Shown here piece by piece: positions 1-64,000 of a DNA stretch of 64,000 bases; the first letter of the stretch is position 1, and the number at the start of each line of letters is the position of its first letter. Source of the stretch: Axinella damicornis. Its lineage: Eukaryota > Porifera > Demospongiae > Axinellida > Axinellidae. The position numbers were made by a program, and so were the translations under genes. The notes beneath the pieces were generated by a model. It saw only the letters and a list, made by a program, of their open reading frames with translations. It did not search any database and had not been told where the DNA came from. The stretch is from assembly GCA_963931865.1 (NCBI GenBank), contig OZ007510.1, positions 11,670,013 to 11,734,012 of the forward strand, in the 5' to 3' direction.

Positions 1-190
1 GATTGCACCAGAAATGATCTCAGATGGTCTAAAATTCAAATTTTCCTGGGGGAGGGTCCCCTATGTGGCGCACTTCGTGGTTGACGCGCTATGTGCACCA
101 TTGTCCCACCATGTTTTTATTGCTCAAAGCGCTCTTCTCCGCCTGACCAAACTAAAATTGCTTCGTACGGGCCTGGAAGAGGTGGAGCCA
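1..190 (-). repeat. Interspersed repeat copy, truncated by window edge
   Basis: The reverse complement of this stretch matches 28226-28442 over nearly its whole length. Shared landmarks are a TTTGGTCAGGCGGAGA motif, a GCGCTTTG motif and a CCTCCCCCAGGAAAATTTT motif, followed by a tail ending TTTCTGGTGCAATC. The overlapping short ORFs have no recognisable protein similarity. It looks like a dispersed non-autonomous element (SINE-like or the end of a larger transposon), but its class cannot be decided from two copies. Confidence 0.6.
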
Positions 191-481
191 ATGTTATTAA
201 TAGTGATGAAAAAGAGGAAATAGCCGAAATAGCAGTGAAACGAAGTGCCTTGACTTTAGTCAGGTATGCATAGAGCCGTTTTTTGCTACGTATTTGCTAT
301 TGTTTAAGTCCATTTCAAAGGTTTTTGAGGGTCTATGTGGCACGATTTCAATTTCTTCACTGGACAGATATGGATGACAGACGGACAAAACCGATTGCTT
401 AACCCTGCTTTGCGCATGCGCGCGCAGTGTAATAAACACCATGCACTTCATTTATGGTTTCAGTTGAGGACATTCTATTTC

Positions 482-755
482 ACAAGTAATAAAAAACATT
501 TGAAAATGTAACAGGATGTAGGGATACCAGAAAGGCAAAAAGTAAGGAAACAAGGTAGGGATGATCGCACAAAACAGTGAAGTATACAACCCCCCTACAG
601 AGATCTTTTTCCTATACATGTATAATGACAAAAGATATGTAGGGGGATTGTATACTTCACTGTTTTGTGCGATCATCCCTGCCTTGTTTCCTTACTTTTT
701 GCCGTTCTGGTATCCCTACATCCAGTTACATTTTCAAATGTTTTTTATTACTTGT
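482..755. repeat. Near-perfect long hairpin (palindromic MITE)
   Basis: Two arms of about 125 bp are almost exact reverse complements: 482-610 and about 630-755, with a loop of about 20 bp. The outer ends read ACAAGTAATAAAAAACATTTG and its complement. Because of the symmetry the same peptide start (MIAQNSEVYNPPT) appears on both strands, so those ORFs are not genes. The hairpin sits in the 3' flank of TRIM-NHL copy T1, at a place where other copies (for example near 33230) have no such hairpin, so it is probably an insertion. No clear target-site duplication was found. Confidence 0.8.
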
Positions 756-1942
756 TTATGTCTTTTTTTTAGCAGCAGCGCATGCAATTTGCCATCACAG
801 AGCAGAAGTCGGTGTCCTCACAAGTAGTAGGAGCCCTTGCTTTGGTATATGGACAATATTGACTCCGATATTCGCATTGGCTGAAGAATCAGACCCAAGT
901 CAACCCTTTCTGGATGGATACTAAGGCAGTAATCCCTGTCTGAACTCTGAAGACCATAAATTAGCTATACCAGAAGTAGCAAGATTTATAATATATTGTT
1001 GAGTCTTTAGATAGGAATTCAGCCCTCTCACAGAACACAGTAGGTAGTAACATACATAAATTATACGCAGAGTAACCAGAGTTTAGAATGTACCTTGGTT
1101 TTATGAATTACTTTAATATGTCAACACAACGGCACAAAGACACTTCTAATTCAGCGATCTTGAGTAATAATTACGTTCGTTGCTAAGTGATCGCGCATGC
1201 ATACAAACAAGAAAATGGCGTGACTAAAGAAGCCATAGTTATTGAGTGGCAGCTACAGCCGCCTGGTGAAAACTTGGAGTAGCAAAAAAGCGATGGGACG
1301 TTGCACTGCTCAGTTGAAAATGCTGCTGTTTCGTGTGAAAATCATCGTGAGAGATTGAAGCAATGTTGAGCTAGCTTGTCTGAAGAAAGAAGAAGAAAGA
1401 AGAAAGAAACAATTTGCCCGTTTTGCTAGTGCCTGGTGTGGTACTTTCGCGACGGGTTTTCGCAACGCGAGGAGTCTTGTTGGTCATGAAAACACTCGAA
1501 GATGAACAGTATGTGGGTATAAAGGCTTATAAGTGTACTGTAATAATCTCGGCCAAATGTTTTATTGCAGGAGAGAGAATCATTCAGGTACAGGCACTTA
1601 TATACAGAGAGGAACACCATACACAACGACCAAGGAATGCATTGTCCTACTGCACAACCAAGGAATGACATTGTCCTACTGCACAACAAAGGAATGCACA
1701 GGTGTAATATAGCAATGATAACGACAAGTCCAATTACTAGTCCGATTACTACAGTACCGTTTCTGAGATTTGGAGAGATTCTTTTGTATTAGCATATATT
1801 GCGTGTACGTCGTATCCCTACATACAGAGTCTACCGACTCTAGCTCTGTGATAGTTCCTGATGCAGCAAGACCAATAATCACAATGTATGGGCTCAAAAC
1901 AAAATTCAAATCAATACACTCCAATTAACGTTACTGCACTAT
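756..1942. other. No gene recognised; short tandem repeat at 1622-1700
   Basis: AT-rich sequence with only short ORFs and no family signature that I recognise. A small tandem repeat of about 29 bp (CCAAGGAATG...TTGTCCTACTGCACAA) occurs in roughly three copies at 1622-1700. From about 1858 the sequence (GCAGCAAGACCAATAATCACAATGTATGGGCTC) resumes the conserved 3' flank seen beside other TRIM-NHL copies, so most of this stretch is probably inserted DNA. Confidence 0.5.
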
Positions 1943-1980
1943 TAGCCTCGTTCCCAGGAGAGAGCCTGGGAATGAGGCTA
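1943..1980. mobile_element. Minimal foldback element, TAGCCTC family, 9-bp TSD
   Basis: A 38-bp palindrome with ends TAGCCTCGTTCCCAGG and CCTGGGAATGAGGCTA. The 9-bp sequence CTGCACTAT is directly repeated on both sides (1934-1942 and 1981-1989). It is the smallest member of a family with at least ten copies in this window. Confidence 0.85.
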
Positions 1981-2086
1981 CTGCACTATGTGATGCAATT
2001 GTCACAGCATACATTCAAGTAAACAAGTTGTCTAACTACACTGAAATGGTCACTACATTCTGCAGTATATACATGTAAGTAAGATG

Positions 2087-4327
2087 TCAGAATATCTGGA
2101 CTCGATTGTTGCTACGGTCGGCTACAAAAACAAAGCCATTTGCATCAACTGCTACTCCACGTGGTCCATTGAACTGGCCTTGTGCTTCTCCCTTCACACC
2201 AAACGACTTAAGAAATTTCCCTTCGGAGGAGAACACTGAAACTCTGTGCTGGTGAGGCTCAGCTACATACACCATGTCACCATGTATAGCAATGGAGTAG
2301 GGAGATTGTAACTGTCCAGTTCCAAACTTCTGCAGGAACTGACCATCTGGAGTGAAGGTTTGAATGTGGTGGTTATTGCGATCAGCAACATATATTATGT
2401 TTCCAGTGCTGTCAAATGCTACATCCATAGGGTAGTTGAATTGTCCGTTTTCACTTCCTTTGCTTCCAAAGCTTCTGTGGTGGGTCAGATTTGTTTTGAG
2501 CACTTGTATTCTATCATTGCCCTCATCACTCACGTACAGTTTGCCATTCTTCTTGTTGAAGCCAATGCCAACAGGGCTGTTGAACTGCAGGGGATTGCTG
2601 CCACGTGTGCCGACTGCAGCAGTGAATTTACCTGTTGTGGTAAACTTTTGAATACGGTAGTTGCTGTTATCCACTACATAGATATTGTTAGCATTATCCA
2701 CTGCTACTCCTGTGGGACCGTTGAACTGGCTGTTTGCTGACCCTTTGCTCCCAAACGATCGGATCTTCATCCCCTCTGGAGTGAAGACTGAGACACAGCA
2801 TGCATTATACTCCGCTACTATGATGTGGCCTTCACTATTGGTTGTTAGTCCCCACGGTTCATTCACATTCCCAATAACCCTGATGGGATTCCTGAGTGTT
2901 TGCAGGGGTGGTCCGACTGTCACTGTAAATGGACTGCCCTTTGTACTCTTCCCTTTGATTCTGATGTGTAGCTCATGGTTCCCTCGTGTAGTTGGCTTGT
3001 ACTTGATCATGTATTTGCTTCTATCGGTATCTTTGACTTGACATTCAGCAGTGGTACCATCTTTGCTGCACACCAGTTCAGCAGTAAGGTTTTGGATTGG
3101 TACAGTACACTCTCTGTCATCCTTGTCCCTAGCATGCAGTGTGACTGTTGCTTCCTCTCCGATGGTTGCAGTTTTCAGACCATCTCCAGTGGTATAGCAC
3201 TTCTCAGGGTAGACTGATCGAGCTACTCCAGCAAACTCTTTGCAGGCTTGGAGGAGGTCCAGACTATCATCAGTCACCAACTGGATGTTTGCCTCCTGTT
3301 CTGGAGCTAATGTGCTAGGGTTGAACTCAGCAGCAATCTGCCCAATCTGTTTGAGCACAGGGGTCTTCATCGCTAGAATCTCTCCCTCACTGCCAGTATT
3401 CAGACTTCCCTCCACGTAATCCAGGCAGCTACTGAGCTTGGTCTGGACTAGCTCACACTGATCCCTCTGTGCTGCCAGACCTTTGAGCTTCTGCTGTGTG
3501 AGTCGGTGTAACTGGCCAACGAGCTCCGTTCTCCGTTGCTCAAGGGCTTGGTGCAGGCGGTCAATATGTTTGTGGATGTCGGCTTCAACTGTAATTCTCT
3601 GGTCTTCTATTTCCTTTGTTCTGGTGACCAGTGCCTGGACTGCTTTGTTGACAGTGGCTAGCTGTTGCTTCACTGGCTGCAGACTTGAAACTATCTCCTC
3701 CTTGTGTTTTGGGAAGGTGTCGGTGACCAGGTCATAGTTGTGTCCCTGGTGGAGGCGTATGGTGCAGTCGTTGCATATGAGCTCTCCACAGGTCTCACAG
3801 TAGATCTTGAGGATGTTTTCTGGGTGCTTTGGGCAGTACATGACCTTCTTTGTTGGAGGAACAAGGTTGGCTGCCTCTTTCTGAACAACACTGAGGCTGG
3901 CTATCTGGTGGGTGCTAAATTCTTTCCATTTTTTGTGAAGCTCAGTGCACTTATTGCAGACAAACTGACCACAGTCACGGCAGAATCCTGTCGCTAGAGA
4001 CTCTTCACATTTCTCGCATTGTGTTTTCTGTGGAGCTTTTGCTTTCAATAGCATATCTCGAATCTCAAACAAATGCTCAACGTGGAAATCGGTCTGCAGC
4101 CCTGACACCCCAGTGGGGGGTAGTGGGGTGGTTCGGCGACAGTTTGGGCAGGTTAGGGTGTGTCCATTGCGATCCTGGACCACTAGACGTTCGAGACATT
4201 TCTTGCAGAAGGAATGGAAGCACGGCAGCAGCTTAGCGTTGGTGTAGGTATCGAGGCAGACAGAGCATTCAAGCTGGGTCATGATCCTTTTTAGTGCTTT
4301 CTCAGCGACACTGGGTGGCTCGTCCAT
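2087..4327 (-). CDS. TRIM-NHL protein, copy T1 (RING, two B-boxes, coiled coil, filamin, six NHL)
   Basis: Intact single coding exon of 746 aa. Order seen: C3HC4 RING (Cys21, Cys24, Cys36, His38, Cys41, Cys44, Cys60, Cys63), first B-box about 104-140, second B-box 165-196 (Cys165, His168, Cys177, Cys180, Cys185, Cys188, His193, His196), coiled coil about 205-330, filamin-type Ig domain about 385-485, then six NHL repeats ending RVQIF. This is the TRIM71/LIN-41-like architecture; in that family the RING is a ubiquitin ligase and the NHL propeller binds RNA or proteins. Specific orthology is not claimed, since the gene belongs to a local expansion. The start MDEPPSVAEK was chosen because a splice acceptor (CCCACAG) ends two bases before the ATG and all copies share it; the upstream in-frame ATG would lie in the 5' UTR intron. 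It carries one extra residue (GNIIYVAD) in the fourth blade. Confidence 0.93.
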   Translation of the reverse strand: MDEPPSVAEKALKRIMTQLECSVCLDTYTNAKLLPCFHSFCKKCLERLVVQDRNGHTLTCPNCRRTTPLPPTGVSGLQTDFHVEHLFEIRDMLLKAKAPQKTQCEKCEESLATGFCRDCGQFVCNKCTELHKKWKEFSTHQIASLSVVQKEAANLVPPTKKVMYCPKHPENILKIYCETCGELICNDCTIRLHQGHNYDLVTDTFPKHKEEIVSSLQPVKQQLATVNKAVQALVTRTKEIEDQRITVEADIHKHIDRLHQALEQRRTELVGQLHRLTQQKLKGLAAQRDQCELVQTKLSSCLDYVEGSLNTGSEGEILAMKTPVLKQIGQIAAEFNPSTLAPEQEANIQLVTDDSLDLLQACKEFAGVARSVYPEKCYTTGDGLKTATIGEEATVTLHARDKDDRECTVPIQNLTAELVCSKDGTTAECQVKDTDRSKYMIKYKPTTRGNHELHIRIKGKSTKGSPFTVTVGPPLQTLRNPIRVIGNVNEPWGLTTNSEGHIIVAEYNACCVSVFTPEGMKIRSFGSKGSANSQFNGPTGVAVDNANNIYVVDNSNYRIQKFTTTGKFTAAVGTRGSNPLQFNSPVGIGFNKKNGKLYVSDEGNDRIQVLKTNLTHHRSFGSKGSENGQFNYPMDVAFDSTGNIIYVADRNNHHIQTFTPDGQFLQKFGTGQLQSPYSIAIHGDMVYVAEPHQHRVSVFSSEGKFLKSFGVKGEAQGQFNGPRGVAVDANGFVFVADRSNNRVQIF

Positions 4328-4329
4328 TG

Positions 4330-4670
4330 CTGTGGGAATGGGTACACAGAGTGGATCAATTACAGCACAATACAAACAAACTGAAGACTAATCCATTTTG
4401 GCTATGACAGTCTCGGAACCAGACCCTTGGAAAATTGTAGCTAGGTAGTAGCTAAGATCCAGGAGATCGACTGGGGTGGAAGTGTACTGTGAGCTGGAAT
4501 GCAGGCACACTTACAGTTAGTTAAATAATGCAATGATTATGATTGCATTCTTACTGGAAATACTAACTGCACTACACTAGTAAGTATAGTGAAAAGAGAT
4601 GGGGATCATGCAACCTTGTTTCTGGGAGTGGCCTGAGAATAAAATGATAAATTTACATGGTAGTGCTTAC
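4330..4670 (-). other. 5' UTR intron of T1
   Basis: On the minus strand the exon edge CTTCTATCTG is followed by a strong donor GTAAGC (ends at 4670). The acceptor AG lies at 4331-4330, two bases before the start codon. The same donor and acceptor context recurs in T2, T3 and T5. Predicted intron length is 341 bp. Inferred from splice signals only. Confidence 0.7.
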
Positions 4671-4800
4671 CAGATAGAAGAGGTGGGTAGATCTAGATGC
4701 TGGTATTGTGGCAGACTCTCAGCTGGTGGCAGGTTAGTAAACGTAGACTCGCAGCTGGTAGTACAGAAATACAAACTCTTGGTCACAACTGGCCAGCAAC
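4671..4800 (-). other. Probable 5' UTR exon of T1
   Basis: A block conserved among the copies (around GCAGACTCTCAGCTGGTGGCAGGTT on the plus strand) lies just upstream of the donor. It has no long ORF on the minus strand, so it is best read as a non-coding first exon. The 5' edge is not determined. Confidence 0.6.
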
Positions 4801-4834
4801 TGACCACAGATTTGCCTACTCAGTATGCGTTTTA

Positions 4835-4844
4835 CCTTATTTGG
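4835..4844 (-). promoter_or_regulatory. CArG box (CCAAATAAGG) upstream of T1
   Basis: A perfect CC(A/T)6GG serum-response-factor site on the minus strand, shortly upstream of the first exon. The same ten bases occur in the same position beside T2, T3, T5 and T6. Promoter function is inferred. Confidence 0.5.
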
Positions 4845-5029
4845 CAAAATGGGATTACTATGACTAACCAATGAATTTGATCATCCCGATCCCTGGTGCT
4901 AACATACCTACCTGCACATATTACCATGGAGACATCAATTAGTGTGAATGCCTTGTGCATGCACAACAAGATTACAGAATTTGATGTTTACATAACTTGG
5001 GCGAGCGAAGCTTGTGACATGCACGTGCC

Positions 5030-5096
5030 TAGCCTCGTTCCCAGGCCCCGCCTTTCGTGCAACCGAAAACGGCGCGCGGGCCTGGGAACGAGGCTA
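5030..5096. mobile_element. Foldback element, TAGCCTC family, 9-bp TSD
   Basis: A 67-bp element with ends TAGCCTCGTTCCCAGGCC and GGCCTGGGAACGAGGCTA, flanked by the exact 9-bp direct repeat GCACGTGCC (5021-5029 and 5097-5105). Confidence 0.9.
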
Positions 5097-5440
5097 GCAC
5101 GTGCCAAGACTTTCAGTTTTGACGTACGGTATCTGGAGTAGTATACGGACAATGCGAGATCCTGCAAAATCTACCACTGCGCAAAATCGCAATTGAACTC
5201 GCTAGTAGACTCGCTTCGCTCGCAATTATGCAGACACACATAATTATAAAAGTTACTTGGCTCCGTTATCTACGTGTAGCAGGTACGTGCATGTGTTAGG
5301 CTTGACTGCACTTCTTTCTATGAATGCCTGCACAATGTGTGAGATTCAATTGGTTGAGTACAAGAGTGAGATAGTGAGATAGCACTCGTGACACTCACAC
5401 CCAGTACGTAAGACTTCGTAGGTTTACCGCATACGCACAC

Positions 5441-5449
5441 ACACACACA

Positions 5450-5523
<74 letters not shown>

Positions 5524-5600
5524 GTACACACACACACACGCACACACACATGCACACACATGCACACACACACACGCACACATGCACACATACCCATACA
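5441..5600. repeat. (CA)n microsatellite
   Basis: Long CA/TG dinucleotide tract just before the BTAF1 exon at 5609. Polypeptides of CVCV or HTHT type read from it are artefacts. Confidence 0.95.
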
Positions 5601-5752
5601 CACTCTAGACAAAAGCTGTGAAGCAGTTGAAAGCGAACTATAGACTGATCTTGTCTGGCACCCCCTTTCAGGTAGGTAGGTACACGACAATGAGGATGAG
5701 ACTGATATGCGACATGCATATTGGAAGATGTTTATAGCTATATAAAGACTTT

Positions 5753-5840
5753 CACACACACACACACACATGCACACACACACACATGCACACACACACA
5801 CACACATGCACACACACACACACATGCACACACACACACT
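5753..5840. repeat. (CA)n with CATG interruptions
   Basis: CA-rich microsatellite in the BTAF1 intron between the exon at 5609 and the truncated GTESQFYERF exon. Confidence 0.9.
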
Positions 5841-7269
5841 GTGGGTCTCACAGCGGGAACAGAGAGCCAGTTCTATGAGAGGTTTGGGAAGCCCATCTTG
5901 CTCAGCAGGATGCCAAGTCCTCCTCCAAGGAGGAAGAGGCAGGCACGTGGTACCAAGCTGTTTGGTTTCAGCCGCTAGCCAGGAGTTGCAATGTAACAGC
6001 AGCTAGTTAGTAACTGAGCGCTCGATGTTGCCCTCGATGCTCGTCACCGCCGCAAGCAAGTGCTTGAATTTAGAGGGAAAGTAAGGTAAGTTCTTTATTA
6101 ATTCAACTGTAAGAAGGGGGGTTCGACCGAACCCAACAAACTACGTACCCCTGGATCCGCCACTGAACGGTTGGAAACTAATATAGATTCTGTGATCTTG
6201 GAAGGCAAAATTGTATTACACCTGGTGATCACATTACAGATACATCTGTTGCCAGGATACTCTGCATTTTCTCTGCTTCTTGTCCTGGTAGGTGCAGCTT
6301 TATGAGGACTTTGCAAAGTCTCAGGCAAAGAGGGAGGTGGAGGACAGCCTGGTGGAGGAGGGAGGGGAGAGAGAGGAGGCTCGGCCAACTACCCACGTCT
6401 TCCAGGTGTGTGTGCATGAGGGGATGTGTATGTTTTCAGGGACGTGGAAGTGAGGAGGGAGGGGAGCAGTGACTTAGCATCACAACCTCATGCCAATCAA
6501 TATTATTACACACATGCGCCAGCATACATGCTGCATCCACCAATGCAGAAACAGTACATCCTACCTCTACCCTCCCCACCTCCCATCTTCCTCTCCTTCC
6601 CCCCTCCCTATCAGGCATTGCAGTACCTTCGCAAGGTGTGCAACCATCCCACCCTGGTTGTCACCCCCGACCATCCCCTCTACTCCAAAGTCCAGGAGTA
6701 CCTCAGGAAGAACACAACAGACCTCAAGGACATCAGGCATGCTGCAAAGCTGCAGGCACTCAAGTGAGCATGGATAATTATACAGATGTGACAATACTTG
6801 CATCTAATGCCTCTACGATAGATGGATCAATAGATAGACAGATAGATATAATGTGTCATTTCCCCTCTACACTCAATCTCTCTAGGTCACACCATAATGT
6901 ACTTGCATGAAAGTACGCCACCCCACCAAACCAAATAATTTAGCATCGTGCCTGATTGAATTCCACTGCCATCTCTCACGTGTTTTACTCACTATTTCAT
7001 CTGAGGAAGAACTCGTAAGATCTCTCTTCTCCCAACTGCAGACAACTGCTCCATGACTGTGGTATTGGTGTGGGTGGAGAGGGTGGGGAGGGTGTGACGT
7101 CAGCCGTCAGTCAGCACCGAGCACTGATCTTCTGTCAGCATGCTGAACATCATTGAGAACGACCTCTTCAAGTGAGTGGGTGTGTCTGAATGTGAGGTGG
7201 GAGTGAGTATGTGGGTGGAGTGTGTACAAGCTCTTGAGCAGGCTCAGGGTACATAGTTTGCCTGTGGCA

Positions 7270-7274
<5 letters not shown>

Positions 7275-7311
<37 letters not shown>

Positions 7312-7327
7312 CACACACACACACACA
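7275..7327. repeat. (CA)n microsatellite
   Basis: CA tract that forms the end of the intron directly before the HMPSVTYL exon. In copy C the same tract is split by a mariner-like MITE (23099-24087); in copy E the gypsy element sits in the equivalent tract. Confidence 0.9.
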
Positions 7328-8519
7328 GGACGCACATGCCCTCTGTGACCTACCTCCGACTGGATGGATCAATCATCCCCAGTGGCAGATTAGAGATCGT
7401 CCACAAGTGAGTTCAGGACGTATTGTCTGGTGAACTGTGTGATGAGTTTCAGTTGCCACTGAAGCCTCTTCACCAACTGGTCCCCTTGAATGAACTGGAT
7501 GGGAGTACTGATCAGCCTGCTTCTATGTGTACCGTAACCTGCTGATAATACTACCATTACTTGGGTGTATAGTTGTGACCTTCAAGTACAGTACCATAAT
7601 GAAATTCCCTACACCAAGCTAAGCAATATTTCATCCATAGTTTTATTACCCCATACACGCATGCGCAGCAAAGGGTGGAGTGATTTCTGTGTCTGTCTGT
7701 GGCTGAAAGCGTTCCTATTTCACCCAAACTGTGTCCACTGACTGACATACAGAATGATTTAATTGCAATGTATAAGTTACAAGTGAAAAAAAAAAGAACA
7801 CTTCTACGTACTTCAGAAACGTCCAGTTATGGACCAAAACCACACCTCGATTTCAATATTGTTTACAGTAGGCCAAAATTTATGATGTAGGCTGGGTACA
7901 GCACAGACGGTACGACGCATTGAGCGTTGCTGAATGCAAACAGCGCACGGGGGTAAGTGCTCTACTGGGCACTTCTTGTTGCCCATGCAGTTATATATTG
8001 GCCCATGGTTGGAGCATTGTTATTGGTGTGCATGATGTGTGTGCAGTGACTGTGCGTCAGACGAGAATATCTCTTAGCTACATATGCATCACACACATCA
8101 CATACATGTACACACACCACACTCACACACTTCCCAGGTTCAACGGGGATCCCTCAGTTGACGTTCTCTTGCTGACCACTCACGTGGGGGGTCTGGGTCT
8201 CAACCTCACCGGAGCTGACACTGTCATCTTCTTTGAGCATGACTGGAACCCCATGAAGGACCTGCAGGTGAGGAGGGAGGAGGAGAGGGGAGCTTGGTCT
8301 GGGAGAGGGTGGGGAGATGGGGATGGTATTGGGAAGCCGAGGACGTGTGAGTGTTTATCTTTGTGCTTGCTGCAGGCAATGGATAGGGCTCACCGGATTG
8401 GTCAGAAGAGGGTGGTGAATGTGTACAGCCTCATCACCAAAGGAACACTGGAGGAGAAGATTATGAGGTGAGGATTGTGGGGGGGTGAAGAGGTGGGGGT
8501 GGGTGGACAGATTTAGGAG

Positions 8520-8543
8520 TGGGGGGGGGGGGGGGGGGGGGGG
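8520..8543. repeat. Poly-G tract
   Basis: An almost pure G run in the BTAF1 intron after the [10 protein letters not shown] exon. A longer version is at 50422-50452 in copy E. Confidence 0.9.
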
Positions 8544-8701
8544 AGTTAAAGGTGACTAAGGCGGTGTCTATACAGATGGCAGTGTCTATTCATTGAGCCA
8601 CAAATTTCCCAACTACATCCCCAAACTCGAAACTCATAATTAGGTCTCCGTTTCCATGATTCAAACCAAATTTCTATTTGTACGGACTCAAGTTGGATAA
8701 C

Positions 8702-8705
8702 ACAT

Positions 8706-8736
<31 letters not shown>
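8702..8736. repeat. (CA)n microsatellite
   Basis: CA tract immediately upstream of the LQKFK exon acceptor CGTCAG. Confidence 0.9.
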
Positions 8737-8739
<3 letters not shown>

Positions 8740-9499
8740 GCCTCCAGAAGTTCAAACTGAACATCAATTGCCAACACGGTGATCAGCCAGGAGAACAGCA
8801 GCCTCCTCTCCATGAACACATCCGAGCTACTTGACCTCTTCCAGCTCAGCTAGGCCAGCAAGGGAGGCAGGTTGGAGCTGGTACGTATTGGTGGAGGTAG
8901 CCTGTGAGTGAGCATGGTGCAGGGAGTGAGGATATCACTTCTGTCTGTGTACATAATTATGTCATTGTGATAGACATCTCTCACATCCTAAATTGAGTAC
9001 CCCCCAGACCCTACACAGGGGTGCATTGCACACCAGCCTAGTACCGTCAAAACTTTTCAGCTTCTGCATAAGCTATATTTTGCCTGACCAAAGCTCAAAT
9101 ACTTCCGTCGCCCCTGCTTGTACATGTGTGAAAGTGCGTACTAATGTGTTCATGTTTAAAATACCCCCTCTGGGAATGCATCTGATCATTCTCATTCAGC
9201 AAATATCGGTCCGGCAGTTGCCAGCTCAGGTCTGCTGGACGTGTTCCACTGCCTATGACAATTAAGTGCCAACACTATAATCAAATGAACACACCATGTA
9301 TACTCACTCACTCATACATGACTCAAACTCACACACACTCACTCAGGGAGGGGGTGCTGGCAGGGCCTCCAGGGATGGTCGAGAGAGCACAAAGAACATT
9401 CTGGAGAACATGCCAGAGCTGTGGGATGAGGAGCTGTACAAGAGTGAATGCGACCTCTCCAACTTCATGCAGTCACTGGCCACCTCTAACAAGAACTGA

Positions 9500-10032
9500 A
9501 TCACTGAACTGTGACAGTTACATGCACTGTTGCATGATGATGTTTGATCAGCGTAGGATCACACTGCAATGACCATCATACAAAATAGACAATTAATATT
9601 CATAATTGAAGATGAAATTCCAGATTTCTGTTGCTATTGCAACAAGTACATGTATTATATCAATGTGGATTGCTAAAGAGTGTACAGGACTAGCCTCATT
9701 CCCAGGCTGCATGGGAACGAGGACCTAGCTGAAGTTGCTGCACAATTTATTGTACTTTGAAGTTGGGGCTTGGAGGTGCATGCACACTCACCTCAATTGT
9801 GCTTACACAGGAACCCCTTATTGTTTTGCAGTGGGAGCCTGGGTTAGTGGTCCCATCATACACTTGCAGTCAATATTCAGTAATCTACAGGCTGGGTGGC
9901 ACAGTCAGGATACTTGGTTTGTATAACTCAGTAAACTGTACATGTACATAATTATTATAAGCACACCACTTCATGCTCTTTGCTGTTTACATAGTGCTCA
10001 TGTTGTTTTCTTCCCAGCATCTGCATCCCCAG
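9500..10032. other. BTAF1 3' flank; no gene seen
   Basis: Sequence after the BTAF1 stop codon, with a degenerate TAGCCTCATTCCCAGG half-element near 9690. The block is homologous to 50860-51200 in copy E2, which shows that the join of the BTAF1 3' end to the following rearranged exon predates that duplication. Confidence 0.6.
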
Positions 10033-10185
10033 TTGGGAGTGGAGAGTACCCCAGAAATGCCCTCCCTGGCAGAGCAGAGGGGGAGACAGAGACAGTTCCT
10101 GGAGCAGCTCCTGGACACCAGCAAACTGGAGAACTATACTGTCCCCATCCCCGCCATCAAGGCAGACCTCTGGAAGTACCGAGAA
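10033..10185 (+). pseudogene. BTAF1: Out-of-order BTAF1 exon (LGVESTPEMPSLAEQRG), donor lost
   Basis: Encodes the segment before the ATPase core (FLEQLLDTSKLENY...KADLWKYRE). In BTAF1 this exon follows the VSPEGILESVG exon, but here it precedes the middle exons of copy B. The normal end KYQQ|GTGAG has been replaced by CCGAGAAAC, so the splice donor is gone. A three-base insertion gives IPAIKAD instead of IPIKAD. Confidence 0.8.
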
Positions 10186-10458
10186 ACTACCATTGTACGT
10201 ACATGCACAATCTGTATATGAAGTGCAATGTCAACCTTCATGGTAGAGTTGGAAATGTACTTCCGTCTGGTGCAACACGGTATAGATAGATAGATAAATA
10301 CGTACATACAGCATCAGGCTCCAATAGGCCCATGTGACAGACAATACAAAGCACAACTCAATTGCACACTCAGAAAAGCAGATACATACTCTGACTTTAA
10401 TCTCTCAGGTTATTTCTGTTGAGACATCAGCATGCACATGCAGGCCTCCTCCCTGTTT

Positions 10459-10460
<2 letters not shown>

Positions 10461-10489
<29 letters not shown>

Positions 10490-10490
10490 C
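10461..10490. repeat. Poly-C tract
   Basis: An uninterrupted C run of about 30 bases in the intron before the next exon of copy B. Confidence 0.9.
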
Positions 10491-10584
10491 AGGTTCCTCC
10501 TCCCTACTCCCACTCTTCTCTCCCCTTCCTCCTCCCTTAGGAGTTTGAGTGAGTCCCTTCGACGTGGCCTCCTGACAAGTCTGG

Positions 10585-10747
10585 GCCAGCTATACAGGAG
10601 GAGCACCAGAGGATGCATATGCAGACCCGCGTTCACTGTTGCATGGCGGGCGCCCTCGTCACCCTCTCCTCCCTCCCTGCCAAACTCAACCCCATCATCC
10701 GACCACTCATGAACTGCATCAACACGGAGAGTGACATGCTCATGCAG
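10585..10747 (+). pseudogene. BTAF1: BTAF1 copy B exon: LPAKLNPIIRPLMN
   Basis: In the frame ending at the donor at 10748 the sequence reads LVTLSSLPAKLNPIIRPLMNCINTE...MLMQ. This matches the BTAF1 HEAT-repeat region, where animal proteins have PAKLNPIIRPLM (family knowledge). The frame is open back to about 10590; the 5' edge of the exon is uncertain. Confidence 0.7.
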
Positions 10748-11285
10748 GTAGGAAGGAAGGTCTAGTGAGGAGCTGAATAGTGGCCATGATACCATTGAGA
10801 TGGTTGTGGCAGTATGATAGGAGCACTCAATTGTTCACATCAAAGGTAGAGAATGCAAATACAAATGGATGCCTGCTTGAGTGCATGCGGCTGCTTGTGA
10901 TAATAGTATGGTGTAGTACTGATCAGACCCAGAGGTCATAGCATTCCAACTGCTCATGCACTTTTCTGCTGTGGCCCAGTCTATTCAAATGTTGACTTTC
11001 TTCTCATGAATGGTATTCTAGGAGAGAGATGAACGTATCGTATGCTAAGGTTCGGGTGGTAGGATGCTTACAGAGTGCTGCAAGCTCATGCTGCAAGTGC
11101 TCCTTACTTAGTGAGTGTGACTTCTGGTTGCAGCTCCAAGACAGGGGCCACATGTTGGAACTGATTATTGCAACTAGATACGTAGGGTACAGAGTACACT
11201 TCATCAGCAAGCTGAAGACTAGGAAACTGGCAATTGGGGGAATTACAAAGTGAACTCATACACACGTTTGTTTTGCTATCCACAG

Positions 11286-11574
11286 TCCCTCTCAGCGAAA
11301 TGGTTAGGGCAGCTGTTGGACATTTGCAAGGCCCGCTCTCCCAGTCCAAACCCGAGGATCATCAAGAACTAGCTATGCTCATTTGCATGCAGTGACCTCC
11401 AGCACACGTACCCCTCCCATGCGACCTGGTTCCTTTCCAGATCCTTCCACTGGGCTCCAGCTAGCATCATCCTCGTCAAAGTCCGGCCACCACACCCGCT
11501 AGTGAGGAACCATCCCGATTGGAATCATGGGATTGGAACACTGGCATCATCACACTCACAAAACAGAAGCAGGT
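11286..11574 (+). pseudogene. BTAF1: BTAF1 copy B exon region: WLGQLLDICK ... GIITLTKQKQ, broken
   Basis: Begins after a CACAG acceptor with SLSAKWLGQLLDICKARSPS and RIIKN, matching BTAF1 before its LCSSLCVD segment. A TAG then interrupts the frame at 11370. The end, read in another frame, is WNTGIITLTKQKQ, the expected next BTAF1 motif, followed by donor GTATGT. At least one stop and one frameshift make this copy non-functional. Confidence 0.7.
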
Positions 11575-11663
11575 ATGTAAAGTTACGACCTTCCATAATC
11601 TGTATCATTTACGGTCAGATGTACATCTCTCCCTCCTTCTCACATCTCACATCCTCACACCAG

Positions 11664-11756
11664 CCCACCTCCATGAGGGTGTACCACAGGAGGGGTCGTC
11701 CCTCAGCTGCAGTAAGAGAAGCCATGGCTGTGGCAGCTGAACAGGAACAACAGAAG
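11664..11756 (+). pseudogene. BTAF1: BTAF1 copy B exon: YHRRGRPSAAVREAM
   Basis: A 31-codon exon with clean borders (CACCAG acceptor, AAG|GTGAGG donor). It corresponds to the SRRGPTPKAVKAQ stretch of animal BTAF1. A homologous piece is fused to another exon at 51331-51397. Confidence 0.7.
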
Positions 11757-12155
11757 GTGAGGCGCGCACTTGGAACTGTTGATTGTCAATTAAAGTACAG
11801 CTTCATCACATCCAAACAAGTTGAAATTGAATAGCTGTGTACAACATCTAAAGGTCTGCCAGTAATTATGTTCCTTGGCTATGTCTAACACCCAGCATTT
11901 CCCCCAAAACTGACAGGAAGGTGGGGGGGGGGGGGGGGGGGATCAAAGACGTTTATGCATTCCAGTCACCACATCAAAGGATATTAGGCCAGGAAAAGGG
12001 AGGGAGGGAGCAACCCAGGTCCCCTTTGGAGGAAACACGTATTAACACCAAGCTTGAGTATGTACTCTGTTCTATCTGAACATGCACTGTCCAAAGCAAG
12101 GTGAGATTTCCTAGGCTAGAAAGTGATGCATGTATTTGCACTCCTGTGTTCCCAG

Positions 12156-12310
12156 CCCCTGCAGTACCAGTATCGTGGTGCAGAATCAGCCCTGACTGCA
12201 GTGGCAAGTCACTTTGGTCCACGGCTGTTCACCGCCCTACCCCAGCTGTGGTCACACGTCTCACAGCCTCTGCAGAACCTACCAGTTCCCAAGGAAGAGG
12301 ATCGAGGAAG
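12156..12310 (+). pseudogene. BTAF1: BTAF1 copy B exon: PLQYQYRGAESALTAV
   Basis: After a TCCCAG acceptor the frame reads QYQYRGAESALTAVASHFG, PRLFTALPQLWSHVSQPLQN and PVPKEEDRG. This matches the RRGAEFALTTIVKHFG segment of BTAF1 and looks intact in this copy. The same exon carries an 8-base insertion at 61120 in copy F2 and is truncated at 51860 in copy E2. Confidence 0.8.
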
Positions 12311-12471
12311 GTGTGTGTGTGTGTTGGGAATTGTGTATATACAATGTATAGCGTTCAGTAGTATGATAAACTGATAAACCACACCTCTATTCACCGTATA
12401 CAGAATTGTGACACTGGTCATGATGCTATTCACTGCCTTGTTGGGCACTTCCCCCCTCCTACCTTGCATGT

Positions 12472-12579
<108 letters not shown>

Positions 12580-12803
12580 CATCACCACCAGATGACCTTC
12601 TTACGCAAGCCCAATCTGTTGTGGGCAGTCTACAAGTCCTGGAGATCGTGGCCCCCTCCGTTGACCCTTCCCTGAAGTCCCACCTCCTCTCCCTCCTCCC
12701 CCTCCTCCTCACTTCCCTCTGCTCCCACTTCACAGCTGTGAGACACATGGCTGCACGATGCATCACCACGCTGGCACAGGTGGACCTGCACCACACCATG
12801 GAG
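12580..12803 (+). pseudogene. BTAF1: BTAF1 copy B exon: SVVGSLQVLEIVAPSVDPSL
   Basis: Reads ASPPDDLLTQAQSVVGSLQ through AVRHMAARCITTLAQVDLHHTME. The AVRHMAARC motif is a clear BTAF1 HEAT-repeat signature. The frame is open in this copy (224 bases). The homologues at 52000-52222 and 61667-61889 are each one base shorter and frameshifted. Confidence 0.8.
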
Positions 12804-13223
12804 GTTGGTAGGTAGTTCACTAGCACAGATTGATCTGCACCACACCATGGAGGTTGGTAGGTAGTTCACTAGCACAGATTGATCTGCACCACACCATGGA
12901 GGTTGGTAGGTAGTTCACTAGCACAGGTGGATCTGCACCACACCATGGAGGTTGGTAGCTAGTTCACTAGCACAGGTGGATCTGCACCACACCATGGAGG
13001 TTGGTAGGTAGTTCACTAGCACAGGTGGATCTGCACCACACCATGGAGGTTGGTAGCTAGTTCACTAGCACAGGTGGATCTGCACCACACCATGGAGGTT
13101 GGTAGCTAGTTCACTAGCACAGGTGGATCTGCACCACACCATGGAGGTTGGTAGCTAGTTCACTAGCACAGGTGGATCTGCACCACACCATATGCATGGA
13201 GGTTGGTAGCTAGTTCACTAGCA
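12774..13223 (+). repeat. 49-bp tandem repeat seeded from an exon-intron border, nine units
   Basis: Units start at 12774, 12823, 12872, 12921, 12970, 13019, 13068, 13117 and 13166. Each contains GATCTGCACCACACCATGGAG plus the donor region GTTGGTAG. The last unit holds a small insertion. The array duplicates the end of the BTAF1 exon together with its splice donor. Copy F2 has three units (61859-62005) and copy E2 one. Confidence 0.95.
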
Positions 13224-13920
13224 CTTCCATAGGTAGTACATACGTGCACGTATTCTGGTGCTCTTACTGAGAGATCTTGTGATTGGATGTAGGAAGTGAG
13301 TTGCACATTAATTCAGCTGTTGGCAGTGGAGAGAAAGCTACGGCAAATGGTGGAGTGTTGCACTTAGACAGGGGCTACTTTCAGTGTTGCTGCAACTCCT
13401 CGTAGCTGGTTGGTAGGCAGTCAGATGCAGAGGTGGTAGCATTGACTTAGCCATCTGCTGGTGCCCTTATTTTCCAGTCTGGTACAGGTGTTGCTTCTGA
13501 CGTGGAATGCGAAGGGGGGTCTACATTGTGCATTATCCCTGTTAGTGTTGTAAGGTACAAGGCTATATCCCTGTGGGATATCCTAAATGGCCAATCCTAG
13601 GGATCAGTGCTCCCAAGTGATCAGAGCTGATGCAGCCATGGGACGTGCCCTGCTACCCCATTCGAAGGCCAATGCTATCAATGTGGGCTCCTGGTGAACA
13701 TCAGCTAACCTCCTATAAGTGAAGCCATCCGTACTTTAAAGTTGAGATCTTGTGGACCAACTCACTGAGCCTCTTGTGGGTGAGCTTGGAGCTGGTGGCG
13801 AAGCAGAAGATGGGGCCTATGGCCCTTCTGGACTGCCACTGCTGTGGGCTGTTTCTTGATATATGCTATCCCAAATGTTATTAACCTGTAATAACTTATT
13901 CTAATGTTGTTAACCAGTAA
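13224..13920. other. Intronic sequence of copy B; no gene seen
   Basis: Conserved with 52225-52420 in part (a GGGTGAGCTTGGAG...TGGCGAAGCAGAAGATGG block occurs in both). The conserved block has open frames on both strands, but I recognise no family. The rest holds nothing identifiable. Confidence 0.4.
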
Positions 13921-13924
13921 TAAC

Positions 13925-14480
13925 TACTCTATCAGTGGTCTCTGGTAGTCTCCACTGGTCTCCAGTGGTCTCACCTGGTCTCCAGTGGTCTCACAGGGGT
14001 CTCTGCTGGTCTCCCCTGGTCTCCAGGGGTCTCGCCTAGTTTCCAGTGGTCCCCCCTTGTGTCTAAGGGTCTCTGCTGGTCTCCAGGGGTCTCTGCCGGT
14101 CTCCCTTAGTCTCAGTGGTGTCGCCTGGTGTCCAGTGGTCAGCAGAGACCCCTGGAGACCAGGGGAGACCAAAGGAGACCAGCAGAGACCCCTGGAGACC
14201 AGGTGAGATCACTGGAGACCAAGGGAGACCAGCTGAGACCCCTGGAGACCAGGTGAGATCACTGGAGACCAAGGGAGACTCCTGGAGACCAGGCAAGACA
14301 ACTGGAGACCAAGGGAGACCAGCAGAGACCATCAGAGACGTGGAGACCAGGTGGGACCACTGGGGACCAGGCGAGACCACTGGGGACCAACGGAGAGACC
14401 CCTGGAGACCGGGCGTGACCACTGGGGACCAGGCGAGACCACTAGAGACCAAGGGAGACCAGCAGAGACCACTGATAGAA
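13925..14480. repeat. Inverted tandem array of GGTCTCC / GGAGACC units
   Basis: The left part (to about 14140) repeats GGTCTCCAGTGGTCTC-like units and the right part repeats the reverse complement (GGAGACCAGGTGAGACC). The unit is about 20-23 bp. The ORFs on both strands are low-complexity products of this array. Confidence 0.9.
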
Positions 14481-14716
14481 TAGTTATTGCTGGTTATTAA
14501 TGTTACAGTCTTTACTGGTTATTAACATTCGTGATAGCTTATATCAAGAAACAACCCATCCACGGGATGGCAATGTAATCTCTGATAAAATTAAGATTGT
14601 AACTAAGTTGATTATTAATCATATGAGAATAATGAGTGCAGGAGAATTGTACTACATAAGATCCATAACACTCCACTGAGCTTTAGCTGATGAACTATTC
14701 TCGCCTGCAGTTTCTT

Positions 14717-14740
14717 GTCAGCAATGTCCTCCCCCTCCTA
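14717..14740 (+). pseudogene. BTAF1: Truncated BTAF1 exon start (FLVSNVLP) at the T2 junction
   Basis: After a CCTGCAG acceptor the exon begins TTTCTTGTCAGCAATGTCCTCCCC, as in the full exon at 62810. It stops after about 24 bases, where the conserved 3' flank of TRIM-NHL copy T2 begins. This is a direct view of a rearrangement breakpoint. Confidence 0.75.
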
Positions 14741-14821
14741 AAACAAGTTGTCTAACTACACTGAAATGCTCACTACATTCTGCAGTATATATATAAGTGA
14801 ATACAAATTGATTGTAAGATA

Positions 14822-17056
14822 TCAGAATATCTGGACTCGATTGTTGTTTTTGTCGGCTACAAGAACAAAGCCATTTGCATCAACTGTTACTCCTTGTGGC
14901 ACAATGAACTGGCCTTGTGCTTCTCCCCTCACACCAAACAACTTAAGAAATTTCCCTTCACAGGAGAACACTGATACTCTGTGGTGGTAACCATCACCTA
15001 CGTACACCATGTCACCATGTATGGCAATGGAGGAAGGAGATTGTAACTGTCCAGTTCCAAACGTCTGCAGGAACTGACCATCTGGAGTGAAGGTTTGAAT
15101 GCGGTGGTTGTTGTAATCAGTTACGTATACATTTCCAGTGCCATCAAATGCTATATCAAAAGGGTTCTTGAATTGTCCGTTTTCACTTCCATTGCCTCCA
15201 AAGCTGCTGTGGTGGGTCAGATTTGTTTCGAGCACTTGTATTCTATGATTGACCTGGTCACACACGTACAGTTTGCCATTCTTCTTGTTGAAGCCAATGC
15301 CAAAAGGCTTGTTGAACTGCAGGGGATTGCTGCCACGTGTGCCAACTGCAGCAGTGAATTCACCTGTTGAGGTAAACTTCTGAATGCGGTGGTTGTTGTT
15401 ATCCACTACATAGATATTGTCAGCATCATCCACTGCTACTCCTATGGGATTAATGAACTGGCCAATTGCTGACCCTCCGCTCCCAAAGGATCGGATCTTT
15501 ATCCCCTCTGGAGTGAAGACTGACGCACAGGGTGCACTGTTCTCCACTACTATGACGTGGCCTTCACTATTGGTTGTTAGTCCCCGCGGTCCTTTCACAT
15601 TCCCAATAACCCTGATGGGATTCCCGAGTGTTTGCAGGGATGGTCTGACTGTTACTGTAAATGGACTGCACTTTGTACTCTTCCCTTTGATTCTGATGTG
15701 TAGCTCATGGTTCCCTCGTGTAGTTGGCTTGTACTTGATCACATATTTGCTTCTATCCTCATCTTTGACTTGACATCCAGCAACTTTTCTACACACCAGT
15801 TCAGCAGTAAGGTTTTGGATTGGTACCGTACACTCTCTGTCATCCTTGTCCCTAGCATGCAGTGTGACTGTTGCTTCCTCTCCGACTGTTGCAGTTTTCA
15901 GACCATCTCCAGTGGCATAACTCTTGCAGCAGCAAACTGAGTGACCTGTTACTACTTCAGCAAATTCTCGGCAGGCTTGGAGGAGGTCCAGACTATCTTC
16001 AGCCACCAACTGGATGTTTGCCTCCTGTTCTGGAGCTAGCGTGTTAGGGTTGAACTCAGCAGCAATCTGTCCAATCTGTTTGAGCACAGGGGTCTTCATC
16101 GCTAAAATCTCTCCCTCACTTCCAGTTTTCAGACTGCCCTCCACGTAATCCAGGCAGCTACTGAGCTGGGTCTGGACTAACTCACACTGATCCCTCTGTG
16201 CTGCCAGGCCTTTGAGCTTCTGCTGTGTGAGTTGGTGTAACTGGCCAACGAGCTCGGTTCTCCGTTGCTCAAGGGCTTGGTGCAGGTGATCAATGTGTTT
16301 GTGGATGTCAGCTTCGACTGTCATTCTCTGGTCTTCTATTTCCTTTGTTCTGGTGTCCAGTGCTTGGACTGCTTTGTTGACAGTGGCTAGCTGTTCCTTC
16401 ACTGGCTGCAGACTAGAAACTATCTCCTCCTTCTGTTTTGGGAAGGTGTCGGTGACCAGGTCATAGTTGTGTCCCTGGTGGAGGCGTATGGTGCAGTCGT
16501 TGCATATGAGCTCTCCACAGGTCTCGCAGTAGATCTTGAGGATGTTTTCTTGGTGTTTCAGGCAGTACATGACCTTTTTTGTTGGAGGAACAAGGTTGGC
16601 TGCCTCTTTCTGAACAACACTGAGGCTGGCTATCTGGTGGGTGCTAAATTCTTTCCATTTTTTGTGAATCTCAGTGCACTTATTGCAGACAAACTGGCCA
16701 CAGTCACGGCAGAATCCTGTCGCTAGAGACTCTTCACATTTCTCGCATTGTGTTTTCTGTGGAGCTTTTGCTTTCGATAGCATATCTCGAATCTCAAACA
16801 AATGCTCAACGTGGAAATCGGTCTGCAGCCCTGAGACCCCAGCGGGGGGTAGTGGGATGGTTCGGCGACAGTTTGGGCAGGTTAGGGTGTGTCCATTGCA
16901 ATCCTGGACCACTAGATGTTCGAGACATTTCTTGCAGAAGGAATGGAAGCACGGCAGCAGCTTAGCGTTGGTGTAGGTATCGAGGCAGACAGAGCATTCA
17001 AGCTGGGTAGTGACCCTTTTTAGTGCTTTCTCAGCAACACTGGGTGGCTCGTCCAT
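14822..17056 (-). CDS. TRIM-NHL protein, copy T2
   Basis: Intact exon of 744 aa with the same domain order as T1. Its propeller differs from the other copies mainly in loop residues: VVENSAPCASVF, VTDYNNHRIQTF, VGDGYHHRVSVF, VADKNNNRVQIF. The filamin domain lacks the SKDGTTAE stretch (it reads CRKVAGCQVKDED), and the linker before it is altered (TGHSVCCCKSYATGDG), so these are its most diverged parts. The start MDEPPSVAEK follows a CCCATAG acceptor by two bases. Expected role: RING-type ubiquitin ligase with an RNA- or protein-binding NHL propeller (family inference). Confidence 0.93.
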   Translation of the reverse strand: MDEPPSVAEKALKRVTTQLECSVCLDTYTNAKLLPCFHSFCKKCLEHLVVQDCNGHTLTCPNCRRTIPLPPAGVSGLQTDFHVEHLFEIRDMLSKAKAPQKTQCEKCEESLATGFCRDCGQFVCNKCTEIHKKWKEFSTHQIASLSVVQKEAANLVPPTKKVMYCLKHQENILKIYCETCGELICNDCTIRLHQGHNYDLVTDTFPKQKEEIVSSLQPVKEQLATVNKAVQALDTRTKEIEDQRMTVEADIHKHIDHLHQALEQRRTELVGQLHQLTQQKLKGLAAQRDQCELVQTQLSSCLDYVEGSLKTGSEGEILAMKTPVLKQIGQIAAEFNPNTLAPEQEANIQLVAEDSLDLLQACREFAEVVTGHSVCCCKSYATGDGLKTATVGEEATVTLHARDKDDRECTVPIQNLTAELVCRKVAGCQVKDEDRSKYVIKYKPTTRGNHELHIRIKGKSTKCSPFTVTVRPSLQTLGNPIRVIGNVKGPRGLTTNSEGHVIVVENSAPCASVFTPEGIKIRSFGSGGSAIGQFINPIGVAVDDADNIYVVDNNNHRIQKFTSTGEFTAAVGTRGSNPLQFNKPFGIGFNKKNGKLYVCDQVNHRIQVLETNLTHHSSFGGNGSENGQFKNPFDIAFDGTGNVYVTDYNNHRIQTFTPDGQFLQTFGTGQLQSPSSIAIHGDMVYVGDGYHHRVSVFSCEGKFLKLFGVRGEAQGQFIVPQGVTVDANGFVLVADKNNNRVQIF

Positions 17057-17058
17057 TG

Positions 17059-17380
17059 CTATGGGAATGGGTACACAGAGTGTACAGAGCATACGTCATT
17101 TCAAATGTCTTGGTTAACACGATACAAACAATTAGAAGACTAATACATTGTGGCTATGACAGTCTCAGAACCAGACCCTTAGAAAGATCCGGGAGATCGG
17201 CTCAGGTGGAAGTGTACCGTGCGCTGGAATGCAGGTACGAATGCAGCTGGTTAAATAATTATGATTCGTACCTGTGTTTATTGGAAATACTAACTGCACT
17301 GCACTAGTATGGTTCAAAGAGATGGGGATCATGCAACCTTGTTTCTGGGAGTGGCCTGAGAATCACATGGTGGTGCTTAC
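17059..17380 (-). other. 5' UTR intron of T2
   Basis: Minus-strand donor CTATCCA|GTAAGC ends at 17380 and the acceptor lies two bases before the ATG. The layout is the same as in T1. Confidence 0.65.
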
Positions 17381-17500
17381 TGGATAGAAGAGGTGGGTAG
17401 ATGCTGGTATTGTGGCAGACTCTCAGCTGGTGGCAGGTTCAAAAACGTACACTCGCAGCTGGTAGTACAGAAATACAAACTCCGTTGGTCACAACTGGAC
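17381..17500 (-). other. Probable 5' UTR exon of T2
   Basis: Conserved block homologous to 4671-4800, with no coding frame. The 5' edge is not determined. Confidence 0.55.
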
Positions 17501-17539
17501 TGCAACTGACTGCAGATTTGCTACTTAGTATGCATTTTA

Positions 17540-17549
17540 CCTTATTTGG
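17540..17549 (-). promoter_or_regulatory. CArG box upstream of T2
   Basis: CCAAATAAGG on the minus strand, in the same relative position as beside T1. Confidence 0.5.
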
Positions 17550-18382
17550 TAAAATTAGTAACTAAGACTACCCAATGAATTTGTTAATTGGAATCATCCC
17601 AGGTGCTACCTATCTGCAGTAAGGTTTAGCGTATTACCATGGAGACATCAATTAGTGTGAAAGCCTCATATCCCCCTCATACCTGCTAAGCAGTGATGAA
17701 TGCTATGAGCGATATCACATAAGCATCCACAGCTATGCCTGGGGCATACCCCCCAGGAAAATGAGCTCTGAGATTGAAAAATTTAATCATTATTGCAGTG
17801 AAGTTTAACCATGTAATAACTGTTTGCGTAATGTCTAACATACATGTACTTGCCTCGTTCCCAGGCCTCCGCCCGGATAAAATCTGGGCGGAGGCCTGGG
17901 AACGAGTGCCCCCCAGGAAAATTAGGACCCTCGAGCTCTGAGATTGAGAAATTTAATCAGTATTGCTGTGAAGTTTAAACACTGTTTACTAACATACATA
18001 TATACACATGCATTATTACACTATAAAAGTTACTTATGTACGTAACAGGTAACATATGCATGTGGTTAGTCTTGGCCACACCTTTAATTTCCAGTGCTGG
18101 CACCAGCTATTTTGGACCAGTACGGCCACTGCCAATGGCAGTGAATAGGGAAATGGAAAAAAATTTCTCTGTCATTTTTCAGTTACCTGGATGTTCTCTC
18201 GTAGCACCTTCACTGCTTTGCACTGCCACTGCTTCTGGTTTCCATGCAATCCATGACCATCTCACTCTCGACGTGGAATATAAGCTGGTAGCCATGCCTA
18301 CTAATTATAAGGCCAAAACTGTACCTGCCGTACCACCCACGCCGGCCCTGCTTTCTATGAATGACTTCACGATGATGTATAG
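17550..18382. other. Repeat-rich spacer; no gene
   Basis: Contains a GTTCCCAGGC...GCCTGGGAAC palindrome at about 17855-17906, flanked by two copies of a CCCCCCAGGAAAAT...GAGCTCTGAGATTGA repeat (17745-17820 and 17908-17980). It also contains a dispersed repeat with a GTAGCACCTTCACTGCTTTGCACTGC motif near 18200. The 140-aa ORF at 18036-18458 runs through these repeats and is not credible as a gene. Confidence 0.5.
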
Positions 18383-18510
18383 GATCTACTACATCGATGC
18401 GGAGGTTATGCGATTTATCCTCTGCGGGAAAGTTTGGCCGAGGCGAAGCCGAGGCTAAACTTTCCCAAGGAGGATAAACCACATAACCTCCGAGTCGACG
18501 TAGTAGATCC
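18383..18510. repeat. Palindromic element (GATCTACTACATCG...TAGTAGATC)
   Basis: Long inverted repeat with GGAGGTTATGC...ATAACCTCC arms and TTTATCCTC / GAGGATAAA inside. A related palindrome follows at 18615-18694. Confidence 0.8.
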
Positions 18511-18614
18511 GGCTTCTACCACAGACATAACCTCCAAGTCAAGTTAGTAGCTGGATCCGGCTGCTAGACAGCTACAACTCTCTGATTCTCAGCACAGCGT
18601 GGCGATCCTTTGAT

Positions 18615-18694
18615 GTACCGCGGAGGATAAATCGGTTATCCTCCACTATGACGTCATAGCGGAGGATATAACCGATTTATCCTCTGCGGTACAT
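18615..18694. repeat. Palindrome with a TGACGTCA apex
   Basis: The arms TGTACCGCGGAGGATAAATC and its near-complement enclose ACTATGACGTCATAG. The centre is a perfect CRE/ATF-type octamer. It shares the GAGGATAA motif with the palindrome at 18383-18510. Confidence 0.8.
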
Positions 18695-18791
18695 TAAAGG
18701 AACGAATTCTTTGTGAGTACAAGAGTGAGAGAGTGAGATAATGCTGAGATGGGTTACACTGACGCCCAGTGCGTGAGACTTGGTAGGTCTA

Positions 18792-18793
<2 letters not shown>

Positions 18794-18826
<33 letters not shown>

Positions 18827-18834
18827 TGCACGCA

Positions 18835-18882
<48 letters not shown>
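18794..18882. repeat. (CA)n microsatellite
   Basis: CA tract with CG interruptions upstream of the BTAF1 exon at 18909. Confidence 0.9.
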
Positions 18883-18884
<2 letters not shown>

Positions 18885-19079
18885 CACACATACCCATACA
18901 CACTCTAGATCAAAAGTTGTGAAGCAGTTGAAGGCGAACTATAGAATGATCTTGTCTGGCACCCCCATTCAGGTAGACAACAATCCCATAACCTAAGGTG
19001 GCACATACCCCTTTACGTTAGGTGGGGATATGCGACATGCATACCAGTACATGTTTAGTTAGCCTCACTCCCAGGCTCC

Positions 19080-19200
19080 TCCCACACACACACACACACA
19101 CACACAACACACGCACACACGCACACACACACACACACACACCACACACACACACCGCACACACTCACACACACACACACACACTTACACACGCACACCA
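19080..19200. repeat. CA-rich microsatellite
   Basis: CA repeats with ACGC and CACTC interruptions. A half TAGCCTCACTCCCAGGCTCC element directly precedes it at about 19059. Confidence 0.9.
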
Positions 19201-19324
19201 CACTCTGGGTTCTGTTTGACTTCCTGTGAACAGAGAGGCAGTTCTACGAGAGGTTTGGGAAGCCCATCCTGCTCAGTAGGGATGCCAAATCCTCCTCCAA
19301 GGAGCAGGAGGCAGGCAAGTGATG

Positions 19325-19327
<3 letters not shown>

Positions 19328-19361
<34 letters not shown>
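19328..19361. repeat. Poly-G tract
   Basis: G run just after the GC-type donor of the preceding exon. Confidence 0.9.
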
Positions 19362-19363
<2 letters not shown>

Positions 19364-19489
19364 GGTAGGGTAGGGACTCCTATTATTTGTACTTCTAGGT
19401 GGGATGGAGCAATATATACGTATATACTCAATTTTTCCTTTCTCCCTCTCTCCCCCTACCTCCATCTCCCCCCATATTTATCCGTCCGT

Positions 19490-19826
19490 CCCTTCCTTCC
19501 TTCCTTCCTTCCTTCCCTCCCCCCCCCCCCCCCCCCCCCCCACCTCCCTCCCTCCCTTGCTCCCTCCCTCCCCTCCCCTCCCCTCCCTCCCTCCCTCCCT
19601 CCCTCCCTCCCTCCCTCCCTCCCTCCGGATCCCTCCCTCCCTCCCTACCTCCTTCCCTCCCTCCCTCCCTCCCTCCCTCCCTCCCTCCCTCCCTCCCTCC
19701 CTCCCTCCCTCCCTTCCTCCCTCCCTCCCTCCCTCCCTTCCTCCCTCCCTTCCTCCCTCCCTCCATCCCTCCCTTCCCTCCCTCCCTCCCTCCCTCCCTC
19801 CCTCCCTCCCTCCCTCACTCCCACCA
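19490..19826. repeat. (CCCT)n array running into a splice acceptor
   Basis: More than 300 bp of CCTT and CCCT tetranucleotides that end at the acceptor CCACCAG. Equivalent arrays occur at 28989-29250, 39238-39430 and 60281-60568. The PPSLPPS / GGREGG ORFs read from them are spurious. Confidence 0.95.
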
Positions 19827-20092
19827 GGTGCTCTGTCAATGGAGGCGCTACACACTATCTCTGCTGCATATTTTCTCTGCTTCTTGTCCTGGTACATGCA
19901 GCTAGGTGCAGCTTTATGAGGACTTTGCAAAGTCTCAGGCAAAGAGGGAGGTGGAGGACAGCCTGGTGGAGGAGGGAGGGGAGAGGGAGGAGGCTCGGCC
20001 AACCACCCATGTCTTCCAGGTGAGGGGTGTGTTTTGGGGGTGGTGGTTTCACACATACCGTGTTGCTGTGATGGTGGATACAGCATACATAC

Positions 20093-20137
20093 TAGCCTCA
20101 TTCCCAGACCACTTAACATGGCCTGGGAATGAGGCTA
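20093..20137. mobile_element. Foldback element, TAGCCTC family, TSD unclear
   Basis: Ends TAGCCTCATTCCCAGACC and GGCCTGGGAATGAGGCTA. The flanks (GCATACATAC and CAATACATG) are only partly alike, so any target duplication has decayed. Confidence 0.7.
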
Positions 20138-20204
20138 CAATACATGTTTCCATGACTGTAAATGAGTTAGTGACACTATAAGTCACTACTCCCTCTCTCA
20201 TCAC

Positions 20205-20600
20205 TTCCACATCCCCCCTCTCTCCCTACCTCCCCCTTCCTCACCTCCCCCCTTCCTCAACTCCCCCTTCCTCACCTCCCTGTTCCTCACCTCCCCCCTT
20301 CCTCACCTCCCCCTTCCTCACCTCCCACTTCCTCACCTCCCCCCTTCCTCACTTCCCCCTTTAATTCTCACCTCCCCCTTCCTCACCTCCCCCTTCCTCA
20401 CTTCCCCCCTTCCTCACCTCCCCCCTTCCTCCCCCTTCCTCACCTCCCCCCTTCCAGGCCTTCCTCCCCCTTCCTCACCTCCCGGCCCTTCCTCACCTCC
20501 CCCTTCCTCACCTTCCCCCTTCCTCACCTCCCCCCTTCCTCACCTTCCCCCTTCCTCACCTCCCCCCTTCCTTACCTCCCCCCTTCCTCACCTCCCCTTC
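20205..20600. repeat. Pyrimidine minisatellite (CACCTCCCCCTTCCT)n
   Basis: Units of about 15-16 bp fill the intron upstream of the ALQYLRK exon of copy C. This expansion is absent from the same intron in copies A, D and E. Confidence 0.9.
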
Positions 20601-20786
20601 CACCCCTCTCCTCCCACATTCACCAACAGGCATTGCAGTACCTTCGCAAGGTGTGCAGCCATTCCGCCCTGGTGGTCACCCCCGACCATCCCCTCTACTC
20701 CAAAGTCCAGGAGTACCTCAGGAAGAACACAACAGACCTCAAGGACATCAGGCATGCTGCGCAAAGCTAGCGCTGCAGGCACTCAA

Positions 20787-21960
20787 GTGAGTGATGCCCA
20801 CTCCCTTGTTACCCTGTGCGCACATGTGCGAGAAAGGTTTAAGCAATCAGTTTTGTCTGCCTGTCGTCTGTCTGTTAGTTGTGTGTGAAATTTTTTTGAA
20901 AATCTCACCACATGGGCCCTCAAAACCTTTGCAAATAGCAAAAAAAAACTGCTCTCAAGAAACCAGCTAACAGTGTCGAGCCTATTTACAGATGGTGATT
21001 ATACCCTCTTTGCGGCGCCTCTAGAAGGCCTGACACGTGCGAGAACGACCGTTTCGGAGGTACAGCAGGGAGAAACTTAGGTCTGTTGACCCATCTTTGC
21101 TCAACGAACCATTGTGAACACACACCGAGATCGCAGGTACCTACTGATGTCAAGGTGCTTCATTTTGCTGTTATTTCGGCCATCTCCTCATTTCCATAAC
21201 TCTTCATAACATTGGCTCCACACCTTTGGGATCGCAGAATCCTTTCAAGAACAGGAAATGTACTGCATTCATGCTTCGAGGTGACCGTCAGGAAATAGTC
21301 TTGTCCCACCATTTATATACTTCACAGTACTTTCCAGCTATTTCGTATTATTTGTAACATTTTTGGCCCCACCTCTTCAGCTTGCAATCAGAAATATATA
21401 CGGCAGTCGGTCACTCCCACACCTTGGATACGGCCATACCTGAACCCAGTATACACGATGCACATGTTTGATGCACATCGGCAGAGATGCCGAGGCAATT
21501 GTAGTTGCACTCTATCCTGTACTGTAGATGTTCCACGCAGGGTATGTGTTCTATGAACATTTCTAGTTAGACAAAAGTTATAAGTATGCCACCACACCAA
21601 ACTAAACTAGTGGAATGCAGGACATTGGAGGGCGAGCCTGAGCACGTGCAGGACATGCATGGAGCAGTTGCATTCACATGACTGTCAACGAAATGTGATT
21701 GGGCAATGAGCATATATAGTTGGCCACAGAAATTATGACACTCGTTCACATCACAGCAACTGTAAATCAGGTTAGTGTTACGTAGGTGAAGCAGTCTAGC
21801 AGGTACGTCTCCGGCCACGGCGATAGGTCCACGAGTGGTCTCCGTCTTTGTTGTCGCCATCGTCCATCGAACAGTAGACGTAGAATTATTGTGCACGTGC
21901 AAGTGAAATCTGCTGCATGATTTAAAATTTCTGGTAAGTGGTCAGTCCAAGCAAGCTAGC
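20787..21960. other. Copy C intron with unrecognised inserted DNA
   Basis: The intron between the ALQYLRK and QLLHDC exons is much longer here than in copy A. Nothing coding is recognised. The block around 21588-21660 (CACCAAACTAAAC...GGAGGGCGAGCCTGAGC) matches the same intron at about 29970 and 42100. Confidence 0.5.
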
Positions 21961-21971
21961 ATGCATATGTC

Positions 21972-22667
21972 ATGGTAAAAATGGACCCCCCTAAATTGGT
22001 TCCCCCCGGAACCAATTTGTTGATAAATACGGACCCCCCGGAACTTATTTTACTGCAAAATTTGGACCCCCCCTGAAAAATTTGGACCACCCCCTGGAAC
22101 TAATCTTGTTGATAAATAAGGACCCCCGGAACTTATTTCACTGCAACATTTGGACCCCCTCCGCCAACAACTATATGGACCACACCCCTGGAACTAATCT
22201 TGTTGATAAATAAGGACCCCCGGAACTTATTTCACTGCAACATTTGGACCCCCTCCGGCAACAACTATATGGACCCCCTATGGATGTCACTAGTACTTGA
22301 ACATTGCAGTGACAAAACCTTTAATAATGATAGCAGTCAATACAACAGTTCTGCACAAGCTCTCTTCTTCTCCTTTGTGAGGTTTGGTGGGTAGGAGCCA
22401 TTTGGGCATAGTGAACGGCGTATTCTACTATCTCGTCTCCCGCACTATTCGTCATTTTGACTTCGGCCTTTTCGCTGTCACTCTTTGCCTGCCACTGCGG
22501 CAACAGCATCTTTTATAGCACCTTCCCAACCTCTGACATGCGCTGATTTAATCTTTGGGCCTTGGCGGGACGGCTGTGCCAGGGGGGAACAAATTTTTCA
22601 GGGGGGGTCCAATTGTTTCAGAAAAATTAGTTCCGGGGGGAACCAATTTTAGGGGGGTCCAAATTAA
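21972..22667. mobile_element. MITE with GGACCCCCC / GGGGGGTCC inverted ends
   Basis: Inverted termini of about 80 bp: TGGACCCCCCTAAATTGGTTCC at the left and the complementary AACCAATTTTAGGGGGGTCCA at the right. Inside, a block of about 98 bp (GGAACTAATCTTGTTGATAAATAAGGACC...) occurs twice in tandem at about 22094-22285. No transposase was seen. Confidence 0.75.
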
Positions 22668-23098
22668 ACGTGACACATACACACACACTGCCCAATGAAA
22701 TCACGCTAGTGTGGGGCTCGCTCAGGCTCACCCCAATAATTTAGCAGCGTGCCTGATTGAATTTCCACTGCCATCTCTCACGTGTTTTACTCACCAACTA
22801 TTTCATCTGAGGAAGAGCTCGTACGATCTCTCTTCTCCCGACTGCAGACAACTGCTCCATGACTGTGGTATTGGTGTGGGAGGAGAGGGTGGGGAGGGCG
22901 TGACGTCAGCCGTCAGCCAGCACCGAGCACTGATCTTCTGTCAGTACAAGAGCATGCTGAACATCATTGAGAACGACCTCTTCAAGTGAGTGGGTGTGTC
23001 TCTGAGTGTGAGGCGGGAGTGAGTATGTGGGTGGAGTGTGTACAAGCTTCTTGAGCAGGCTCAGGGTACATAGTTTGCCTGTGACAATGTTACACATA

Positions 23099-24086
23099 CC
23101 GTAGTCTCTCGAAAATACGCCCACCCTCGAAAATACGCCCACCCCCCTTTTTCAGGGCAAGTTGTTGCAAAGGGTCATTTATTTCTCGAAAGTACGCCCA
23201 CCCTATTAGCTCGCACTTGAATAGCTCCAGAAGAAGCACTGTCAGAGAGGTTGGACTAAGAAATGAAGGCTGGCTATTGCGGTACTATTTGCAATGAATT
23301 TCATTATGTTGCATGCCATTGCATAATCAGCTGTGTACTGAATGCATGACATGAAACCGTGCACGCGCTGTGCATTGCATGTTTAGTCTCGTTCCCAGAC
23401 CCAAACAACCCCAGCGAAGATCGCTTGCAGTATCTCGCGGGGAAGGAGGGTCTGGTCATTTGACTGCGGGCAACGCGGATCTACGCCTGGTATGCAGGCG
23501 TACTCAATTATTGGTTAATTATCAAATTCTACTGTAAATATTTTTCCGCTGATTTAGAAGCGCTCTCAAAATGACTTGGATGTAGATTCCATAGATCCGC
23601 GTTGCCCGCGGTCAAATGACCAGACCCTCCTTCCCCGCGAGATACTGCAAGCGATCTTTGCTGGGGTTGTTTGGGTCTGGGAACGAGACTATTGCATGTT
23701 TGTGTCTTCGCGTGTGCAATCGCCTAGCGTAGCACTAGCAGCGCACTACGGATTTCTAGGAAGCAGCAGCAATCGGCAAGTCCCGAAGATAGTCTGCGCA
23801 CTCTACGTCATTCAAGCAGTCCAGCTGTGTCTTGTTTGCTGTTCCTGTAGCTACTCACACGAAGAGATTGTTCCTGCCTCACCAAGAAACTCCGGGACTA
23901 GTAGTAGTTAAGCCTTGCTGGAATGACTGTTGCAGTATTGCACTCGTATACGCATGTACTTGGGTGGGCCTACTTTCGAATTGGGTGGGCCTACTTTCAG
24001 GAGAGGGGTCCTCGAAAATACGCCCATCCCCCTCTTTGAGCAGATTCTAAATTCATCGCCCATGGGCGTATTTTCGAGAGACTATG

Positions 24087-24087
<1 letters not shown>
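23099..24087. mobile_element. Mariner-like MITE (TA target) containing a nested foldback
   Basis: Terminal inverted repeats CCGTAGTCTCTCGAAAATACGCCC and GGGCGTATTTTCGAGAGACTATGG, flanked by TA on both sides inside a CA tract. It splits the intron before the HMPSVTYL exon; copy A lacks it at the equivalent place. No transposase ORF was found. A second element (23384-23691) is inserted within it. Confidence 0.8.
23384..23691. mobile_element. Foldback element, TAGTCTC variant, 9-bp TSD
   Basis: A 308-bp palindrome with ends TAGTCTCGTTCCCAGACCC and GGGTCTGGGAACGAGACTA. The arms extend inward for over 100 bp. The 9-bp direct repeat TTGCATGTT is perfect (23375-23383 and 23692-23700). Confidence 0.9.
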
Positions 24088-24129
<42 letters not shown>

Positions 24130-24130
24130 G

Positions 24131-24208
24131 GACACACATGCCCTCTGTGACCTACCTCCAACTGGATGGATCAATCATTCCCAGTGGCAGATTTGAGATC
24201 GTCCACAA
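24131..24208 (+). pseudogene. BTAF1: BTAF1 copy C exon: HMPSVTYLQLDGSIIPSGRF
   Basis: Intact 78-base exon with canonical borders (CACAG acceptor, AA|GTGAGT donor), part of the C-terminal helicase domain. It is not followed by the [11 protein letters not shown] exon; instead an upstream-type exon follows at 24581. Confidence 0.8.
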
Positions 24209-24580
24209 GTGAGTTCAGGGAGAATAGTCTGGTGAACTGTGTGATGAGTTTGCAGTTGCCACTGAAGCCTCTTCACCAGCTGGTCCTCTTGAATTGACTG
24301 GATGGGAGTACTGATCAGCCTGCTTCTGTGTGTACTGTAACCTCCTGATAATAATTATGCCCATGGGTGATGAACTTTAGTGGCTGCTCAAAGAGGGGGG
24401 TCACTGGCCACAAGACTGTTAGTTGTGAAAAGTTGTGACCCACAAGTACAGTACCGTAATGAAATAGTTGGAGCATCAATAATATTATCATATCCAAAAC
24501 CAGTCCTACAACACACCCAGTGAAGCACACTTTTTTTACATTGTGCTCACGTCTTCCTCACCCCAACTTTGCATCCCCAG

Positions 24581-24733
24581 TTGGCAGTGGAGAGTCCCCC
24601 ACAGATGCCCTCCCTGGCTGCAGAGCAGAGGGGGAGGCAGAGACAGTTCCTGGAGCAGCTCCTAGACACCAGTAAACTGGAGAACTATGCCATCCCCATC
24701 CCCATCAAGGCAGACCTCCGGAAGTACCAACAG
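24581..24733 (+). pseudogene. BTAF1: Out-of-order BTAF1 exon: LAVESPPQMPSLAAEQRG...KYQQ
   Basis: Intact 51-codon exon between a CCCCAG acceptor and a CAG|GTCAG donor. In the native order it precedes DGINWLAFLNKY; here it follows a helicase C exon and leads into the T3 3' flank. The join marks a deletion or exchange inside the array. Confidence 0.8.
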
Positions 24734-24958
24734 GTCAGAACTAGCTACTATTTGCATAATCTTGCACACAAAGTGCCATGTCAACCTTTAGGGATTGGAA
24801 ATCTACTTCAGGTTGAACATAAAAGTTCAGCTATGAGCTGCTACTGCACTATATGATGCAATTGTCACAGCATACATTTAAGTAAAACAAGTTGTCTAAC
24901 TACACTGAAATGGTCACTGTGTTCTGCATGTAAGTGCACACAATTTGATAGTAAGATG

Positions 24959-27202
24959 TCAGAATATCTGGACTCGTTTTTTGTTGTAGTCGGCTACAAG
25001 AACGAAGCCATTTGCATCAACTGCTACTCCACGTGGTCCATTGAACTGGCCTTGTGCTTCTCCCTTCACACCAAACGACTTGAGAAATTTGCCTTCGCAG
25101 GAGAACACTGAAACTCTGTGCTGGTAATACTCAGCTACATACACCATGTCACCATGTATGGCAATGGAGTAGGGAGATTGTAACTGTCCAGTTCCAAACT
25201 TCTGCAGGAACTGACCATCTGGAGTGAAGGCTTGAATGCAGTAGTTGTTGAGGTCAGCTACATATACGTTTCCAGTGCTGTCAAATGCCACATCCAAGGG
25301 ATTCTTGAATTGGCCATTTTCACTTCCGTTGCTTCCAAAGCTACTGTGGTGGGTCAGATTTGTTTCTACCACTTGTATTCTATGATTCACCTGGTCACAC
25401 ACATACAGTTTGCCATTCTTCTTGTTGAAGCCAATGCCAACAGGGTTGTGGAACTGCAGGGGATTGCTGCCATGTGTGCCGACTGCAGCAGTGAATTCAC
25501 CTGTTGAGGTAAACTTTTGAATGCGGTGGTTGTTGTTATCCACTACATAGATATTATCAGCATCATCCACTGCTACTCCCAAGGGATTAATGAACTGGCC
25601 ATTTGCTGACCCTCTGCTCCCAAATGATTGGATCTTCCGGGGCCCCTCTGGAGTGAAGACTGAGACGCAGTATGCACTATTCTCCACTATTATGATGTGG
25701 CCTTCACTATTGGTTGTTAGTCCCCACGGTCCATTCACATTCCCAATAACCCTGATGGGATTCCCGAGCGTTTGCAGGGGTGGTCTGACTGTCACTGTAA
25801 ATGGACTGCCCTTTGTACTCTTCCCTTTGATTCTGATGTGTAGCTCATGGTTCCCTCGTGTAGTTGGCTTGTACTTGATCACATATTTGCTTCTACCCTC
25901 ATCTTTGGCTTGACATTCAGCAGTGGTACCATCTTTGCTGCGCACCAGTTCAGCTGTAAGGTTTTGGATTGGTACTGTACACTCTCTGTCATCCTTGTCC
26001 CTAACATGCAGTGTGACTGTTGCTTCCTCTCCTACTGTTGCAGTTTTCAGACCATCTCCAGTGGCATAGCACTTCTCAGGGCAGTCTGATCGAGCTACTA
26101 ATCCAGCAAACCCTTTGCAGGCTTGGAGGAGGTCCAGACTATCACCAGCCACCAACTGGATGTTTGCCTCCTGTTCTGGAGCTAGTGTGTCAGGGTTGAA
26201 CTCAGCAGTGATCTGTCCAATCTGTTTGAGCACAGGGGTCTTCATCGCTAGAATCTCTCCCTTGCTTCCAGTTTTCAGACTGCCCTCCACGTAATCCAGG
26301 CAGCTACTGAGCTGAGTCTGGAATAGCTCACAGCAATCCCTCTGTGCTGCCAGGCCTTTGAGCTTCTGTTGTGTGAGTTGGTGTAACTGGCCAACGAGCT
26401 CGGTTCTCTGCTGCTCAAGGGCTTGGTGCAGGCGATCAATTTGCTTGTGGATGTCAGCTTCGACTGTCATTCTCTGGTCTTCTATTTCCTTTGTTCTGGT
26501 GTCCAGTGTCTGGACTGCTTTGCCGACAGTGGCTAGCTGTTCCTTCACTGGCTGCAGACTAGAAACTATCTCCTCCTTGTGTTTTGGGAAGGTGTCGGTG
26601 ACCAGGTCATAGTTGTGTCCCTGGTGGAGGCGTATGGTGCAGTCGTTGCATATGAGCTCTCCACAGGTCTCGCAGTAGATCTTGAGGATGTTTTCTGGGT
26701 GCTTTGGGCAGAACATGACCTTCTTTGTTGGAGGGACAAGGTTGGCTGCCTCTTTCTGAACAACACTGAGGCTAGCTATCTGGTGGGTGCTAAATTCTTT
26801 CCATGTTTGATGAATCTCGGTGCACTTATTGCAGACAAACTGGCCACAGTCACGGCAGAACCCTGTTGCCAGAGACTGTTCACATTTCTCACACTGTGTT
26901 TTCCGTGGCTCTTTTGCTTTCGATAGCAAATCTCGAATCTCAAACAAATGTTCGACATGAAAGTCAGTCTGCAGCCCCAAGACCCCAGTGGGCGGTAGTG
27001 GGGTGGTTCGGCGACAGTTTGGGCAGGTTAGGGTGAGTCCATCGCGATCCTGGACCACTAGACGTTCGAGACACTTCTTGCAGAAGGAATGGAAGCATGG
27101 CAGCAGCTTAGCATTGGTGTAGGTGTCCAGGCAGACAGAGCATTCAAGCTGGGTCGTGATCCTTTTTAGTGCTTTCTCAGCAACACTGGGTGGCTCGTCC
27201 AT
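24959..27202 (-). CDS. TRIM-NHL protein, copy T3
   Basis: Intact exon of 747 aa starting directly at MDEPPSVAEK. All RING and B-box cysteine and histidine ligands of T1 are present. Propeller loops differ from the other copies: IVENSAYCVSVF, VADLNNYCIQAF, VAEYYQHRVSVF, VADYNKKRVQIF. One inserted residue occurs after the first blade (EGPRKIQSFG). The acceptor CCCATAG lies two bases before the ATG. Family role: RING E3 ligase with an NHL recognition platform (inferred). Confidence 0.93.
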   Translation of the reverse strand: MDEPPSVAEKALKRITTQLECSVCLDTYTNAKLLPCFHSFCKKCLERLVVQDRDGLTLTCPNCRRTTPLPPTGVLGLQTDFHVEHLFEIRDLLSKAKEPRKTQCEKCEQSLATGFCRDCGQFVCNKCTEIHQTWKEFSTHQIASLSVVQKEAANLVPPTKKVMFCPKHPENILKIYCETCGELICNDCTIRLHQGHNYDLVTDTFPKHKEEIVSSLQPVKEQLATVGKAVQTLDTRTKEIEDQRMTVEADIHKQIDRLHQALEQQRTELVGQLHQLTQQKLKGLAAQRDCCELFQTQLSSCLDYVEGSLKTGSKGEILAMKTPVLKQIGQITAEFNPDTLAPEQEANIQLVAGDSLDLLQACKGFAGLVARSDCPEKCYATGDGLKTATVGEEATVTLHVRDKDDRECTVPIQNLTAELVRSKDGTTAECQAKDEGRSKYVIKYKPTTRGNHELHIRIKGKSTKGSPFTVTVRPPLQTLGNPIRVIGNVNGPWGLTTNSEGHIIIVENSAYCVSVFTPEGPRKIQSFGSRGSANGQFINPLGVAVDDADNIYVVDNNNHRIQKFTSTGEFTAAVGTHGSNPLQFHNPVGIGFNKKNGKLYVCDQVNHRIQVVETNLTHHSSFGSNGSENGQFKNPLDVAFDSTGNVYVADLNNYCIQAFTPDGQFLQKFGTGQLQSPYSIAIHGDMVYVAEYYQHRVSVFSCEGKFLKSFGVKGEAQGQFNGPRGVAVDANGFVLVADYNKKRVQIF

Positions 27203-27204
27203 TG

Positions 27205-27545
27205 CTATGGGAATGGGTACACAGAGTATACGGGGCGTACATTATTTGAAATGGTTTGATTAACAGCACAATACAAACAGACTAATCCATTTTGGCTATG
27301 ACAGTCTCGGAACCAGACCCTTGGAAAATTGTAGCTAGGTAGTAGCTAAGATCCACTGGCGGAGATCGACTGGGGTGGAAGTGTACTGTGAGCTGGAATG
27401 CAGGCACACTTCCAATTAGTTAGATGATGCAGTAATTATGATTGCATTCTTACTGGAAATACTAACTGCACTACACTAGTAGTATAGTTCAAGGTTGGAG
27501 GAACCTGCAATCTTGTTTCTGGGAGAATCACATGGTGGTGCTTAC
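27205..27545 (-). other. 5' UTR intron of T3
   Basis: Minus-strand donor TAATGG|GTAAGC; the acceptor lies two bases upstream of the start codon. Confidence 0.65.
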
Positions 27546-27660
27546 CCATTAGAAGAGGTGGGTAGATGCTGGTATTGTGGCAGACTCTCAGCTGGTGGCA
27601 GGTTCATCAATGTGGACTTGCAGCTTGTAGTACAGAAATGCGAACTCTCAACTGGTCAGC
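27546..27660 (-). other. Probable 5' UTR exon of T3
   Basis: Block conserved with T1, T2, T5 and T6 upstream of the donor; non-coding. The 5' edge is not determined. Confidence 0.55.
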
Positions 27661-27698
27661 AACTTGACTGCGGATTTGCCTACTTGGTATGCATTTTA

Positions 27699-27708
27699 CC
27701 TTATTTGG
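27699..27708 (-). promoter_or_regulatory. CArG box upstream of T3
   Basis: CCAAATAAGG on the minus strand, at the conserved position. Confidence 0.5.
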
Positions 27709-27912
27709 CAAAAGAGTAGTAATTTAATCTATATATATGACTAATCTCAATGAATTTGCTAATCATAATCATCCCTGGTGCTACCCACGTATCCACACAT
27801 ATTACTGTGGAGACATCAATTGCCTCATATCCATGTCAGGCCTGCTAAGGAATGGTGACTGCCATGAGCAAGACTATTGCCATGCACAGCGACATCCCAA
27901 AATTTGATCATC

Positions 27913-28170
27913 AGGCCAATAATATAATTACACAATTACACACTGCCGAAGGCAGTGCATAGATCAAGGTGTGTATACATAGTGCCTATCAGTCCACACG
28001 AAGCGTGGAAATTTTTCGTCTTCATTGCTATCAGGATGGGCTCTCATGGCACCTTCATGCTTTGCACTGCAAGTTCCAGATGTATGATTGCAGGTCCCGC
28101 TTTCGCTTTCGTCGTGCGTGCCCGATAGATTTATTGATCAAAGCCGTAGTGGTTCCTACGGCCCTGGAGA
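27913..28170. repeat. Dispersed repeat shared with 59438-59700
   Basis: Both places carry CCAATAATATAAT, ACACACTGCCGAAGGCAGTG, AGTCCAC(A/G)C(G/A)AAGCGTGGA, CTTTGCACTGCAAGTTCCAG and GGTCCCGCTTTCGCTTTCGT in the same order. Both copies lie between a TRIM gene and the next BTAF1 exon, so they may have been carried by the segmental duplication rather than transposed separately. Confidence 0.7.
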
Positions 28171-28225
28171 GTGTGAGATTGCACTGAGATGTGTGACACT
28201 CACACCCAGTACATAAGATTTTGTA

Positions 28226-28442
28226 CATACACAGGCCTGTAGGAAGCAATGTTGGTTTGGTCAGGCGGAGAGCGCTTTGCATATTCGAGCGATGAAATGG
28301 TGTCGGCGCGCAATGGCATGGCGTGCGCAGCGCGCCAACCGAGAAGCAGAGCAAGCGCACGAAGGGGGTCTAGGGGGCCCTCCCCCAGGAAAATTTTGAA
28401 TTTTAGACCTTCTGAGATCGTTTCTGGTGCAATCTTGGGAAA
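28226..28442 (+). repeat. Interspersed repeat, second copy
   Basis: Direct-orientation homologue of the repeat at 1-190, including GGAAGCAATGTTGGTTTGGTCAGGCGGAGA and the CCCTCCCCCAGGAAAATTTT motif. It is GC-rich inside (GCGCGCAATGGCATGGCGTGC). Confidence 0.6.
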
Positions 28443-28721
28443 CTGCAAGATTCAACAACATAATTGCTAGCCAGACTGAGCATATTATCGGTCCGGCGGC
28501 CGCCGCACCTGCCGCACCTACTCCTACGGCCCTGATACACACACACACACACACACTCACATGCAATGTACAAGCACACACTCTAGATCACTAAATCTGT
28601 GAAGCAGTTGAAAGCTATAGACTGATCTTGTCTGGTACCCCCATTCAGGTAGGTACACGACAATATTTGATGAGGATCGATGTGCGTACCAAACCAGTGC
28701 ATGTTTAGTCTTGATCTCCAT

Positions 28722-28723
28722 GA

Positions 28724-28757
<34 letters not shown>
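28722..28757. repeat. (CA)n microsatellite
   Basis: CA tract that runs into the NVLEL exon remnant; the expected AG acceptor is missing. Confidence 0.85.
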
Positions 28758-28988
28758 CAATGTGCTGGAGCTGTTTGACTTCCTGATGCCGGGTTTCCAC
28801 AGTGAGGCAGTTGTACGAGAGGTTTGGGAAGCCCATCCTGCTCGGCAAGGATGCCAAGTCCTCCTCTAAGGAGCAGGAGGCAGGCACGTGATGAGAGTAT
28901 GGAGGGATGGGTGGGAGGTAGGGACTCCTATTACGTATTTGTACTTCATGAAGGTGGGTGTAGCCAATAGTCAGTTTTCCCTTTCTCC

Positions 28989-29250
28989 CTCTCTCCCCCC
29001 TCCCTCCCTCCCTCCCTTCCTTCTTTCCTTCCTTGCTTCCCTCCCTCCCCCCTCCCTCCCTCCCTCCCTCCCTCCCTCCCTCCCTCCCTCCCTCCTCCCT
29101 CCCTCCCTCCCTCCCTCCCTCCCTCCCTCCCTCCCTCCCTCCCTCCCTCCCTCCCTCCCTCCCTCCCTCCCTCCCTCCCTCCCTCCCTCCCTCCTTCCCT
29201 CCCTCCCTCCTTCCCTCCCTCCTCCCTCCCTCCCTCCCTCCCTCCCTCCA
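28989..29250. repeat. (CCCT)n array running into a splice acceptor
   Basis: Tetranucleotide pyrimidine array ending at CCAG before the VLAIEAL exon. Same position as the arrays in copies C, E and F1. Confidence 0.95.
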
Positions 29251-30025
29251 GGTGCTCTGGCAATCGAGGCGCTATACTTCCCTTCCTGCTGAGGAGGATG
29301 AAGGAGGACATCCTGCAGGACCTGCCACCCAAGGTGTCCTGTAGGTGCAGCTTTATGAGGACTTTGCAAAGTCTCAGGCAAAGAGGGAGGTGGAGGACAG
29401 CCTGGTGGAGGAGGGAGGGGAGAGGGAGGAGGCTCGGCCAACCACCCATGTCTTCCAGGTGTGTGTGCATGAAGTATTTTAAGGGACGTGGAAGTGAGGA
29501 GGGAGGGGAGCAGTGACTTAGCATCACAACCTCTTGCCAATCAATATTATTTACACACATCCGGCCAGCATACATGCTGCATCCACCAACACAGAAACAG
29601 TGCATCCTACCTCTACCACTCCCCACCTCCCATCTTCCTCTCCTTCCCCCCTCCCCATCAGGCATTGCAGTACCTTCGCAAGGTGTGCAACCATCCTGCC
29701 CTGGTGGTCACCCCCGACCATCCCCTCTACTCCAAAGTCCAGGAGTACCTCAGGAAGAACACAACAGACCTCAAGGACATCAGGCATGCTGCAAAGCTGC
29801 AGGCACTCAAGTAAGCAGGAATAATTATACAGATGTGAAAATACACCTGAATGCCTCTATGGTAGAAGATACATAGATAGATACATAGATTATAAAATGT
29901 GACATTTCTCCACTACCCTCAAATTTCTCAAGGACACACCATAATGTATATACTTGCATGGAGTATACCACCCCACCAAACTAAATCACTAGGGGAATGC
30001 AGGACATTGTGGGGCGAGCCTGAGC

Positions 30026-30480
30026 GAGTACATGCATGCTGAATGTGCATGGAGCAGTTGCGTGTGCTGAATGTGCATGGAGCAGTTGGGTGTACTGAAT
30101 GTGCATGGAGCAGTTGGGTGTACTGAATGTGCATGGAGCAGTGGGTGTACTGAATGTGCATGGAGCAGTTGGGTGTACTGAATGTGCATGGAGCAGTTGG
30201 GTGTACTGAATGTGCATGGAGCAGTTGGGTGTGCTGAATGTGCATGGAGCAGTTGGGCGTGCTGAATGTGCATGGAGCAGTTGGGTGTGCTGAATGTGCA
30301 TGGAGCAGTTGGGTGTACTGAATGTGCATGGAGCAGTTGGGTGTACTGAATGTGCATGGAGCAGTTGGGTGTGCTGAATGTGCATGGAGCAGTTGGGTGT
30401 GCTGAATGTGCATGGAGCAGTTGCGTGTGCTGAATGTGCATGGAGCAGTTGCGTGTGCTGAATGTGCATGGAGCAGTGCA
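30026..30480. repeat. 28-bp tandem repeat, about 16 units
   Basis: The unit is TGTACTGAATGTGCATGGAGCAGTTGGG with T/C and A/G variants. Because 28 is not a multiple of three, three reading frames stay open on the minus strand (161, 167 and 184 aa). These are artefacts of the array. The seed sequence (GTGCATGGAGCAGTTG) occurs singly in the same intron of copy C near 21650. Confidence 0.95.
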
Positions 30481-31177
30481 GCATGTGCTGACTTCCTCGT
30501 TCTCTGCTGATGCCAGCATACTATGATGCCAGATCTGTGTCATGCCTAGTCACAGTGAGTTTAGTGTTACCGTGTGCAGGCCAGTCAACTTCCCATCCTC
30601 TGGCAATAGCTGAAGCAGTCTAACAGGCACATCACACCATGATGGTATTCATGCTGCACACCATGATGATGTGCTCTGCATGCAGGACATGCGATGGCTT
30701 GAAGCGCTCTCCCCGTCTTCAGGAAATCCTTTGCCACTCACCGCCCTGCTATAGTCTCCATCCTTGGCAAGGCCTTGTTGAGGTAGACTGTTCATAGTTC
30801 GCGTCTCAGTTTGGCATCATGATATCAACGCACGAGCAGGAAGTGAACTCCGTTTGGAAATAACCCACGATGCAAGAACATAGCCTCGTACCCAGGCCCT
30901 CACGTGGAACGCGTTCCGCGTGAGGGCCTGGGTACGAGGCTAGCAAGAACACGCAAAATATGAGCAGGAAGTGATTTACGGCACAACGTACGACAGATAT
31001 AAACATATTATTGAAAATTTGCAGCAAACTCGTCTATGTGGGGCTCACTCAGGCTCGCCCCAAATTAATTTTAGCAACGTGCCTGATTGAATTTCCACTG
31101 CCATCTCTCATGTGTTTTACTCACCAACTATTTCATCTGAGGAAGAGCTCGTATGATCTGTCTTCTCCCAACTGCAG
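30481..31177. other. Copy D intron; foldback inside, no gene
   Basis: Apart from the foldback element at 30881-30942, nothing coding is seen. The last part (from about 31040) is the conserved region before the QLLHDC exon. Confidence 0.5.
30881..30942. mobile_element. Foldback element, TAGCCTC family, 9-bp TSD
   Basis: A 62-bp element with ends TAGCCTCGTACCCAGGCCC and GGGCCTGGGTACGAGGCTA, flanked by the direct repeat GCAAGAACA (30872-30880 and 30943-30951). Confidence 0.9.
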
Positions 31178-31315
31178 ACAACTGCTCCATGACTATGGTA
31201 TTGGTATGGGTGGAGAGGGTGGGGAGGGTGTGACGTCAGCCATCAGCCAGCACCGAGCACTGATCTTCTGTTAGTACAAGAGCATGCTGAACATCATTGG
31301 GAACGACCTCTTCAA

Positions 31316-31363
31316 GTGAGTGTGTGTGTCTGAGTGTGAAGTATGTGGAGAGGGTGGTGTGTT

Positions 31364-31394
<31 letters not shown>

Positions 31395-32165
31395 GGGGAC
31401 TGGTACTAAGAGTAAGGAGAGTGCTGCAATGACTGAATGTGAGTATGCAACATAATTATATGATTAGCCTGGATACTGACTCTGTTTGGACAGATCACAT
31501 ATTCCCATCCTCCATAGGGTATAATCCAAGAGCAGATTGCCAGAGCTCCATACAAAGGAGCTGTACAATAATAGCTTGGGCCCTATCCGCAAACAACTTA
31601 AGAAATACCTTCAGCTCGTGCATTATCTCACCCTCAACCATTAACTAGATTGCCCTTGTGCACTAAACCCCGTAATGCACTGCAAACTGGTATCTAAACT
31701 ACTTAGCACTACTCACTGACCCGAAACAGCCACTAAAGTGTGCATTAAGCGATTTAATGTTCAGTCATGTGACCGATTCTGAGGCATCTGATTCGTCCAT
31801 CGTCGCCTGTGGCTGGAGGACACGCATGATTTTTATTTCCCCTGGGGGGCCACTGCCAGTACTCACAATGACATTAGGCGCCAGCATGGAGTGCTCTGGA
31901 GGAGGGTTGCTTGTCTGAGACACAGCATGCTGCAAGGGTCACATGACCAACCCTAAGCAATGATAAAGTTACACGTAGGAAAGTATACATGCACATATAC
32001 TACAGACAATGTTCAGGTGAAGGTGTTGTTCCTAGAACACCAGATTTGTACAATCCTAGGATATATGGCTTGCTGTGTTGCATCCAGTAACACCTAGGGT
32101 CTCATTCACATCCTCTCACTCTTTCTCACACCCACACACACCCACACACACACCCACACTCACAG
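31316..32165. other. Copy D intron; no gene seen
   Basis: Contains a GT and poly-G stretch (31355-31399) and unrecognised sequence to 32100. CA/CCCACA repeats then lead into the HMPSVSYL exon. Confidence 0.5.
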
Positions 32166-32452
32166 GACACACATGCCCTCTGTGAGCTACCTCCGACTGG
32201 ATGGATCAATCATCCCCAGTGGCAGATTTGAGATTGTCCACAAGTGAGTTCAGAAAGTATTGTCTAGTAAACTGTGTGACAAGTTTCAGTTGCCACTGAA
32301 GCTCTTGAATTGACTGAATGGAGTACCGAATCTACTGATCAGCCTGCTTCTATGTGTACCGTAATCTCCCGATAATACTCCCATGGGTGATGAACTTTAG
32401 TGGAGAGAGATGAACGTATCTTATGCTAAGGTTCGGGTGGTAGGATGCTTAC

Positions 32453-33188
32453 ACTGCAGAGTCTGTGTATTGTGGCTGGGGACCACTACCACAGGGTGAA
32501 GGAGGTGGACGTGAGAGGACCCGCCCCTCTTCCCTCACTGGTGGTGTGTCCCTCCACCCTCACTGGCCACTGGTGCTACGAGGTGAGGAAGTTCTGCAAC
32601 CCAGAGGATCTCAGACCACTGCAGTATGCTGGACCTCCCAACACAAGGGCCAGGTAGATACAACTGTATGCCTGAAGTTCACCCTGACAAGTGTTGTAAG
32701 CTCTCAGCTAGTTAGCATGTGTGCATGCAACACCACAAGTGCAGTTCCTGTGTGTACCCTCTTCATGGGGTGGTGTGTAACACAGACTGCCGTGCCTATA
32801 GTCTCAATTTTGTGATAGTTCTCAGGCCATCTTTTCGTAGGTCGTGAATGAGACTATAGGGTTGTGATCTTTATCTTCTGTCTGTTACTGACGCAGACTG
32901 CAGACCCAAGTCCTGAAGTTCAACCTGGTGGTTGCCTCCTATGACATTGTCAGAAATGACATAATTTTTCAGGTACAGTGTTAATGTGTCTGGCCTCACC
33001 CATGGTACCGGTATTGGTGCCCATAGAATGCACATGCATAAGCATTGTATCCACCCAGCATCACAGATAGTATGTACATGCACTCTTCCTGTGTTGCTTC
33101 CTACTCAGTAACAATTTCCTACAGATCTGTCAACTGGAACTACTGCATACTGGATGAAGGTCACATCATCAAGAACACCAAAGCAAAG
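32453..33188 (+). pseudogene. BTAF1: BTAF1 copy D: ATPase motif Ia to DEGH exons, 5' truncated
   Basis: 32453-32653 encodes LQSLCIVAGDHYHRV...LVVCPSTLTGHW...AGPPNTRAR, but the exon start with MGLGKT (Walker A) is replaced by unrelated sequence. 32897-32972 encodes LQTQVLKFNLVVASYDIVRND and 33125-33188 encodes SVNWNYCILDEGHIIKN (motif II). The join after NDIIFQ is out of frame with SVNWNYC, suggesting small deletions. It is followed directly by the 3' flank of T4. Confidence 0.8.
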
Positions 33189-33240
33189 GTATGAACTGAT
33201 ACTTAATAAACACCAAGCACTTCATTTATGGTATCATAGG

Positions 33241-33314
33241 CTTGCTGCACAGGGGTCTAGCCGCTAGCCCCCCTCTCTGCCCGTGGAGGGCTACTAGTCT
33301 CCCAGTGCAGCAAG
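33241..33314. repeat. Imperfect palindrome CTTGCTGCAC...GTGCAGCAAG
   Basis: A 74-bp foldback with CTAGCCGCTAGCCCCCC inside, in the TRIM 3' flank. A longer copy lies at 55512-55592 beside T6. Confidence 0.7.
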
Positions 33315-33479
33315 CCCAATAATCATTAACCACAATCGTTGTATGGGCTCAAAACAAACAATACCACACACCACTGATCTAATGGCAATTACAAAATTTA
33401 ATTAATGCACTATGATGCAATTGACACAACATCATCTAACTACTCTGAAATGGACTCGTTCTGCATGCAGTAGATAAGT

Positions 33480-34617
33480 GCACAAAATTTGGATATCAAA
33501 ATATATAACTGGACTCGATTGTTGCTACGGTCCCCTACAAGAGCAAAACCATTTGCATCAACTGCTACTCCGCTTGGTTCATTGAACTGGCCTTGTGCTT
33601 CTCCCTTCACACCAAATGACTTACGGAATTTGCCTTCAGAGGAGAACACTGAAACTCTGTGCTGGTCATATATACTCAGTTACATACACCATGTCACCAT
33701 GTATGGCAATGGAGTAGGGAGATTGTAACTGTCCAGTTCCAAACTTCTGCAGGAACTGACCGTCTGGAGTGAAGGTTTGAATGCAGTTGTTGTTGCTGTC
33801 AGCTACATATACAGTTCCAGTGCTGTCAAATGCTACATCCAAAGGGTACTTGAATTGTCCATTTTCACTTCCGTTGCTTCCAAAGCTGCTGTGGTGGGTC
33901 AGATTTGTTTCTAGCACTTGTATTCTATGATTGCACTGGTCACACACGTACAGTTTGCCATTCTTCTTGTTGAAGCCAATGCCAACAGGGTAGCTGAACT
34001 GCAGGGGATTGCTGCCATGTGTGCCGACTGCAGCAGTGAATTTACCTGTTGAGGTGAACTTTTGAATGCGGTGGTTGTTGTAATCCGCTACATAGATATT
34101 GTCAGCATTATCCACTGCTATTCCTGTGGGATAACTGAATTGGCCGTTTGCTGACCCTCTGCTCCCAAACGATCGGATCTTCTGGAGTGAAGACTGAGAC
34201 ACATTGTGAATTATTCTCCACTACTATGATGTGGCATTCACTATTGGTTGTTAGTCATTCGTCAGCCACCAACTGGATGTTTGCCTCCTGTTCTGGAGCT
34301 AGTGTGTTAGGGTTGAACTCAGCAGTGATCTGTCCAATCTGTTTGAGCACAGGGGTCTTCATCGCTAGAATCTCTCCCTCACTGCCAGTCTTCAGACTAC
34401 CCTCCACGTAATCCAGGCAGCTACTGAGCTGGGTCTGGACTAGCTCACACTGATCCCTCTGTGCTGTCAGGGCTTTGAGCTTCTGCTGTGTGAGTTTGTG
34501 TAACTGCCCAACAAGCTCTGTTCTCCGTTGCTCAAGGGCTTGGTGCAGGTGGTCGATGTGTTTGTGAATGTCGTCAGTTTCGACTGTCATTCTAACATAC
34601 TGATAATTGAACACCAT
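33480..34617 (-). pseudogene. TRIM-NHL copy T4: truncated and internally deleted
   Basis: Only coiled-coil and NHL parts remain. 34255-34617 matches the coiled coil (DIHKHIDHLHQALEQRR to EANIQLVAD); the RING and both B-boxes are missing upstream. At about 34250 the frame runs straight into the NHL-side segment, so the filamin domain is deleted. NHL blades are present at 33666-34202, a frameshift follows in the fifth blade near 33665, and the normal stop after RVQIF is lost (RVQLYILISK). It is placed head-to-tail just downstream of T5, suggesting unequal crossing-over. Confidence 0.88.
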
Positions 34618-34859
34618 GCACTAGCTACTCTTGCGTGCTTCATTTATGGTATTATACTACTAGTCCCCCAATCCCAATAATCAAATCCATTGTATGTGCT
34701 CAAAACAAACTTCAAATCAATACAACACACAGTTCATCTAATGGCAATTACAAATAACATTAAATAGATGCGCAATTGTCACAACACCATCTAACTATAC
34801 TAAAATATAAATGGACACTAGCTACATTCTGCAGTACATAAGTGTGCACAATTTGGATA

Positions 34860-37100
34860 TCAGAATATCTGGACTCGATTGTTTTGACTTTCAGCTACAA
34901 GAACAAAGCCATTTGTATCAACTGTTACTCCATGTGGTCCGTTGAACTGGCCTTGTGCTTCTCCCTTCACACCAAATGACTTGAGAAATTTCCCTTCACA
35001 GGAGAACACTGATACTCTGTGGTGGCCATAGTCTGCTACATACACCACGTCACTATGTATGGCAATGGAGTAGGACTGTTGTAACTGTCCAGTTCCAAAC
35101 TTCTGCAGGAACTGGCCATCTGGAGTGAAGGTTTGAATGCAGCGATTGTTGCGATCAGCTACATATACATTTCCAGTGCTGTCAAATGCCACATCCATAG
35201 GGTAGTTGAATTGTCCGTTTTCACTTCCTTTGCTTCCAAAGCTTCTGTGGTGGGTCAGATTTGTTTTGAGCACTTGTATTCTATCATTGCCCTCATCACT
35301 CACGTACAGTTTGCCATTCTTCTTGTTGAAGCCAATGCCAACAGGGCTGTTGAACTGCAGGGGATTGCTGCCACGTGTGCCGACTGCAGCAGTGAATTTA
35401 CCTGTTGTGGTAAACTTTTGAATACGGTAGTTGCTGTTATCCACTACATAAAGATTGTCAGCATCATCCACTGCTACTCCTGCGGGATAATTGAACTGGC
35501 CATTTGCTGACCCTTTGCTCCCAAACGATCGGATCTTCATCCCCTCTGGAGTGAAGACTGAGACACAGTGTGCACTCCACTCCACTACTATGACGTGGCC
35601 TTCACTATTGGTTGTTAGTCCCCACGGTCCTTTCACATTCCCAATAACCCTGATGGGATTCCCGAGTGTTTGCAGGGATGGTCTGACTGTCATTGTAAAT
35701 GGACTGCCCTTTGAACGTTTCTCTTTGATTCTGATGTGTAGCTCATGGTTTCCTCGTGTAGTTGGCTTGTACTTGATCACATATTTGCTTCCATCCTGAT
35801 CTTTGACTTGACATTCAGCAGTGGTACCATCTTTGCTGCACACCAGTTCAGCAGTAAGGTTTTGGATTGGCACCGTACACTCTCTGTCATCCTTGTCCCT
35901 AGCGTGCAGTGTGACTGTTGCTTCCTCTCCGACTGTTGCAGTTTTCAGACCATCTCCAGTGGTATAGCACTTCTCAGGGCAGACTGGTTGAGATACTACT
36001 CCAGCAAACTCTTTGCAGGCTTGGAGGAGGTCCAGACTATCATCAGTCACCAACTGGATGTTTGCCTCCTGTTCTGGAGCTAGTGTGTCAGGGTTGAACT
36101 CAGCAGCGATCTGTCCAATCTGTTTGAGCACAGGGGTCTTCATCGCTAGAATCTCTCCCTCACTGCCAGTCTTCAGACTTCCCTCCACATAATCCAGGCA
36201 GCTACTGAGCTGGGTCTGGACTAGCTCACACTGATCCCTCTGTGCTGCCAGGGCTTTGAGCTTCTGCTGTGTGAGTCGGTGTAACTGGCCAACAAGCTCT
36301 GTTCTCCGCTGCTCAAGGGCTTGGTGCAGGCGATCAATTTGCTTGTGGATGTCAACTTCGACTGTCATTCTCTGGTCTTCTATTTCCTTTGTTCTGGTGT
36401 CCAGTGCCTGGACTGCTTTGTTGACAGTGGCTAGCTGTTGCTTCACTGGCTGCAGACTAGAAACTATCTCCTCCTTGTGTTTCGGGAAGGTGTCGGTGAC
36501 CAGATCATACTTGTGTCCCTGGTGGAGGCGTATGGTGCAGTGGTTACAGATGAGCTCTCCACAGGTCTCACAGTAGATCTTGAGGCTTTTTTCGGGATGT
36601 TTCGGGCAGTACATGACCTTCTTAGTTGGAGGAACAAGGTTGGCTGCCTCTTTCTGAACAACACTGAGGCTAGCTATCTGGTGGGTGCTGAATTCTTTCC
36701 ATTTTTTGTGAATCTCAGTGCACTTATTGCAGACAAACTGGCCACAGTCACGGCAGAATCCTGTCGCTAGAGACTCTTCACATTTCTCACATTGTGTTTT
36801 CTGTGGAGCTTTTGCTTTCGATAGCATATCTCGAATCTCAAACAAATGTTCAACGTGGAAATCAGTCTGCAGCCCCGAGACCCCAGCAGGCGGTAGTGGG
36901 GTGGTTCGGCGACAGTTTGGGCAGGTTAGGGTAGGTCCATTGCGATCCTGGACCACTAGACGTTCGAGACATTTCTTGCAGAAGGAATGGAAGCATGGCA
37001 GCAGCTTAGCGTTGGTGTAGGTATCGAGGCAGACAGAGCATTCAAGCTGGGCTGTGACCCTTTTTAGTGCTTTCTCAGCGACACTGGGTGGCTCGTCCAT
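34860..37100 (-). CDS. TRIM-NHL protein, copy T5
   Basis: Intact exon of 746 aa with complete RING and B-box ligands, coiled coil, filamin domain and six NHL repeats. Loop residues again differ: VVEWSAHCVSVF, VADRNNRCIQTF, VADYGHHRVSVF, VAESQNNRVQIF. Blades two to four (NSNYRIQKFTTTGKF through NGQFNYPMDVAFDS) are almost identical to T1, while the flanking parts are closer to T2, so the gene is a mosaic. The start MDEPPSVAEK follows a splice acceptor by two bases. Confidence 0.93.
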   Translation of the reverse strand: MDEPPSVAEKALKRVTAQLECSVCLDTYTNAKLLPCFHSFCKKCLERLVVQDRNGPTLTCPNCRRTTPLPPAGVSGLQTDFHVEHLFEIRDMLSKAKAPQKTQCEKCEESLATGFCRDCGQFVCNKCTEIHKKWKEFSTHQIASLSVVQKEAANLVPPTKKVMYCPKHPEKSLKIYCETCGELICNHCTIRLHQGHKYDLVTDTFPKHKEEIVSSLQPVKQQLATVNKAVQALDTRTKEIEDQRMTVEVDIHKQIDRLHQALEQRRTELVGQLHRLTQQKLKALAAQRDQCELVQTQLSSCLDYVEGSLKTGSEGEILAMKTPVLKQIGQIAAEFNPDTLAPEQEANIQLVTDDSLDLLQACKEFAGVVSQPVCPEKCYTTGDGLKTATVGEEATVTLHARDKDDRECTVPIQNLTAELVCSKDGTTAECQVKDQDGSKYVIKYKPTTRGNHELHIRIKEKRSKGSPFTMTVRPSLQTLGNPIRVIGNVKGPWGLTTNSEGHVIVVEWSAHCVSVFTPEGMKIRSFGSKGSANGQFNYPAGVAVDDADNLYVVDNSNYRIQKFTTTGKFTAAVGTRGSNPLQFNSPVGIGFNKKNGKLYVSDEGNDRIQVLKTNLTHHRSFGSKGSENGQFNYPMDVAFDSTGNVYVADRNNRCIQTFTPDGQFLQKFGTGQLQQSYSIAIHSDVVYVADYGHHRVSVFSCEGKFLKSFGVKGEAQGQFNGPHGVTVDTNGFVLVAESQNNRVQIF

Positions 37101-37102
37101 TG

Positions 37103-37492
37103 CTATGGGAATGGGTACACAGAGTATACAGAGCATACGTCATTCAAATGTCTTGGTTAACACGATGCAAACAATTAGAAGACTAATACATTGTGGCTAT
37201 GGCAGTCTCCGAACCAGACCCTTAGAAAGATCCGGGAGATCAGCTCGGGTGGAAGTGTACCGTGCGCCGGAATGCAGGCACGAATGCAGCTGGTTAAATA
37301 AATACTAACTGCACTACGTATACACTAGCCTCGTTCCCTAACCCCGCTTTTCCGTACTGCAAGCGACGAAAAGCTGGGCGGGGCCTGGGAACGAGGCTAC
37401 GTATACACTAGTATTGTTCAAAGAGATGGGGATCATGCAAACTTGTTTCTGGGAGTGGCCTGAGAATCAAATGATTACGTGGTGGTGCTTAC
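37103..37492 (-). other. 5' UTR intron of T5, with an inserted foldback
   Basis: Minus-strand donor CTATCCG|GTAAGC and an acceptor two bases before the ATG. The intron is longer than in T1 because a 74-bp foldback element (37326-37399) has inserted. Confidence 0.65.
37326..37399. mobile_element. Foldback element, TAGCCTC family, 9-bp TSD
   Basis: Ends TAGCCTCGTTCCCTAACCCCG and CGGGGCCTGGGAACGAGGCTA; perfect direct repeat CGTATACAC at 37317-37325 and 37400-37408. Confidence 0.9.
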
Positions 37493-37610
37493 CGGATAGA
37501 AGAGGTGGGTAGGTGCTGGTATTGTGGCAGACTCTCAACTGGTGGCAGATTCACAAATATCTGGCTGCAGCTGGTAATACAGAAATACCAACTCCGTCAC
37601 AACTGGACAG
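37493..37610 (-). other. Probable 5' UTR exon of T5
   Basis: Non-coding block conserved with the other TRIM copies upstream of the donor. The 5' edge is not determined. Confidence 0.55.
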
Positions 37611-37643
37611 CAACTGATATTTGCCTACTTACTATGCGTTTTA

Positions 37644-37653
37644 CCTTATTTGG
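37644..37653 (-). promoter_or_regulatory. CArG box upstream of T5
   Basis: CCAAATAAGG on the minus strand, at the conserved position. Confidence 0.5.
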
Positions 37654-38104
37654 CAAAATGAGTAGTACTTTAATCTATGACTAACCAATGAATTTGCTGA
37701 TTGGAATCATGCCTGGTGCCACCATCTGCAGTAAGGTTTAGTATATTACCATGGAGACATCAACTAGTGTGCATAAGCATGCACAGCTAGGGCCTAGGGG
37801 GGTCCCAGGTATGCCCCCACAGGACCCAGCTACGAGATCACAAATTAAAATATTGTAGTGAAGTGTAAACATGCGATACTGGTAAGTTGTTTAACATACA
37901 TATTTATACACATATGCATATCATTAGACTAAAATTTTAAGCTTGTGTGTGTAACGAATGTGGGATGTTCTGGGGACTAGACGTGTGACCTTTGTAGTTT
38001 ACTACAACCTCTGAACCTTGAACTCCGTGAGGAAAGTTTGAGAATGTTGGGCAGGCCCTGAGGCACCATGGGGCTGGAATGGCTGGGGCTGCATGCAGAC
38101 GCAT

Positions 38105-38490
38105 TAACTGAGCAGCTGCTGAGGGGTATGCGATCGGGGCTACAACGGACACTATCGGGGAGCAGCAGCTGAAATAGATGCAATCGGCAAGCAGCAACTG
38201 AATCGGATGGAATTGGGAAGCAGCAGTAGCTGAAGCGGATGCAATCGGGGAGAAGCAGCTGCATCAGACTCAATCGGGGAGCAGCATGCAGCTGCATCAG
38301 ACTCAATTGGGGAGCAGCAGCTGAAGCGGATGCAATCAGGGAGCAGCAGCTGAAGTGAACACAATCGGGGAGCAGCAGCTGAAGTGGACACGATTGGGGA
38401 GCAGCAAGCTGAAGCAGATGCAATCAGGGAGTACCAGCTGAAGTGGACGTAATCAGGTAGCAGCAGCTGAAGTGGCTGTGATCGGGGGAC
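38105..38490. repeat. Minisatellite GGGAGCAGCAGCTGAAGYGGAYGCAATC
   Basis: About a dozen diverged units of 27-33 bp. The ORFs on the minus strand (LLPDCIRFSCC type) derive from it. The flanking sequence from 37654 contains no recognisable gene. Confidence 0.9.
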
Positions 38491-38904
38491 AGCAGCTCTG
38501 CACAGAGCTCCCCGGCGCCGGATTACTCATGCATAGTCGAGTGAGGGGAAGTAGCTGAGCGAGTGAAACTACTTCTGTACTATAAAACGTTACCAGCCCC
38601 TGTTTGTACGTAATGAATGCCTGCACAATGTGTGACACTCACACCCAGTGCGTCAGACTTGGTACATACGCACACGTACACGCACACATATCACGCACAC
38701 ATACCACACATACCCCCCTCCACACACACACACATGAACATACCCGTACACACCCTAGATCACAAAAGCTGTGAAGCAGTTGAAAGCAAACTATAGACTG
38801 ATCTTGTCTGGCACCCTCATTCAGGTAGGTACATGTTTAGTCTTGATCTCCATGATCAGCCTTTCACATACCATACACCGGTATAATGGGCCCACACACA
38901 TACC

Positions 38905-38910
38905 CACACC

Positions 38911-38979
<69 letters not shown>
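38905..38979. repeat. (CA)n microsatellite
   Basis: CA/CCCA tract just upstream of the NNVLELW exon. Confidence 0.9.
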
Positions 38980-38980
<1 letters not shown>

Positions 38981-39237
38981 GTCTCACAGAACAATGTGCT
39001 GGAGCTGTGGTCTCTGTTTGACTTCCTGATGCCAGGATTCCTGGGGACAGAGAGGCAGTTCTACGAGAGGTTTGGGAAGCCCATCCTGCTCAGCAGGGAT
39101 GCCAAGTCCTCCTCCAAGGAGCAGGAGGCAGGCAAGTGATGGAAGGGGAGGGGGTGGGGACAGTATGGAGGGATGGGTGAGAGGTAGGGATTATTTGTAC
39201 TTCTAGAAGGTGGGTGGAGCAATACTCAATTTTCTCT

Positions 39238-39430
39238 TTCTCCCTCCCTCCCTCCCTCTCTCCCTCCCTCCCTCCCTCCCTCCCTCCCTCCCTCCCTCCC
39301 TCCCTCCCTCCCTCCCTCCCTCCCTCCCTCCCTCCCTCCTACCCTCCCTCTCCCTCCCTCCCTCCCTCCCTCCCTCCCTCCCACCCTCCCTCCCTCCCTC
39401 ACTCCCTCCCTCCCTTACTCCCTCCCTCCA
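39238..39430. repeat. (CCCT)n array running into a splice acceptor
   Basis: Nearly 200 bp of CCCT repeats that end CCTCCAG at the acceptor of the EALHRQVLP exon. Confidence 0.95.
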
Positions 39431-39562
39431 GGTGTTCTGGCAACGGAGGCACTACACAGGCAAGTACTTCCCTTCCTGCTGAGGAGGATGAAGGAGGACG
39501 TACTGCAGGATCTGCCACCCAAGATCATCCAGGACTACTACTGTGACCTCAGCCCACTACAG

Positions 39563-40307
39563 GTGAGCACAACCTCACTGGCAGTTCACTTCTGTAGTAA
39601 TCACAAAATACTGAACCTGCTCGAACCACTTTGTGTGAGGGTACCAGGCGTTTTACATGAGGTAATTGTTTCACATGAGTTCAGGGTGGTTCAACTCTTC
39701 CGAACCTGCTTGAACCATGATGTGTAATGTATAAGCAGAACTCCAATGGGCACATTCATTATCTGCAACGGAAACGTCCAACCAGGCCTACAACCCCTCC
39801 TGTCAACCAACCCTACACCCCGCCTCCTTCAGATCACCAGACAGTAGTGTTGCAGTGGCTATTGCAAGCAGCAATAGCCACTGCAAGCAGCGTATGGCTA
39901 TCGCAAGCAGCGTAGTAGTCTCGGAACCAGACTCCCAGCCTTCGGGCTGGGAGTCTGGTTCTGAGACTAGCAGCGTAGATGCTCATGCAATGGAACACGC
40001 ATATTACTGGAAGTGATCAATAGTACTACTGCACATGCTCAGAAGTGTGACATACGTGTGACAACCGTATTATTCATATAGATTCTACGATCTTGGAAGG
40101 CAAAGTTACAGGAACGGCAACATTAATGGAATGATCAATAATACTACTGCACATGCTCAGAATTAAGTGTGACATATGGTTGACAACTAGTATAGATTCT
40201 ACGATCTTGGTAGGCAAAATTGTGTTACACCTGGTGATCACATTACAGATACATCTGTTGCCAGGCTACTCTGCACTGCATATTTTCTCTGATTCTTGTC
40301 CTGGTAG
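39563..40307. other. Copy E intron; foldback inside, no gene
   Basis: Contains the foldback at 39916-39969, short direct repeats (GATTCTACGATCTTGG near 40081 and 40196) and no coding signal. Confidence 0.5.
39916..39969. mobile_element. Foldback element, TAGTCTC variant, 9-bp TSD
   Basis: A 54-bp perfect-looking hairpin with ends TAGTCTCGGAACCAGACTCC and its complement; direct repeat GCAGCGTAG at 39907-39915 and 39970-39978. Confidence 0.88.
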
Positions 40308-40805
40308 GTACAGCTTTATGAAGACTTTGCAAAGTCTCAGGCAAAGAGGGAGGTGGAGGACAGCCTGGTGGAGGAGGGAGGGGAGAGGGAGGAGGCTCGG
40401 CCAGCCACCCACGTCTTCCAGGTGCGTGTGCATGAGGGGATGTGTATGTTGTCAGGGACGTGGAAGTGAGGAGGGAGGGGAGCAGTGACTTAGCATCACA
40501 ACCTCTTGCATTCAATATTATTTACACACATGCGCGGCCAGCATACATGCTGCATCCACCAACACAGAAACAGTACATCCTACCTCTACCCCCTCCCCAC
40601 CTCCCATCTTCCTCTCCTCCCCCCCCCCCCCCTCCCCCATCAGGCATTGCAGTACCTTCGCAAGGTGTGCAACCATCCCGCCCTGGTGGTCACCCCCAAC
40701 CATCCCCTCTACTCCAAAGTCCAGGAGTACCTCAGGAAGAACACAACAGACCTCAAGGACATCAGGCATGCTGCAAAGCTGCAGGCACTCAAGTAAGCAT
40801 GGATA

Positions 40806-41754
40806 TAGCCTCTTTCTCAGGCCCAAGAGATGGAGAAGAATAGGGCCTGGTTTCCACTGTTTGTGCATGCGCTTAATTATCCGTATTCATAAGGGGTGGG
40901 TACAAATGACGTCTTCATAGTAACATGGTTGAGCATTAGCCTCGTTCCAAGGCCGTTTTGGGAGGGAGAAACTGCCTGGCAACTTCCGCCAGTTCAAACT
41001 GTTACTTCCGCTGCCAGAGAGTTGGAACACCCAATCAGATTTTTCTGCTTGCTGTCACATGACAACAGTAAACCGAATTGCGTCATGCGTTGAACCATCA
41101 CAGTCACGCCCATTCATCACAATAGTTGATTGCTCGACCGCGCTAGTGTAGGTGCTCTGCACAACGACTTTTGTTCGTTCGTCTTCTGCTTGCCTTCCGT
41201 CGCAGAACCTGCGCAAACAGTTGCTTCCATGAGCAGGAAAGGACCGTTCTCAGCCGGTGAAAGTATCACGTGACTTCACTGATTGAATGAAGTATGCAAT
41301 TGCCATGACGTTACGTCCGTATACAGTTTGAACACGCGGAAGTTGCCAGGCCGTTTCTCCCCCCCAAAACGGCCTGGGAACGAGGCTAGGTTGAGCATGT
41401 GACGCTTTCTTTGTACATTGCTACACTGGCACGACCACAATTACACTGCCACCAGCAACACGAAATTCATTATTCAAAACAAACGGAAGAGTCTGGTAGC
41501 ATACTACTCCACCCGGTCGGTGTGATGGTAGCCACACGAAAACATCCTGTTGTAACGCACGCCACATGCCATGCTGGTACTATGTTAACTGTACGGACCA
41601 TGTAACGTTTAGTATCCACTTTGACGTCATGAGTGTACAAACATAAATCGAATGTCTGCAGTGCCGGTGGAATGCCACTGCGATTTGGAGCATGCACAAA
41701 CAGTGGAAACCAGGCCCTGTTCTCCTTCCCGTCTCGGGCCTGGGAACGAGGCTA
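40806..41754. mobile_element. Outer foldback element with a nested relative, 9-bp TSD
   Basis: The outer ends TAGCCTCTTTCTCAGGCCC and CGGGCCTGGGAACGAGGCTA enclose inverted arms with GGCCTGGTTTCCACTGTTTG. The direct repeat GCATGGATA lies at 40797-40805 and 41755-41763. A second element of the same family occupies 40937-41388. Confidence 0.88.
40937..41388. mobile_element. Inner foldback element, 10-bp direct repeat
   Basis: Ends TAGCCTCGTTCCAAGGCCG and CGGCCTGGGAACGAGGCTA, with arms containing AACTTCCGC / GCGGAAGTT. Flanked by GGTTGAGCAT on both sides (40927-40936 and 41389-41398). It inserted into the left arm of the outer element. Confidence 0.88.
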
Positions 41755-41804
41755 GCATGGATACAGATGTGACAATACTTGCATCTAAATGCCTTGGATA
41801 GATA

Positions 41805-41855
41805 GCTAGCTAGCTAGCTAGATAGATAGATAGATAGGATAGATAGATAGATAGC
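41805..41855. repeat. (GATA)n / (AGCT)n microsatellite
   Basis: AGATAGATAG and TAGCTAGC repeats in the intron before the QLLHDC exon. Confidence 0.9.
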
Positions 41856-42473
41856 AATTTCTCCTCTGCACTCAATCTCTCATCGACATACCATGATCTC
41901 CCAATAAATGCACCCACCCTCAAAAACTGTTTTTCGTTTGGTGGGGTGGCGTACTTTCATGCAACTAGACGTTGTTGTAGATAGATAGATACATTGCATT
42001 GTATGACGATGAAGTTTGTGCAGACAAAGACTGCTAACTATTTTTAGCTTACAGTAACAGACCCGAACAGTTTTTGGCTGAAGAGAATGCATAACATTGT
42101 GGGGCGAGCCTAAGTGAGTGCATGCATATGCAGCATGCATACCACTGTCATTCGAATGTAACTAAACCTCAGGCTGTAGAATTCCAGCACAAGAACTGCA
42201 TGGACAGTACATGCAGCACGGACAGATGAAAGCACTCTCGCCGTCTTCTTTCGCTATGCAATAGCTCCCATAACTGTAGCCATTGAAGAGCAGAGGTAGC
42301 TAGGTCTATGAGTGACTTCAACACCGTGAGCAACCAAGTCAGTGAACTTTTAGCTAGCTAGATCCAAGTGAAGAAGTCGCACTCTTGCAGCCTTTGTTGC
42401 CGTGCAGTAGTGCCCATCACTGTAGAGATAGACTCGTGTGTGGTCTCCGTCCTTGTTGTAGCCATCCAAGGAG

Positions 42474-42535
42474 TAGCCTCGTTCCCAGTCCCACGTCCAG
42501 CTTTTCATCGCTTGCAGTATGGTGGAATGAGGCTA
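42474..42535. mobile_element. Foldback remnant, TAGCCTC family, 9-bp TSD
   Basis: Starts TAGCCTCGTTCCCAGTCC and ends GGAATGAGGCTA; the inside is only partly palindromic. Perfect direct repeat TCCAAGGAG at 42465-42473 and 42536-42544. Confidence 0.8.
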
Positions 42536-43199
42536 TCCAAGGAGTACACGGTTCAAGATTCGTGTCTCTAGCTAACTCGTTGAGTGACTTTTAGCTTTGT
42601 GAGGCCACATGTAAATTTAATTGTCATGACGCAAGGAACTTTCGTTTATTTGCATAAGTGTTTATTTATGGAACAACGTACACATACATAGTATACATAC
42701 AGACATGGTGTCCAGGCTCGCCCCAGTTAACATATCCAGTCCATTACAGTGCCTCATGTGATTTACTCACAAACTATTTCATCTGAGGAAGAGCTCGTAC
42801 AATCTCTCTTCTCCCAACTGCAGACAACTGCTCCATGACTGTGGTATTGGTGTGGGTGGAGAGGGTGGGGAGGGTGTGACGTCAGCCGTCAGCCAGCACC
42901 GAGCACTGATCTTCTGTCAGTACAAGAGCATGCTGAACATCATTCTTCAGGTGAGTGGGTGTGTCTGAGTGTGAGGTGGGAGTGAGTAGTGTGGGTGGAG
43001 AGGGTGGTGTGTGTGTGTGTGTGTGTGTGGGGGGGGGGGGGGGTAGAGGGGGGGGGAGCCTGGGAGGCTAGTGTGGGTGTGCACAAGCTTCAAGAGCAGA
43101 TTCCTAATTTGCCTCTGATAATATTAACACACACACGCACACACACACATGCACACACGCACACACACACACACTCACACACATGCACACACGCACTCA

Positions 43200-43428
43200 T
43201 GTTGCGGGCGGAGGTCCTAGTGTGCGAACTTCGCTTCGCTATAATTTTGGCATAGCAACCACTTTGAGTTCATCAACTTCAATGCAACTCTGTCTGACAG
43301 TACACAATGTGCTTTTTATAACAAGTCTAAACAATGCATGACTCCATACTGTCTATACTACAATTATAGTCCAATTACTGTCCAAATGCTTAGGGTAGCA
43401 TTGGGTAACTAGGGTAACTTCCGTTACA
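43200..43428 (-). repeat. 3' LTR of the gypsy element
   Basis: A 229-bp direct repeat, identical to 49295-49523 except for one A/G difference. Ends TGTAACGG and CCGCAACA on the minus strand. Confidence 0.95.
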
Positions 43429-43440
43429 TCTCCCCCGGCC
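43429..43440 (-). other. Polypurine tract next to the 3' LTR
   Basis: On the minus strand the 3' LTR is preceded directly by GCCGGGGGAGA, a suitable primer for plus-strand DNA synthesis. Confidence 0.7.
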
Positions 43441-43442
43441 AA

Positions 43443-45035
43443 TCAAGGACGTCGCCTGGGACGAAGACGGTGAGACCATAGTTCAGGAGTAACTGTTTCT
43501 TCTTGAGGTTGAGTTTTCTGTGAAGCTAGGCGGTGGTCAGCCTTTGTTTGTTTTCTTCTTCTCTTATTGGACCAAGTTTGTCCAGTTGGTATTTCCTTTG
43601 GGCACATACGTAGTCTTTCCAGGGACACAAATATTGGTGTGTCTTGTGGCCTGTCAACCTGACGAACACTGGCATTGGATGCAGTGAGTTCCAATATTCT
43701 ATACGGCCCATGGAAGGGTCTTGAGAACTTCCAAGCCTTGCCTCGGACTTCGCCAGGCATGTGGACAAAGACTCTGTCTCCAACACGATATTTGCTGGGT
43801 TTACATTTCCGGTCATATTGTTGTTTTTGCTTCTTTTGTGCTTTACAGATGTTTTGTTGAGCCAAGCTCCAGGCATCTGAGAGATTACAAACAAGATCTG
43901 TTTTGAAGTCATCGATATCCACTTGGTAGCATGTACGAGGTGTGGACAATGCTGCTTCAGTAGGGAGCCGTGCATCACGTCCATACAGCAAGTAAAATGG
44001 AGACTCTTGTGTTGACTCCTGCATACTTGTCCTGTAAGCATACAACACATACGGGATTCGTCTATCCCAGTCTCTACCACAGTGATCCACGGTCTTGGCC
44101 AGCATGTCAGTCAATGTTCTGTTAAATCTCTCGACCAAACCGTCGGTTTGGGGGTGATATGCGGAAGTGTTGACTTTCTTGATCCCCAATAGCACATACA
44201 ATTCGTGCAACAAGTCAGATAGGAAGTTTGCACCTCTGTCTGATAGAAGTTTTGCAGGTACTCCATGGCGACTAACAACTTCCACAAGTGCTTGGGCTAC
44301 AGTTTCCGCTTTCTGATCAGCAATGGCAAACACTTCAGGCCATTTTGTCAAATAGTCCATGAAGACCAATGCATATTTGTTGCCATCATAGCTGCAAGGA
44401 AACTGGATAATATCAACTCCAATGCAATCAAATGGTCCAGCAACAGGGATTGGGGAGAGTGGAGGCTTTTGTGCTCGCCCAACACGACGAGAAGCACAGA
44501 CTAAACATGACAGACACCACTTCCGTATGTCAGCTCGCATGTTTGGCCACCAATAGTGCTTCTGTAGCTGACTGTACGTCTTCATTTCCCTTAAATGGCC
44601 AGCCATAACTCCACCATGAGCCTCTTCAATAATCTTTTGCCGCTGATCCCTGGGGACCGCCAACTGTAAACGCCCATCTGGTTGGGTATAATAAAGTGTA
44701 TCATCCAACAGTGTGAACCTGTCAGATATCAGCAAAACCCGCCTTGCCTCAAAGTCTGTGGTAGGGAGATTTCCTGTCTTCATAAATGTAATGAGATCAG
44801 TGAATTCTCCATCAACTGCTTGCAGCTTGTGCCATTCACACTCTTCCTCCTGTCTGGAAGGTACGGATTGCAAAGTGGCAACAATAGCTTCTTTGGGTTT
44901 CAAAGCGGTTTCCTGACTCACAGTTTCGATAACTGAATTTGTGTCAGTATCCAAGGGAATTCGAGAAAGTGCATCGGCAGCAGAGTTTTGCTTCCCAGGG
45001 TGGTCAAATCCAACTCCTGTAGAGCAAGCCCCCAA
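43443..45035 (-). CDS. Gypsy pol, 3' part: end of RNase H and integrase
   Basis: From FDHPGKQNSAADALSR (about 45012) the frame encodes the connection domain and then an integrase. The zinc-binding region is HLREM...HYWWPNMRADIRKWCLSCLVC. The catalytic core has Asp in CIGVDIIQF, Asp in LLSDRGANF and Glu in LVERFNRT. A C-terminal GPYRILEL segment fits the GPY/F module, followed by a basic tail to the stop at 43443. The frame is displaced by one base relative to the upstream gag-pol ORF, so the start listed is only an ORF boundary. The true product is expected to be part of one polyprotein. Confidence 0.9.
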   Translation of the reverse strand: MGACSTGVGFDHPGKQNSAADALSRIPLDTDTNSVIETVSQETALKPKEAIVATLQSVPSRQEEECEWHKLQAVDGEFTDLITFMKTGNLPTTDFEARRVLLISDRFTLLDDTLYYTQPDGRLQLAVPRDQRQKIIEEAHGGVMAGHLREMKTYSQLQKHYWWPNMRADIRKWCLSCLVCASRRVGRAQKPPLSPIPVAGPFDCIGVDIIQFPCSYDGNKYALVFMDYLTKWPEVFAIADQKAETVAQALVEVVSRHGVPAKLLSDRGANFLSDLLHELYVLLGIKKVNTSAYHPQTDGLVERFNRTLTDMLAKTVDHCGRDWDRRIPYVLYAYRTSMQESTQESPFYLLYGRDARLPTEAALSTPRTCYQVDIDDFKTDLVCNLSDAWSLAQQNICKAQKKQKQQYDRKCKPSKYRVGDRVFVHMPGEVRGKAWKFSRPFHGPYRILELTASNASVRQVDRPQDTPIFVSLERLRMCPKEIPTGQTWSNKRRRKQTKADHRLASQKTQPQEETVTPELWSHRLRPRRRP

Positions 45036-48000
45036 CGAGCTAATTTCCCTGAAGGATGTGGTGTGTTGAGTAGAGATTTCAGTGCAGAATGGTCAGTCAG
45101 CACTTTACACTTGTGTCCATAGAGGTACACATGGAAATGTTTGGTTGCCCATACCACTGCCAAGGCTTCAAGCTCACTGATGCCATAGTTTCGTTCATGT
45201 TTCTGCAGTGTTCTGCTGGCATAGGCTATGGGTCGAATGGTTCCATCATCCTGTTCTTGGCATAGGACTGCACCAAGCCCTAATCCAGACGCATCGGTCT
45301 CGAGGATGAAGGGTTGCTCGAAATTTGGGAAGGCAAGTACTGGTGGTGAAGTTAGCAACTCCTTCAAATGTACAAATGCTTCTTCACAGGATGAAGACCA
45401 CACAAATGGAGTGTTTTTCCGGGTGAGGGCATACAGTGGCTCAGCAACTTTGGAGAACTGGGGCGTGAAACGCCTGTAGTAGGAAGCAATTCCCAAGAAC
45501 TGACGCAGGGATTTCAGATTCGTTGGAGTAGGATAACTCCAAATCTTCTCCACCTTTGAAGGGTCAACACTGATTCCTGCTTCTGAGATCACATGTCCAA
45601 GGTAGGTGACCTCTTGTAATGCAAAAGCACATTTCCTAGGCTTCAACCGAAGTCCTGCCTCATGGAGCCTCTCAAAAACGAGATGGAGGTTTTGAAGATG
45701 CTCTTCCCAAGTGCTTGAGATTACCAGGATATCATCCAGATAAACAAAGCATTGTTTTCTGGTTAGCCCTTCGAGAACGGTTTCCATTAAACGTTGAAAG
45801 GTTGCAGGCGCGTTACACAACCCAAATGGCATTACAGTGAACTCAAAGAGACCAGAGTGTGTTGTAAATGCTGTTTTCTCTATGTCATCTGGACTCATTT
45901 CCACTTGCCAATAACCGGATGCCAGGTCCAAGGTGGTGAAGTAACGGGCTCCTGCAAGAACATCCAGTGTGTCGTCAATTCGGGGTAAAGGGTGAACATC
46001 CCTTTTGGTAACAGAATTGAGGCGCCTGTAGTTGACACAAAATCTCATGGAGCCGTCTTTTTTCTTTACTAGTACAACTGGACTGGCCCAGGGGCTGCGT
46101 GAGTGTTTGATAATCCTTTGATCCAACATGTCTTTCACCATCTCATCCACTTGGTCACGGAGTGCAAAAGGGATTCTACGAGGATGCTGATAGATCGGGG
46201 AGTGATCTCCAGTATCAATGGAATGTTGGACTAATTGTGTACAGCCAAGTTCACTGCTGTCAACAGCGAAAAGGTCGGCATGATCAAGGAGGAAATGTTC
46301 AAGGATGTTTTGCTGCTGTGGAGTAATCGCAGCTTGTTGCAGATGTAATTGATCCTTTAATTTCGCAAGTCGGTCATCGGAGCCAAGTTGGTTTGCATCA
46401 GAGTCAAGTTGGTTCGCATCAGAGTCAAGTTGGTTCGCATCAGAGTCAAGTTGGTTCGCATCAGAGTCAAGTTGGTTCGCATCAGAGTCAAGTTGGTTCG
46501 CTCTTGGTTCCGATGTTTCAGATTCTGATTTCAAAGGTACCTTTGCTTTTTCAATGAGCTCATGATCAAGGCTAGCCTCAATTGTATCATCTTCCGAAGA
46601 TGTGGTATGTGAGAAGGACAATGGCTGATCAATTCCCGTTTCATCTGCAGGTTGCATCCAGCCAAGTATTTGACCTCTTCTCAACCAGGTTGGAGACTCA
46701 GCAAAGTTGTACACTGGCAAGCATAATTGGCCTTTATCACTTGGTAACAATAGGGAGTTGGCAATATCAACAGTGCCATTACACAAGCGATTATGTGGCT
46801 CAAATATGTGAGGAGACGAAGACTTGATCTGTCGTGCTCTAGCTTGAAGAACCTTTCCAGCTCTTGCAGGCAACTTGCAAGCTGTCACTAATCGAACAAC
46901 TGCTTTGGGATGACCTTCTCCTTGGGAAGGCTTTGGATTGGATGATCCTGAAGACCTTCGCCGGCGACTGCCACTCACAGTCTGGCATGAAGCAGGTAAC
47001 TTGGGACTGTGTTTTGACCTTGACTTGTGGTGGTATGCAGTGTGTTCTAGACACTCATCTGCATTTTCCACTTGAGTGATTGACAATGGCGGTGCATCAG
47101 ATAGTGCAGAGCATTCATCTTGCTCTGTCGGTAAAGACAACTTGTCTCCATCTGTTGATTGTAAACACAATAGAGAATGTTGATTGCTGTCAAAGACATG
47201 GACTCCAAGCTGTGTCATTAGGTTGGTGCCTAGCAACAATTCAACAGGTGAGTTATCCTGGATGAGCACTACACCTTTTGCCAGACACTCTCCGGCTTGC
47301 AAGTGAAGGGTGATTTCTGCACCAATCGGTAGCTGTTTTCCACAGTATGCGTGTAGCTGCAAACTTGGTTTGCTCAACCCGAGTCTTTGCGCATTTTGCC
47401 TTCTGTGCTCTTCGAGAGTCAAGTGAGGAACTTGACTGTCTGGTTGATCCAGAATTTGTCTGCATAGTGTCTTTGATATGATGGTTGTCGGACACCCTGT
47501 ATCCACCAGAGCTTCCACTTCAAATCCTTCAACAGTCACAGACAGCCTTGGTATTGGTCCCAGTCTGAGAGACATTGTGCTTTGCTTGTCTGTGTCTTTG
47601 ACCTCCTCCTGGACATTCTGCGCACCGTATATCCAGGTTAAAGGTTCAGCTTCATTTGCCAACAGAGTAGTCTCTTGAGCAGATGTTACAGCAGCCGCCT
47701 TGGGTACTGCTTGTCGGCCCGGTGCCTCTGTTTCTCTAGTCCTAGGCGGACCTTGGGCAGGGAATCTTCCATATCGACAATTTTTGGCCACATGACCAGG
47801 CTGGTGACATTTGAAGCAGAGGATTGCTTCTCTCCGACTAGACTGTCCTGCTAATCCTGGATTGGGAACAAGATTCTGTCTGGGTAAAGGGTTCTCCCCT
47901 TGGCGTCTTTCATTTACCATTGGGCCATAGAACTTCTTTGGGACATAACTGGACACTGAGGTACCGTCAAGGTCCCGCTGGCGAACCTCTTCAAAACGTG

Positions 48001-49276
48001 CTTTTTGCCACAGCTCTGAGAAAGTAGCCCCCTCTAGGTATGCAATCTTCCTCTTAATCTCAGGGACAAGGCCCCCAACAAACTGGCTGCTTAGCACTGC
48101 CTGCCCCATTTCCTGTGCATCAGTATTTCCTCGAACTGCACTGGGGTATGCTCTTTGAAATAAACGCTGTAATTCCTGAGCGTAAGTGTCAACTGCCTCT
48201 TTCCTGCCTTGCTTCCTCTCATGGAAGGCACTGCACTCTAGTGCTTGTATTCGCACTGGGGTAAATCTCTTGGACATTGCTTGCACTAATGCTCTGTAGT
48301 CATGCTTCTGCTCATCACTACATGTCTGGAAATATGCCTGAGCAGGCCCACGGAAACGCAAGGCTAGCTGTTTCAGCTTGATATGCTCAGGCCATTCTGC
48401 TAGCTCAGCAACCATCTCAAACTGTTCCAGCCATTGCTGGAATGAGTTATTCACAGAGGTCTGATCATCTCCAGAAAATTCAGGCAATGGTGGCAAATGC
48501 CAAGGACTCAAATTGTGAAAAGTATGCGCGAACTGTAGAGATTCTCTCTTAGTTTGCTCACCTTGGTCCTCTTGACCATGTGGAGTCTCTGCACCTCCAG
48601 GAGACATGTCCTCAGAACCACTGATGAGAGGTGGAGGTTGACTGCGAGCACCAGCTGTCTCCTTTTTTACCTTCACTGGTGTGGTATCTGCTCTGACGAC
48701 TTGAACCAGTTGTTCGGACGCACCGTGCAATTCCCGTCTGCCCTCCAGCAACTGGGCTTCGAGTCTGCGCAATTGTTGCTCAAGGCGCTGCTCCCGCGCC
48801 TCCCACTTCTGTTCCTGCAGGGCTAGAGCTCTGAAGCGCTCTAATTCAGCTTCGTCCTGCTGGCGAGCAAGTGCATTCGCCAATCTCGAAACTTCCTGCT
48901 CGGCGGCGACAGCACGATCCTCAACATTCTGAGAACTTTGCCGCAACTCGGCGAACTGTGTTCGGCACTGATCAAGTTCGGTGCTCAGCTCGGCAAACTG
49001 TGTTCGGCACTGATCAAGTTCGGTGTTCAGCTCTCCGGCAGTTCTTTCCGCGGTCTGCCTCTCCGCTTGGCATTGACGCAGGCGTTCCGCAGTGTCGACT
49101 GTTTCCTGCTGCAATTGTTCCACCTGCCGCCTTAATCGGCCCATCTCCTCCCGACTTCCATCGCCTTGCGGCGCTTTCGCAGGGGTAGTACGTTGGCGCA
49201 CTATTTCTTCTAACCGGACGTTCTCCTCCCGCAGGTTCTCCACCTGCTGCTTCAAATGGCTTTGTCTTGTAGCCAT
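44918..49276 (-). CDS. Gypsy gag-pol polyprotein, frame lost before integrase
   Basis: About 1452 codons from the ATG at 49276 (MATRQSHLKQQVENL); homology ends near 45015 and the frame stops at 44918. Order: N-terminal coiled coil (about 1-190), Gag region with HLPPLPEFSGDD and a retrotransposon Gag core (about 250-430), CCHC knuckle CFKCHQPGHVAKNC (about 485), aspartic protease with VDTGCPTTIIS (about 590), RT with FVYLDDILVIS (about 1175) and RNase H with ETDASGLGLGAVL (about 1325). A seven-residue repeat (NQLDSDA) is present six times between protease and RT (46379-46505). Gag and pol are fused in one frame. One base appears to be missing between QELDL and FDHPGKQ. Confidence 0.92.
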   Translation of the reverse strand: MATRQSHLKQQVENLREENVRLEEIVRQRTTPAKAPQGDGSREEMGRLRRQVEQLQQETVDTAERLRQCQAERQTAERTAGELNTELDQCRTQFAELSTELDQCRTQFAELRQSSQNVEDRAVAAEQEVSRLANALARQQDEAELERFRALALQEQKWEAREQRLEQQLRRLEAQLLEGRRELHGASEQLVQVVRADTTPVKVKKETAGARSQPPPLISGSEDMSPGGAETPHGQEDQGEQTKRESLQFAHTFHNLSPWHLPPLPEFSGDDQTSVNNSFQQWLEQFEMVAELAEWPEHIKLKQLALRFRGPAQAYFQTCSDEQKHDYRALVQAMSKRFTPVRIQALECSAFHERKQGRKEAVDTYAQELQRLFQRAYPSAVRGNTDAQEMGQAVLSSQFVGGLVPEIKRKIAYLEGATFSELWQKARFEEVRQRDLDGTSVSSYVPKKFYGPMVNERRQGENPLPRQNLVPNPGLAGQSSRREAILCFKCHQPGHVAKNCRYGRFPAQGPPRTRETEAPGRQAVPKAAAVTSAQETTLLANEAEPLTWIYGAQNVQEEVKDTDKQSTMSLRLGPIPRLSVTVEGFEVEALVDTGCPTTIISKTLCRQILDQPDSQVPHLTLEEHRRQNAQRLGLSKPSLQLHAYCGKQLPIGAEITLHLQAGECLAKGVVLIQDNSPVELLLGTNLMTQLGVHVFDSNQHSLLCLQSTDGDKLSLPTEQDECSALSDAPPLSITQVENADECLEHTAYHHKSRSKHSPKLPASCQTVSGSRRRRSSGSSNPKPSQGEGHPKAVVRLVTACKLPARAGKVLQARARQIKSSSPHIFEPHNRLCNGTVDIANSLLLPSDKGQLCLPVYNFAESPTWLRRGQILGWMQPADETGIDQPLSFSHTTSSEDDTIEASLDHELIEKAKVPLKSESETSEPRANQLDSDANQLDSDANQLDSDANQLDSDANQLDSDANQLGSDDRLAKLKDQLHLQQAAITPQQQNILEHFLLDHADLFAVDSSELGCTQLVQHSIDTGDHSPIYQHPRRIPFALRDQVDEMVKDMLDQRIIKHSRSPWASPVVLVKKKDGSMRFCVNYRRLNSVTKRDVHPLPRIDDTLDVLAGARYFTTLDLASGYWQVEMSPDDIEKTAFTTHSGLFEFTVMPFGLCNAPATFQRLMETVLEGLTRKQCFVYLDDILVISSTWEEHLQNLHLVFERLHEAGLRLKPRKCAFALQEVTYLGHVISEAGISVDPSKVEKIWSYPTPTNLKSLRQFLGIASYYRRFTPQFSKVAEPLYALTRKNTPFVWSSSCEEAFVHLKELLTSPPVLAFPNFEQPFILETDASGLGLGAVLCQEQDDGTIRPIAYASRTLQKHERNYGISELEALAVVWATKHFHVYLYGHKCKVLTDHSALKSLLNTPHPSGKLARWGLALQELDLTTLGSKTLLPMHFLEFPWILTQIQLSKL
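46379..46505 (-). repeat. 21-bp coding repeat (NQLDSDA)x6 in pol
   Basis: Six units of 21 bp, in frame, almost identical at the DNA level. Located in the linker before the RT domain, where length changes would keep the frame. Confidence 0.95.
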
Positions 49277-49292
49277 CCCGGACAAGCCCCCA
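49275..49292 (-). other. Primer binding site, tRNA-Pro type
   Basis: Two bases inside the 5' LTR the minus strand reads TGGGGGCTTGTCCGGGAT. It differs at one base from the tRNA-Pro primer site known from murine leukaemia virus. The Gag start codon begins within its last two bases. Confidence 0.8.
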
Positions 49293-49294
49293 TA

Positions 49295-49523
49295 TGTTGC
49301 GGGCGGAGGTCCTAGTGTGCGAACTTCGCTTCGCTATAATTTTGGCATAGCAACCACTTTGAGTTCATCAACTTCAATGCAACTCTGTCTGACAGTACAC
49401 AATGTGCTTTTTATAACAAGTCTAAACAATGCATGACTCCATACTGTCTATACTACAATTATAGTCCAATTACTGTCCAAATGCTTGGGGTAGCATTGGG
49501 TAACTAGGGTAACTTCCGTTACA
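49295..49523 (-). repeat. 5' LTR of the gypsy element
   Basis: 229 bp, 228 identical to the other LTR. Confidence 0.95.
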
Positions 49524-49592
49524 CTCACACACACACTCACACACACGGTACACACACACACACACACACATGCACACACGCACTCACACACA

Positions 49593-49628
<36 letters not shown>
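49524..49628. repeat. CA-rich microsatellite after the gypsy element
   Basis: Continuation of the CA tract into which the retrotransposon inserted; the other half is at 43127-43199. Confidence 0.9.
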
Positions 49629-50421
49629 GGACACACATGCCCTCTGTGACCTACCTCCGACTGGATGGATCAATCATCCCCAGTGGCAGATTTGAGATCA
49701 TCCACAAGTGAGTATTGTCTGGTGAACTGTGTGATGAGTTTGCAGTAGCGACTGGAGCCTCTTCACCATCTGGTCCTCTTGGTCATGAATGGACTGGATG
49801 GGAGTACTGATCAGCCAGCTTCTGTGTGTGCATGCCTATGGAGCTCCTCCTCACTGGCCACAGACTGTTGGCGGGAAATTGTCATGTAGTCATGATCCTC
49901 AAGTACCATAATGAAATTCCTACACCAGGCTGAGCAATAGTTGTAATCGGTGTATATGTGTGTAGTGAGAATATCGCTTAGCTAGTAAGCTACATATGCA
50001 CACATGCACTCGCTCACATGCACACACCACATGCATCACATCCACATCACACGTACACTCACACGCTTCCCAGGTTCAACGGGGATCCCTCAGTTGACGT
50101 TCTCTTGCTGACCACTCACGTGGGGAGTCTGGGTCTCAACCTCACTGGAGCTGATACTGTCATCTTCTTTGAGCATGATCGGAACCCCATGAAGGACCTG
50201 CAGGTGAGGAGGGAGGAGGAGGGAGGAGCTTGGTCTGAAGGAGGGTGGAGAGATGGGGATGAAATTTGGAAGCTAGGGCTCACCGGATTGGTCAGAAGAG
50301 GGTGGTGAATGTGTACCGCCTCATCACCAAAGGAACACTGGAGGAGAAGATTATGAGGTGAGGATTGTGGGGGTGGAGAGGTGGGGGGTGGAGAGGTGGG
50401 GGTGGGTGCACAGATATAGGT

Positions 50422-50452
<31 letters not shown>
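50422..50452. repeat. Poly-G tract
   Basis: An uninterrupted G run of about 31 bases in the intron before the LQKFK exon. Confidence 0.9.
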
Positions 50453-50454
<2 letters not shown>

Positions 50455-50563
50455 GAAGGTGACTAAGATGGTGTCTATGCAGATGGCTGAGTTGCCTTTC
50501 ATTGAGCCACAAGTTTCCCTTGATTCAAGACCAAATTTCTAGTAGAAAGATTTGTATGGACTC

Positions 50564-50567
<4 letters not shown>

Positions 50568-50626
<59 letters not shown>
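50568..50626. repeat. (CA)n microsatellite
   Basis: CA tract directly upstream of the LQKFK exon acceptor. Confidence 0.95.
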
Positions 50627-50630
<4 letters not shown>

Positions 50631-51199
50631 GCCTCCAGAAGTTCAAATTGAACATTGCCAACACGGTGATCAGCCAGGAGAACAGCAGCCTCCTCTCCAT
50701 GAACACATCCGAGCTGCTTGACCTCTTCCAGCTCAGCGAGGCCAGCGAGGGAGGCAGTTTGGAGCTGGTACGTATTTGGTGGAGGTAGCCTGTGAGTGAT
50801 GAGCATGGTGCAGGGAGGGTGGATATCACTTCCGTCTGTCATTGTGATATACATACATGAAATGCATGTACTGTGACAGTTACATGCACTGTTGCATGAT
50901 GATGTTTGATCAGTGTAGGATCACACTGCAATGCACAATTTATTGTACTTTGTATGCAGCCATGCACATATCTAACCTCAATTGTGCTGGGAGCCTGGGA
51001 ATAATGTGGCTAGTGGTCCCATCATACATTTGCAGTCAATATTCAATAATCTACAGGCTGGGTGTCACAGTCAGGATATACTTGGTTTGTGAAATCTTGT
51101 ATAACTCAGTAAACTGTACATGTACATAATTATTGTAAGCACACCTCTTCATGCTCTTTGCTGTTTACATAGTGCTCATGTTGTTCTTCCCAGCTTCTG

Positions 51200-51397
51200 C
51201 ATCCCCAATTAGTGGAGAGTCCCCCAGAGATGCCCTCCCTAGCAGAGCAGAGGGGGAGGCAGAGACAGTTCCTGGAGCAACTCCTGGACACCAGCAAACT
51301 GGAGAGCTATACCTTCCCCATCCCCACGGGAGGGGTCGTCCCTCAGCTGCAGTAAGAGAAGCCATGGCTGTGGCAGCTGAACTGGACCAACTGAAGG
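51200..51397 (+). pseudogene. BTAF1: Fusion of two BTAF1 exons by deletion
   Basis: The left part is the VESPPEMPSLAEQRG...TSKLESYTFPIP exon. At about 51331 it is joined to the GRPSAAVREAMAVAAE exon, with the donor AAG|GTGAGG kept. Copy B has the same two exons 1.5 kb apart in the same unusual order (10033 and 11664), so this fusion arose by deletion in a duplicate of copy B. The upstream acceptor AG is also lost (CCCCAATTAG). Confidence 0.82.
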
Positions 51398-51936
51398 TGA
51401 GGCACTTGGAATAGTTACTTGTCAATTAAAGTACACAAATTGGAAATGAATAGCTGTATAGGAATTGGACAACATCTAAAGGTCTGCCAATAATTATGTT
51501 CCTTGGCTATGTCTAACATCCAGCGTTCCCCCTAAGCTTACAGGAAGGGGGGGGGGGGGAGGAGCCAAAAATATGACCACATCAAAGAGGTTTATGCATT
51601 CCAGTGACCACGTCAAAGGATGTTAGGCCAGTAAAAGGTGGGGGGAACAACCCAGGTCCCCCTTTGGGGGAAACACTGCTAATACGTACCATGTACTGTG
51701 TTCTATAATTTCCTAGGCTGGGAAGTGATATTTGCACTCCTGTGTTCCCAGCCCCTGCAGTACCAGTATCGTGGTGCAGAATCAGCCCTGACTGCAGTGG
51801 CAAGTCTCTTTGGTCCACGGCTGTTCACAACACTACCACAGCTGTGGTCACCAGGGAAGAGGAGGAAGATGTGTTTGTGTGTATGTGTGTGTGTGAATTG
51901 TGTATATATAGAGTGCACTTCCCCACTCCTACCTCA

Positions 51937-51946
51937 CACACACACA

Positions 51947-51998
<52 letters not shown>
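51937..51998. repeat. (CA)n microsatellite
   Basis: CA tract supplying the acceptor of the SVVGSLQ exon in copy E2. Confidence 0.95.
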
Positions 51999-51999
<1 letters not shown>

Positions 52000-53516
52000 C
52001 ATCACCACCAGATGACCTTCTTACGCAAGCCCAATCTGTTGTGGGCAGTCTGCAAGTCCTGGAGATCGTACCCCCCTCCGTTGACCCTTCCCTGAAGTCC
52101 CAGCTCCTCTCCCTCCTCCCCCTCCTCCTCACTGCCCTCTGCTCCACTTCACAGCTGTGAGACACATGGCTGCACGGTGCATCACCACGCTGGCACAGGT
52201 GGATCTGCACCACACCATGGAGGTTGGTAGCTAGGATGTGAGTTACACATTAATTCAGCTGCTTGGCAGTGGAGAGGAAGCTATGGCAAATGGTGGAGTG
52301 TTGCACTTAGACAGGGGCTACAGTCAGTGTTGCTCCTCGTAGCTCTTGTGGGTGAGCTTGGAGTTGGTGGCGAAGCAGAAGATGGTGCCTGTGGCCCTTC
52401 TGGACTGCCACAGCAGTGCATCCATTTGGGGTGGTAATGCAATCTCTGATAAAATTAAGATTGTAGTTGTTATGAGAATAATAAGTGCAGGAGAATTGTA
52501 CTACATAAGATCCATAACACTCTCTTCTACAACTGAGTGAGCTGATGAAATATTCTCCCCTGCAGTTTCTTGTCGGCATTGTCCTCCCCTACCTTGCTGA
52601 CGACTCCACCATCCACAGACAGGGAGCCATAGAGGCCATAGTGTGTATCCTCCTAAGCCCCCCTAGTGTGGTGCTGGCCTGTCCATCATAGTCACTGTAT
52701 GCATGTAGTGTGTGGTATTCGTGCCTAGTCTGGTAGTGTACTGGGGACCGGTTGGTTGTGTAGTGTGTTTCTGGGTTTGAAGGCAAACAACTCACAATTC
52801 TAAATCTTCACCATCACAACCAGTCTCTGACACACCCATGTGATCAGACCTTGACGTGTCCCCTGAAGGCATTCTGGAGTCGGTTGGTCTGGATGCACTG
52901 TGCTATGTGGTGCTGCTGCTGATGCCAGTGCTGGGCAGGATGAGCGATCAGCAGGAGGATGTGAGACACATGGCCTCACGATGCTTTGCCACCCTCGTCA
53001 CCCTCATGCCCCACGAGGTGGATGGATTGTATTTGGCTTGTAAAACCTTGTGTAGCTCCAGTGAAGCGCACTTCTTATGTTTTACATTGTGCTCACGTCT
53101 TGCTCACCCCAAACTTTGCATCCCCAGTTGGGAGTGGAGAGTCCTCCCGAGATGCCTTCCTCCCTGGCAGAGCAGAGGGAGAGGCAGAGACAGTTCCTGG
53201 AGCAGCTCCTGGACACCAACAAACTGGAGAACTATGCCATCCCCATCCCAAGGCAGACCTCCGGAAGTACCAAAAGGTGAGAAACTACCATTGTGCGTGC
53301 ATAATCTTGCACATCAAGTGCATGTCAAGTCAACCTTTAGATTGGAAATCTACTTCTGTTGCACGTATGTACTGCAAAATACACATTCATGTGATAATTC
53401 ATTATCTGCAAGTGCCATATAAAAGTTCAGCTATGAGCTGCGCGCATGTATATAAGCTGCATAACTGTATTCCCAGCACCGACTTCAACTCAGGCTACCA
53501 GCACAATGATAACACC

Positions 53517-53731
53517 TAGCCTCGTTCCCAGGCCTACCCCGTTTTTTCTGTTCTTCGGTTTACGTTGACAATAGTACACAGATAATAATTGACAATAATT
53601 CCCAGGCCCACACGTTCCGCGTGTGGGCCAGGGTATGAGGCTAGTTTTTCACTGCCCTTCCGCATCCGTGTATTATTGTCAACGCAAACTGAAGAACAGA
53701 AAAACGGGGTATAGGCCTGGGAACGAGGCTA
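53517..53731. mobile_element. Foldback element with partial nested relative, 9-bp TSD
   Basis: Ends TAGCCTCGTTCCCAGGCCTA and TAGGCCTGGGAACGAGGCTA. The arms contain CTGTTCTTCGGTTTACGTTGACAATA and its complement. Direct repeat GATAACACC at 53508-53516 and 53732-53740. The centre holds a CCAGGCCCACACGTTCCGCG palindrome like the element at 30881. Confidence 0.88.
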
Positions 53732-54963
53732 GATAACACCAGCTGATAAATGGAGGTTTCTCAGTTGGCTCCTGCATAAACGGAAAAGAGAGATCTCTGA
53801 TCCTAAGTTGCCTGATGATCACTGAAGAATGAAAATGTTTCCATTCACTCTGTTGCTTTGTTCCTTCAGGATGGCATAAACTGGCTGACCTTTCTCAACA
53901 AGTACAAGCTACACGGGATACTGTGTGATGGTATCGTCCTTGTGTGTGGTTTACATACCAACATCATTATTAGTTGTTGCAGTAGTGTCGTATATACATT
54001 AGGAATATCAGTAGCTAAGTTCTACGTACCTCTGTGAGCCTCATGCTCTGCTATGTAGGATTCAGACAGTAGGAAAGTCATGCAATGAAATTGACACAAA
54101 ACCGTAGTCAATCACAATATATGTAGCACGGGATGAGAGTGAGCCATGGAAACACTCCATGATCCAGCTTGGATCAAACTCAAGACCTGAATGAATAGTA
54201 TAGTCACCACTAAGTCACTGTGAAGACAAACAGAAGACAAGCTACACAAGCAGCATTCGAGGCCTCATTCGTATCTCAACTCTCCCTGACTCTGGTCCAG
54301 ACATGGGGCTGGGTAAGACACTGCAGAGCCTGTGTATTGTGGGTGGGGACCACTACCACAGGGTGAAGGAGGTGGACGTGAGAGGACCCGCCCCTCTTCC
54401 CTCACTGGTGGTGTGTCCCCCCACCCTCACAGGCCACTGGTGCTACGAGGTGAGGAAGTTCTGCAGCCCAGAGGATCTCAGACCACTGCAATATGCTGGA
54501 CCTCCCAACACAAGGGGCCAGGTAGATTGTAAGCTCTCAGCTAGTTAGCATGTGTGCCACAAGTGCAGTTCATGTACGTGTGTACCGTCCTCCACAATAT
54601 CTTGATGGAGTTGTGCGTAACGCATACTGCCTGCCTAGTCTAGGGGTTACATGAATGAGACTGTCGGGTTGTGATCTTTATCTTCTGTCTGTACTGACAC
54701 AGGCTGCAGACCCAAGTCCTGAAGTTCAACCTGGTGGTTGCCTCCTATGACATTGTCAGAAATGACACAGAAGAGAGGAACTCTTGACAGTAATGCACGG
54801 GGTACGTGCTCTCATGAGCACCTCTAGTATGTAGATGCACTCTTCCTGCCGTGCTTCCTACTCAGTAACAATTTTCTACAGATCTGTCAACTGGAACTAC
54901 TGCATACTGGATGAAGGTCACATCATCAAGAACACCAAAACAAAGGTATGAACTGATACTTGA

Positions 54964-55473
54964 TCCCTTTAACCCTTTCCCTGCTAATGACGCCTTAAAG
55001 TGTCATGAGACTTTCAGCTTCATGATGTCACATCCGGCAATGTCCTTGGGAGATAGGTTCTGCGACAGCAGAAAGGGCGGGACAGGGGGAGGTGGGTGGG
55101 TGCACCCGGAGGGTGCAAACAGCATGGCCGTGTCTGGGCTCCGCGATAGAAAGGTCTTGGTCGGCACTGGGAGGGCCATTTCCGCCGTTTTTGGCATAAA
55201 TGGACTTAGAAAGTAGCTGTCTTGCCTTGTAGGGCCTCCATTTCCAGCATACATTGCCCGTTTTTCAGCTATGGCAGGTTGGCATTTCTCAGGAGGCTTG
55301 ATTGCAAGCTCGTTAATTGGTGGGTGTGGTTAAGTCACGTATATGCTCAGTATAGCTGAAATTACCTGTGTGAGCAGTTTCGAGCCCAGCAATGCCAGGG
55401 AACAGAAATTAGGGTATGTTTAGTGTTCTATAGACTGAAAATGACCTAGAGAAAGAATTTGGCCCCTAAAGAG
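54964..55473. mobile_element. piggyBac-like MITE at a TTAA site
   Basis: About 510 bp inserted in copy E2 relative to copy D. Copy D reads ACTTAATAAACACC at 33202-33215 (empty site). Here the left edge is TTGA-TCCCTTTAACCC and the right edge GGCCCCTAAAGAG-TTAA. The ends share only a short inverted CYCTTTA, so assignment to piggyBac rests mainly on the TTAA target. No transposase. Confidence 0.6.
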
Positions 55474-55511
55474 TTAATAAACACCAAGCACTTGATTTAT
55501 GGTACCACAGA

Positions 55512-55592
55512 CTTGCTGCACAGGGGGACTAGCAGTCTAGCCGCTAGCCCCTCTCCGCCCACGGAGGGCTACTAGTCCCCCAGTGCAGCAAG
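55512..55592. repeat. Imperfect palindrome CTTGCTGCAC...GTGCAGCAAG, second copy
   Basis: Longer homologue of 33241-33314, in the same position of the TRIM 3' flank. Confidence 0.7.
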
Positions 55593-55623
55593 CCCAATAA
55601 TCATTAACCACAATCATTGTATG

Positions 55624-55676
55624 CAAGAGCGCCTAAGTAGGTCGCCTGGGGGGCGCGACCTACTTATGCACTCTTG
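55624..55676. mobile_element. 53-bp foldback (CAAGAGCGCCTAAGTAGG ends)
   Basis: Inverted ends CAAGAGCGCCTAAGTAGGTCGC and GCGACCTACTTATGCACTCTTG. It is flanked by an imperfect seven-base repeat (TTGTATG / TTGTGTG). The T4 flank lacks it (CGTTGTATGGGCTC near 33343), which gives an empty site. Confidence 0.75.
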
Positions 55677-55830
55677 TTGTGTGGGCTCAAAACAAACAAT
55701 ACCACACACCACTGATCTAATGGCAATTACAGATAAAGTTAATGCACTACCATGCAAATGTCACAACTACGTATACACTGAAATGGACTCGTTCTGCAGT
55801 ATAGATAAGTGCACACGATTTGGGGTTATA

Positions 55831-58061
55831 TCAGAATATCTGGACCCGATTGTTGTAACGGTCGGCTACAAGAACAAACCCATTTGCATCAACTGTTACT
55901 CCACGTGGTCCATTGAACTGGCCTTGTGCTTCTCCCTTCGTACCAAACGACTTGAGAAATTTCCCTTCGCAGGAGAACACTGAAACTCTGTGGTGGTAAT
56001 ACTCAGTTACATACACCATGTCACCATGTATGGCAATGTAGTAAGGACACTGTAACTGTCCAGTTCCAAACTTCTGCAGGAACTGACCATCTGGAGTGAA
56101 GGTTTGGATGCAGTGGTTGTTGTAATCAGCAACATATACGTTTCCAGTGCTGTCAAAGGCCACATCCAATGGGTTCTTGAACTGTCCATTTGCACTTCCG
56201 TTGCCTCCAAAGCTACTGTGGTGGGTCAGATTTGTTTCTAGCACTTGTATTCTATGATTGCACTTGTCACACACGTACAGTTTGCCATTCTTCTTGTTGA
56301 AGCCAAGCCAACAGGGTTGTAGAACTGTAGGGGATTGCTGCCCTGTGTGCCGACTGCAGCAGTGAATTTACCTGTTGAAGTAAACTTTTGAATACGGTGG
56401 TTGTTGTTATCCGCTACATAGATATTGTCAGCATTATCCACTGCTACTCCTCTAGGATAATTGAACTGACCATTTGCTGACCCTTTGCTCCCAAACGATC
56501 GGATCTTCTTCCCCCCTGGAGTGAAGACTGAGACACTGTATGCACTACACTCCGCTACTATGATGTGGCCTTCACTATTGGTTGTTAGCCCGCATGGTCT
56601 GTTCACATTCCCAATAACCCCGATGGGATTCCCGAGTGTTTGCAGGGGTGGTCTGACTGTCACTGTAAATGGACTGCACTTTGTACTCTTCCCTTTGATT
56701 CTGATGTGTAGCTCATGGTTCCCTCGTGTAGTTGGCTTATACTTGATCACGTATTTGTTTCTATCGACATCTTTGACTTTACATTTAGCAGTGGTGCTGC
56801 ACACCAGTTCAGAAGAAAGGTTTTGGATTGGTTCTGTGCACTCTCTGTCATCCTTATCCCTAGCATGCAGTGTGACTGTTGCTTCCTCTCCAACTGTTGC
56901 AGTTTTCAGACCATCTCCAGTGGTATAGCACTTTTCAGGGCAGACTGATCGAGCTACTACTCCAGCAAACTCTTTGCAGGCTTGGAGGAGGTCCAGACTA
57001 TCATCAGACACCAACTGGATGTTTGCCTCCTGTTCTGGAGCTAGTGTGTCAGGGTTGAACTCAGCAGCGATCTGTCCAATCTGTTTGAGCACAGGGGTCT
57101 TCATTGCCAGAATCTCTCCCTCACTGCCAGTTTTCAGACTGCCCTCCACGTAATCCAGGCAGCTACTAAGCTGGGTTTGGACTAGCTCACACTGATCCCT
57201 TTGTGCTGCCAGAGCTTTGAGCTTCTGCTGTGTGAGTCGGTGTAACTGACCGATGAGCTCTGTTCTCCGCTGCTCAAGGGATTCATGCAGGTGGTCGATG
57301 TGTTTGTGAATGTCAGCTTCGACTGTCATTCTCTGGTCTTCTATTTCCTTTGTTCTGGTGTCCAGTGCCTGGACTGCTTTGTTGACAGTGGCTAGCTGTT
57401 GCTTCACTGGCTGCAGACTTGAAACTATCTCCTCCTTGTGTTTTGGGAAGGTGTCGGTGACCAGGTCACAGTTGTGTCCCTGGTGGAGGCATATGGTGCA
57501 GTGGTTGCATATGAGCTCTGCACAGGTCTCACAGTAGATCTTGAGGCTTTTTTCTGGATGCTTTGGGCAGTACATGACCTTCTTGGTTGGAGGGACAAGG
57601 TTGGCTGCTTCTTGCTGAACATCACTGAGGCTAGCTATCTGGTGGGTGCTGAGTTCTTTCCATGTGTGGTGAATCTCAGTGCACTTATTGCAGACAAACT
57701 GGCCACAGTCACGGCAGAATCCTGTTGCCAGAGACTGTTCACATTTCTCACATTGTGTTTTCTGTGGAGCTTTTGCTTTCGATAGCATGTCTTGAATCTC
57801 AAACAAATGTTCAACATGAAAATCAGTCTGCAGCCCCGAGACCCCAGCGGGGGGTAGTGGGGTGGTTCTGCGACAGTTTGGGCAGGTTAGGGTGTGTCCA
57901 TCGCGATCCTGGATCACTAGATGTTCGAGACATTTCTTGCAGAAGGAATGGAAGCATGGCAGCAGTTTGGCATCGGTGTAGGTATCCAGGCAGACAGAGC
58001 ATTCGAGCTGGGTTGTGATCCTTTTTAGTGCTTTTTCAGCGACACTGGGTGCCTCTTCCAT
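55831..58061 (-). pseudogene. TRIM-NHL copy T6, one-base frameshift in NHL blade 3
   Basis: Full-length copy starting MEEAPSVAEKALKR (58061), with intact RING, B-boxes, coiled coil and filamin domain (shortened: CSTTAKCKVKD). Near 56308 the other copies read AAGCCAATGCCAAC on the plus strand, whereas T6 reads AAGCCAAGCCAAC: one base is missing. Translation then ends at 56238 (607 aa) after two and a half blades. The rest of the propeller is open in the next frame (to 55831), with VCDKCNHRIQV, VADYNNHCIQTF, VTEYYHHRVSVF and VADRYNNRVQIF. It could be a young pseudogene, a truncated protein or an assembly error. The acceptor ATTAG lies further from the ATG than in the other copies. Confidence 0.85.
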
Positions 58062-58251
58062 TCTTTGTTGCTAATGGAATGGGTACACAGTGTATATGGG
58101 CATACCTTAATTAACAGCAGAATAAACAATTAGAAGACTAATCCATTTTGGCTACGACAGTCTCAGAACCAGAAAAAATAGTAAGATCCAGGAGATCGAC
58201 TGGGGTGGAAGCGTACCATGGGCTGGATTGCAGGGATGCAATGCAATAAGT

Positions 58252-58505
58252 TATATTCCTGCCCAGCGGGATTTAAGACCCGCTATATCCCGCGGGAAAG
58301 GTCAGTGGAACTTTATACTCCAGCTTTTAACTACAGCTACAGACTCAACCCAGACTGGACTCTCTAGCTGGACTCAACCAACAGTGCTTGAGTGGAGCCA
58401 AATTGCCAAGGGTGAAGCCCGAGGCACTTCTGAGGTGTAACGGAAGCACTGCCATGGCCTTTACCAAGGGATGTAACGGGTCTTACATCCCACTGGGCAG
58501 GGATA
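58252..58505. mobile_element. MITE with CCTGCCCAGYGGGAT inverted ends in the T6 5' intron
   Basis: Left end TATTCCTGCCCAGCGGGATTTAAGACCCG; the right end is the complement of TATCCCTGCCCAGTGGGATGTAAGACCCG. It lengthens the 5' UTR intron of T6, which runs from about 58070 to the donor at 58857. No target duplication was resolved. Confidence 0.75.
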
Positions 58506-58857
58506 CAACTAACTTAAATACTATGCTTAGGCTATTCTAAACTGAGTATGCTGTTTAGACATGGATACTATGGTGTAGACACTCACCGATCAGTGATAGA
58601 GGCATCTGTGATACTTGACTGAGAAAGGCCCAAGTCCTGGGCTAGATTAACAAAGCTAGCTCTTTGCTTTCTCAAGTACGCTCACGGTATGCGCGCGCGG
58701 CCGGCCGCAGGATATACGACCCGTTATTTCCTGCAAATACTGTAACCTGATTGGTTAGAATAGCTGAAGTATAATTAACTGCAGTATAAGATGGGGATCA
58801 TGCAACCTTGTTTCTGGGAGTGGCCTGAGAATCAAATGATTACATGGTGGTACTCAC

Positions 58858-58980
58858 CGGATAGAAGAGGTGGGTAGGTGCTGGTACTGTGGCAGACACT
58901 CAGCTGGTGGCAGGTTCACAAACGTAGACTCGCAGCTGGTAGTACAGAAATACAAACTCCTGGTTGGTCACAACTTGTCA
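58858..58980 (-). other. Probable 5' UTR exon of T6
   Basis: Homologous to the other first exons. The donor here is GTGAGTA rather than GTAAGC. The 5' edge is not determined. Confidence 0.5.
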
Positions 58981-59021
58981 GCAGCTGACCACAGAGATTG
59001 GCCTACTTGGTATGCATTTTA

Positions 59022-59031
59022 CCTTATTTGG
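59022..59031 (-). promoter_or_regulatory. CArG box upstream of T6
   Basis: CCAAATAAGG on the minus strand, at the conserved position. Confidence 0.5.
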
Positions 59032-59812
59032 CAAAATGGGAGTACTGTAATCTATGACTAAACAATGATCATAATCATCCCTGATACTACCTATCTGCAC
59101 ATATTACCATGGAGACATCAATTAGTGTGAATGCCTCATATCCACAGCAGGCCTGCTAAGGAATGGTGACTGCCATGAACGAGACAACTGCACATGCACA
59201 GCGAGATCACAAAATTTGATCACCAGTAACTGTTTCCGCAATGTTTAACATACATAGACACACATATAAAAGTCTACATGTACGTGTAGCAGGTAATGTG
59301 CATGTGTTAGGCTTGACCGCACCTTGTTTCTATGAATGCACCTTGTTTCTATGAATGCCTGCACGATGTATGAGATTTAATTACTTGAGTACAAGAGTGA
59401 GAGCAGAGCCGTAGGAAGCAAAAAAAACAACCTGTCTGGCCAATAATATAATCGCACAATTACACACTGCCGAAGGCAGTGCATGGAGGTGTGTAGCGCT
59501 TATCAGTCCACGCAAAGCGTGGAAAAATTTTTCATTGTTGTCAGGATGGGCTCTTGTGGCACCTTCACGCTTTGCATTGCAAGTTCCAGATGTACAAGGA
59601 TTGCAGGTCCCGCTTTCGCTTTCGTGCATGCCCGATAGATTTATTGGTCAACACCAGTACGGCCATGGCCAGACCGGCCGTAGTGACTCGATCCTACGGC
59701 CCTGGAGAGTGTGAGATTGCACTGAGATGTGTGACACTCACACCCATTACATAAGATTTTGTACATACACACACACACACACACACATGCAATTTACATG
59801 CACACACTCTAG
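59032..59812. other. Spacer between T6 and BTAF1 copy F1; no gene
   Basis: Holds the second copy of the dispersed repeat (59438-59700), a GAGCCGTAGGAAGCAAAA fragment near 59405 and a short CA tract at 59766-59787. Confidence 0.5.
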
Positions 59813-60700
59813 ATCACTAAAGCTGTGAAGCAGTTGAAAGCGAACTATAGATTGATCTTGTCTGGCACCCCCATTCAGGTAGGTACATGACAATATTTGA
59901 TGAGGATCGATGTGTGCGTACCAAACCAGTGCATGTTTAGTCTTGATCTCCATGATGACTTAGCACATACCACACACACATGCACACACACACACACACA
60001 CACTCCTACACTCTGGGTCTCACAGAACAATGTGCTGGAGCTGTGGTCTCTGTTTGACTTCCTGATGCCGGGATTCCTGGGGACGGAGAGGCAGTTCTAC
60101 GAGAGGTTTGGGAAGCCCATCCTGCTCAGCAGGGATGCCAAGTCCTCCTCCAAGGAGCAGGAGGCAGGCAAGTGATGGAAGGAGAGGGGGTGGGGACAGT
60201 ATGGAGGGGTGGGAGGTAGGGACTCCTATTATTTGTACTTCTTGAAGGTGGGATGGAGCAATACTCAATTTTCCCCTTTCTCCCTCTCTCCCCCCTACCT
60301 CCATCTGCCCTCCCTCCCTCCCTCCATCTGTCCCTCCCTCCCTCCCTCCATCCTCCCTCCCTTCCTCCCTCCCTCCCTTCCTTCCTCCCCTCCCTCCCTC
60401 CCTCCCACCCTCCCTCTCTCCCTTCCTCCCTCCCTCCCTCCCTCCCTCCCCTCCCTCCCTCCCTCCCTCCCCTCCCTCCCTCCCTCCCTCCCTACCTCCC
60501 TCCCTCCCTCCCTCCCTCCCTCCCTCCCTCTCCCATCCCCTCCCTCCCTGTCTCCCCCCCTCCCACCAGGTGCTCTGGCAATGGAGGCACTACACAGGCA
60601 AGTACTTCCCTTCCTGCTGAGGAGGATGAAGGAGGACGTGCTGCAGGACCTGCCACCCAAGATCATCCAGGACTACTACTGTGACCTCAGCCCGCTACAG
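59813..60700 (+). pseudogene. BTAF1: BTAF1 copy F1: three intact helicase exons before the gap
   Basis: 59813-59878 (ITKAVKQLKANYRLILSGTPIQ), 60026-60167 ([34 protein letters not shown], ending QEAG) and 60570-60700 (VLAMEALHRQVLPFLLRRM, DLPPKIIQDYYCDLS). All three are open with matching phases, so this stretch could belong to a functional BTAF1. I call it a pseudogene fragment only because the adjoining exons of copy E2 are broken and the sequence after the gap belongs to an earlier part of the gene. Confidence 0.7.
60281..60568. repeat. (CCCT)n array running into a splice acceptor
   Basis: Pyrimidine tetranucleotide array ending CCCACCAG at the VLAMEALHR exon. Confidence 0.95.
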
Positions 60701-60768
60701 GTGAGCACAACCTCACTGGCAGTCACTTCTCTAATAATCGCAAGCCTGATTCTTTAGACAGGGTTTTT

Positions 60769-60968
60769 NNNNNNNNNNNNNNNNNNNNNNNNNNNNNNNN
60801 NNNNNNNNNNNNNNNNNNNNNNNNNNNNNNNNNNNNNNNNNNNNNNNNNNNNNNNNNNNNNNNNNNNNNNNNNNNNNNNNNNNNNNNNNNNNNNNNNNNN
60901 NNNNNNNNNNNNNNNNNNNNNNNNNNNNNNNNNNNNNNNNNNNNNNNNNNNNNNNNNNNNNNNNNNNN
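60769..60968. other. Assembly gap, 200 N
   Basis: Exactly 200 unknown bases. Before the gap the BTAF1 exon series is in the helicase domain; after it the series restarts at a much earlier exon. The round length suggests a placeholder, so real distance and continuity are unknown. Confidence 0.99.
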
Positions 60969-61407
60969 CTGGGAAACTCTGCTAATACCAAGCTTGAGTA
61001 TGTAACTATGTTCTATCTTAACACTGTCCCAAAGCAAGGTGAGATTTCCTAGGCTGGGAAGTGATATTTGCACTCCTGTGTTCCCAGCCCCTGCAGTACC
61101 AGTATCGTGGTGCAGAATCAGCCCTAGCTGGCTGCATGCAGTGGCAAGTCACTTTGGTCCACGGCTGTTCACCGCCCTACCCCAGCTGTGGTCACACGTC
61201 TCACAGCCTCTGCAGAACCTACCAGTTCCCAGGGAAGAGGATCGAGGAGGTGTGTGTGTGCGTGTGTGTTGGGAATTGTGTATATACAATGTATAGAGTT
61301 CAGTAGTATGATAAACCACACCTCTATCCACCGTATACAGAATTGTGACACTGGTCATGATGCTATTCACTGCCTTGTTGGGCACTTCCCCCCTCCTACC
61401 TTACATG

Positions 61408-61449
61408 TGCACACACACACACACACACAACACACACACACCCACACAT

Positions 61450-61501
<52 letters not shown>

Positions 61502-61593
61502 CACACCCACCCACACATGCACACACACACACAACACACACACACCCACACATGACACCCACACACCCACACAACACACACACACCCACACAT

Positions 61594-61664
<71 letters not shown>
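61408..61664. repeat. CA/CCCA microsatellite, about 255 bp
   Basis: Compound CA repeat with CCACACATG interruptions; homologous in position to 12472-12578 and 51937-51998. Confidence 0.95.
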
Positions 61665-61666
<2 letters not shown>

Positions 61667-61858
61667 CATTACCACCAGATGACCTTCTACGCAAGCACAA
61701 TCTGTTGTGGGCAGTCTGCAAATCCTGGAGATCGTGGCTCCCTCCGTTGACCCCTCCCTGAAGTCCCAGCTCCTCTCCCTCCTCCCCCTCCTCCTCACTG
61801 CCCTCTGCTCCCACTTCACAGCTGTGAGACACATGGCTGCACGGTGCATCACCACGCT

Positions 61859-62005
61859 GGCACAGGTGGACCTGCACCACACCATGGAGGTTGGTAGCTA
61901 GTTCACTAGCACAGGTGGATCTGCACCACACCATGGAGGTTGGTAGCTAGTTCACTAGCACAGATTGATCTGCACCACACCATGGAGGTTGGTAGCTAGT
62001 TCACT
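61859..62005 (+). repeat. 49-bp tandem repeat, three units
   Basis: Same unit as the nine-copy array at 12774-13223, again beginning at the end of the SVVGSLQ exon. Confidence 0.92.
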
Positions 62006-62809
62006 AGCACTACCATAGGTAGTACGTATATGCACATATTCTGGTGCTCTGAGAGAGATCTTGTGATTGGATGTAGGATGTGATCGAGTTACACATTAAT
62101 TCAGCTGCTTGGCAATGCAATCTCTGATCATGATAAAGTTAAGATTGTAACTACATTGATTATAGAATATTACACTCCTGGTAGGGGAAAAATTGTGCGC
62201 GTAAATAATCCAATCTAATATAGTACTTAGGATTGGCCAACAGAGATTCTGACTACACCGCCATTATCGCTATCATGCACTGACCTGAACGTAAAGGTTG
62301 GTGCTGAAACTCACCTTGGTGGTGGAGATATGAGCACTTTTGTCTCGCCGTTGGCCGCCATTGCTCGAGCACTCTCTCCGACTTCTGGTGGCAGTACCAT
62401 TCTTAGGAAAGGCACACAAAGATTCTGACCCAAACCGCCATGATCGCTGTCGTTCACTGACGCTTACATGCCGAAACTCAACGTGCTGGCCCAGTTGTGG
62501 CGCTGTAACTATTCATGTCTTCCCTTTGGCAGCCATTAATCATTGCTAGCGATCATATCGATCGACTGAGCGTGGTTGCCACGTGCATGTACATTAATTG
62601 GAATGAGTTGCAATACCTAGCTTGCGCTACCAGCAAGTTGCAACCGGTTGCAACGGCTGCTACCAGGAGAGCGGTTGCCCCTCGATAAGTGCAGGAGAAT
62701 TGTACTAGTAACATAAGATCAGGAGCCCATTCTCGCTACTGATAAGATCCATATCACTCTCTTTGCAGCTGAGTGAGGTGATGAACTCTTCTATTCTTCT
62801 CCCCTGCAG
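62006..62809. other. Copy F2 intron with about 530 bp of extra DNA
   Basis: Relative to copies B and E2, sequence from about 62165 to 62690 is inserted. It contains two related blocks (GATTCTGAC...CCGCCAT...ATCGCT at 62248 and 62423) and short inverted CTCCTGGTAG / CTACCAGGAG motifs near its ends, so it may be another non-autonomous element. No coding signal. Confidence 0.5.
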
Positions 62810-63694
62810 TTTCTTGTCAGCAATGTCCTCCCCTACCTTGCCGACGACTCCATCATCCACAGACAAGGAGCCATAGAGGCCATAGTGTGTATCCTCCTAG
62901 TGTGGTGCTGGCCTGTCCAACAGAGCTACTGTAGTGTGTGGTGTTCGTGCCTAGTCTGGTAGTCTACTGGGGACTGTGTAGTGTGTTTCTGGGTTTGAAG
63001 GCAAACAACTCACAATTCTAAATCTTCACAATCACAACCAGTCTATGACACACCATGTGATCAGACCTTGACGTGTCCCCTGAAGGCATTCTGGAGTCGG
63101 TTGGTCTGGATGCACTGTGCTATGTGGTGCTGCTGCTGATGCCAGTGCTGGGCAGGATGAGCGACCAGCAGGAGGATGTGAGACACATGGCCTCACGATG
63201 CTTCGCCACCCTCGTCACCCTCATGCCCCTCGAGGTGGATGGATTGTATTTGGCTTGTAAAACCTTGTATAGCTCCAGTGAAGCACACTTCTTAAAGTTT
63301 ACATTGTGCTCACGTCTTCCTCACCCCAAACTTTGCATCCCCAGTTGGGAGTGGAGAGTCCTCCCGAGATGCCTTCCTCCCTGGCAGAGCAGAGGGGGAG
63401 GCAAAGACAGTTCCTGGAGCAGCTCCTGGACACCAGTAAACTGGAGAACTATGCCGTCCCCATCCCCATCAAGGCAGACCTCCGGAAGTATCAACAGGTG
63501 AGAAAGTACGTGCATACCATTTTGCATGCATAATCTTGCACACAAAGTGCCATTGGAAATCTACAACATGGTATGTACCGCAAAATACGCATTCAGCAAA
63601 AATCTTAAGTTGGTATCAAATTTGTTCCTTCAGGATGGCATAAACTGGCTGGCCTTTCTCAACAAGTACAAGCTACACGGGATACTGTGTGATG

Positions 63695-64000
63695 GTATCC
63701 TCCTTGTGTGTGGCAACATGAAATTGAAGCCATTATTAGTTGTTGAATACATTAGGAATAAGTACCTCTGTGAGCCTCGTGCTCTGCCATGTAGGATTCA
63801 GAAAGTCATGCAATGAAAATTACACTCACACTACGTGTAGTACTTTGATAGGGATGAGAGTGAGCCATGGAAACACTCCATGATCCAGCTGGGATCAAAC
63901 TCAAGACCTTCTGAATAGTATAGTCACCACTAAGTCACTGTGAAGACAAGCTACATAAGAAGCTTTCCCTTGAGGCCTCATTTGTATCCCAACCCTCCCT
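63695..64000. other. BTAF1 copy F2 intron to window end
   Basis: Homologous to 53931-54270 of copy E2, the intron before the MGLGKT exon. That exon would be expected just beyond the window. Confidence 0.6.

Follow-up and report, generated by a model that had tools for sequence, protein, structure and literature searches.

The genes of the window

The window, by which we mean the whole 64-kb stretch of DNA analysed here, is a piece of a 15.7-Mb contig in the 226-Mb genome of the sponge Axinella damicornis. It carries a row of related genes and gene remnants on its minus strand, and in T1, T2, T3 and T5 the Pfam profiles scoring above their cut-offs are those of a RING, two B-boxes, a filamin domain and NHL repeats, in that order:

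2087..4327, minus strand: T1 (L001), intact RING-Bbox-Bbox-filamin-NHL gene (open reading frame, Pfam)
2090..2911, minus strand: six-bladed NHL propeller of T1 with a hypervariable top face (Pfam; codon tests on 13 open copies)
14822..17056, minus strand: T2 (L012), intact copy, start codon inferred (open reading frame, Pfam)
24959..27202, minus strand: T3 (L005), intact copy (open reading frame, Pfam)
33503..34617, minus strand: T4, broken fragment with a pre-filamin piece and NHL in several frames
34860..37100, minus strand: T5 (L002), intact copy, start codon inferred (open reading frame, Pfam)
55831..58061, minus strand: T6 (L016), copy frameshifted inside the NHL part (open reading frame)

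T1 is a single open frame from MDEPPS to the stop, its start codon being inferred, and T6 is divided between a first frame at 56238-58061 and a last part in another frame at 55834-56316. The region between the B-boxes and the filamin domain (residues 200-300) is, by eye, rich in Leu, Gln and Glu. Between T5 and T6, at 43443-49285 on the minus strand, we noticed two long overlapping open reading frames resembling a retrotransposon polyprotein, with gag-like, zinc-knuckle, reverse transcriptase and integrase-like motifs recognised by eye. Proteins of the RING-Bbox-filamin-NHL type constitute TRIM subfamily C, which is listed for animals in the accessible portion of PMC3503706.

A DNA search of the sponge's own genome with the T5 propeller as query recovered at least 22 copies of 83-100% identity, T5 counted, which include the window genes and which we term clade A; this number is a lower bound, 40 of the 53 candidates having been scored. 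All of them lie on the contig of the window, between 10.43 and 11.83 Mb, and TRIM-NHL genes of greater divergence are grouped in arrays of their own (for these, 150 of 919 and 60 of 421 candidates were scored). The window belongs to a tandem array of such genes that evolves by birth and death. Among the fetched members of clade A, 12 are open over their full length, and L014 and L027 over the NHL part only. T4 and T6 were excluded from the codon tests. The group tests left out the clade A copies with a broken or partial NHL part (L013, L016 = T6, L024, L028/L033, L031, L032, L034 and T4), L008 as a near-duplicate of L009, L025, L026 and L057, whose frames are disrupted towards their ends, and L029, L030, L035-L037, L039-L043, L046-L050 and L070, which are partial, single or members of other families.

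A variable register on a conserved scaffold

The preliminary description had singled out short strings that change freely among the window copies, and all of these are present in the translations: EYNACC, ENSAPC, ENSAYC, EWSAHC and ECSAYS in blade 1, EPHQHR, DGYHHR, EYYQHR, DYGHHR and EYYHHR in blade 5, and DRSNNR, DKNNNR, DYNKKR, ESQNNR and DRYNNR in blade 6. We defined 30 register positions as the two residues before and the one after the conserved proline, together with the two that follow V-x-D/E. Across 13 copies, with gaps counted as differences, the mean pairwise difference is 73% at these positions versus 14% at the other propeller positions. The registers of clade A are composed of Asn, Gln, Ser or Thr to 41%, of aromatic residues or His to 21%, and of Arg or Lys to 10%; inspection by eye shows none of them to carry a fixed basic residue across the 13 copies, and the net charge of the 30 sites ranges from -1 to +5 and is mostly positive. 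Codons of the top-face sites are rich in A, which makes up 0.40 of codon position 1 and 0.49 of position 2.

Eight Cys/His positions of the RING, which we take to match the C3HC4 spacing, are invariant in 12/12 intact copies, and the further Cys/His positions up to column 215 are likewise invariant, except for 187 (D/H) and 208 (H/Q).

Codon models for clade A

We used our own implementation of GY94-type codon site models (M0, M1a, M2a, M7, M8a and M8), of FEL and of a two-rate group test; all were applied to 13 NHL copies, and M0 and the mixture models to the N-terminal half of 11 copies, with the branch lengths of the site models taken from M0 and free to change only by a common scale factor. 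Under M0, omega is 0.89 for the NHL part and 0.25 for the N-terminal half. For the NHL part the test statistics are 205.2 (M2a-M1a), 228.5 (M8-M7) and 201.7 (M8-M8a), with M8 assigning an omega of 5.4 to ~13% of the codons; the N-terminal half of the 11 copies gave no positive selection (0.5, 4.5 and 1.0 for the same comparisons). The near-constancy attributed earlier to this half is hence confirmed, and the half is moreover under purifying selection.

Pairwise estimates run in the same direction. The NG86 mean dN/dS over 55 pairs is 0.18 for codons 1-366, an intermediate 0.62 for codons 367-477 (linker and filamin), 0.40 for the rest of the NHL part, and 1.90 for 36 register codons (dN 0.56, dS 0.30), the pairwise dS at the register codons being 0.30 vs 0.16. 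In the eight pairs of highest similarity among those compared, we counted 0-3 synonymous and 23-50 nonsynonymous changes at the 36 register codons, and 19-31 and 17-24, respectively, in the N-terminal half, every change in a multiply hit codon being scored as nonsynonymous. This 36-codon register was picked after clade A had been inspected and is therefore circular for clade A. FEL reached p<0.05 at 9 of 274 sites; as this per-site test is too weak to list sites, our argument rests on the group and mixture tests.

Selected sites on the propeller model

An AlphaFold2 model of the NHL part of T5 (34863-35681), made together with three other intact window copies, has a pLDDT of 92.6 and a pTM of 0.92, with 24 strands that form six blades of four. 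Its closest solved folds include Thin (Foldseek TM 0.93 to 6xg7), zebrafish Lin41 (0.92-0.94 to 6fpt/6fq3), TRIM71, TRIM2/3 and Brat, with all of which the modelled protein would share the six-bladed NHL fold; TRIM2/3/71 also share the domain order RING-Bbox-filamin-NHL with the window genes. Loops were assigned from the secondary structure of the model, the D-A and B-C loops constituting the top face by the usual propeller convention.

Of the 24 sites with an M8 posterior above 0.95, 18 fall in D-A or B-C loops, yet these top loops make up just 84 of 272 residues (Fisher p = 4e-6). The other six comprise four sites immediately after the conserved proline position, one at the start of strand C and one in a bottom loop. 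An even scatter of the variable sites over the propeller would have spoken against a binding surface; on the model they instead share a single face and keep to the same register from blade to blade.

The group test yields an omega of 2.75 for the B-C loops (p 8e-5), and of 2.42 (nominal p 2.5e-6, synonymous rate alpha 1.05) for the 48 structure-defined codons that combine the B-C loops with the last four D-A residues. For all residues of the D-A loop omega is 1.38 (p 0.076), with 0.98 for the portion away from strand A. The bottom loops show 0.37 (A-B) and 0.62 (C-D), strands B, C and D 0.29-0.43, and strand A 0.95. Synonymous rates lie at 0.81-1.35 across the eight basic classes and at 0.95-1.10 in the top loops; raised values were found in two small subsets, namely the 12 codons for the first two residues of strand A (2.26) and the 6 codons for the residue that ends strand B (2.34). 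The site tests that the preliminary description had called for thus place the loop codons above an omega of 1, and its suggestion of diversifying selection on a binding surface is supported by the codon models and the structure-defined group test alike.

The youngest copies contribute a small observation. L008 and L009 differ by 7 mismatches over 3,858 aligned bases (BLASTN), and the neighbouring pair L031/L032 by 6 over 3,998; the two sets recur ~143 kb apart (contig C6, 10.43 and 10.58 Mb) at 99.6-99.8% identity, which reflects either duplication of the segment in the recent past or an assembly that set two haplotypes in tandem. Four codons distinguish L008 from L009, a number too small for a test: codon 19 differs synonymously, and codons 514, 695 and 696 differ nonsynonymously, the latter corresponding to T5 residues 38 in a B-C loop, 217 at the end of strand B and 218 in a B-C loop. 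A count of 1086 differences from a MAFFT alignment with flanks included was rejected because one flank is unlike, BLASTN aligning nothing in the first 1,387 bases.

Probable recombination among the copies

Allowing each blade its own topology gains 131 lnL units over the six blades, a figure that carries no significance test and is prone to overfitting in such short blocks; the unequal trees suggest that sequence has probably been exchanged between copies. When every blade is given its own tree, M8-M8a is still 163.7, and the structure-defined group retains an omega of 2.29 (nominal p 2.3e-5). We further simulated 60 null sets devoid of positive selection on the per-blade trees and analysed them with one tree. 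As 47 of the 60 exceeded the nominal cut of 2.71, the nominal p values are miscalibrated; the largest statistic among them was 28.7 versus the observed 201.7, with a largest omega of 2.53. These null sets list anywhere from 0 to 72 sites with a posterior above 0.95, so that a site list proves little by itself. In the group test, 10 of 100 neutral recombinant sets were nominally significant at an omega above 1; the estimates went no higher than 1.86, and none of the 100 reached 2.42. These simulations calibrate clade A only.

Other TRIM-NHL arrays in the genome

Five groups were tested on common T5-based columns, on which the rerun of clade A gives an M8-M8a of 199.0. The array on contig C9 (6 copies) has an M8-M8a of 86.9 and a structure-defined omega of 2.70 (p 8e-4), the rest of its propeller being not clearly constrained (0.91, p 0.64). 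The array on C14 (8 copies) has an M8-M8a of 64.8 and a structure-defined omega of 1.76 (p 0.005), with its B-C loops alone not above 1 (1.11, p 0.68). In a mid clade related to clade A (9 copies; M8-M8a 42.1), the register set attains 1.85 (p 0.006) and the structure-defined set is not above 1 (1.17, p 0.41). In the 15.5-Mb array of contig C6 (L064-L069, 15.52-15.56 Mb; 6 copies; M8-M8a 35.9), the register set is conserved, with an omega of 0.44 (p 0.002); several of the high-posterior sites of this array, in the gapped columns 60-63, were set aside as probable misalignment. The arrays differ, then, in whether the top face is diversified.

The selected sites overlap those of clade A in 11 of 14 cases for C9 (p 8e-11), 7 of 9 for C14 (p 6e-7), 12 of 14 for the mid clade (p 1e-12) and 2 of 11 for the 15.5-Mb array (p 0.26). 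Synonymous rates in the register and the rest are, respectively, 1.11 and 0.97 in clade A, 1.15 and 0.97 in the mid clade, 1.56 and 0.92 in C14, 2.48 and 0.80 in C9, and 1.39 and 0.95 in the 15.5-Mb array, so that arrays other than clade A may have a somewhat elevated local rate. The C9 and C14 proteins are ~31-34% identical to T5. A protein tree built from 41 open copies unites clade A in one clade (support 0.95) and the C9 array in another (support 1.0) that is sister to two C14 genes, which indicates that clade A and the C9/C14 genes expanded apart. As C9 and C14 are themselves related, they count as fewer than two independent cases.

Residue 103 of the T5 NHL part and its equivalents are repeatedly selected inside the D-A loop, outside the five-position register, in clade A, the mid clade and C9. 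Another large NHL array, represented by L047, lies on contig C8 at ~2.12-2.35 Mb; in the one fetched member an open filamin-NHL frame of ~430 aa stands downstream of a separate frame judged coiled-coil-like by eye, and no RING was found in the open frame scanned.

Relationship to LIN41 and to other recognition systems

The TRIM-NHL class is best known for conserved developmental regulators that act on RNA. The residues by which zebrafish LIN41 touches an RNA hairpin are named in PMC5908797, and we placed the 14 named in its accessible portion on the 6fpt chain, where a single offset brings every one of the residue letters into agreement. Judged by their motifs, these contacts are all confined to five registers (both residues ahead of the proline, the next one past it, and positions one and two beyond strand B), that is, to 30 of 272 positions (hypergeometric p 1.5e-15, 272 being the length used for T5). 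The earlier proposal that the variable positions lie on the face used for RNA binding is accordingly borne out for this protein, at least for its named contacts. The two systems nevertheless differ: most RNA-contact residues of LIN41 are identical from species to species, going by the same portion of PMC5908797, whereas in the array copies these very registers are the most variable. Moreover, 8 of the 14 named LIN41 contacts are Arg or Lys, in contrast to 10% in the clade A registers, and conserved basic contact residues of the LIN41 type were not found on the top face in clade A.

A closer parallel in terms of selection is offered by the HET-D/HET-E (NWD) proteins of Podospora anserina. In their WD40 repeats, as described in the available part of PMC1805685, four codons per repeat are under positive selection, namely two that flank a conserved residue of the d-a loop and two within the b-c turn, each of them on the top face. 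Common to both are a repeat propeller, a multigene family and paired top-face positions selected in each repeat. The architectures are distinct, with WD40 and NACHT domains in the fungus as opposed to NHL and RING in the window genes, for which Pfam lists neither WD40 nor NACHT at E up to 0.001; further, concerted exchange of repeats is shown for HET-D/E in that part of the paper, whereas clade A displays only unequal blade trees. By analogy, the array would work like the HET-D/E repertoire without being a member of it.

In the TRIM-SPRY (B30.2) proteins, such as TRIM5 and the fish finTRIMs, a TRIM end is likewise combined with a C-terminal recognition domain in expanded families, and the loops of that domain are under positive selection; the window genes differ in ending in an NHL propeller, with no SPRY listed by Pfam. 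We found no published case of such selection in TRIM-NHL genes, including in the accessible portions of PMC3503706, PMC2533329 and PMC8242945, an absence that is weak evidence because most subscription papers lie outside the library searched. As a separate observation, NHL is listed among the domains of receptors of the sponge Halichondria panicea, TIR-domain ones among them, in a figure legend of PMC8242945, which suggests that NHL propellers may be combined with immune-type heads of other kinds.

A candidate germline recognition repertoire

The codon models show the half with RING, B-boxes and putative coiled coil to be kept by purifying selection and the NHL top face to be under recurrent positive selection in all six blades. 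The selected top-face residues are the neighbours of the conserved proline ahead of strand A and those that come directly after strand B, and the same positions are selected in two distant arrays (C9 and C14). We posit that the top face of each copy binds a different, changing target, which would be presented to the shared RING end of this predicted ligase and marked with ubiquitin, and that the family would constitute a germline-encoded recognition repertoire. On this reading, the genes probably provide a germline repertoire for target recognition with a shared, predicted ubiquitin-ligase end and with either protein or RNA as the ligand. Their targets are most likely non-self or conflict-driven, because the selection for change is recurrent and is repeated in separate arrays.

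As for the ligand, we lean towards protein over RNA, since the top face retains no basic pattern; protein ligands suit so mixed and changeable a surface no less than RNA does, though charge and composition do not decide the choice. The specific alternative, that the top face reads changing RNAs, in the manner of LIN41 and Brat, and the proteins are post-transcriptional regulators or anti-transposon or antiviral factors, overlaps with the preferred reading, being a sub-case of recognition. It draws on the placement of all 14 named LIN41 contacts in the five selected registers (PMC5908797, accessible portion) and on the mostly positive register charge of clade A; against the 8 of 14 basic residues among those contacts, the 10% of Arg/Lys with none fixed in 13 copies by eye leaves it rather unlikely.

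It is improbable that the top face simply fell out of use after duplication and now drifts neutrally on a fold that is itself preserved. Drift predicts an omega of 1, and the observed 2.42 was reached in none of the 100 neutral recombinant simulations; the bottom-face loops, at 0.37-0.62, are constrained, and so is the N-terminal half with its eight RING positions invariant in 12/12 copies. That it is mainly surface loops that change would agree with such relaxed constraint, as would the value near 0.9 for the remainder of the C9 propeller, and the broken copies (T4 and T6) indicate that some relaxation exists.

Quite improbable, too, is a targeted hypermutation of the loop codons, resembling a diversity-generating mechanism and acting alone or with selection. 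The confinement of change to few codons and the A-richness of the top-site codons recall such a process, as do the register synonymous rates raised in C14 and C9, the clade A pairwise dS of 0.30 vs 0.16 and the two small classes with alpha of 2.26 and 2.34. The A-richness, however, presumably follows from the codons for Asn, Ser, Tyr and Lys; dS is imprecise where the codons are few and many of them multiply hit, the synonymous rate estimated by maximum likelihood for the clade A top loops is ordinary (1.05-1.11 vs 0.97), and omega is above 1 even where the synonymous rate is raised.

An artefact of gene conversion or recombination among the copies is hardly credible, for although the blade trees differ and the test is inflated in 47 of 60 nulls, the signal persists with a tree per blade (163.7), the maximum of 28.7 simulated for clade A falls far below 201.7, and both the one-face placement and the recurrence in other arrays would be left unexplained.

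Returning to the recognition repertoire, we tentatively extend it, with somewhat more doubt than assurance, to a set of TRIM-NHL arrays that expanded separately and would encode intracellular receptors diversified at about five positions per blade; together these would form a germline repertoire for pathogens or for self/non-self discrimination, convergent with the fungal HET propellers and having ubiquitination as its output. Diversifying selection on a propeller recognition surface, described for fungal WD40 receptors in the available part of PMC1805685, would now be met in TRIM-NHL arrays, where it falls at the positions that LIN41 uses to grip RNA. The analysis supplies a precise list of residues for tests of specificity and makes the question of what the NHL face binds testable by loop swaps between natural copies. 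It also suggests that an animal may possess, in these arrays, one more class of candidate genes for innate recognition.
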